IMG/VR virus record: IMGVR_UViG_3300028025_005522
Coordinates: 1 to 32,738 of that record
Strand: one strand, 5' to 3'
Source of the DNA: a virus
DNA: 32,738 nt
The notes beneath the pieces were generated by a model. The model was not told the DNA's origin and searched no databases. It saw only the letters and a list, made by a program, of their open reading frames with translations. The translations under genes were made by a program, and so were the position numbers. Below are positions 1 through 32,738 of this stretch, piece by piece (position 1 is the first letter of the stretch; each line of letters begins with the position of its first letter).

Positions 1-1
1 T

Positions 2-67
2 GAAGAGATATTAGAAATATTAAACCAACCTGAATGGTCAACTCCAATATCAGGAACAACGATATGA
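2..67 (+). CDS. 3' end of a truncated upstream gene
   Basis: Open from the window edge in frame 2, ending EWSTPISGTTI and a TGA stop. The stop overlaps the ATG of the next gene as ATGA, the kind of tight coupling seen elsewhere in this phage. Only 21 residues are visible, so no function can be assigned. The overlap is also what fixes the start of the following gene. Confidence 0.55.
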   Translation, partial: EEILEILNQPEWSTPISGTTI

Positions 68-267
68 CAAATAAAGAAAAAATAGAACTATTCTTAACTA
101 ACGATACAATCGTTAAAGATTTTTATCTGGTAAGTGAGGTAAATGAAAATTTATATACTTATTATATAGATTTTGTTGATATGGAATCTTGGGATGGAAT
201 ATACGATTGTTCCGTTGAAGTGGGTGACCAAATAAGTTATTTAAGACACATAAGACAAACTGACTAA
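64..267 (+). CDS. Small acidic protein of unknown function
   Basis: A 67-residue acidic, aromatic-rich protein beginning MTNKEKIELF. An in-frame ATG thirty bases upstream would add ten residues, but I chose the internal ATG because it overlaps the previous stop as ATGA and sits in the GATATG context used by other genes here. The stop overlaps the next start as TAATG. No motif, signal peptide or membrane segment is visible. Its place directly before a gp10-like protein suggests a small head-tail or neck accessory protein, but that is inference from position only. Confidence 0.6.
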   Translation: MTNKEKIELFLTNDTIVKDFYLVSEVNENLYTYYIDFVDMESWDGIYDCSVEVGDQISYLRHIRQTD

Positions 268-902
268 TGATAAACGCACAACAGATAGCTGAACTTATTG
301 ACAATATGTTAAAGGATTTATTGGAACAACCAATTTATCCTTATGGCAATACCAAATTTGGTATGGGTAATAAGGTAGCATCTGGTAGTTTAAGAGATAG
401 TATTGAGGTTAAAGTAGTTAGAAAGAACACAGATATTGCAATTGAATTGTTCGCCAATGATTATTTTCAATGGGTACAATCAGGTAGAGCACCAGGTAAG
501 AAGGGTGTACCTGTTTCAGCAATTATGCAATGGATGGGTTATAGAGGTATAACAGCCACAGATTCAAACAACCAAAAATACGGTGCACTACAATCTCAAG
601 TTGCAACTGCGTATATTATAAACAAAGGTAGAATAAAGAAAAATAAGAAACCTTTACCGATGGATGTGTTAATCAAATGGGTAAAGGATAAAAATATAAG
701 ATTCAATATTGATTTACAAAAGGGGATGGCATTTGCAATCCAAAGTAATATCAAAAAATTTGGTATTAGACCAGCTAATATTGAAGATAAACTATTTGAA
801 CAAATTGCAACAAATGATGACATTGTAATGTTATTAGGTGACTTAGCATTTGAAGATTTAGTGGATAGAATTGAATATAATTTAACAGCAAATATAAAAT
901 AA
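267..902 (+). CDS. Putative gp10-like head-tail joining / tail completion protein
   Basis: A 211-residue protein. Residues 25-90 contain ASGSLRDSIEVKV followed by a YFQWVQSGRAPGKKG segment. This pattern (a small residue-rich turn, SLRDSI, a beta-strand, then a short basic GR-PG loop) is typical of HK97 gp10-like and related neck or tail completion proteins. Middle residues IIKNKGRIKKNKKPLP are basic, and the C-terminus is helical and acidic. It is coupled to the upstream gene by TAATG and followed after five bases by a large structural gene. In the family such proteins bridge connector and tail. The assignment rests on motif resemblance and context, so a generic virion protein is the main alternative. 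Confidence 0.5.
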   Translation: MINAQQIAELIDNMLKDLLEQPIYPYGNTKFGMGNKVASGSLRDSIEVKVVRKNTDIAIELFANDYFQWVQSGRAPGKKGVPVSAIMQWMGYRGITATDSNNQKYGALQSQVATAYIINKGRIKKNKKPLPMDVLIKWVKDKNIRFNIDLQKGMAFAIQSNIKKFGIRPANIEDKLFEQIATNDDIVMLLGDLAFEDLVDRIEYNLTANIK

Positions 903-907
903 TTAAT

Positions 908-2494
908 ATGGGTTTCGGATATACAACATTACCATCAGGCGGAACAATAAATAGTCCTTCTCAAGTTAGAAGAAGTACCGATATGATATACCAAAGAGGT
1001 AATTCATTTGAAGTAATTTTAACTGGCGACACATATCAATCATCAATGGAATTAGTTGTTGATTTATATTCTGACGATAGTCAAGTAGGAAGTATGGCAC
1101 TTGTTCCCTTTAGTACAACACAATCAGGTTCAACATACACATACAAATTTAATATTCGTCCATATGAGTATTATCAAAACTTTGTTGAAACAGAACATTA
1201 TAGATATTATTATTTAAATGATTGGGTTTCTACAACCGAAGCAATCAATTGGAATAATCCATATACAAATAGCATCAAAGCTAATATCAAATATATGTAT
1301 AGGTTTTTGAGTGGTTCAACTATTGTAAATGAGTTTTCAGGTGGTACCGCAAATAATGATTTTAATCACTATACTGCAACACCGAGTACATCAATAAGTT
1401 ATGCATCATTATCAGGATTTACTAATACAGGAAAATACTTTGATTATGTTGGAGGACAATTCCAATTGGATGAGAAGTACATTATGCCAAACTTTGATCA
1501 AACTGTGGGTACTGTATATGGTTTAAATAATAATACATTACAAACATTAAACACAGAATTTGATAGTTCACCAATCAATCAGTTTTATATGGATGGTCCG
1601 TCATTACCTGAACCATCAGATACAGGTAGATTCTTAACTGATGCACCACGTGTCCAATATGTACAATCTGATGATAATTACGTACTTTATTATCTAAACG
1701 GACAAACAGGAGATAGACAATTAATGGAAGCAGACTTTGCGGTGTTTGAATTTTATAATGAAGATAATACTTTGGTTACATCATTTAATCAACAATTAAA
1801 TTTTAGTGGAACAACTTGGGCATCACCAACAGGATTTACAGATACATTACAAGTCTTTTCACTTCCTTGTGGACCAGCAGACATTACAAACATCTTTGCT
1901 AACATAGATTATTCAATAGTAGCATACTATAGAGTACAATTATACTATGCTTGGTGGACATATAGTTCATTAAGAGAAAGTGTGGGACCATTAGGACCTA
2001 GTTCTGAATCGTTTTATTTCTATCTATATGATAATTGTAAACCTCAAAATACAAGATTAGCGTTTTTAAACGCACGTGGTGGATTTGATTATTATACATT
2101 TACAGCATTTAGACAAGATTCAAAGAAAATATCAAGACAAACATATGATAATAGATACTATCAAACAAACTTACAATCACCTGATAGGGATATGGCAAGA
2201 ACTGTTAAGACATTTGCAACAGATGTTGAAGAAGAAATAATATTAGAATCTGATTTTATATCTGTACCTGTGGGTAATTGGTTAGAACAATTGTTCATAT
2301 CACCACAAGTTTACATTATGAAACCTGATTATATATCACCAATTGATAGACAAGATAAAGTATATAAGGATTTAACTCCTGTACAAATCTTATCAACTAG
2401 CGTTGAAACTATCACAAAGAAACACCAAAAATTAAATAAGTATAGAATTACAATGAAGGTAGCAAATACATTCTTTGTCAATAAAGGATTTTAA
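908..2494 (+). CDS. Large beta-rich virion structural protein, function unknown
   Basis: A 528-residue protein rich in Tyr, Thr, Ser and Asn with alternating hydrophobic pattern, as expected for a beta-sandwich virion protein. No signal peptide or membrane helix. The last 130 residues change character: they are charged (RQTYDNRYYQTNLQ, KTFATDVEEEIILE) and contain NWLEQLFISPQVYI and a final KYRITMKVANTFF strand, which looks like a separate docking or tail-attachment domain. It starts ATTAATATGGG six bases after the gp10-like gene and ends four bases before the giant tail-tip gene, so it probably belongs to the same late tail operon. I do not recognise a named family. Tail-tip, baseplate or neck component are all possible. 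Confidence 0.6.
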   Translation: MGFGYTTLPSGGTINSPSQVRRSTDMIYQRGNSFEVILTGDTYQSSMELVVDLYSDDSQVGSMALVPFSTTQSGSTYTYKFNIRPYEYYQNFVETEHYRYYYLNDWVSTTEAINWNNPYTNSIKANIKYMYRFLSGSTIVNEFSGGTANNDFNHYTATPSTSISYASLSGFTNTGKYFDYVGGQFQLDEKYIMPNFDQTVGTVYGLNNNTLQTLNTEFDSSPINQFYMDGPSLPEPSDTGRFLTDAPRVQYVQSDDNYVLYYLNGQTGDRQLMEADFAVFEFYNEDNTLVTSFNQQLNFSGTTWASPTGFTDTLQVFSLPCGPADITNIFANIDYSIVAYYRVQLYYAWWTYSSLRESVGPLGPSSESFYFYLYDNCKPQNTRLAFLNARGGFDYYTFTAFRQDSKKISRQTYDNRYYQTNLQSPDRDMARTVKTFATDVEEEIILESDFISVPVGNWLEQLFISPQVYIMKPDYISPIDRQDKVYKDLTPVQILSTSVETITKKHQKLNKYRITMKVANTFFVNKGF

Positions 2495-2497
2495 TAT

Positions 2498-5400
2498 ATG
2501 AGTTTACAACAAACTGTATTACGCGTTCAAACAAATAAACCTAGTGCTATAACTGTAACAGGAACTACAGGTTTGAATTTCTATGATTCAATTGGTTCGG
2601 TAACTTACGCAGGTACTGGTACATCAGATGACCCATATACAGGTTCATTTGGTACAAATGGTAGTAGTTTTTGGGTTCAGGCTGTTTGTCCTGGCACAAT
2701 TTATTTTGACACAATATTATATTCTGTTGGTATTGGAGCAAATTACTTTTCGTTATTTATAAGACGACCTGAAGATGCATTTTTAAAAAATGTATTTAAT
2801 AGTTTTAATTCAGTTAATGCTGATTATTTTAACATCAATACAGGTGATGTGGTTGTATTTGAACAAAATTCAACAGGTTCTTCAGCTGGTTTGTTTGAAG
2901 TTTACTTTATTCCAAACCAACAAGAGGTAAATTATACCGTACCTGAATATGATTTTTTAGACTTATACGGTGATATTCCAATTACAATTAATAAATCATT
3001 TGCAGAGATTGAAGATATTTCCAAAAGAAATTCAGATTATTCTGTAGGTGTTAAAATACCTGGTTCAAAAAAGAACAATAAGTTCTTTGAAAACTTCTTT
3101 GAAGTTGACCAAACATCTTTATACTTTGATGTAACAAAAAAAGTACCTTGTAATGTATTAGTAGATGACGAAAGTTACTTTACAGGATATTTGAAATTAA
3201 ATAGTACATCTGTACTTAATAGTAAAATAGAATATGATGTTACATTATATTCAACAGTAGGAGATTTATATGGTTCAATCGGTAACAACCTTTTAAAAGA
3301 CTTAAACTTTAGGGACCCTGATTATTTTATGAACCATTATTTCAACAGAGATAATGTGTTACAATTTTGGAGATATGAAACATTAAAATCAGATAAAGAA
3401 GTACCATCAAATTATTTTTATCCTGTTGTACACAATGGTTACAATTACCAAGTAACGGGTAACACAACATTTGTATTATACACAGGTATAACAGGTACAT
3501 CATTATATACTACAACTACATTAGGTAGTTGGGCAAACACCGCTGCTGCTTATGCTGCGGGTGTTGATAGATATAGAATTAATTCACCTCAAGATGGTGT
3601 TAGAGATAATCAATTAAAACCAACATTAAACGTTTATTCGTTATTACAATTAATTTTTAGACAATACGGTTATTCAATCAAATCAGATTTTATGACCAGT
3701 CCGTGGATGAAGTTACTTTATATGTATGGTTACTTTAGTGATGACAATACAAAACTAACATATAAAACACCTCAAGTTCAAACATTTGGATTAGAAGGTG
3801 TAGAAGTTATTTTAGTTGACGATATAGTTGCAGAATCTGAGTTTAATTGTTCAACAACATATCCACGTACAATTCATAATTGGACCTTGTATGTGGTTAA
3901 AAAAGGTACAGGAACACCAGTGTTATGTAATACAGATATTAATCTATATTGGAATTTTTATTCATACCCTTGTTATGGTAGTTCATTTTCTTATCAACAA
4001 CCTATAAACATACCAGCAAACACAACTGGTACTACATTTAGTTATACACAAGAACAATGGGTTGATTGTGGATATGGTTGTCCATTCCAACCTGAATATA
4101 TATACAACTTTGGTTTTGATAATATTACATCTAATGCTGGATTATCGAACAAAGCATTATCTTATTTACCAAGACCTTCAAATCAGGTTATACAAATAAA
4201 TGATGGGGATTATGTTGACTTTGGTTTAATTATAGACCAAAACATCAAACAGATAGACGTATTATCCTCTATAGCTAAGAAATTTGGACTTTTATTTATT
4301 CCTGACCCTGATGTTCCAAATCAAATTATAATTGAACCTTATGACTATTACGTGGGTACTGGTGACATTTATGATTGGACTGATAAAATATCAAGGGATA
4401 AAGGATTTACCGTTCAACCAGCAAGAAACTTTATTGAATCTGAATTAGTTTTAACTGATATGGAAGATGGTGATGATGGTAATAAACAATTTAAAGATAG
4501 TAATACAAGAATATATGGAGAAAATAAAGTATATAATCCAACAGAATTTAAATCTTCTACAAAGAAAATTGAAACAACTTTTTCGTCTGAAGTAATAAGA
4601 AAATGGAATCCAAATAATAATCCTGAGTTTGCACCAAATGATGTAGGTATCCCATTGGGAATTAACTACACAGAAAGTTCACAAGAAGTTGGAACGGTGG
4701 TAGATTGGATTTATAAGGGTGTAAAAACAAAACCTAAACTATTTTTTAATTTAGGTAACTTTTCTCCATTCTTAAATGACCCAACAGATCAATTTGGTTT
4801 AACAGGAGTTACCACAGGATATTTTAGAGTAACTAAAGATGATGGAACAAGTTCATCAGGTGCATTAATTTCACCAGTAATATCTCATACAATGCCGATG
4901 GGTAACCCTGACAGCAATAAAATTAATAATGATAGTATATGTGTATTATTTAACTCAGAAGAACCAACAACAATTGCTGGTGATAGTATAAGTTTATTTA
5001 ATGCATATACAAATCAAGATATGTACAATTTATTCTATGAAAATAGAGTAACAAACGCATTTGATAAGAACACAAGATATTTGGATGGTTTCTTTGATTT
5101 GAAATTACCAGATGTAAAGAATCTTAAAGCAAATGACTTAATTAAGATTAACAACCAATACTTTACTTGGAATAGTATTAATGATTTTAATTTAACCAAT
5201 AGAGAATTAACAAAAGTTCAATTGGTTCAATATAATCAAGGTGTTAAATCTTATCCAACAAGATATTTCCAATATTACTATTGTGATACACCATCTACTG
5301 TGTATAAATTCAAGACAGAATTTACAGGAACAGAAAGTATCTATGATAGTTTATACTATTGGAGTATCCTTTATGACTATTTTGTAGGAGTATTAGGTGG

Positions 5401-7813
5401 TGGTGTTAGTGGTTATACCAGTTCAATTAGATTTGGAAGTGGTGCTTCATCACCATATATTCCTTATAATATATATGAAACAACTGAAAGTCAGTATGAA
5501 AATGGTACTGCAATAGACTATAACTACGACCCACAGAGATATTACTTCTTATTACAATTAGAAGAAGAACCTGTTGACACAATTTATAACCAACAGAATG
5601 ACGTTTTCTTAATTAGTAGTGGTCAAACACTTGCAAGGATTAACGTATTTACAGGATGTACAGCGTTTACAACAACAGCATCAAGTATGGGTGCAATAGT
5701 CGGTACTTCAACAGCACCAACTGTACCAACCCCTACTCCAACACCAACACCTTCAGCAACTCCATCTGTTTCAAGTAGCAGAGTTAGAGGTTCTTTATTA
5801 ATTACTTTTGAAGAATTATATGATTTGATAGGAATAGATTTAGTTGAAATTTATGTAAATGGATATAAACGAGATTTTTTCAGTTTAGATATTGAGGAAA
5901 AATATTCATATCAAATATATAGCGGAGATACTGTAACCATATCAATTACATCAAATGGTCCAACACCAACGTTTAATGCGGTTAGATATGACTTTTCAAT
6001 TGATGAAGTTTCGGGAAATAGAGGTATATCACCAGTTGTAGTTACAGGTACAACAAGTCAAGTAGGAAACGTATATTCTAAAACATATTCAATATTACCT
6101 AATTCAAATGATTATAATTTTGAATATTTGGTTAATGTTGAAAGTTTTACACCAGTAACACCAACACCTACACCAACAATAACAATAACACCAAGTGTTA
6201 CACCAACTAATACACCGACACCATCAATTACGCCAAGTGTTACTCCAACAAATACTGTAACACCAAGTGTTACACCAACTAATACTGTTACACCAAGTGT
6301 TACACCAACTAATACTGTTACACCAACTATAACACCAAGTGTTACACCAACAAATACTGTAACACCAACAAATACATTAACACCTACACCAACACAAACA
6401 TTTAGACCTTGTGTTGAATATAGTGTGAATAATAGTAGTGGAAGTTCATCTACAATTGAATATACTGATTGTAATGGAAATGTTCAAACTACAATTGTTG
6501 GTTCAGGTGCAACTGTTATTATTAGTGCACTATTAGGATTAATTAATTGTATAATTAATTGTGGATCAACAACAATTACTCCAATACCAACACCAACCCC
6601 AACTCCAACTAAAACTATGACACCTACACCTACAAATACTGTTACACCAACTATAACACCTAGCGCATTACCTTGCTTTACGGAATTAACAGGTTTTACT
6701 TATGGTGCTAGTCCTGGCCGTGCATATACATCACATTTACAATCAGATGGTAAAATATTAATTTCAGGTCCATTTGATAGTTATGATGCAAGTACCACAT
6801 CAAATAATTTAATCAGAATAAATTCTAATGGTACTTTTGATTCAAGTTTAATAAGTGGAGGATTTAATGATGTAAATAGATACGCATTTACAATTGAAAC
6901 TCAATCAGATGGTAAAATATTAATCGGTGGTAATTTTACACAATATCCATTAGCAACAACTAGAAATAGAATTGTAAGATTAAATTCAGATGGTAGTGTT
7001 GATTCATCATTTAGTATTGGAACTGGTTTTGACGGAACAGTATATAAAATACAAATACAATCTGATGGTAAAATTTTAGTAGCTGGAAATTTTGGAACAT
7101 ATAATGGTACATCAGTAGGTGCTATTACAAGATTAGATACTAATGGTACTATTGATACATCATTTAGTGGAGGAACTGGTTTTAACGCAATAGTAAATGA
7201 TATGATATTACAGTCAGATGGTAAAATATTTGTAGCAGGTTCATTTACAACATATAACGGAACATCAATTATAGGTACTGCAAGATTAAATTCAGACGGT
7301 ACATTAGACGGAACATATTCTGGACAAACCGTCATTCCTTTTGCAGGTGGAACACAAGTTTGTTCAACGCAATCAACTGGAAAATATATTGTTGCAGGTT
7401 CATTTAGTCAATTTAATGGAAGTAGTACATCTAATAGAATTGTAAGATTAAATTCAAATGGTTCTGTTGATACATCATTTACACCTAGTATAAGTTTTAA
7501 TTCATTATTAGGTGGTTCACCTATTATATATTCAGTTGAAGTTACAAGTACAGATAAAATAATGGTTGGAGGTAATTTTAATATACCATATAGTGGTGTA
7601 ACAAGATTAAATTCAGATGGTACTACTGATACTTCATTTAATCCTGGTACAGGTACTTATAATTCATCTAGTAATTCAATAAGTCCTATTAGAACAATAA
7701 CAATACAAAGTAATGGACTTATAAATCTTGGAGGTTCATTTGAAGTATATAATGGTATATTTAGAAATGGATTAATACAAGTACAATCAAATGGTAATAG
7801 TAACCTTTGTTAA
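2498..7813 (+). CDS. Giant tail-tip/adhesin protein with Pro-Thr linkers and delta-60 repeats
   Basis: A 1771-residue protein, the largest in the window. Residues about 150-290 contain a segment with EDISKRNSDYSVGVKIPGSKKNN and a following FEVDQTSLYFDVTKKVP, the kind of conserved N-terminal module found in tail-associated proteins of Bacteroidota phages. This is followed by about 780 residues of beta-rich sequence. From about residue 1075 it becomes modular: a first Pro-Thr linker, a small beta domain (about 1095-1215), a long TPSVTPTNTV-type linker (about 1217-1302), a short Cys-containing domain with four cysteines, a third linker (about 1361-1388), then seven delta-60 type repeats to the C-terminus. 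Delta-60 repeats form propeller-like or adhesin domains in bacterial surface proteins. The likely job is a tail-tip base carrying an extended receptor-binding arm. Confidence 0.7.
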   Translation: MSLQQTVLRVQTNKPSAITVTGTTGLNFYDSIGSVTYAGTGTSDDPYTGSFGTNGSSFWVQAVCPGTIYFDTILYSVGIGANYFSLFIRRPEDAFLKNVFNSFNSVNADYFNINTGDVVVFEQNSTGSSAGLFEVYFIPNQQEVNYTVPEYDFLDLYGDIPITINKSFAEIEDISKRNSDYSVGVKIPGSKKNNKFFENFFEVDQTSLYFDVTKKVPCNVLVDDESYFTGYLKLNSTSVLNSKIEYDVTLYSTVGDLYGSIGNNLLKDLNFRDPDYFMNHYFNRDNVLQFWRYETLKSDKEVPSNYFYPVVHNGYNYQVTGNTTFVLYTGITGTSLYTTTTLGSWANTAAAYAAGVDRYRINSPQDGVRDNQLKPTLNVYSLLQLIFRQYGYSIKSDFMTSPWMKLLYMYGYFSDDNTKLTYKTPQVQTFGLEGVEVILVDDIVAESEFNCSTTYPRTIHNWTLYVVKKGTGTPVLCNTDINLYWNFYSYPCYGSSFSYQQPINIPANTTGTTFSYTQEQWVDCGYGCPFQPEYIYNFGFDNITSNAGLSNKALSYLPRPSNQVIQINDGDYVDFGLIIDQNIKQIDVLSSIAKKFGLLFIPDPDVPNQIIIEPYDYYVGTGDIYDWTDKISRDKGFTVQPARNFIESELVLTDMEDGDDGNKQFKDSNTRIYGENKVYNPTEFKSSTKKIETTFSSEVIRKWNPNNNPEFAPNDVGIPLGINYTESSQEVGTVVDWIYKGVKTKPKLFFNLGNFSPFLNDPTDQFGLTGVTTGYFRVTKDDGTSSSGALISPVISHTMPMGNPDSNKINNDSICVLFNSEEPTTIAGDSISLFNAYTNQDMYNLFYENRVTNAFDKNTRYLDGFFDLKLPDVKNLKANDLIKINNQYFTWNSINDFNLTNRELTKVQLVQYNQGVKSYPTRYFQYYYCDTPSTVYKFKTEFTGTESIYDSLYYWSILYDYFVGVLGGGVSGYTSSIRFGSGASSPYIPYNIYETTESQYENGTAIDYNYDPQRYYFLLQLEEEPVDTIYNQQNDVFLISSGQTLARINVFTGCTAFTTTASSMGAIVGTSTAPTVPTPTPTPTPSATPSVSSSRVRGSLLITFEELYDLIGIDLVEIYVNGYKRDFFSLDIEEKYSYQIYSGDTVTISITSNGPTPTFNAVRYDFSIDEVSGNRGISPVVVTGTTSQVGNVYSKTYSILPNSNDYNFEYLVNVESFTPVTPTPTPTITITPSVTPTNTPTPSITPSVTPTNTVTPSVTPTNTVTPSVTPTNTVTPTITPSVTPTNTVTPTNTLTPTPTQTFRPCVEYSVNNSSGSSSTIEYTDCNGNVQTTIVGSGATVIISALLGLINCIINCGSTTITPIPTPTPTPTKTMTPTPTNTVTPTITPSALPCFTELTGFTYGASPGRAYTSHLQSDGKILISGPFDSYDASTTSNNLIRINSNGTFDSSLISGGFNDVNRYAFTIETQSDGKILIGGNFTQYPLATTRNRIVRLNSDGSVDSSFSIGTGFDGTVYKIQIQSDGKILVAGNFGTYNGTSVGAITRLDTNGTIDTSFSGGTGFNAIVNDMILQSDGKIFVAGSFTTYNGTSIIGTARLNSDGTLDGTYSGQTVIPFAGGTQVCSTQSTGKYIVAGSFSQFNGSSTSNRIVRLNSNGSVDTSFTPSISFNSLLGGSPIIYSVEVTSTDKIMVGGNFNIPYSGVTRLNSDGTTDTSFNPGTGTYNSSSNSISPIRTITIQSNGLINLGGSFEVYNGIFRNGLIQVQSNGNSNLC
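5719..5768 (+). repeat. First Pro-Thr linker-coding repeat
   Basis: Simple repeat of CCAACA/CCNACN-type codons coding for a short PTPTPTPTPSATPS linker inside the giant tail-tip gene. It separates the upstream structural body from the first C-terminal domain. Confidence 0.75.
6148..6405 (+). repeat. Tandem 30-bp repeat coding a TPSVTPTNTV linker
   Basis: Imperfect tandem units of 30 bp, each coding for TPSVTPTNTV or a close variant, with shorter TPT and TIT units on the edges. Period and frame are kept, and variation is mostly at third codon positions. In the protein this is a long, extended, disordered linker between two globular domains. Confidence 0.85.
6575..6665 (+). repeat. Third Pro-Thr linker-coding repeat
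   Basis: Again Pro-Thr codons (PTPTPTPTKTMTPTPTNTV), joining the four-cysteine domain to the delta-60 repeat domain. The unit AATACTGTTACACCAACTAT is shared with the longer repeat upstream. Confidence 0.8.
6730..7810 (+). repeat. Seven delta-60 type coding repeats
   Basis: Seven in-frame repeats whose hallmark (Q)SDGKILVAGNF or a variant begins near 6739, 6902, 7057, 7211, 7369, 7550 and 7706, spaced 154-181 bases. Each unit also carries R(L/I)NS(D/N)GT-(V/L/T)D(T/S)SF between hallmarks. The first four are closest to consensus; copy 5 has STGKYIVAGSF, copy 6 has STDKIMVGGNF and copy 7 SNGLINLGGSF, so the array decays toward the C-terminus. Confidence 0.85.
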
Positions 7814-7832
7814 AACACTAAAACAAATAATT

Positions 7833-7848
7833 TATATTTAATAATATG
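7833..7848 (+). promoter_or_regulatory. Leader element TATATTTAATAATATG (copy 1)
   Basis: Sixteen bases identical to those before the gene at 11960, running directly into the start codon. Lies in the 32-base gap after the giant tail-tip gene. It could be a promoter minus-7-like element giving an almost leaderless transcript, or a translation initiation element. Confidence 0.4.
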
Positions 7849-8754
7849 GGAAGAAAATATATAGGGGAAATAACGGATTATAATTTTGTTTACCCAAACA
7901 ATAATCCAAAGGTATATGATACGGAAATAATACACGATATTAACAATAATTGTGTATCTGGAACTACTTCAGGGTTTACCGCAACATTAACATCCTCAAC
8001 AACAATGCAATTATCTTATACGGTAACTTGGATTAGAAATGGTGCGGAACCATTTATTCAGACAGACGGTGATATATCACTTTGGTCATTACATTTTACA
8101 AGCCCAATATATGGGTATTATGTAAAACCTTGGCAAGTAATACAATCGGCTTATGATTCGGTAACTACTGGTTCAACATATACAGAAACAGTTACCCATA
8201 CTATTGTTTCACCATTAGGATTCCCAACAGGTAATTATTATTTCCAATTTAGAATGATTGGTCATAATTGTGTATTTCCTATTAATCATACAGCATCAAT
8301 AACTGCATTAACACCAACTCCGACCCCAACACCTACACCAAGTTCAACAGCTGGTTTAACACCAACCCCAACTCCAACACTAACACCAACACCTAGTTCA
8401 ACATCAGGTGGTGGAGGTGGTTCTAAGAGTTTACAAATCTATGGTAGAGATGTAAGTGGAATAAGACAGACATTAACATTTTTCTATAGTATAAATGGAG
8501 GAGGTAATATAAATGTACCAGGTTATACAGGTAACCAATTACCAAGTGGTTGTTCAGCACTATATACAATAACAGGTTTAAGCACAGGTGATAATGTTAC
8601 ATTTGGAACAAGTACTAGTTGTGTAATGAATGGTAATGGTTCATCATCAACTTGTCCATCTTCATCAGGAAGTGCGGTAGATTATACATATGCTATGGAT
8701 ATTGGAACAACACAACAAGTAGCAATAACAATAGATAGTGGTACAATACCTTAA
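7846..8754 (+). CDS. Putative small adhesin / tail fibre with Pro-Thr and Gly linkers
   Basis: A 302-residue protein in two halves. Residues 1-155 form a beta-rich domain (GRKYIGEITDYNFVYPNNNP at the start, CVFPINHTASITA at the end). A Pro-Thr linker of about 33 residues follows, containing TPTPTPTPSSTAG and TPTPTLTPTPSSTSG, then a GGGGG spacer and a C-terminal domain of about 110 residues with three or four cysteines. The linker is the same type as in the preceding giant gene, so both probably carry domains on extended arms of the tail tip. It starts from a 16-base leader element and is followed after 15 bases by a small gene. A receptor-binding or decoration role is likely, but no named domain is recognised. 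Confidence 0.6.
   Translation: MGRKYIGEITDYNFVYPNNNPKVYDTEIIHDINNNCVSGTTSGFTATLTSSTTMQLSYTVTWIRNGAEPFIQTDGDISLWSLHFTSPIYGYYVKPWQVIQSAYDSVTTGSTYTETVTHTIVSPLGFPTGNYYFQFRMIGHNCVFPINHTASITALTPTPTPTPTPSSTAGLTPTPTPTLTPTPSSTSGGGGGSKSLQIYGRDVSGIRQTLTFFYSINGGGNINVPGYTGNQLPSGCSALYTITGLSTGDNVTFGTSTSCVMNGNGSSSTCPSSSGSAVDYTYAMDIGTTQQVAITIDSGTIP
8306..8405 (+). repeat. Pro-Thr linker-coding repeat in the small adhesin
   Basis: Two blocks of PTPTPTPTP codons separated by SSTAGL, matching at DNA level the CCAACACCTACACC-type units of the upstream giant gene. This gives sequence identity between adjacent adhesin genes. Confidence 0.75.
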
Positions 8755-8769
8755 AATATATACATATAT

Positions 8770-8970
8770 ATGAAATTAGAAATTTATAAAAACGAAGAAT
8801 TAATTAATATAGAAAATCTTGCAGTGACAGATTTTGGTGATTTTATTCAATCTCAAGTAGACAATCGTAAGAATGTTGTTATTGATTTTAGTAGTATCAA
8901 CGTATTAAAAGGTGAGAAGAACATAATTGAACAAGTCTTCCAAGACGAGAAAAAAGAAACTTTAGTATAA
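8770..8970 (+). CDS. Small acidic protein upstream of the tape measure
   Basis: A 66-residue protein (MKLEIYKNEELINIENL...). It is charged and mixed alpha/beta, with no membrane segment or recognised motif. It ends two bases before the tape measure start, inside the same stop-start cluster TATAATATGG. In many tailed phages the gene directly before the tape measure encodes tail assembly chaperones. This protein is much shorter than typical chaperones and shows no slippery sequence, so that role is only a positional guess. Confidence 0.6.
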   Translation: MKLEIYKNEELINIENLAVTDFGDFIQSQVDNRKNVVIDFSSINVLKGEKNIIEQVFQDEKKETLV

Positions 8971-8971
8971 T

Positions 8972-11809
8972 ATGGCTAAGAAACAATTAGACATTATTGT
9001 TGGTGTTGATAGTTCACAGATAGATAATGCGGTAGCAAAGACTGGTGAATTAAAGAAACTGAGTGATAATATATCAATTCAATATGATATTGATGGTAAA
9101 CCTATTGATGTTGTTATTAATAAATCCCTCAACTTACAAAAACAAGTTAGGGTTTTAACAGCAGAATTACGTAAAACTAAGGAAGGTACCGCAGAATTTA
9201 AGTTATTATCAACAGCATTAAGTGATGCAAATGACCAATTAGCTAAGAGTAATGCAAAATCAAAAGACTTATTTGGTTCATTATCTTTATTACCAGGTCC
9301 TATTGGACAATTTGCTAGTCAAATTGGTGGAGCAATTGATTTATTAAAGGTATTTTCATCATTTAGTTTAAAGGACCTACAGTTCCAATTAAAGGAAACA
9401 GGTAATGATATTGTTGATATTGCTAAAGGATTTTTGGGATTAAACAGTACCACAAATGAAGTTACAAATGTTACAAATCAAGCAGCAAAAGCAACTGAAA
9501 ATCTTAGTGATAATTTAATAGACGTATCAACTAATGCTGCTGCCACATCAGGAGCAATCAGTAGTACTGCAAAACAAACTCAATTATTATCAATTGAAAC
9601 GGATGCATTAGGTAATAAAACAATTAATGCTGTCAAGCCTATTAAGGATATGACCGCTGCTGAATTACAATTATTTAATGCAGAAAGACAAGCGGCAATA
9701 GGGGCTGGTTTACAAACGGCTGCAACAGATGGACTTGTTGCGGCAGAAAAAACGGCAACATTTTGGACAAGTACTTTAGGTAAAACAATTCAAGGTGTTT
9801 TAATTGGTACAGGTATTGGTATTGCAATTGTATTAATTGGTGAATTAATTAGTTTAATATATAAATGGGTTTCAAGTACAGAGGACGCAGATATAGCCAA
9901 TAAAAGATTAACTGAAACAATAAAAGAACAACAAAGGATTCTTGAAAATGACCAACAAGCAATTGAACTATCAATAAGATTAAACGTTGCTAGAGCTAAG
10001 GCTGCAGGTAAAACAGAACAAGATATATTTGAAATTACTAAACAAGGTGGTAAAGATAAGTTGGCATTACTTCGTGAATTTGATAAACAATTATACGAAG
10101 ATCAAAAGAAAATAACCAACGATAGAAAATTAACAGAAGAAGATAGAGCAAAATTATCAGAAGAAATTAATGCAAAAATCCTTAAAAACGGTCAAGATAT
10201 TACAAAACAGATTATCGAAAACGGAATTATGGAATATGATAATCAAGCATTATTATTGAATAAGAGAAAAGAACTGGTTAAGAAATTTGGTGAGGATGAA
10301 TATAATAGAAGATTAAAAGAATTAGATGCACTTATCCAATTAGAGATAGATAAAGATGCAACAGATAAAAAAGTATTACAAGGATATTTGGATGAAAAAA
10401 GACGTATCCAAACTAAACACGATAAGCTAACATTTGCTGAAGCAGAGTTAATGCGTCAACAGAATGCTAAAAAAGTTAAAGATGCTTTAGAAGAAGATAC
10501 TAAACGTGTTGAAGCATACAATTCAAAAATTGCTGATATTGAAATTGCAGCAATTGAGGATGAACAAAGAAGACAAGAGGAAGCAAGACTTAAGAAATTA
10601 AATGACGATAAAACGGCATTACAATACGATTATGAGTTTCAAAAACGTACCAAAGAAGAACAAATGAAAGTCTTTAAGGATATGGAAACTCAATATGCAA
10701 TGGACATTCTTAAAATTAAAGATTCATTCTACATTAAACAATTCCAATTAATACAGGAAGCTGCATTAAGAGAAAAGGAATTAGCAACAAGTGTAAAAGA
10801 ACAGGAATTAGATAATAATAGAATTAGATTAGAACAACAAAATGATTTTAACACTGTTTATGGTGATTTTATCTTTGGTAACAAAGGTTTAAAAGCACAG
10901 TGGGAAAAGTATTTTGTTGATTTAAGAGAAATATATAACAATGAGTACGTTGCAACTGAGGAACAATTAGTTAAAGAAAAGGAACAACTTCAGGTTGATT
11001 TAGATGGTAAGAAAATTACTCGTGAATCTTATGCAGCACAAATCAAAATTATTGAGGATAAATTAATCCAAAATAGACAACAAAATACTCAAAGACAATT
11101 AGAATTAGATAGATTAGAATTAGATTCTAAACGTGCAAATGCAGATATGACCATTCAAGTAGGTGAAAGACTTGCTTCAGCATTATCTGCAATTGCTGGT
11201 AAAAATAAACAAATCCAAAAGGCGGCAGCACTTGTTGAAGCTACTATTGCAATTGCACGTATCATTACAGATACATCAAGAGCTATTGTTGCGTTCTCAG
11301 CATCAGTTGCACCATTAGGACCAGCAGGTATCCCAATTGCTGCAGCCTACGCTGTTAAAGCAAAGATTAGTGCAGGATTAGGAATTGCAACAATTATAGC
11401 ACAAGGTATTGGTAAACTTAAATCAATTGATGAAAGTGATAGTGGTGGAACATCAGGAACCGCAAGTTCACAACAATCAAATAATTTAGGTAGAGGATAT
11501 GCAAGAGGTGGATATATAGATGGTCCACGTCACGCACAAGGTGGAACAATGATTGAAGCTGAAGGTGGTGAAGCTGTAATGACAAGAGGTGCTGTAACGA
11601 TGTTTGCACCTTTATTATCAACTCTAAACCAAATGGGTGGTGGAACATCATTTGCACCAAACTTGATGGTTACAAGACCTGATAGTCCAATTGTAAGTAA
11701 CCCTGCACAAGAACAATCACCATTAATAATGAAAACATATGTTGTATCTAAGGATATGACAAACGAACAAGAAAAACAGGCTAGACTGAAAAATCTAAGC
11801 ACTTTATAA
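8972..11809 (+). CDS. Tail tape measure protein
   Basis: A 945-residue protein with the architecture of a tape measure. There is an N-terminal charged, helical region, a hydrophobic segment at about residues 270-298 (GVLIGTGIGIAIVLIGELIS), then a long coiled-coil-like stretch rich in Glu, Lys and Gln (about 310-740). A second long hydrophobic region (about 752-816, with ATIAIARIITDTSRAIVAF) follows, and then a Gly-rich tail with GRGYARGGYIDGP and GGEAVMTRGAV, which is typical of tape measure C-termini. In the family it sets tail length and is ejected through the tube at infection. At roughly 1.5 angstrom per residue the tail would be near 140 nm, pointing to a long-tailed virion. A 1-base gap separates it from the small basic gene downstream. 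Confidence 0.85.
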   Translation: MAKKQLDIIVGVDSSQIDNAVAKTGELKKLSDNISIQYDIDGKPIDVVINKSLNLQKQVRVLTAELRKTKEGTAEFKLLSTALSDANDQLAKSNAKSKDLFGSLSLLPGPIGQFASQIGGAIDLLKVFSSFSLKDLQFQLKETGNDIVDIAKGFLGLNSTTNEVTNVTNQAAKATENLSDNLIDVSTNAAATSGAISSTAKQTQLLSIETDALGNKTINAVKPIKDMTAAELQLFNAERQAAIGAGLQTAATDGLVAAEKTATFWTSTLGKTIQGVLIGTGIGIAIVLIGELISLIYKWVSSTEDADIANKRLTETIKEQQRILENDQQAIELSIRLNVARAKAAGKTEQDIFEITKQGGKDKLALLREFDKQLYEDQKKITNDRKLTEEDRAKLSEEINAKILKNGQDITKQIIENGIMEYDNQALLLNKRKELVKKFGEDEYNRRLKELDALIQLEIDKDATDKKVLQGYLDEKRRIQTKHDKLTFAEAELMRQQNAKKVKDALEEDTKRVEAYNSKIADIEIAAIEDEQRRQEEARLKKLNDDKTALQYDYEFQKRTKEEQMKVFKDMETQYAMDILKIKDSFYIKQFQLIQEAALREKELATSVKEQELDNNRIRLEQQNDFNTVYGDFIFGNKGLKAQWEKYFVDLREIYNNEYVATEEQLVKEKEQLQVDLDGKKITRESYAAQIKIIEDKLIQNRQQNTQRQLELDRLELDSKRANADMTIQVGERLASALSAIAGKNKQIQKAAALVEATIAIARIITDTSRAIVAFSASVAPLGPAGIPIAAAYAVKAKISAGLGIATIIAQGIGKLKSIDESDSGGTSGTASSQQSNNLGRGYARGGYIDGPRHAQGGTMIEAEGGEAVMTRGAVTMFAPLLSTLNQMGGGTSFAPNLMVTRPDSPIVSNPAQEQSPLIMKTYVVSKDMTNEQEKQARLKNLSTL

Positions 11810-11810
11810 T

Positions 11811-11939
11811 ATGGCTAAAGGAAAGTCACAATCAAGTAACAAAATATCTTTTGGTAAGAAAAAATCTCAACCAAATGGTAAAAAGTCCTATGGACCTAAA
11901 TCACAAAAACCTAAGTCTTACCGTGGACAAGGTAGATAA
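11811..11939 (+). CDS. Very basic 42-residue protein
   Basis: ATG immediately after the tape measure stop (TATAATATGG), coding for a protein starting MAKGKSQSSNKISFGKKK and ending KPKSYRGQGR, with a TAA stop. It contains only Lys/Arg, Ser, Gly, Gln, Pro and a few aromatics, with repeated KSYG/KSYR motifs, and has no acidic residue at all. This composition suggests a disordered nucleic-acid-binding or virion-internal peptide. It falls between the tail and head modules, tightly spaced on the upstream side. The start context and lack of internal stops support a real gene despite its size. Confidence 0.65.
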   Translation: MAKGKSQSSNKISFGKKKSQPNGKKSYGPKSQKPKSYRGQGR

Positions 11940-11946
11940 AAATATA

Positions 11947-11962
11947 TATATTTAATAATATG
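11947..11962 (+). promoter_or_regulatory. Leader element TATATTTAATAATATG (copy 2)
   Basis: Identical over 16 bases to the element before the gene at 7846, again in a short intergenic gap (20 bases) and ending in the start codon. It opens the head gene module. Confidence 0.4.
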
Positions 11963-14164
11963 ATTAAGAAAGATAAAGTTTATGAATTAAAAATAGAAGA
12001 AGATGATGATTTATCAGGTATTGATTCTATTTCCCTTGTTGATGAACCAGCAATTGAAGTTAATTGGATGTTTTTTAATAAAGTTAAACAAGAAGATTTT
12101 CACATTCCTGACGGAGAAGATGAATTGTATCTTGAAAAATTAATGAAATATGGTCAATCAGAGGAAGAATTTCTTGCTGAGGGATGGGAATTTGTAAAAG
12201 TAATTGAAAATGAAAAGGATCAATTTTATTCAACAAACCCAAATGATGATTCAAGATTAGATACTGATTATTATAGAGTTAGATTTAAATATGATTTGTC
12301 ACCAAACATATCACAAAGTGCAATTATTCCAACCACAAGAAATTTCTGTAAAACTTTAATTCAACAAAATAGAGTTTGGAGAAATGAAGATATTGAAGCA
12401 ATTACCAACGATTTTGGTGATAGTGCAAGAATGTGGAGAGGTGGATTTAATTGCAGACATAAGTGGTTTCAAATTCTATATAAAAGAACAGGGGATATAA
12501 TTAATAAATCTTCTGTAAATAAAGATAAAATAACAGGTCCATTAGGTGTTCCACTTCCTGGCACACCAGACTTTGTACAACCAAATACCGTTACAGGACC
12601 AACTCTTGCAAATCCATCACCTTCAACAATTAGGAATTTGGGTTTATCTAAAGAAGACTTTGCTAAAATCTCAATTGACTACGATGACACATTATCTACT
12701 CAAAGAGGTAAAGATTTAGCACGTAGACTAATGAACGAAGGAAACGAGGTTATAATTGTAACAAGAAGACGTAAAATGGATGGTCAATCTGTATATAGAG
12801 TGGCTGAAGAATTGGGTATCCCAAGGGACAAAGTTTTCTTTACTGAAGGACAATTAAAATGGAGAAAGTTAAAAGAATTACGTGTCCAAAGACATATAGA
12901 TAATAGTCCTGATGAAATTGATGCAATTAAAAAGAATGCACCATTAATTAGAGCAGATAAGTTTGAAATTGTTGCACCAAATCTTAATGTATATGGTTAC
13001 CATACAAGATTTTTCCAAATCTGTCCTGGCGCACAAGCAACCTTTGAACATCTAATATCTATGGATAATGATGAGGATACCATCGGAATGATTAGAAGTG
13101 CGGCACAAGTGGCAGATAATGTATTTAGAATTGAGGATGAAGTAATTAAATCTGAATTAGCAACACAACATCAATATGAAGAAGCGGTAGTTTTGGTTGA
13201 TGACTTTAAAGATATTATAAATGAAGTAGATAAGATTAGTGGTATGGTACACGATGTATCATATATGGATGGTCATATTGAGAAAATTAGAGAATATCTA
13301 AAAGAAGATATGGGATATGATGTTGGTACAATTGGTGGTTTTGAAGACCCTAATATTAGAAAGAAAAAGAAAAAACAGAATATGGAAAGTTATTCTGACT
13401 ATCCTGAATCTGTTAAGAACAATGCTAAGGCAGTACTTAAATGGGTGGATGAGAATGGTTGGGGTGATTGTGGAACTGATGTGGGTAAACAACGTGCTAA
13501 TCAACTTGCTAATGGTGAACCAATATCAGAGGAAACAATCCAACGTATGTACTCATACCTATCACGTCACAAAGTAGATTTAGAATCTTCAAAGAGTTAT
13601 GACGATGGTTGTGGTAAATTGATGTACGATAGTTGGGGTGGATTATCAGCACTTAGTTGGGCTGAATCAAAAGTTAATTCATTTGGAAAGAATGATATGT
13701 CACTTCAAAAGTTTGCAATTGATTCAGAAGAAAAGAGAATAGTAATTGGACCAGCAATGGTTCCTGATTTAAAAATCTATAGAAAAGACAAAGAGGGGAA
13801 CCCTTACCACGTTTATTTCAGTGCAGAAACAATTAGAATGATTGCCGAGAAGTATATGAGAAACAAATATATTGACAATAATGACGAGAATCACGATGGT
13901 ACAGCTGTAAAGGATGTATATGTAATTGAATCTTGGATTAAGGAAGATATGCAAGATAAGTCCAACAAGTACGGGTATAACGAATTACCTATTGGAACTT
14001 GGTTTGTTTCAATGAAAGTAAAAAATGAAGATGTTTGGAACAAAGTAAAACAGGGTGAATTGAACGGATTTAGTGTTTCAGGTTACTTTGAAGAGGTTGC
14101 AGCATTCTGTAGAGAAGAGATGTTCCTTAAAAAAGTAGCTGAAATTATAAAAAATATAAAATAA
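11960..14164 (+). CDS. Multidomain head maturation protein: MuF-like segment, HAD-like domain, XkdF-type protease
   Basis: A 734-residue fusion. Residues about 120-175 contain CKTLIQQNRVW and GGFNCRHKW, resembling the C-terminal end of Mu gpF-like minor head proteins. Residues about 235-345 look like a HAD-type phosphatase: SIDYDDTLS (Asp240, Asp242) as motif I, VIIVTRRR as motif II, a Lys in KWRKLKE, and HIDNSPDEI as the last acidic motif. Residues about 480-570 form a small domain with YPESVKNNAKAVL, GKQRANQLANGEPIS and MYSYLSRH found in phage head proteins. Residues about 590-715 match XkdF-like putative serine proteases (KIYRK, YFSAETIRMIAEKYM, NHDGTAV, GFSVSGYF). It lies directly before scaffold and capsid genes, fitting a prohead protease. 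The HAD-like insertion is the odd part. Confidence 0.7.
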   Translation: MIKKDKVYELKIEEDDDLSGIDSISLVDEPAIEVNWMFFNKVKQEDFHIPDGEDELYLEKLMKYGQSEEEFLAEGWEFVKVIENEKDQFYSTNPNDDSRLDTDYYRVRFKYDLSPNISQSAIIPTTRNFCKTLIQQNRVWRNEDIEAITNDFGDSARMWRGGFNCRHKWFQILYKRTGDIINKSSVNKDKITGPLGVPLPGTPDFVQPNTVTGPTLANPSPSTIRNLGLSKEDFAKISIDYDDTLSTQRGKDLARRLMNEGNEVIIVTRRRKMDGQSVYRVAEELGIPRDKVFFTEGQLKWRKLKELRVQRHIDNSPDEIDAIKKNAPLIRADKFEIVAPNLNVYGYHTRFFQICPGAQATFEHLISMDNDEDTIGMIRSAAQVADNVFRIEDEVIKSELATQHQYEEAVVLVDDFKDIINEVDKISGMVHDVSYMDGHIEKIREYLKEDMGYDVGTIGGFEDPNIRKKKKKQNMESYSDYPESVKNNAKAVLKWVDENGWGDCGTDVGKQRANQLANGEPISEETIQRMYSYLSRHKVDLESSKSYDDGCGKLMYDSWGGLSALSWAESKVNSFGKNDMSLQKFAIDSEEKRIVIGPAMVPDLKIYRKDKEGNPYHVYFSAETIRMIAEKYMRNKYIDNNDENHDGTAVKDVYVIESWIKEDMQDKSNKYGYNELPIGTWFVSMKVKNEDVWNKVKQGELNGFSVSGYFEEVAAFCREEMFLKKVAEIIKNIK

Positions 14165-14233
14165 TTTGGGAATATATATAAATTTCCATATTTAGAAGTA
14201 GAACAATAAATTAAAACAAAATAAAAACAGATT
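14165..14233 (+). promoter_or_regulatory. A-rich leader of the scaffold gene with small hairpin
   Basis: Seventy bases between protease and scaffold genes. It holds a weak hairpin (TGGGAA/TTTCCA, loop of ten, 14167-14188), a CATATTTAG sequence resembling the recurrent leader element, and then about 30 bases with almost no G or C before the ATG. Such unstructured A-rich leaders favour initiation in Bacteroidota. Confidence 0.35.
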
Positions 14234-14992
14234 ATGTCTAATCCAAAAACAGCAATTAACGAAATTAAAAAGTTGATGGTGCAGTTTGGTTTTATAGCTG
14301 ATGAACCTGTTTTAGCGTCTTTCAAACTTGAAGATAATACAATTATCCAAACTCCTAAATTAGAAGTTGGTAATAAGATTGTTAAAATCAACGAGTTATT
14401 TGAACAAGTGGCGTTAGAAGATGGTGAATATAGATTGCAAGAAAACTTTGCAATTACAGTTACTGGAAGCCAAATAGTTACAGTTAAAGAAATTTTCGTT
14501 AGTGCAAAATTAGAAGACGGTACAGAAGTAAAGGTTGAAGGTGACGCATTAGCAGAAGGTGCTAAGGTTGTTGTTATAACTCCTGACGCTGAAATACCAG
14601 CACCAGATGGTGTTCACAAATTGGAAGATGGTACTGAAATTGAAACTAAAGATGGTATGATTGCATCAATCAAAGAAGCTGTTTCTGAGGAAATGGGTGA
14701 AGGTTATGAAGATGATGAAGAAATGCCAGCAGGTTATGATGGAGGTTCACCAATTCAAATTGAATTAATGGATATGTTGAAAGAGTTTGTAAAGAAAATC
14801 TCTGAGAAAATGTCCGATATGGAACAAAAGATGGAAGCAATGAACAATGAGTTTAGTGCTTTCAAATCAGAACCAGCAGCTAAGAAAATATCTGACGGTA
14901 AAACTGACTTTAATAAAGAAATTTCAAATGCTGATTCTGCAGAAGAAAAAGTTGCAGCAATTATGGCTATGAGAGAATCTAATAAAAAATAA
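14234..14992 (+). CDS. Putative scaffolding protein
   Basis: A 252-residue, strongly acidic protein between the protease and the capsid gene, the usual scaffold position. The first 130 residues contain repeated beta-hairpin-like LEDG units (FKLEDNTI, ALEDGEYRL, KLEDGTEVKV, KLEDGTEIET). A very acidic stretch follows (GEGYEDDEEMPAG), then a helical coiled-coil-like segment at about 178-212 (MLKEFVKKISEKMSDMEQKM). It ends in a charged, Lys-rich C-terminus, which in scaffolds is often the part that contacts the capsid shell. No family name is recognised with certainty. Scaffold is inferred from position, acidity and coiled coil. The LEDG repeats are an unusual N-terminal addition. Confidence 0.6.
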   Translation: MSNPKTAINEIKKLMVQFGFIADEPVLASFKLEDNTIIQTPKLEVGNKIVKINELFEQVALEDGEYRLQENFAITVTGSQIVTVKEIFVSAKLEDGTEVKVEGDALAEGAKVVVITPDAEIPAPDGVHKLEDGTEIETKDGMIASIKEAVSEEMGEGYEDDEEMPAGYDGGSPIQIELMDMLKEFVKKISEKMSDMEQKMEAMNNEFSAFKSEPAAKKISDGKTDFNKEISNADSAEEKVAAIMAMRESNKK

Positions 14993-15019
14993 TTAAAAAA
15001 AATAAAATTTAAACGAATT

Positions 15020-15988
15020 ATGAAAGTTTATTCAAAAGACGAATTTAGTTACGTAGTATCCAGCATTACTGGTTTTACTGACCAAAGTTCACAAGAAATT
15101 GTAGCAAAAGCCTTAATTGGAGCTACAACCCCTGCCAACACTACAGTTAAATTAGGTGTTCGTGGCACACAACAAGTACAATTGTTAAACTCTGCACCAT
15201 CTTTCCAATCAGGAGCTTGTGGATGGAGTGCATCAGGTACAACAACTTTTACTCAAGTATCATTAGCTTCTCAACACGAGAGAGTTAATGAAGAATTATG
15301 TTTCCAACAACTTTGGGATACATACCAATCATTATTGTTACCTCCAGGTCAAGATCCTGAAACTGTACCTTTCTTAAATCAAATTATTGATTTGAAAGTT
15401 AAACAAATCCAACAAAGAATTGAACAAAAATTATGGGGTGCTTTAACAGCATCAGGAGATACTTTCAACGGTTTCAACTACTTAATTACAACTGGTAACA
15501 CATCTGTTGCAACATCTGCTTCAGGTACTACTTTCAGTTCAACTGCGGCTTACGGTTCAAACGGTAACCCAATCACTGAGGTGGACAAATTAATCTCTGC
15601 ATTATCTGACGACGCTTTAGTGTTTGACGATTTAGTAGTGTTTATGTCCTACTCAAATTTCCGACTATACAATCAAGCCTTAGTTAAAGCTAACTTCTTC
15701 CAAAACTACATTGGTACATCTAATGTAACAGGAAATATGACAGCTATTCACCCATCTACTAATGTTAAGGTATTACCTACAATTGGTTTAGCGGGTTCTA
15801 ACAAAGTAACTATCGGACCAGCATCTTATATGTTTTGCGGATTTGACTTAATGTCAGACCACGAGAAGATGGATGCATTCTGGTCAAGAGATTTTGATGT
15901 GTTGAAGATTAGAGCTAACTACTCTTATGCTGCAGCTATTGCAACATTCTCTGGTACTAACTACTTTGCAACTAACGGATTGAGCTAG
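15020..15988 (+). CDS. Major capsid protein
   Basis: A 322-residue protein following the scaffold gene after an A-rich leader. It resembles the HK97-fold capsid proteins of Bacteroidota phages: an N-terminal helix, a glycine-turn segment, LASQHERVNEELCFQQLWDTYQ, and a long helix (LKVKQIQQRIEQKLWGAL) followed by FNGFNYLI, corresponding to the spine-helix region and its surroundings. Later segments (VFMSYSNFRLYNQAL, IHPSTNVKVLPTIGL, DVLKIRANYSYAA) fit the P and A domains. Codon use leans to C-ending codons (AAC, TTC, TAC) compared with the fibre genes, as expected for the most abundant product. No N-terminal delta domain is present, consistent with a separate scaffold. Confidence 0.75.
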   Translation: MKVYSKDEFSYVVSSITGFTDQSSQEIVAKALIGATTPANTTVKLGVRGTQQVQLLNSAPSFQSGACGWSASGTTTFTQVSLASQHERVNEELCFQQLWDTYQSLLLPPGQDPETVPFLNQIIDLKVKQIQQRIEQKLWGALTASGDTFNGFNYLITTGNTSVATSASGTTFSSTAAYGSNGNPITEVDKLISALSDDALVFDDLVVFMSYSNFRLYNQALVKANFFQNYIGTSNVTGNMTAIHPSTNVKVLPTIGLAGSNKVTIGPASYMFCGFDLMSDHEKMDAFWSRDFDVLKIRANYSYAAAIATFSGTNYFATNGLS

Positions 15989-16009
15989 TAAACAAAATTA
16001 TAAAAACTG

Positions 16010-16026
16010 AGGGGTGAAAGTCCCCT
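16010..16026 (+). promoter_or_regulatory. Hairpin between capsid and tail-tube genes
   Basis: AGGGG/CCCCT with a seven-base loop, without a real T tract. It is more likely an RNA-stabilising or partial attenuator hairpin than a full terminator. It sits in a 72-base gap that ends in an A-rich leader. Confidence 0.4.
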
Positions 16027-16060
16027 TTAACATAAACTAAAAAAATTAATTTAATACAAT

Positions 16061-16630
16061 ATGAGTTGTTATATATCCACAGGAGCCGCATTAGGATGTT
16101 CTGATTCAATCGGTGGTGTGAAAAAAATATACGTAGCAGGACAATCAGGTTTTACATCTGGTTACACTTACAATGCTGATAGTGCTATTACAGGTGCTAC
16201 AGATAGTGGTGACGTTACTTACTATGGTTTTGAATTGAAGAGAAACACAAGTTCACTTGTACAAAATACTACTAAGTCATATGAAAATGGTACAGTGTAT
16301 TGGGAACAAGTTTTAACTGCAGTTTTATTCAAGTATGACCAAGAAAAGAGAAACCAATTGAAAGTATTGGGACAAAACGATAATTTACAGATTTTAGTAA
16401 TTGACCAAAATGACGTAGTTTACGTAATTGGTCAAGTAAACTATTCTTACTTATCAGGAGGTTCAGCTGGAACTGGTTTAGCTTTAGGTGACAGAAACGG
16501 ATTTGAGATGATTTTTACGGCACAAGAAAATGAGCCAGCAAGAGTGTTAGAAGCTCCAGCAGGTTACACAGGTACAACACCAGAAGCGTTAATCGCAGCT
16601 GTGTTTACTCAAAGTGCAATCGTAGGATAA
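16061..16630 (+). CDS. Putative major tail tube protein
   Basis: A 189-residue protein beginning MSCYISTGAALGCSDSIGGVKKIYVAG. An N-terminal Cys-x(n)-Gly-Cys followed by GG(V/I)KKIY is a pattern seen in abundant tail proteins of Bacteroidota phages. The rest alternates beta strands (YYGFELKRNTSSLVQ, VYWEQVLTAVLFKYDQEKR, LQILVIDQNDVVYVIGQ), as in tail tube folds, and ends with a flexible segment (GYTGTTPEAL). It follows the capsid gene after an A-rich leader and is followed by a strong terminator, fitting a highly expressed virion protein. Its codon use also resembles that of the capsid gene. A head decoration protein is an alternative. Confidence 0.55.
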   Translation: MSCYISTGAALGCSDSIGGVKKIYVAGQSGFTSGYTYNADSAITGATDSGDVTYYGFELKRNTSSLVQNTTKSYENGTVYWEQVLTAVLFKYDQEKRNQLKVLGQNDNLQILVIDQNDVVYVIGQVNYSYLSGGSAGTGLALGDRNGFEMIFTAQENEPARVLEAPAGYTGTTPEALIAAVFTQSAIVG

Positions 16631-16668
16631 TATTCGGTTTTAGGACCATTTCTATATTCTCTAAAAGG

Positions 16669-16697
16669 AAAAAGGGGACTTATGTCCCTTTTTTTTT
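16669..16697 (+). terminator. Strong rho-independent terminator
   Basis: AAAAAGGGGAC / GTCCCTTTTTT, an 11-pair stem (one G-U) with a TTAT loop and a run of nine T. It ends the head and tail-tube transcription unit 40 bases after the stop. Confidence 0.9.
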
Positions 16698-16726
16698 ATG
16701 CAATACCCTTTCGCTTAAGTTTTTTT

Positions 16727-16738
16727 TATATTTAGTAT
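16727..16738 (+). promoter_or_regulatory. Leader element TATATTTAGTAT (copy 3)
   Basis: Copy of the recurrent element just downstream of a terminator and 19 bases before the start of the next gene, exactly where a promoter for the portal group is expected. No convincing TTTG element is found 19-21 bases upstream. Confidence 0.45.
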
Positions 16739-16753
16739 ATATAGACCCATCAT

Positions 16754-17125
16754 ATGATTATAATGAATAAAGGACAGGTGAATGAATTGGTGTTGAACAT
16801 CAATAATAATTCACGTACCGATTTTAGTGGATATACACTTACATTCTTACATATTCTATCTCAAGAAGAAAAATCATATACGATTAGTATCTCTAATCCA
16901 GCACAATTTGGTGAGAATATTAGATATTGTGAGATTGTATTAGACCTAACAACTAATGATTTAAATTATGAAGGACAATACCAATTAAAAATATATGGTA
17001 ATGGTACTCAATTGGTTTATACAGGGATGGTACGTTTAAATGGTACAACCGAACAGGGTAACGACTTTGTTACTTATGTATCACCTGACGAGGATAATAG
17101 TAATTACATATATATACAAGAATAA
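16754..17125 (+). CDS. Small beta-rich structural protein before the portal
   Basis: A 123-residue protein rich in Asn, Thr and Tyr with alternating hydrophobic strands (GYTLTFLHILS, YCEIVLDLTTN, YQLKIYGNGTQLVYTGMVRL), resembling an immunoglobulin-like or beta-sandwich fold. Two in-frame starts exist. The second ATG, at 16763 (MNKGQVNEL), has the TAATG context favoured here and may be the true one. It is the first gene after the terminator and ends two bases before the portal ATG. A head fibre, decoration or tail accessory role is possible; no family recognised. Confidence 0.6.
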   Translation: MIIMNKGQVNELVLNINNNSRTDFSGYTLTFLHILSQEEKSYTISISNPAQFGENIRYCEIVLDLTTNDLNYEGQYQLKIYGNGTQLVYTGMVRLNGTTEQGNDFVTYVSPDEDNSNYIYIQE

Positions 17126-17127
17126 TT

Positions 17128-18291
17128 ATGAGTGAACAAAAACAAAAATACCAATTAGGTAAAGTAAATTTTACACAAGAACCATTATTACCAATCTTTT
17201 CGGAGGTTTTTAATAACAAGGACTTTGTATTTTACGGAGAAAATAACCTAATGCCACAATATCTTATTTCAAGATATAATAACTGTGCAATACACAAAGC
17301 AATCATTACTTCAAAGAAGGAACAAATTATGGGTGATGGTATTGTATCATTAAACAACCCAATGGCCACAGTTAATTTTATTAATGAAAGTGAAAATGTT
17401 TCAGATGTTATGGCCAAATGTGCATTAGATTTGGTTCTATTTGGTGGGTTTTCATTAAATGTTATTTGGTCTAAGGATAGAAAATCAATTGCTGAAATAT
17501 ATCATTTGGATTTTAGTAGAATCCGTTCAGGTAAAATTAACCCTGAGAAAGATAAAGTAGAGAAATATTACTATTCAGCAGATTGGTCAAATATTAAGAA
17601 ATTCCCTGTAACATCATATGCTTGTTTTTCAACTGAAGAATCAGACCCATCTCAAATATTCTATTATAAATCATATTCTCCATCTCAATCTTATTATCCA
17701 CATCCTGATTATTCAGGTGGTTTAGCATCTATTGAGATTGACGTTAATATCAAAGAGTTTCACGCAAACAATTTAAAGAATGGTATGTTACCATCTCTTT
17801 GGATTAATATGAATAATGGTATCCCTGGCGATGAAGAACAACGTTTGGTTACACGTGCATTGGAATCACAGTTTACATCTGTAAACAACGCAGGTCGTCC
17901 AATCATTTCATTCAACGAAAGTAAGGAATTATCACCTGAAATTACACAAATTCAAACATCAGGTAATGACCAATATTATCAAGCAATATATGACGATATA
18001 ATCCGTTCAATTCTTTCAGCACATAGAATATCATCAGGTGAACTATTTGGAATCAGTACAGCAAACAAATTGGGGTCTAAAGACGAAATTACAACACACA
18101 TCGAATTTGTGCGTAAAACTGTTGTTATGCCTTATCAAAAACAATTACTATCAGTATTTGATAAATTGGTAAGTATGAAATTCCAAAGACCAACATCGTT
18201 TGAAATTAAACCATTATCAATTTATTTAGAGGGTGACATTATAGAAAACCCAACAGTAGTTGATAAACCAGAAACCCCAACACAAGTATAA
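17128..18291 (+). CDS. Portal protein
   Basis: A 387-residue protein of short portal size. It has an N-terminal segment with a GENNLMPQYLISRYNNCAIHKAII pattern and KEQIMGDGI, a core with ALDLVLFGGFSLNVIW and EIYHLDFSRIRSG, and a later helical part (DDIIRSILSAHRISSGELFGI, EFVRKTVVMPYQKQLLSVFDKL) that matches the crown and stem end of HK97/SPP1-type phage portals. The portal forms the dodecameric ring through which terminase packages DNA. It precedes the adaptor gene with a one-base gap. Its place downstream of capsid and tail tube rather than next to terminase is unusual. The short C-terminus (PTVVDKPETPTQV) is disordered. Confidence 0.75.
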   Translation: MSEQKQKYQLGKVNFTQEPLLPIFSEVFNNKDFVFYGENNLMPQYLISRYNNCAIHKAIITSKKEQIMGDGIVSLNNPMATVNFINESENVSDVMAKCALDLVLFGGFSLNVIWSKDRKSIAEIYHLDFSRIRSGKINPEKDKVEKYYYSADWSNIKKFPVTSYACFSTEESDPSQIFYYKSYSPSQSYYPHPDYSGGLASIEIDVNIKEFHANNLKNGMLPSLWINMNNGIPGDEEQRLVTRALESQFTSVNNAGRPIISFNESKELSPEITQIQTSGNDQYYQAIYDDIIRSILSAHRISSGELFGISTANKLGSKDEITTHIEFVRKTVVMPYQKQLLSVFDKLVSMKFQRPTSFEIKPLSIYLEGDIIENPTVVDKPETPTQV

Positions 18292-18292
18292 T

Positions 18293-18922
18293 ATGGCTAA
18301 TAAATTATTAATATCAGAAAATAAATTAAAGGCGTTTACCAATATTAACAAGAATGTTGATATGGATACAATTCGTGCAGAAATAGGTATTGCACAGGAT
18401 ATTCACCTACAAAATTTATTGGGAACTTTATTCTATGACCATTTGTTAGACCAAATATCTGCAACAGGTAATACTTTTAACGCACAAGAATTAATCTTGG
18501 TTAATGATTATATTGCTGACTATTTGATTCAAACTGCATATTACGAAATGATACCGCATCTTCACGTGAGAACAATGAACGTTGGTCTTGTTAAGCCAGG
18601 TGCTGTTGATGGTGGTAGAGATGGTGTGGATATTGAAACAATGAAGTATCTACGTACTATCCAAAAACAACGTGCTGATTTTTATATGATGAGATTGCAA
18701 GATTATCTTATTACAGGACGTGGACAAAATCAATTCCCTCAATACAATAGTCAATCTACAATTGATGGAATGTTAGCTTCTCGCTCAGATAAATACAATT
18801 CACCAATTTACTTAAATCATACATCAAGATATGGTTATAGTTTAGCACAGACAATGAGAAACCTACAAGTTTACTCAGATCAAGCACACTATAATCCGCC
18901 TTGTATGGATTGCGGGTATTAA
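18293..18922 (+). CDS. Putative head-tail connector (adaptor) protein
   Basis: A 209-residue protein. I start it at the ATG coding MANKLLISENKL, one base after the portal stop, in the TATAATATGG context; an upstream in-frame ATG lies inside the portal gene. The helical core (DTIRAEIGIAQDIHLQNLLGTLFYDHLLDQI, LVNDYIADYLIQTAYYEMIPHLHVRTMN) and the helix with KYLRTIQKQRADFYMMRLQDYL look like connector proteins that sit below the portal in Bacteroidota phages. The C-terminus is Tyr/Asn-rich and ends CMDCGY, a possible metal-binding or disulphide pair. Function is inferred from helical content and position after the portal. Confidence 0.55.
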   Translation: MANKLLISENKLKAFTNINKNVDMDTIRAEIGIAQDIHLQNLLGTLFYDHLLDQISATGNTFNAQELILVNDYIADYLIQTAYYEMIPHLHVRTMNVGLVKPGAVDGGRDGVDIETMKYLRTIQKQRADFYMMRLQDYLITGRGQNQFPQYNSQSTIDGMLASRSDKYNSPIYLNHTSRYGYSLAQTMRNLQVYSDQAHYNPPCMDCGY

Positions 18923-18928
18923 TATAAT

Positions 18929-19186
18929 ATGAATATGATAGAACAAATAATATTAACAGTTGTAACCACATTGATTGGTTATTTTGTGGGATATAGAAAA
19001 TCACAGAATGAAGTTGAAGGTGGTCGTTTAGAAAACCTTGAAAAGTCTATTAGGATTTATCAGGTGGTTATTGATGACCTATCCAAAAAGGTGGAAGAAC
19101 TTACTACACATATTGTTAGATTAGAAGCAACAATTGATGGTCTTAAAAAAGAAAATAATAAATTAAAAAAATACGGTGGATTATGA
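18929..19186 (+). CDS. Membrane-anchored coiled-coil protein
   Basis: An 85-residue protein with one N-terminal transmembrane segment (IEQIILTVVTTLIGYFVGY, about residues 4-22) and then a continuous coiled coil from about 30 to 82 (LENLEKSIRIYQVVIDDLSKKVEEL and onward). A second ATG two codons in could also be the start. This architecture is common among small phage lysis-associated proteins such as spanin i-subunits and holin accessory proteins. Its stop overlaps the following start by four bases. Lysis is a guess; a membrane anchor for another process is equally open. Confidence 0.6.
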   Translation: MNMIEQIILTVVTTLIGYFVGYRKSQNEVEGGRLENLEKSIRIYQVVIDDLSKKVEELTTHIVRLEATIDGLKKENNKLKKYGGL

Positions 19187-19503
19187 AATTAGAAAATATT
19201 ATCAAACTCAGATTTAAACTATCTGATGTTAAGAAACCAAAAAAGATGGCAGAAGATGAAGGTCTTGAAGGTGCGTGTTGGGAAGGATATGAACCAATTG
19301 GAATGAAAGAATTGGATGGTCGTATGGTACCAAATTGTGTTCCTATCAAAGAAAATCAATCAAAGGAAAAATTTGTAATTCCTGAACCATCAGAAGGTGA
19401 GGATGAACAAACTTACATAAGTAGGTGTATTTCTTCCATAATTGACGAATATGGACAAGAACAAGCTGCGGGTATATGTTATGGTCAATGGGGTAAGAAG
19501 TAG
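19183..19503 (+). CDS. Small Cys-containing accessory protein with paired phage motifs
   Basis: A 106-residue protein with two short modules. The first (about 30-55) reads CWEGYEPIGMKELDGRMVPN followed by CVP, and the second (about 75-104) has ISRCISSIIDEYGQEQAAGICYGQW. Both motifs are seen attached to or near portal, protease and capsid genes in many phages, usually as C-terminal extensions. Here they form a separate gene. Four cysteines are spread over both modules. It starts inside the upstream stop (TTATGAAA) and is the last gene before a strong bidirectional terminator. Its role is unknown. Confidence 0.6.
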   Translation: MKLENIIKLRFKLSDVKKPKKMAEDEGLEGACWEGYEPIGMKELDGRMVPNCVPIKENQSKEKFVIPEPSEGEDEQTYISRCISSIIDEYGQEQAAGICYGQWGKK

Positions 19504-19525
19504 TCTTAAATCGTCTTAAAATAAA

Positions 19526-19550
19526 AAAGGGTCCCTCCGAAGGACCCTTT
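19526..19550. terminator. Bidirectional terminator between convergent genes
   Basis: AAAGGGTCC / GGACCCTTT, nine perfect pairs around a CTCCGAA loop, flanked by an A6 run on the left (U tract for minus-strand transcripts) and a short T run on the right. It separates the plus-strand portal group from the convergent minus-strand gene. Confidence 0.85.
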
Positions 19551-19579
19551 ATAGTTAGGAAACGATATAGAGATAAAAC

Positions 19580-20143
19580 CTAACTAATATGTATAACTTG
19601 ATTTTCTACAATCTTATTACTTTTTTCAAGATTAGATGCAAGTCCTAATTTAATCTTATCACTCATCTTTATCCACTCATCAAATCCAAGAAATACACTA
19701 TCTAATGATGATGATATTTCATAATCAAAATGAGGTAATTTTTTAAATTTAAAATGCATAATAACACCTAAATCTTCTTTGTTAAAAATATCACTTGTTT
19801 GTGATTCATAAGTAAATCTTCCGAAGGCACCTACACCCATAGACAACGCTTCAGTAAAACCTTCGTGTAAGATGTTTTGTAAATGTTTAACCTCATCGTA
19901 ATAATTAAATCCATAAAACAACATACCAATGTTTGATTTAAATTCATCTTCGGTATCAGTTGGATAAACGCTAACACCATCATACGGTACCACAACTCTA
20001 AATGGTGTAATTGTATCACCTGTGTCAAATACAGCTAATACACCTAATCTACGACCTTCAATCTTAAAGGTGTTTAAATTGTTTGCAAACGTTTTGTTCG
20101 TTTGTCTTTGTTGTTGTCTTTTTAATCTTCTTGTCTGTGACAT
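19580..20143 (-). CDS. Unknown 187-residue protein under a host-type promoter
   Basis: Begins MSQTRRLKRQQQRQTNKTFANN, a strongly basic, Gln-rich N-terminal tail, followed by a mixed alpha/beta domain (RLGVLAVFDTGDTITPFRVVVP, NILHEGFTEALSMGVGAFGRF) and an acidic, Ile/Lys-rich C-terminus. I chose the internal ATG, not one eight codons upstream, because it lies about 20 bases after a well-formed minus-7 element and in the same AAATA-GATATG leader as another minus-strand gene. No homologous family recognised. Its solitary transcription from a host-like promoter, opposite to the virion genes, suggests an early or constitutive role. A hairpin (AGTTAGG/CCTAACT, 19553-19585) covers the stop. Confidence 0.65.
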   Translation of the reverse strand: MSQTRRLKRQQQRQTNKTFANNLNTFKIEGRRLGVLAVFDTGDTITPFRVVVPYDGVSVYPTDTEDEFKSNIGMLFYGFNYYDEVKHLQNILHEGFTEALSMGVGAFGRFTYESQTSDIFNKEDLGVIMHFKFKKLPHFDYEISSSLDSVFLGFDEWIKMSDKIKLGLASNLEKSNKIVENQVIHIS

Positions 20144-20164
20144 ATCTATTTGTTTTTGTTTCCA

Positions 20165-20196
20165 CAAATTTAGGATATACTAAATTACCAGCCAAA
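20165..20196 (-). promoter_or_regulatory. Bacteroidota primary-sigma promoter
   Basis: On the minus strand: TTTG (20196-20193), exactly 20 bases, then TAAATTTG (20172-20165). This matches the Bacteroidota consensus of -33 TTTG and -7 TAnnTTTG with 19-21 spacing. Transcription would start about 15 bases before the chosen ATG at 20143. Confidence 0.75.
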
Positions 20197-20251
20197 CTTT
20201 TTTTAAAATATTTTTAAAGTTTTTTATAACTCATTGATAATCAACAACAAA

Positions 20252-20280
20252 AAACCCTGAAGATTATTTCCTCAGGGTTT
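20252..20280 (-). terminator. Terminator hairpin 1 of 3
   Basis: AAACCCTGA / TCAGGGTTT, nine perfect pairs, loop of 11. On the minus strand it is followed by TTTTTTG; on the plus strand by a weaker interrupted T run. It would stop minus-strand readthrough before the promoter of the next minus gene. Confidence 0.75.
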
Positions 20281-20317
20281 CAGCTTTTTAAAAAATCTCA
20301 CTTCTATAAAAAAGAAC

Positions 20318-20377
20318 GTGGGGTTCGTCAGAGATGGCAATCAATAGAATATACAGAATATTAAAGACTCCCCCCAC
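20318..20377 (-). terminator. Hairpin 2 of 3, long loop
   Basis: GTGGGG (20318-20323) pairs with CCCCAC (20372-20377), with an inner GTC/GAC helix. On the minus strand the stem is followed by GTTC and TTTTTT. The 48-base loop is long for a terminator, so a small stable RNA is an alternative. Confidence 0.45.
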
Positions 20378-20431
20378 TTTTATAATTATACAAAAAATTA
20401 TTTAAAAATCAAAATGTTTTATAAAAAAAAA

Positions 20432-20452
20432 GGGAACCAACACCAGGTCCCC
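20432..20452 (-). terminator. Hairpin 3 of 3, terminator of the minus-strand operon
   Basis: GGGAACC / GGTCCCC with one A-C mismatch and a seven-base loop; the adjoining A9 run is the U tract for minus-strand transcripts. It lies just downstream of the 46-residue gene that ends the operon. Confidence 0.7.
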
Positions 20453-20458
20453 AATTCT

Positions 20459-20599
20459 TTACTTACTCGTTCTTAAATGTTCGTGATACATTTTCATACA
20501 AAAGTTCTCAAATGTAATACTATCATCGTGAACTTGAGTTATGTATATCTCATAAAGACCTTCATAGTTGTCGGTCATATATTTCATAAATTCTTCCAT
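20459..20599 (-). CDS. 46-residue acidic protein, third gene of minus operon
   Basis: Starts at an ATG overlapping the previous stop as TAATG and codes for a protein beginning MEEFMKYMTDNYEGLYEIY and ending MYHEHLRTSK with a TAA stop seven bases before the terminator hairpin. Tyr, Met and acidic residues dominate; probably one or two helices. The translational coupling and terminator position support a real gene in spite of its length. Function unknown. Confidence 0.6.
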   Translation of the reverse strand: MEEFMKYMTDNYEGLYEIYITQVHDDSITFENFCMKMYHEHLRTSK

Positions 20600-20823
20600 T
20601 ACTTTCTTTTTTTTACAACCCACTCATCCAACGCCTTAATTCTTTTTTTAAGGTCATCGTCTTGTTTATGAAGACAACATTGAACAAATACTTCAGTTAC
20701 CCTCCAAAGTTCTTCTACGGTTGGTTTAACACCCATCAGATTCAAATACTCTAATGCCATCTTACTTTGAGATTGTTGCAAGATTTTAATGTCTGTGCTG
20801 TAAAATTCGGGACAGTTTGCCAT
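20599..20823 (-). CDS. Small helical protein, second gene of minus operon
   Basis: A 74-residue protein starting MANCPEFYSTDIKILQQSQSK. It is all-helical in appearance (ALEYLNLMGVKPTVEELWRVTEVFVQCCL) with a basic C-terminal helix (KKRIKALDEWVVKKRK) that could contact nucleic acid. The start follows an A-rich leader (AAACAAAATGG), 19 bases after the preceding gene's stop. No family recognised. Its operon partners are also small, and all are read against the virion genes, which suggests host-interaction or early functions. Confidence 0.6.
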   Translation of the reverse strand: MANCPEFYSTDIKILQQSQSKMALEYLNLMGVKPTVEELWRVTEVFVQCCLHKQDDDLKKRIKALDEWVVKKRK

Positions 20824-20842
20824 TTTGTTTATTGTTTAGTTA

Positions 20843-21163
20843 TTAAAATTTTGTTATATTTGTTCTTGTAAGTTCAGCTTCTTTATGTCTTTCATACCAA
20901 AATTCACCACGTAATTCAATATTATTTTCTTGTATTTTACGTCTAGCCCTTCCAATAAGTTCTGCGTTGGATAAACAATTATTCTCATATAAAGATAAAA
21001 ACATATTTATTGGAGTTGTACTTGGGTCAAGATTTTGTTTTTTTAATTCAACTTCCCACATTTTACTTACCAATAATTTATCATCATCTCTAAGTTCGGG
21101 ATACTTGGTTAATAGTATTTCTACTTTCTCTTGTAAATTTAAGATTTTTTTAAGTGTTGCCAT
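20843..21163 (-). CDS. Small charged protein, first gene of minus operon
   Basis: A 106-residue protein. I start at MATLKKILNL rather than at an upstream in-frame ATG, because the leader AACAAATACAGATATG matches that of the other minus-strand transcription unit. Helical and charged, with a conserved-looking segment NAELIGRARRKIQENNIELRGEFWYERHKEAE near the C-terminus (split here: NAELIGRARRKIQENN, then IELRGEFWYERHKEAE), a pattern I associate with small phage proteins of unknown role. The central basic helix could bind nucleic acid. It leads a three-gene operon (with the two genes downstream) ending at a terminator. Confidence 0.6.
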   Translation of the reverse strand: MATLKKILNLQEKVEILLTKYPELRDDDKLLVSKMWEVELKKQNLDPSTTPINMFLSLYENNCLSNAELIGRARRKIQENNIELRGEFWYERHKEAELTRTNITKF

Positions 21164-21184
21164 ATCTGTATTTGTTTTGTTATA

Positions 21185-21216
21185 CAAATATAAATACTTT
21201 AATTCAGAAAAAAAAA
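21185..21216 (-). promoter_or_regulatory. Likely promoter of the minus-strand operon
   Basis: TATATTTG on the minus strand (21192-21185) fits the -7 consensus TAnnTTTG perfectly. The expected -33 position reads TTTT rather than TTTG inside an A10 tract on the plus strand. It lies 22 bases before the chosen start. Confidence 0.5.
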
Positions 21217-21258
21217 ACATTTGACATAATTTTTATCTTTTGGGAAAAATATGTATAA

Positions 21259-21552
21259 TTATAAATGTAGTACTTCTGACAGAAAAAGGAAGTATATCGC
21301 CCCGAGGGTAGCCAGATAGAATTGTTAGTAATTATTCCAATCATCAGTACGGGTCTTACAGGTGGATAAAACTCAAATAGAGATAATAGACATACCTGCT
21401 ACAAAAAAGGTCATCAATTCGTAACTTAAATATGGGGCAATTGTTGAGGGGTCACAAATTCAACATAGACTGGTTTAAGGAAGTTTGGTGGGTGTGGAGA
21501 AAAAACAGGGAGGACGAATTGTGCCCAATCAACAAAAGTACTATATTTGTAA
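21259..21552 (+). ncRNA. Candidate structured non-coding RNA
   Basis: No gene fits in this 400-base divergent gap, yet its core is richer in G+C (about 39% by hand count over 21281-21540) than the flanking genes. The ends pair in a 17-pair helix, 21259-21275 with 21536-21552, with two G-U pairs. Inside are an 8-pair perfect helix (21415-21422 with 21514-21521), CTTAAAT/GTTTAAG (21425-21431 with 21473-21479), a TGTTGA/TCAACA hairpin (21442-21465) and CAGGTG/TACCTG (21359-21364 with 21393-21398). GCCCC at 21299 could pair with GGGGC at 21434 inside the inner loop, a pseudoknot. G-U pairs rather than A-C indicate the plus strand. No known RNA family is recognised; the promoter is unclear. Confidence 0.5.
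21518..21549 (+). promoter_or_regulatory. Possible promoter ATTG-N20-TATATTTG
   Basis: A perfect TAnnTTTG at 21542-21549 with ATTG (one mismatch to TTTG) exactly 20 bases upstream. It would start transcription just before the gene at 21565. It overlaps the 3' arm of the terminal helix of the RNA candidate. Confidence 0.45.
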
Positions 21553-21564
21553 AAATATATATAA

Positions 21565-21801
21565 ATGAAAAGAAAACATACACAACATACTAGTAAATTC
21601 ATTAATGAATTAAATTCTGTAACTAATATGAAACCATATACTCCATTTAGAATTTCAGATGAAATATGGCTAGTTGGAAAATATAAAGGTATTAAACTAG
21701 ATAATATTCCAAAATCCTACATTGGATGGGTATTGAACAATTTTAATTTAACTAGTACAGCATTATCAATATTAAAAACAAAATATGAACAATCTAATTA
21801 A
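21565..21801 (+). CDS. DUF3820-like small protein
   Basis: A 78-residue protein. Residues about 26-70 read MPF-type start (TPFRISDEIWLVGKYKG) followed by IKLDNIPKSYIGWVLNNFNLT and a helical SALSILKTKYE end. The GKYKG...(D/N)IPKSY(I/L)GWVL arrangement is characteristic of the DUF3820 family (putative quorum-sensing-regulated virulence factor fold), small proteins common in phages and thought to act in DNA-related processes. The N-terminus is basic and variable. First gene of the rightward block; it overlaps the next gene by 17 bases. Confidence 0.55.
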   Translation: MKRKHTQHTSKFINELNSVTNMKPYTPFRISDEIWLVGKYKGIKLDNIPKSYIGWVLNNFNLTSTALSILKTKYEQSN

Positions 21802-21991
21802 ATGTGGCCAATGGTATTTTAGAACTGGTGAAATATCATTGAAAGATTATTATACTTTACCTAGTGCATCTAGAAAGCAACATATTGAATTTTTAAAAAC
21901 TTTAGATAAACCTCAACGAAGCAGCAACGATAATACTATTTTATTAGTAACTAAAACTAAAGAAGAAGAGAAGAAATTCTTTGAATTGTAA
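21785..21991 (+). CDS. Small unknown protein
   Basis: A 68-residue protein starting MNNLIKCGQWYFRTGEISLKD, with a helical middle (PSASRKQHIEFLKTLDK) and a charged C-terminal helix. Its start overlaps the end of the DUF3820-like gene, so the two are probably translationally coupled. A terminator-like hairpin follows 50 bases downstream. No family recognised. Confidence 0.5.
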   Translation: MNNLIKCGQWYFRTGEISLKDYYTLPSASRKQHIEFLKTLDKPQRSSNDNTILLVTKTKEEEKKFFEL

Positions 21992-22040
21992 ATAATTTTA
22001 TCTATATTTAGATAGAACAGTTAGTGAAATACTTGTTTAA

Positions 22041-22087
22041 TCCCAGCACTAGGTTTGCTTCCATATTCCTATGATGCTGGGATTTTT
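22041..22087 (+). terminator. Terminator-like hairpin
   Basis: TCCCAGCA / TGCTGGGA, eight perfect pairs followed by five T. The 26-base loop has a second TAGG/CCTA helix. It lies between the DUF3820-like pair and the zinc-ribbon gene, 24 bases before the latter's start, so it either ends the first unit or attenuates the second. Confidence 0.65.
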
Positions 22088-22110
22088 GGTTTTCTTAGAC
22101 TATTTATTAT

Positions 22111-22770
22111 ATGAAGATATGTACAAAATGTAAAATTGATAAAGAAGATAAAGAATTTCAAACGTATTGGCACTCAACCCAAAAGAAATTCAGAATCAGA
22201 AAAGAATGTACATTATGTCATAATACTCAACATAACGAAAGAAGACGTTTAAAAAGATTAGAATCCAAATTGATACAAGTATCACAACCAGACCTATCTA
22301 CCGATAAGAACTACCAACAGTGCAGAACCTGTGAAGAATATAAATTAAAAACAGAATATTATAGATATAATAATTTAGGTAAAAAAAGTTATTTAGATTG
22401 TAGAATTTGTATTAATAAAAAAGAAGTTGAAAGATCAAGAATTGATAGATTAAAAGAACTTAAAGAAAATGGCGGCAGTTACCAACATAAAGTAAATCCT
22501 GGTGAATGGATTGATGATTATCAAAAGGAAGCTACATACAATATTCTCAAAGCAATTGGGTGGAAACTCAACGAAGAGAATGGTATTTGGTGGAAGGATG
22601 GAATTAAAACAAGTAAAGGAGTATTTATTAATATTAAATCTAAAAAACAAATATCATTTGATAAGGCGCTTGAATTAAGGAATAATGGGAAAACATATAA
22701 ACAAATTGGTAAAGAACTTAGTCTATCTGAAACCACAATAATTAAATGGTTAAGTAATGAAAAATATTAA
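22111..22770 (+). CDS. Double zinc-ribbon protein with C-terminal helix-turn-helix
   Basis: A 219-residue basic protein. Two four-cysteine sites are visible: Cys4/Cys7/Cys33/Cys36 and Cys71/Cys74/Cys97/Cys100, each as CxxC...CxxC, typical of zinc ribbons that often precede HNH nuclease domains. No HNH motif follows. The middle (about 130-175, with AIGWKLNEENGIWWKDGIK) is of unknown fold. The last 40 residues (DKALELRNNGKTYKQIGKEL then SLSETTIIKWL) form a good resolvase-type helix-turn-helix. It is therefore a DNA-binding protein, probably a transcription regulator. It overlaps the next gene by 14 bases and is two genes upstream of a sigma-like protein, which supports a regulatory module. Confidence 0.6.
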   Translation: MKICTKCKIDKEDKEFQTYWHSTQKKFRIRKECTLCHNTQHNERRRLKRLESKLIQVSQPDLSTDKNYQQCRTCEEYKLKTEYYRYNNLGKKSYLDCRICINKKEVERSRIDRLKELKENGGSYQHKVNPGEWIDDYQKEATYNILKAIGWKLNEENGIWWKDGIKTSKGVFINIKSKKQISFDKALELRNNGKTYKQIGKELSLSETTIIKWLSNEKY

Positions 22771-23014
22771 AGTAGGAGAATTAGAAATACCAGCAGATTA
22801 TTTCTCATTACCTCAAGATGATAAGGATGTAATATGTAATTCAATATTGGAATCAATACTATATCTTTTGGAGAAACACGTTGACGATGAATATGTTAAT
22901 AAAAAAATAGTATTGGAAAGGATAATTGAATCCAGTATAATAACTAATGAGATGGAAGAAAACTACGAAGTGGCTGGCGTCTTGTTTGATGTACAAAAAC
23001 TTATAAATGCGTAA
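22757..23014 (+). CDS. Small acidic helical protein
   Basis: An 85-residue acidic protein (MKNIKVGELEIPADYFSLPQ...) with mainly helical segments (DVICNSILESILYLLEK, KIVLERIIESSIITNEM). It overlaps both neighbours, 14 bases with the zinc-ribbon gene and 8 with the sigma-like gene, so it is translated within a compact regulatory operon. No family recognised. An accessory or anti-sigma-like role is conceivable only from position. Confidence 0.55.
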   Translation: MKNIKVGELEIPADYFSLPQDDKDVICNSILESILYLLEKHVDDEYVNKKIVLERIIESSIITNEMEENYEVAGVLFDVQKLINA

Positions 23015-23528
23015 AGAAATTGAGAGTTACATTACCAAAGATTATTACAATCTACTAAACATTTCAAAGAAAATGACGAGGGGTGACCAACTCTCACACG
23101 ATTTACTTCACGAGGTTATTTTACAATTATATGACAAAGACGATATTGTTTTAAAATCATACGATGACAACTCAATCAAATACTATATCGTAGCCATAAT
23201 GAGAATTAACTACTTCTCAAAAACATCTCCATTTTTTTATAGGATTAAACGTGAACGTATATTAATGAATGTTGATATAACAACCTGTTGGGATATGTCT
23301 TACGAACAAGAGGAGTTTGAATCAGAGGAGTTGTATCAACTATTCGAACAGGAGTATTGTGAATTGAATTGGTTTAAAAAATCATTATTGGATATGTATC
23401 TATCTTTAAACTCCTCAATGAAGGCAGTGTCAAGGAAAACAAATATACCCATTCAAAGTATTTCTCGTTATATTAAGGAAACAAGATTGGAAGTTAAAAC
23501 AAATATAATTAATAAATTAAATAAATAA
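23007..23528 (+). CDS. Sigma-factor-like transcription protein
   Basis: A 173-residue protein with the layout of small sigma-70 family proteins. The N-terminal half (about 8-80: DYYNLLNISKKMTRG, LSHDLLHEVILQLYD, IKYYIVAIMRINYF) resembles region 2, with the acidic HDLLHE helix. After an acidic middle (YEQEEFESEELYQLFEQEY) comes a region-4-like helix-turn-helix (about 120-165: KKSLLDMYLSLNSSMKAVSR, then KTNIPIQSISRYIKETR). Such proteins are recurrent in Bacteroidota phages and are thought to direct host RNA polymerase to late phage promoters. It overlaps the gene before by 8 bases and is followed after one base by a methyltransferase gene. An equally short ECF-like or terminase-small-like HTH protein cannot be excluded. 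Confidence 0.55.
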   Translation: MRKEIESYITKDYYNLLNISKKMTRGDQLSHDLLHEVILQLYDKDDIVLKSYDDNSIKYYIVAIMRINYFSKTSPFFYRIKRERILMNVDITTCWDMSYEQEEFESEELYQLFEQEYCELNWFKKSLLDMYLSLNSSMKAVSRKTNIPIQSISRYIKETRLEVKTNIINKLNK

Positions 23529-23529
23529 T

Positions 23530-24048
23530 ATGGATAGATTAATTAAAGGAACAATTGCAACAGAACACCCTCAAGAACATTGGGGATTTTTAAATGTAGA
23601 AGGTAAATCAGTATTAGACCTTGGTTGTGGTATTAACAGCGAGTTTACACCAACACCTTGGTACTTCTTACAAGAACGTAAAGCAAAGAATGTGGTGGGT
23701 ATTGATAGTGATAAACAATCTTATGATTGGTTCAAACAGAATTATGTTGTAAAGAACTTCCTACCAATAATGGATATGGTAGATAGGATTGAAAAGTTTG
23801 AACTGTACTTAGGGTATTATAAACCCGATATAGTGAAGATGGATATTGAGGGTAGTGAGATACTCATCAACGCACTGAACGTGTCTTATTTGGAATCTGT
23901 GCAACAAATAGGTATAGAATATCATAACCTATCCTGTCTAATATCTTGTGAACATAAACTAAGAGAAGCGGGATTTGAATTGGAGTACTTTAAGTTTGAA
24001 CATTTGGATGTGGACTATCAAGGAGTATTACACGGATATAAAAAATAA
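23530..24048 (+). CDS. FkbM-like SAM-dependent methyltransferase
   Basis: A 172-residue Rossmann-type methyltransferase. Motif I is VLDLGCGINS (residues 28-37), followed by VVGIDSDKQ as the acidic end of strand 2 and DIVKMDIEGSE (about 95-107) as the motif that in FkbM-family enzymes follows the methyl donor site. The C-terminus (LREAGFELEYFKFEH) is the usual closing strand pair. FkbM-type enzymes methylate small molecules or sugars. In a phage it might modify surface glycans, or a nucleotide, but the substrate cannot be read from sequence. It starts AATAATATGG one base after the sigma-like gene. Confidence 0.65.
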   Translation: MDRLIKGTIATEHPQEHWGFLNVEGKSVLDLGCGINSEFTPTPWYFLQERKAKNVVGIDSDKQSYDWFKQNYVVKNFLPIMDMVDRIEKFELYLGYYKPDIVKMDIEGSEILINALNVSYLESVQQIGIEYHNLSCLISCEHKLREAGFELEYFKFEHLDVDYQGVLHGYKK

Positions 24049-24053
24049 TATAT

Positions 24054-24275
24054 ATGGGATGTAATTGCGGTAAAAGGGAAAGAACAGTATTAAACCCAAA
24101 ACCAATAATAGAAGAATTTAATACAGAAGAAATAGATGGACATATCTTGGTACCAACACCAACTGGTATGACATACGATTGGTATAATAATATAGATGAG
24201 ATAAGACCATATACACAAGAAGATTATCTAAACGATGAGTTAAGAAAATGGAATGGTGGACAAACTCGGAACTAA
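24054..24275 (+). CDS. Small protein with N-terminal MGCNCGK motif
   Basis: A 73-residue acidic protein beginning MGCNCGKRERTVLNPK, with a paired-cysteine N-terminus common to small phage proteins near structural genes. The rest is Tyr/Asn/Asp rich (GMTYDWYNNIDEIRPYTQ). The CxC motif might bind metal or form a redox or lipid-linked site. It begins five bases after the methyltransferase stop in a TAATATATATG context. Function unknown. Confidence 0.55.
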   Translation: MGCNCGKRERTVLNPKPIIEEFNTEEIDGHILVPTPTGMTYDWYNNIDEIRPYTQEDYLNDELRKWNGGQTRN

Positions 24276-24296
24276 AACACAGACAAACACGGAAGT

Positions 24297-24479
24297 ATGA
24301 ATAGAAGAGAAAGACGATGGACAGAAAGGAATCAAGAGAAATTGATTAAGAAAATCCAAAGTGATACATTAAAACAATTAAACAAGGATTATCCAACAGA
24401 GGAAGCAAAGAAAGCATACATAGAAAAGTTAAAGCAAGAAGTTAATAATCCATTTGGAGTATCAAATGAAGAAATTTAA
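24297..24479 (+). CDS. Small basic helical protein
   Basis: A 60-residue Lys/Arg/Glu-rich protein (MNRRERRWTERNQEKLIKK...), almost certainly one long helix or helical hairpin. The N-terminal RRERRWTERN is strongly basic, suggesting nucleic acid contact. It lies in the lead-up to terminase genes. Its stop overlaps the recurrent leader element that serves the following gene. No family recognised. Confidence 0.5.
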   Translation: MNRRERRWTERNQEKLIKKIQSDTLKQLNKDYPTEEAKKAYIEKLKQEVNNPFGVSNEEI

Positions 24480-24493
24480 TATTTAGTAGTATG
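24478..24493 (+). promoter_or_regulatory. Leader element AATATTTAGTAGTATG (copy 4)
   Basis: One base different in the first position from TATATTTA and then the same n-TA-n-TATG frame, ending in the ATG of the gene at 24491. Here it overlaps the upstream stop. Confidence 0.35.
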
Positions 24494-24718
24494 GCAGTAA
24501 GTAAAAAGAAAGAAGAAGTAATAAACGGTGTATCCAACGAAGATATTCTATTTGTCCACGAAGCATTAAAATCCAGTGGGATGAGTGATGAAGTAAGGGA
24601 AAGAGTTAATGTTTTATATAAAGAACTATTCAATGAGGATATTGTATATAGTTGTTGTAAGAATAGAGCATTTATCAAATTGGACCACTATGTAAGAAAT
24701 GTATTAAAATTATTATAA
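24491..24718 (+). CDS. Small protein upstream of terminase
   Basis: A 75-residue protein (MAVSKKKEEVINGVSNEDIL...) with helical segments and a Cys pair (YSCCKNRAF) near the end. Its TAA stop overlaps the next start as TAATG, so it is coupled to the small terminase gene. No family recognised; a packaging accessory role is only suggested by the coupling. Confidence 0.5.
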   Translation: MAVSKKKEEVINGVSNEDILFVHEALKSSGMSDEVRERVNVLYKELFNEDIVYSCCKNRAFIKLDHYVRNVLKLL

Positions 24719-25131
24719 TGGAAGAAGTAGATAAAAACCCTAAAGGTGCAGGTAGAAAAACAAATGTAGCCAATTACGAAGAACGTATCCCCGAAGCATT
24801 TGAAATGATACTTTATAAAAAATTAAACTATGTCGAGTTTAGAGAACAAATGTCCAAAAGATGGGGAGTGTCTGAGCGTCAAGCTGAGAATGTATGGAAG
24901 GACTGTAAAGAAAGACTACGTAAAAGGTTTGAAGAAAAGTCTGAAGAGATTATCGCAGAACAACTTAGTAGGTACTTTGACCTATTGGACAGAGCAAGAG
25001 CGGACAACAACAAGAGGGTAGAACGTGAAACATTAGCAGACATAAACAAACTATATGGTTTGGAACAGAGAAAGATTGACGTTACAACTAACGGACAACC
25101 AATAACTATCTCAATCCAATTGGACCAATAA
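24718..25131 (+). CDS. terS: Putative terminase small subunit
   Basis: A 137-residue, mostly helical protein. It begins with an acidic/basic tail (EEVDKNPKGAGRKT), then a helix-turn-helix-like segment (about 36-68: YVEFREQMSKRWGVSERQAEN). A charged helix with EEIIAEQLSRYFDLLDRARADNNKR follows, split in the middle by the oligomerisation-type LLDRA; it then has RETLADINKLYGLEQRK and a C-terminal beta-like tail (ITISIQL). The KxGAGR start and LADINKLYGL element are typical of small terminases, which bind the packaging site and activate the large subunit. It lies 48 bases upstream of terL. Confidence 0.65.
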   Translation: MEEVDKNPKGAGRKTNVANYEERIPEAFEMILYKKLNYVEFREQMSKRWGVSERQAENVWKDCKERLRKRFEEKSEEIIAEQLSRYFDLLDRARADNNKRVERETLADINKLYGLEQRKIDVTTNGQPITISIQLDQ

Positions 25132-25148
25132 TTTTTTGCATAAACTCC

Positions 25149-25169
25149 CCTAAAAATTTCGTTTTTAGG
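25149..25169 (+). promoter_or_regulatory. Hairpin between terminase subunits
   Basis: CCTAAAAA / TTTTTAGG, eight perfect pairs, loop TTTCG, directly before the large-subunit start at 25180. No T tract follows, so it is more likely an attenuator, RNA-processing site or translational control element than a full terminator. Confidence 0.4.
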
Positions 25170-25179
25170 TTACCCCTCT

Positions 25180-26505
25180 ATGGAAATAAAGTTAAAATTA
25201 TTTAAGAAACAACTTGAAACATTTAAAATACTTCTTGACAACACTCATAGGGAAGTGTTATTTGGTGGTAGTAAGGGAAGTGGAAAATCCTATTTGGGTT
25301 CTGTTTGGGTATTATATATGTGCGTTACTTATCCTGGCATTCGTGCACTCATAGGTCGTACAGTACTCACTCAACTCCGTGTGACCACAATTAAAACTCT
25401 ATTAGATTTATTTCAGGAGTGTGGAATCAATCAGGAACACTATACTTATAACCAACAATCAAATGAAATTAAATTTTGGAACGGTAGTGAGATTGTGTTT
25501 AGGGACCTTCAGTATAATCCTAGCGATCCCTTTTACAATTCTTTGGGTGGGTTGGAATGTACAATTGCTTTCATTGATGAGGTTGCGCAAGTATCTCGTG
25601 AAGCGTATGACATTGTTCGTTCACTACTTCGTTATAAAATTACGGAATATAAACTAACACCAAAGTTATTTATGTCCTGTAACCCATCACAAAACTGGTT
25701 AAAACAGGAATTTTATATACCATATACACAGGGAACATTAGAATCACATAAGGTATTTGTACCTGCGTTACCGAGTGACAACCCAAACCTCGCACCAGAA
25801 TATTTGGAAATTCTAAGAACATTACCAACAAAACAAAAGAAAAGATTGTATGATGGTGATTGGAACTACGATAGTGAATCAGATAGTCTATTTGAATTTG
25901 ATGATATTATAAGTTCAGTATTTAGAACGGTTCCAAAACCTGAAGATAAACGATACGCAAGTATTGACGTTGCACGTTTCGGTTCAGATAGGTCCGTAGT
26001 AGTGATTTGGAGTGGACTGGTTGTCCTTGAAGTGTTCATCTATAGTAAACTATCAACCACACAATTATCATCCGAAATTCAGGAGTTAATTTCAAAGTAT
26101 GGAATCCATCCATCTAACTGTGTTGTGGATACTGATGGTGTAGGTGGAGGAGTTGGGGATATTATACGAGCAACAAACTTTGTAAACAATTCATCACCAT
26201 TACATAAACAGAACTTCTCCAATCTTAAATCACAATGTTACGTTAAGTTAGCTGAGTTGTTTAAGGAAGGTAAGATAAGTTTAAACATATTGGACCCATC
26301 AACGGTGGATGACTTGACACAAGAACTATTAAGTGTTAGATTAAAAGATACAGATAAAGATAATAAAGTAGCTGTTCACTCAAAGGATGAGATGAAGAAG
26401 ATACTTGGTAAATCACCTGACATATCCGATGCATTAATGATGCGTATGTTATTTGAGGTGAAAAACCATAAATCAACAGGAAAATATTCAATTAGTTTCA
26501 TATGA
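25180..26505 (+). CDS. terL: Terminase large subunit
   Basis: A 441-residue packaging motor with all hallmark motifs. Walker A is GGSKGSGKS (residues 29-37), Walker B with catalytic glutamate is TIAFIDE (128-134), and the coupling motif is FMSCNP (164-169). The C-terminal nuclease has RYASIDVARFGSDRS (Asp263), CVVDTDGVGGGVGD (Asp317/319) and SPDISDALM (Asp414/417). Length is normal for this family. The N-terminal lead is very short, so ATP binding begins almost at once. It is preceded by the small subunit and overlaps the next gene by four bases (ATGA). The motor packages DNA through the portal encoded at 17128, 8 kb away. Confidence 0.95.
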   Translation: MEIKLKLFKKQLETFKILLDNTHREVLFGGSKGSGKSYLGSVWVLYMCVTYPGIRALIGRTVLTQLRVTTIKTLLDLFQECGINQEHYTYNQQSNEIKFWNGSEIVFRDLQYNPSDPFYNSLGGLECTIAFIDEVAQVSREAYDIVRSLLRYKITEYKLTPKLFMSCNPSQNWLKQEFYIPYTQGTLESHKVFVPALPSDNPNLAPEYLEILRTLPTKQKKRLYDGDWNYDSESDSLFEFDDIISSVFRTVPKPEDKRYASIDVARFGSDRSVVVIWSGLVVLEVFIYSKLSTTQLSSEIQELISKYGIHPSNCVVDTDGVGGGVGDIIRATNFVNNSSPLHKQNFSNLKSQCYVKLAELFKEGKISLNILDPSTVDDLTQELLSVRLKDTDKDNKVAVHSKDEMKKILGKSPDISDALMMRMLFEVKNHKSTGKYSISFI

Positions 26506-27233
26506 TAAAATTTAAATTAGAAGAAAAGGAGTACACGTTACCCGATATTATAAACATAGATAGTTATGTAAAGATTTTTAAGGTCAAAGACTTTTTTGAG
26601 GAGGATTATTTTGCAGCAAAACTAATTAGTATTGTATGTGAATGTCCAATGGAGGACCTATTACAGTCAGATTATGATAAGGTAAACTATCTTGCATCCC
26701 ATATAATGACATTAATCCCTATAGGTAAACCTAAATTTGTGGATAAATTTGAGATTGATGGAGTAACTTATGGATTTTTTCCTAAGTGGCAGGACCTATC
26801 CTTTGCAGAATATGTGGATATGGATACAATCTCAACCAAAAAAGAGAGTGAACTATTGGATTTACTACACATCTTAATGTCAATTATGTACAGACCAATA
26901 GTTAATATTAGGTCAGAACACGACTTTGATATAGAAAAATATGATATAGATAGTATGAAAGTCAGGGCCGAACTGTTCAAAAAGAAGTTAGATATTAAGA
27001 TTGTTCTTGGAGCACAGTTTTTTTTTATCAACTACGCAAAGAGATATTTAAATTATTTCCAGCTGTCTTCGATCAAGACATTGTCAATATGGACGAAGAT
27101 AAAGCTAGGTTGGCGTTTGAGGAAGATGATATGGGGAATAGTTTTCAAAAAGTCTATGGGTGGTTCATCGTCGTCAATAAACTTGCAGGAAATGATTTTA
27201 CAAAGCACGAGTACATCTACAAGAAAAACATAA
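26502..27233 (+). CDS. Putative tail assembly chaperone-like protein, zero-frame product
   Basis: A 243-residue reading frame starting in the terL stop (ATGA). Residues 1-175 form a coherent acidic domain: FKLEEKEYTLPDI, a core ending LASHIMTLIPIGKP, a domain with VDKFEIDGVTYGFFPKWQDL, and AELFKKKLDIKIVLGAQFFF. The block FEIDGVTYGF-PxW-(L)-F-EY(V)DMDT followed by a helix ending MYRP resembles T4 gp26/gp51-type or other tail and baseplate chaperones. Beyond residue 175 the zero frame continues for 68 residues of poor, Ser/Thr/Lys-Trp composition, while the -1 frame is a coherent acidic protein. A T9 run lies exactly at the switch, so both products may be made. Confidence 0.65.
   Translation: MIKFKLEEKEYTLPDIINIDSYVKIFKVKDFFEEDYFAAKLISIVCECPMEDLLQSDYDKVNYLASHIMTLIPIGKPKFVDKFEIDGVTYGFFPKWQDLSFAEYVDMDTISTKKESELLDLLHILMSIMYRPIVNIRSEHDFDIEKYDIDSMKVRAELFKKKLDIKIVLGAQFFFINYAKRYLNYFQLSSIKTLSIWTKIKLGWRLRKMIWGIVFKKSMGGSSSSINLQEMILQSTSTSTRKT
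27018..27026 (+). other. Homopolymer T9: candidate -1 frameshift site
   Basis: Nine T in a row read as TTT TTT TTT in the zero frame. A -1 slip leads straight into YQLRKEIF and a continuous open frame to 27316. An alternative is a miscounted homopolymer: ten T would fuse both parts in one frame. Confidence 0.55.
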
Positions 27234-27316
27234 TGGAAGTTCTGAATCAGTTGTCCTATCTAATCAATTATGACCAAGAACAGGAAAGGTTACAGAAAAA
27301 GATGAATAATTCATAA
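27026..27316 (+). CDS. -1 frame extension of the chaperone-like gene
   Basis: Reading from the last T of the T9 run in the -1 frame gives 96 residues: YQLRKEIFKLFPAVFDQDIV, then NMDEDKARLAFEEDDMGN, SFQKVYGWFIVVNKLAGND and FTKHEYIYKKNIMEVLNQL, ending QKKMNNS. An internal ATG at 27089 could start a 75-residue free product, but the continuous frame behind it argues for a fusion of about 271 residues. Composition is normal for a helical, acidic phage protein, in contrast to the overlapping zero frame. This matches the organisation of tail assembly chaperones, made as short and long forms by -1 frameshifting. A leader element and the next gene follow at 27334. Confidence 0.6.
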   Translation, partial: YQLRKEIFKLFPAVFDQDIVNMDEDKARLAFEEDDMGNSFQKVYGWFIVVNKLAGNDFTKHEYIYKKNIMEVLNQLSYLINYDQEQERLQKKMNNS

Positions 27317-27333
27317 TACATTTCCCTAAATTT

Positions 27334-27350
27334 TATATTTACTATTAATG
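27334..27350 (+). promoter_or_regulatory. Leader element TATATTTACTATTAATG (copy 5)
   Basis: Same TATATTTA-n-TA-n-TA core as the other copies, ending in the ATG of the next gene. It sits in a 31-base gap after the frameshifted gene. Confidence 0.4.
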
Positions 27351-28355
27351 GTCAACTATAAACAAATAATACAAGATTTAAGTGGTATTGCTTATAATCA
27401 CCAACAAATCAATTCATTTGGGTACGGTGATATAACTCAAATCACTATGGACATAGAAACACAACAGGAACCTGTATATACAAAAATGTATGTGGTACCT
27501 GGTGAAGTTGTTCTTGCACAAAATAGATTGGACTATAACTTTTCAATTATTATATTAGACCAAGTTAATAGTGACTTGTCAAACCAACAGGATGTAATGT
27601 CGGATACTTTGGAAATTACCAAAGACATATTCACCATTTTATATCAATCATACACAGCAACATTTGGTGGATTCAGTATAGACTACGAACCACTATGGGG
27701 ACCTAACGCTACACCCTTCTTAGAACGATTTGAAACGGTATTAGGTGGGTGGACATTGAACATCACCATAGAACAACCATTTGATTATAACACTTGTGTA
27801 CTTCCAATATCAGGATTAACCTTACCAACATCAGTAAATGAAGTTACATACAAACAAATTATATCAGACTTTGATGAGATTGCTAGAGCACACGAACAAA
27901 TTAATTCGTTTGGTTTTGGTGATATAGAACAGTTGACAAATGATATAAAGACAGAAGTTGAACCTGTATATACAAAAATGTATATGGTTCCAAGTCAAGT
28001 ACAATTAGCACAAAACGAGTTGATATACAACTTCCAAATAATAATAACGGACCAAATAAACAATGATTATTCCGATCAAAGAGATGTAATGAGTGACACA
28101 CTTGAGATATGTAAGGACGTATTTACAGTGTTGTATTTATCAGAGTACGAATGTGAGTGGAATATTGTTTGTACTCCATTCTTAGAAAACTATGAAACAG
28201 TTTTAGGAGGATGGTCAATGAACTTAATAATTACACAACCATTTGATTATAACAGATGTGTTCTTCCTGAACTTCCATTTGTTGTACAAAATAAGAAGTG
28301 GTATGAATTGGCTGAGTTATGGAACACAATATCAACAAGTTGGAAAAATACATAA
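27348..28355 (+). CDS. Internally duplicated virion protein
   Basis: A 335-residue protein made of two tandem copies of one domain, offset by 164 residues. Both halves contain YKQII(Q/S)D, INSFG(Y/F)GDI, EPVYTKMY(V/M)VP, a QN-L-YNF-I segment, QQDVMSDTLEI or QRDVMSDTLEI, and a closing (F/Y)ETVLGGW and QPFDYN-CVLP. The first copy holds about ten more residues near YEPLWGPNATP. DNA identity persists in short blocks (for instance CCTGTATATACAAAAATGTA in both), so the duplication is not very old. The last 25 residues (NKKWYELAELWNTI) are unique. The domain looks like a tail terminator or completion type; that is a weak inference from position between chaperone-like and fibre genes. Confidence 0.6.
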   Translation: MVNYKQIIQDLSGIAYNHQQINSFGYGDITQITMDIETQQEPVYTKMYVVPGEVVLAQNRLDYNFSIIILDQVNSDLSNQQDVMSDTLEITKDIFTILYQSYTATFGGFSIDYEPLWGPNATPFLERFETVLGGWTLNITIEQPFDYNTCVLPISGLTLPTSVNEVTYKQIISDFDEIARAHEQINSFGFGDIEQLTNDIKTEVEPVYTKMYMVPSQVQLAQNELIYNFQIIITDQINNDYSDQRDVMSDTLEICKDVFTVLYLSEYECEWNIVCTPFLENYETVLGGWSMNLIITQPFDYNRCVLPELPFVVQNKKWYELAELWNTISTSWKNT

Positions 28356-28379
28356 AATGAAAAAAAATATTAATATATA

Positions 28380-31300
28380 ATGGGACAATTAACCAATCTA
28401 TATGTTTCGGAATCCTATCAAGGGTTAATTAAACTAACAGATTCCACAACAGGAGTTACAGGAAATTTACAATATCTACAAGATGGTTTGGGTAATAGAC
28501 TACCCATCCAAATGTCAACGTCTTCTGTAAGTATAACAGGTTCTTTATTTGGAACCGCTTCTTATGCAACACAAGCGTTGTCAGCAAGTTGGGCACCAGA
28601 TAATACCTCAACAGGTTCTTATGTAACCACATCATCATTCAATGCCTACACATCTTCAAATGATGGTCGTGTTGATGCATTGATTAATGCAACAGGTAGT
28701 TACGCAACCACAGGGTCAAACAACTTTATTGGTGACCAAAATATTGCATCAGGTTCATACTTAGAAACTGATGGTATTACAAACGCAGGACCTGGTGAAA
28801 ATATCGAAATTGCACCAAGAAGTGGTGCTAATGTTATTGTTAATGTACAAAACTCAACTGATAAGTTTATTGTAAAAAGTGTATCAGGTGGTGCAATAGT
28901 AGAAATTACAGGTTCATTACATTCAACAGATATTGTTGGTACAGGAAGTTTATTCCTACAACCAAATCAATCTGATGCAAGATATGTAGAAATATATAAT
29001 ACATCACCAACCGATACACACATCACAGCAAGTGGTGGTCAAATATTCTTGGGTGATGACCAAACATATGTTAAGGTTGACAATTACGGTTCAGTTGAAC
29101 GTATTGATGTTGTTGCAGGTAATGAATTAAACGTATCATCATCAATAGTAAATCTTACAGGTTCTTTACATCAATCAGGTACATTCTACCCTGATGTAAT
29201 TGATTGGTTTAGTAGTTCAATAGTACAAAGTACAGGTTCATATATATTAACAACAAACATATCAGGTGTAACAGAATATGATAGTTACCAAAATGTAGCA
29301 TCAGCGTTACAACAATATATTAATACAGGTTCAATACCATCAGGTACAGTTTCAGGTTCAGCACAAATAGTTGAATTAGGATTTGCAACCACGTCATCAG
29401 TTAATGAAAAGTTAGATACGGGTTCATTCAATTCATACACAGCATCAATTGATGCAAGAACAGGTAGTTACGCAACCACAGGTTCAAATGTATTTCAAGG
29501 TCTACAAACAATATCAGGAAGTTTAATTGTTACAGGTTCAATCACAGCATTGTCTGCATCAATTACTTACTTACAAACAGTTTACCAAACATCATCTGTT
29601 GTATTTTCATCAGGTTCAAACATACTTGGTGATGAACCGAGTGATATACAAACATTAAATGGTGTAGTTAATATACCATTGGGTAACTTAAATGTTACAG
29701 GTGCAACAACATCATCATTAGGTTTCTTTGGTAACTTACAAGGTACTGCATCTTATGCAACCAATGCATTAAGTGCATCACATTCTGTAAACTCAGATAC
29801 TTCTATTTCGTCAAGTTTTGCACAAACAGCTATTAGTTCAAGTCAAGCACAGAATGCAGTATCTGCATCTCAAGCAACTAATTCAAATACAGCATCTTAT
29901 GTTTTACAAGCGGTATCAGCATCATACGCAACAAACGCTTTAAGTAGTTCATATTCAAACAATAGTACAAGTGCAAGTTTTGCACAGAACGCATTATCAG
30001 CATCATATGCACCCGATAATAGTAATAGAAATGGTTTAATTACCACAGGTTCTATAGGTAATACTCAATATATAACAGGTTCATTAAATGTAACTCAAGG
30101 TATCACAGGTTCTTTATTTGGTACATCATCTTATGCAACCAATGCATTAAGTAGTTCACACGCAATCAATGCAGACACCGCATCATTCTTATTAGGTACA
30201 ATAGCTTCATCATCTTTTGCAACAAATGCGGCAACAGCTTCAATTGCATTTGACTTAGTTGTTTATGGTAAGTGTGATAATCCTGGTGGTTTATTAAAAG
30301 GTACTATAGTAAGAATCACAGGTAATTCTGGTGACAATGCTTTATTCAATTCAGCAAGTTGGGAAGATGACAATAACTCAGCCAATACTTTAGGTATGTT
30401 GACAGCAGATGTTGCATACAATGCTTTTACAAATATAGTTGCACAAGGTACAGTAATTGGTATTAATACAGATGGTATGACCGCAGGTGATATGTTATAT
30501 CTATCATCTTCGGGACAATATACAAATGTAATACCACCAGCACCATATCACGAAGTAAGATTAGGTCAGGTATTAAGACCACAATTAAATAATGGTTCAG
30601 CATATATATCCGTGGATAATGGTTATGAATTATCAGAACTTCACGATGTGGATATTACAAGTCCTGTTAGTGGTGACCTATTGGTTTATCGTTCAGGTTC
30701 TTACGGACAATGGGTAAATGAAACAGGTGCTGAGTTAGGTTTTGCAACAACAGGCTCAAACGTATTTAAAGGTGACCAAACAATATCAGGTTCATTAGTT
30801 GGTAATTCAATTAATAGTGGTTTAATTAAAGTAGTTACAGAAGCACAAAATTCAAGTTCTTTAGCGGTACCATTTGGTTATATTTCAGCATCAGCAGCAG
30901 TTTCACAATCAAATTTAGTATTTGGTGTAATAAACGCCTCTAATGGTAGTGGTCAGTTAGCAGCTAATTTTACAGGTTCAATTGTAATATCAGGTAGTAA
31001 TAATATATTATTATCTGGTAATAGAACAAATACTTTAGTAACAGCAGGTACATATGGATATATTGGTGGTAATAGTAACATTGTTCAAACTATACCAACA
31101 TTAAACACAGCGTCATTATTAAGACCAACCATATCAAGTAATAATTTAAATGCTACAATAGCCCTTGCATTTACAACAAGTTCATTAGCAGCACCCTCAG
31201 TTTCTACAAATAATGTTTTAAATACTGTCACAATAAATCATCAGAGTGGTTCATTAAGTTATAATCAAAATATAAATGTTGGTCCTGTTACATCAACCGC

Positions 31301-32258
31301 AAACACACATACATTACCATTCTTAACAACAATACAACAAAACTATTTTGGTGGTAGTGCATTAACATTAAGTCATTTAAGTTCATCAATAACAGCAACT
31401 AATAATGTTGTAGGTGGTGCTGCATTTACTGTTACTAACTTAGTTTCAAGTTCAGTATCTACAACTAATAATGGTTTATCTCTTTTGAATAACCTTGTAG
31501 TTGGTCAAGCAAATGGTGTTTGGGTATCAGGTTCAAACCCAACAAATAGAAGAAACATTACCTCAAATATTATTGGTGGTGTTAATACAGCTGTAAGTTC
31601 ATCTCAAGTAGGTGCTGAAGCACATTTATATGGTACAATTGTATATGGTCAAAACTTAATTGTTTCAGCATCACACGCACTTGCTAATGGTGGTTCAGCA
31701 TTCTTTGGTAGATATAATGATACTACTACTTTAAGTGATTCACAAAACATTGTATTTGCTGTAGGTACAGGTGCTGCAACAGGTTCAAGAAGAACAGGTT
31801 TATATGTAACATCAGGTTCATTGGTTGGTGTGTCAGGTTCATTACAAGTAATTGGTGATGGAGTATTTACAGGTTCACTTACATTGAGTGGTTCAGCAAA
31901 CCCTGAATTAACTGTAATTGGTAATACCATATTAACAGGATCAGTTCAAGGCAATGTATTACCATTGACTGTAGCTTCAAACACAGCGTCATTAGACTTA
32001 AATAATGGTAACTTCTTTGAATTAGCGTTGACAGGTTCACAAAATATTTTTATTAACCCATCAAACATTAAACCAGGTCAAACTGTAAACATAAAATTAA
32101 ACACAACTGGTTCAGGTACAGTAACATTCCCAACATCGGTTAAACAACCATCAGGGTCTGCATACACACCAACAACATCGGTTGGAACAGATATAATAAC
32201 AATGGTAAGTTTTGATACAACAAACTTATTCGTTGCGAATGTAAAGAACTTAATATAA
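28380..32258 (+). CDS. Long tail fibre with Ser-Ala-Tyr and Thr-Gly-Ser repeats
   Basis: A 1292-residue Ser/Thr/Ala-rich fibre. The N-terminal 35 residues (GQLTNLYVSESYQGLIKLTD) are non-repetitive and probably dock on the tail. The shaft alternates SYATNALSAS-type units (about 57-80 and 450-620), ITGSL and TTGSNVF units. A globular insert from about residue 625 (YGKCDNPGGLLKG, TADVAYNAFTNIV, DGMTAGDMLYLSSSGQYTNV) and ELHDVDITSPVSGD (about 755) is the pattern of many uncultured phage fibres. After a long Asn/Ser-rich stretch a C-terminal beta domain (about 1190-1292, NNGNFFELALTGSQNIFI and VNIKLNTTGSGTVTF) closes the protein. It follows the duplicated protein by 24 bases. Confidence 0.75.
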   Translation: MGQLTNLYVSESYQGLIKLTDSTTGVTGNLQYLQDGLGNRLPIQMSTSSVSITGSLFGTASYATQALSASWAPDNTSTGSYVTTSSFNAYTSSNDGRVDALINATGSYATTGSNNFIGDQNIASGSYLETDGITNAGPGENIEIAPRSGANVIVNVQNSTDKFIVKSVSGGAIVEITGSLHSTDIVGTGSLFLQPNQSDARYVEIYNTSPTDTHITASGGQIFLGDDQTYVKVDNYGSVERIDVVAGNELNVSSSIVNLTGSLHQSGTFYPDVIDWFSSSIVQSTGSYILTTNISGVTEYDSYQNVASALQQYINTGSIPSGTVSGSAQIVELGFATTSSVNEKLDTGSFNSYTASIDARTGSYATTGSNVFQGLQTISGSLIVTGSITALSASITYLQTVYQTSSVVFSSGSNILGDEPSDIQTLNGVVNIPLGNLNVTGATTSSLGFFGNLQGTASYATNALSASHSVNSDTSISSSFAQTAISSSQAQNAVSASQATNSNTASYVLQAVSASYATNALSSSYSNNSTSASFAQNALSASYAPDNSNRNGLITTGSIGNTQYITGSLNVTQGITGSLFGTSSYATNALSSSHAINADTASFLLGTIASSSFATNAATASIAFDLVVYGKCDNPGGLLKGTIVRITGNSGDNALFNSASWEDDNNSANTLGMLTADVAYNAFTNIVAQGTVIGINTDGMTAGDMLYLSSSGQYTNVIPPAPYHEVRLGQVLRPQLNNGSAYISVDNGYELSELHDVDITSPVSGDLLVYRSGSYGQWVNETGAELGFATTGSNVFKGDQTISGSLVGNSINSGLIKVVTEAQNSSSLAVPFGYISASAAVSQSNLVFGVINASNGSGQLAANFTGSIVISGSNNILLSGNRTNTLVTAGTYGYIGGNSNIVQTIPTLNTASLLRPTISSNNLNATIALAFTTSSLAAPSVSTNNVLNTVTINHQSGSLSYNQNINVGPVTSTANTHTLPFLTTIQQNYFGGSALTLSHLSSSITATNNVVGGAAFTVTNLVSSSVSTTNNGLSLLNNLVVGQANGVWVSGSNPTNRRNITSNIIGGVNTAVSSSQVGAEAHLYGTIVYGQNLIVSASHALANGGSAFFGRYNDTTTLSDSQNIVFAVGTGAATGSRRTGLYVTSGSLVGVSGSLQVIGDGVFTGSLTLSGSANPELTVIGNTILTGSVQGNVLPLTVASNTASLDLNNGNFFELALTGSQNIFINPSNIKPGQTVNIKLNTTGSGTVTFPTSVKQPSGSAYTPTTSVGTDIITMVSFDTTNLFVANVKNLI
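28540..30240 (+). repeat. Coding repeats of the fibre shaft
   Basis: The unit TCTTATGCAACCAATGCATT (or a close variant) and the lead TTATTTGG(A/T)AC(C/A) recur near 28550, 29745 and 30110, with shorter GCATCA/AGTTCA units between. They code SYATNAL-type shaft motifs and ITGSLFGT(A/S)SYAT blocks. Repeats are in frame and diverged at third positions. Confidence 0.75.
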
Positions 32259-32259
32259 T

Positions 32260-32738
32260 ATGATATTTGCACCCTTTGCATATAAACAACAAGCGGTAAG
32301 TGCGGCACCTGTAGCATTTAATCCAAACGATTTAAGTGATTTAACGTTTTGGATAGATTTTAGTGATACTTCATTTCTTGCTTTAGATGGTACACAAACT
32401 GAAATTTTAAGTGCATATTCAAAAGTTGCTAATACAACTAATGCCACATTAAGTAAAGTTAATGGAAGCAATTATAATTATAGTTATGTAAATTCATTAT
32501 CAAATAGTTCTTTGAGATGTGCAAAGGTAATTAATAGACCAACATCATACCGTAGTGATAAATGGAATAATGGTGTTGCCGCAGATGCAACATTCGGACC
32601 TAAAACAAATACAACATCATATCCTGATGGCACTATGTTTATGGTAATGAATAGAGGAACAATATCAACAGCGGGTTATTTGGTATCAAGATTTGATGGT
32701 TCTACAGATAGAGGTGTAATATATGATTTAGGTACAAG
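32260..32738 (+). CDS. Partial adhesin-like protein, cut by window end
   Basis: ATG two bases after the fibre stop (TATAATATGA), open to the window edge with 159 residues visible. It begins MIFAPFAYKQQAVSAAPVAF, then NPNDLSDLTFWIDFSDTSFL, ALDGTQTEILSAYSKV, and continues with FMVMNRGTISTAGYLVSRFD and GSTDRGVIYDLGT. The pattern (L-FWIDFSD followed by a DG-T turn, then a later FMVMNRG and SRFDGSTDRG) is that of a laminin-G or concanavalin-type lectin domain often used as a receptor-binding tip. Being next to the long fibre, it may be the tip of the same appendage or a second fibre. The rest of the gene lies outside the window. Confidence 0.65.
   Translation, partial: MIFAPFAYKQQAVSAAPVAFNPNDLSDLTFWIDFSDTSFLALDGTQTEILSAYSKVANTTNATLSKVNGSNYNYSYVNSLSNSSLRCAKVINRPTSYRSDKWNNGVAADATFGPKTNTTSYPDGTMFMVMNRGTISTAGYLVSRFDGSTDRGVIYDLGT

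Follow-up and report, generated by a model that had tools for sequence, protein, structure and literature searches.

A conserved -1 frameshift arrangement beside terL in a phage gene family that probably encodes a short and a long tail assembly chaperone

The gene that follows the terminase large subunit gene (terL) in a virus record from IMG/VR, 32,738 bases long (the whole stretch is referred to as the window), contains a slippery T run past which two reading frames stay open, and comparison with hundreds of homologues indicates that the run is conserved and that both frames are under selection. We consider it rather likely that this is a programmed -1 ribosomal frameshift gene and that its two isoforms are, most likely, tail assembly chaperones, the two statements being taken jointly. 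Pairs of short and long tail chaperones made by -1 frameshifting are known; this gene stands apart by its displaced position and by a dual-coding overlap that is long and selected, and no description of this frameshift was found in the open-licence papers searched. For a large family of 'unknown function' (PHROG 32199), found in phages of Bacteroidota and of uncultured, largely aquatic hosts, these findings supply a mechanism and a probable role, and ordinary gene calling splits or truncates such a frameshift gene. A natural, deeply conserved U_UUU_UUU slip site with a long selected dual-coding overlap is now also available for study.

The locus and its two predicted products

The features of the locus are listed below with the evidence for each.

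8972..11809, + strand: tape measure protein of 945 aa (its C-terminus matches proteins annotated as tape measure in phi46:1 and TCUEAP1)
25180..26505, + strand: terL, directly upstream of the gene (PHROG terL, E=1.7e-38)
26502..27233, + strand: short-form ORF in the zero frame, 243 aa, 28.6 kDa (52-98% conserved over its full length)
26502..27026, + strand: shared N-domain, residues 1-175, with the motif GVxYGFFPNWxDLTFAEFVDMD...MYRPI (alignment; hhalign with the distant clade, E=1.9e-24)
27018..27026, + strand: T9 run, read TTT TTT TTT in the zero frame
27020-27026, + strand: slippery heptamer T_TTT_TTT in zero-frame register, inside the T9 run (register kept in homologues)
27026..27316, + strand: -1 frame extension, 96 codons and a stop, the second domain of the long form (alignment; hhalign with the distant clade, E=6e-10)
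27027..27230, + strand: zero-frame C-terminal extension, 68 codons, dual-coding with the -1 domain (alignment and selection tests)
27348..28355, + strand: downstream gene, 335 aa with two internal repeats, a probable tail terminator (judged from its position)

The start of the short-form ORF overlaps the terL stop as ATGA. An earlier note, made from the letters of the window, had pointed to the T9 run and to a -1 slip that opens 96 residues to 27316, and both observations are correct. The -1 frame closes with a stop codon at 27314-27316, which gives a long form of 271 aa and 32.3 kDa. In the window the zero-frame tail has a strongly basic pI of 10.9 and the -1 domain an acidic one of 5.1, a contrast that does not hold across the family.

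In the mechanism that we infer, ribosomes would mostly read through the run and make the 243-aa protein, which consists of the N-domain and a 68-aa zero-frame tail, and some would move back by one base at T_TTT_TTT and produce the 271-aa protein, in which the 96-aa -1 domain follows the N-domain. The slip efficiency would set the ratio of short to long form, with the short form predominant. By analogy with lambda gpG/gpGT the isoforms would serve as tail assembly chaperones, the N-domain binding the tape measure protein and the -1 domain recruiting tail tube subunits.

Conservation of the slip site and the origin of the long form

With either product as query, about 80 loci were found among viral contigs. 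The contigs L002-L004, which come from three other metagenomes and are 96-98% identical to the window, keep the T9 run and both frames intact. Among the close relatives, T_TTT_TTT stands in register in all 119 distinct sequences (52-99% identity), within a run of nine T in 104 and of seven T in 15, and where the run varies, its first codon has become His, Thr, Ser, Arg, Asp or Leu. In all closed cases of this clade the -1 extension has 96-100 codons and the zero-frame extension 62-72. The latter had been described in the earlier note as junk-like, which is not tenable for a continuation that recurs in every close relative under its own selection.

A weak tblastn match connected the gene to gene 38 of Nonlabens (Persicivirga) phage P12024S, which adjoins the terL of that phage and has the site CTT TTT TTT TAT, with gene 39 annotated on part of the -1 ORF. 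Genes 38 and 39 (PHROG 32199) share with the window the N-domain after terL, the T9 site and the -1 domain, but are annotated as two hypothetical proteins with the frameshift not noted. The relatives of P12024S form a second clade that is about 20% identical to the window clade and shares both domains, and profile comparison (hhalign) joins the clades over the N-domain (E=1.9e-24) as well as the -1 domain (E=6e-10). When genome collections were searched, the first profile gave 0 matches and the second five MAG contigs. All 21 of the 21 divergent members compared match PHROG 32199, and the Pfam and NCBIfam searches gave weak unrelated matches only.

The first set of 323 distinct homologues, drawn from IMG/VR, a few MAG contigs and the isolated Nonlabens phage P12024S/L, was compared at the T run and in both frames. 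The second domain lies in the -1 frame in 323/323, and T_TTT_TTT is in register in 322/323, the remaining one (L430) having A_AAT_TTT; the run is T9 or T10 at 305 of these 322 sites. In the extended set of 387 sequences with both domains, the -1 frame and T_TTT_TTT occur together in 385, the exceptions being L430 and L150. The latter, the one sequence of the set whose second domain departs from the -1 frame, keeps the slip site and has an indel or frame break inside its N-domain, which is most likely an assembly indel. Elsewhere in the N-domains only 7 T runs of at least 7 were found in 157 kb, versus 322 at the site, and the Phe codons upstream are TTC in 26% of cases in the close clade and 50% in the distant clade. 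A canonical X_XXY_YYZ heptamer in register is therefore conserved, as is characteristic of a programmed -1 frameshift gene, and comparison strongly supports the earlier proposal of such a gene with predicted products of 243 and 271 aa.

That proposal had been paired with the alternative of an ordinary single gene in which the homopolymer was wrongly sequenced or assembled. A T9 run is error-prone in principle, but T_TTT_TTT and both open frames are present in hundreds of independent contigs as well as in isolated phages, and this alternative is therefore rejected. The T7 variants and the selection on both frames also speak against it, and we give it practically no weight.

No in-frame fusion of the two domains was found among 387 distinct sequences; rare single-frame forms could be missed because the sampling follows similarity to known members. 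Structural matches in BFVD are uncharacterised viral proteins, and single-frame long forms may exist because some of these proteins match both domain models. In addition, the C-terminus of the syntenic gene 3 of Elizabethkingia phage TCUEAP1 (L306:2164-2706) fits the -1 domain profile within a single frame (E=5.5e-6). Judging from this match, TCUEAP1_3 is possibly a frameshift-free long form, therefore the frameshift may not be universal at the deepest level.

The -1 frame might also be a separate gene with an internal start, since the window has an ATG at 27089 that would begin a 75-aa protein. However, 173 of the 322 homologues have no ATG between the opening of the -1 frame and codon +60, and conservation begins at the slip site. 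The -1 ORF is unlikely to be initiated on its own, and we regard a separate gene as highly improbable.

A further alternative is transcriptional slippage: RNA polymerase would stutter on T9, and mRNAs with an extra U would encode the long form. Polymerases are known to slip on long runs of T or A (PMC3711429), and the T9 or T10 runs at 305/322 sites fit this explanation. The predominance of T9 is compatible with a polymerase contribution, and both processes may contribute. On the other hand, 15 homologues have T7 only, all in the register suited to tandem ribosome slippage, and one has A_AAT_TTT; these sites are probably too short for efficient polymerase slippage, yet they are canonical for ribosomes. 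The T7 lineages and the A_AAT_TTT site thus favour ribosomal over transcriptional slippage, and we consider the latter improbable.

Some observations speak against ribosomal slippage. U_UUU_UUU is reported to be less shift-prone than A_AAA_AAG in E. coli (PMC5009743). Frameshift sites commonly, though not always, have a stimulatory RNA structure or an SD-like element. RNAalifold, applied to nested (non-pseudoknot) pairing, reported no pairs of a conserved RNA stem-loop in 50 sequences, and in single-sequence folding the 60 nt downstream were mildly stable at most (mean z -0.7 in the window clade and +0.15 in the P12024S clade). A simple-motif scan detected SD-like sequences ahead of the site in only 10 of the 322 homologues.

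Selection on both C-termini

Third-position divergence at four-fold sites of the homologues is 0.53 upstream of the site, 0.32 in the overlap and 0.63 past the zero-frame stop, and these differences showed 0 reversals in 200 bootstraps over 32 clusters. In the overlap of the same number of clusters, 106 zero-frame stops were expected (about 3.3 per sequence) and 0 observed. Such counts are non-independent trials because the sequences are related; 22 deeply divergent representatives are nonetheless <45% identical to each other, and for them 65 stops were expected and 0 observed. When the -1 protein was recoded with random synonymous codons, on average 1.5% of draws left the zero frame open as far as is observed. 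Within codons 191-205 the zero-frame wobble position varies at 0.44, versus 0.27 for the -1 wobble position, which is the signature of a zero frame that is more constrained there than the -1 frame.

As judged by these comparisons, both downstream frames are conserved, with purifying selection on each across a shared stretch of roughly 200 nt, therefore the locus appears to encode one N-domain with two alternative, selected C-termini. A broader reading holds that in this widespread family frameshifting switches between two functional C-termini from the same roughly 200 nt, and that the isoforms have distinct, selected activities; we regard its chances as evenly balanced. Phage genes annotated with a frameshift usually have a short overlap, with a mean of 26 nt from the site to the zero-frame stop in the SEA-PHAGES training data (PMC10885494), whereas here it is about 204 nt and dual-coding. 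The zero-frame tail of P12024S has only 25 codons past the slip.

Gene neighbourhood and the likely role in tail assembly

Among testable loci, terL is directly upstream in 142 of 150, and one family of small tail-type genes, to which the gene at 27348-28355 belongs, is downstream in 297 of 306. In phages phi46:1 and TCUEAP1, too, terL is followed by a gene in this position and then by two small genes, structural proteins and the tape measure gene, and gp16 of Cellulophaga phi46:1, which occupies the same position, showed no convincing homology.

Chaperone genes of tailed phages yield short and long forms by -1 frameshifting (PMC5009743). Comparison points to the same output here, short and long products on a common N-domain, and lambda gpG/gpGT of a tailed phage likewise has one N-domain, a -1 slip near its end and a second domain on the longer product. 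The likeness is one of arrangement. The window gene differs from gpG/gpGT in its U_UUU_UUU site and in adjoining terL rather than the tape measure gene. The distance from the tape measure gene, which the earlier note had already remarked upon, is confirmed by the coordinates (8972-11809 for tape measure, 26502-27233 for this gene); instead of lying just upstream of the tape measure gene, as expected of a chaperone gene, it sits between terL and the tail-type gene.

Other frameshifted tail proteins were compared as well. P2 gpE/E+E' and Mu gp41 (Phage_TAC_7 group) are also small tail proteins, and a -1 frameshift is annotated for P2 E; E+E' stops where the P2 tape measure gene T begins, and gp41 lies just before the tape measure gene of Mu. 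The short and long forms of HK97 gp13 again arise by a -1 frameshift, and PDB 2OB9 is titled HK97 tail assembly chaperone. The hhalign probabilities of the window gene against Mu gp41, P2 gpE and HK97 gp13 were no higher than those against unrelated controls, and Phage_TAC_7 gave a single stray match (E 0.066). A PDB sequence search with the N-domain profiles yielded nothing convincing. At the level of structure, the zero-frame model (pLDDT 77) has 2OB9 as its top PDB match, a weak one (Foldseek E 0.8; Z 2.8 over 72 residues), and the -1 domain model matched none of the 3 chains compared with Z >=2.

The earlier suggestion of a tail assembly chaperone thus agrees with the architecture and the operon; sequence homology to the HK97, Mu or P2 proteins was not detected, and the HK97 fold match is weak. 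Given this combination, we propose a G/GT-like action with moderate confidence and assign the gene to no known family. A lambda G/GT-like chaperone pair is the best-supported function, and the family is probably an unannotated one of tail assembly chaperones. The tail role, argued by analogy, is suggested with moderate strength by the operon of terL, this gene and a tail-type gene, by the tape measure gene in the genome, by 2OB9 and by the G/GT arrangement.

The same frameshift could instead serve a non-chaperone function, for instance in a packaging or head-tail accessory protein that works with the neighbouring terminase. The near-constant adjacency to terL and the lack of detectable homology to known chaperones would fit such a protein. 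Nevertheless, the downstream neighbour and the gene order match the tail module of phi46:1 and TCUEAP1, short and long pairs made by -1 frameshifting are typical of tail chaperones in tailed phages (PMC5009743), and no second frameshifted chaperone candidate was noticed in the window. We regard a non-chaperone role as doubtful, though with an appreciable chance, and prefer the tail assembly chaperone.

Several further observations were made on related phages and on the window. In Flavobacterium phage 6H (L303:10352-10927) a homologue of the N-domain was detected (hhalign E 3.8e-6), and the roughly 300 nt behind it are unannotated and have an open -1 frame; by eye, a canonical slip site was not found where the -1 continuation would need one. 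The 335-aa protein encoded at 27348-28355 is an internal duplication, and its unit seems to be single (138 aa) in gene 41 of P12024S. The module order of the window is unusual between 267 and 20000, where large structural proteins (908-2494 and 2498-7813) precede the tape measure gene; the second of these has 1771 aa, with long Pro-Thr repeats and, after them, repeated units of the QSDGKI type. In the window a likely capsid gene also comes before the portal gene, and TCUEAP1 has a comparable order.
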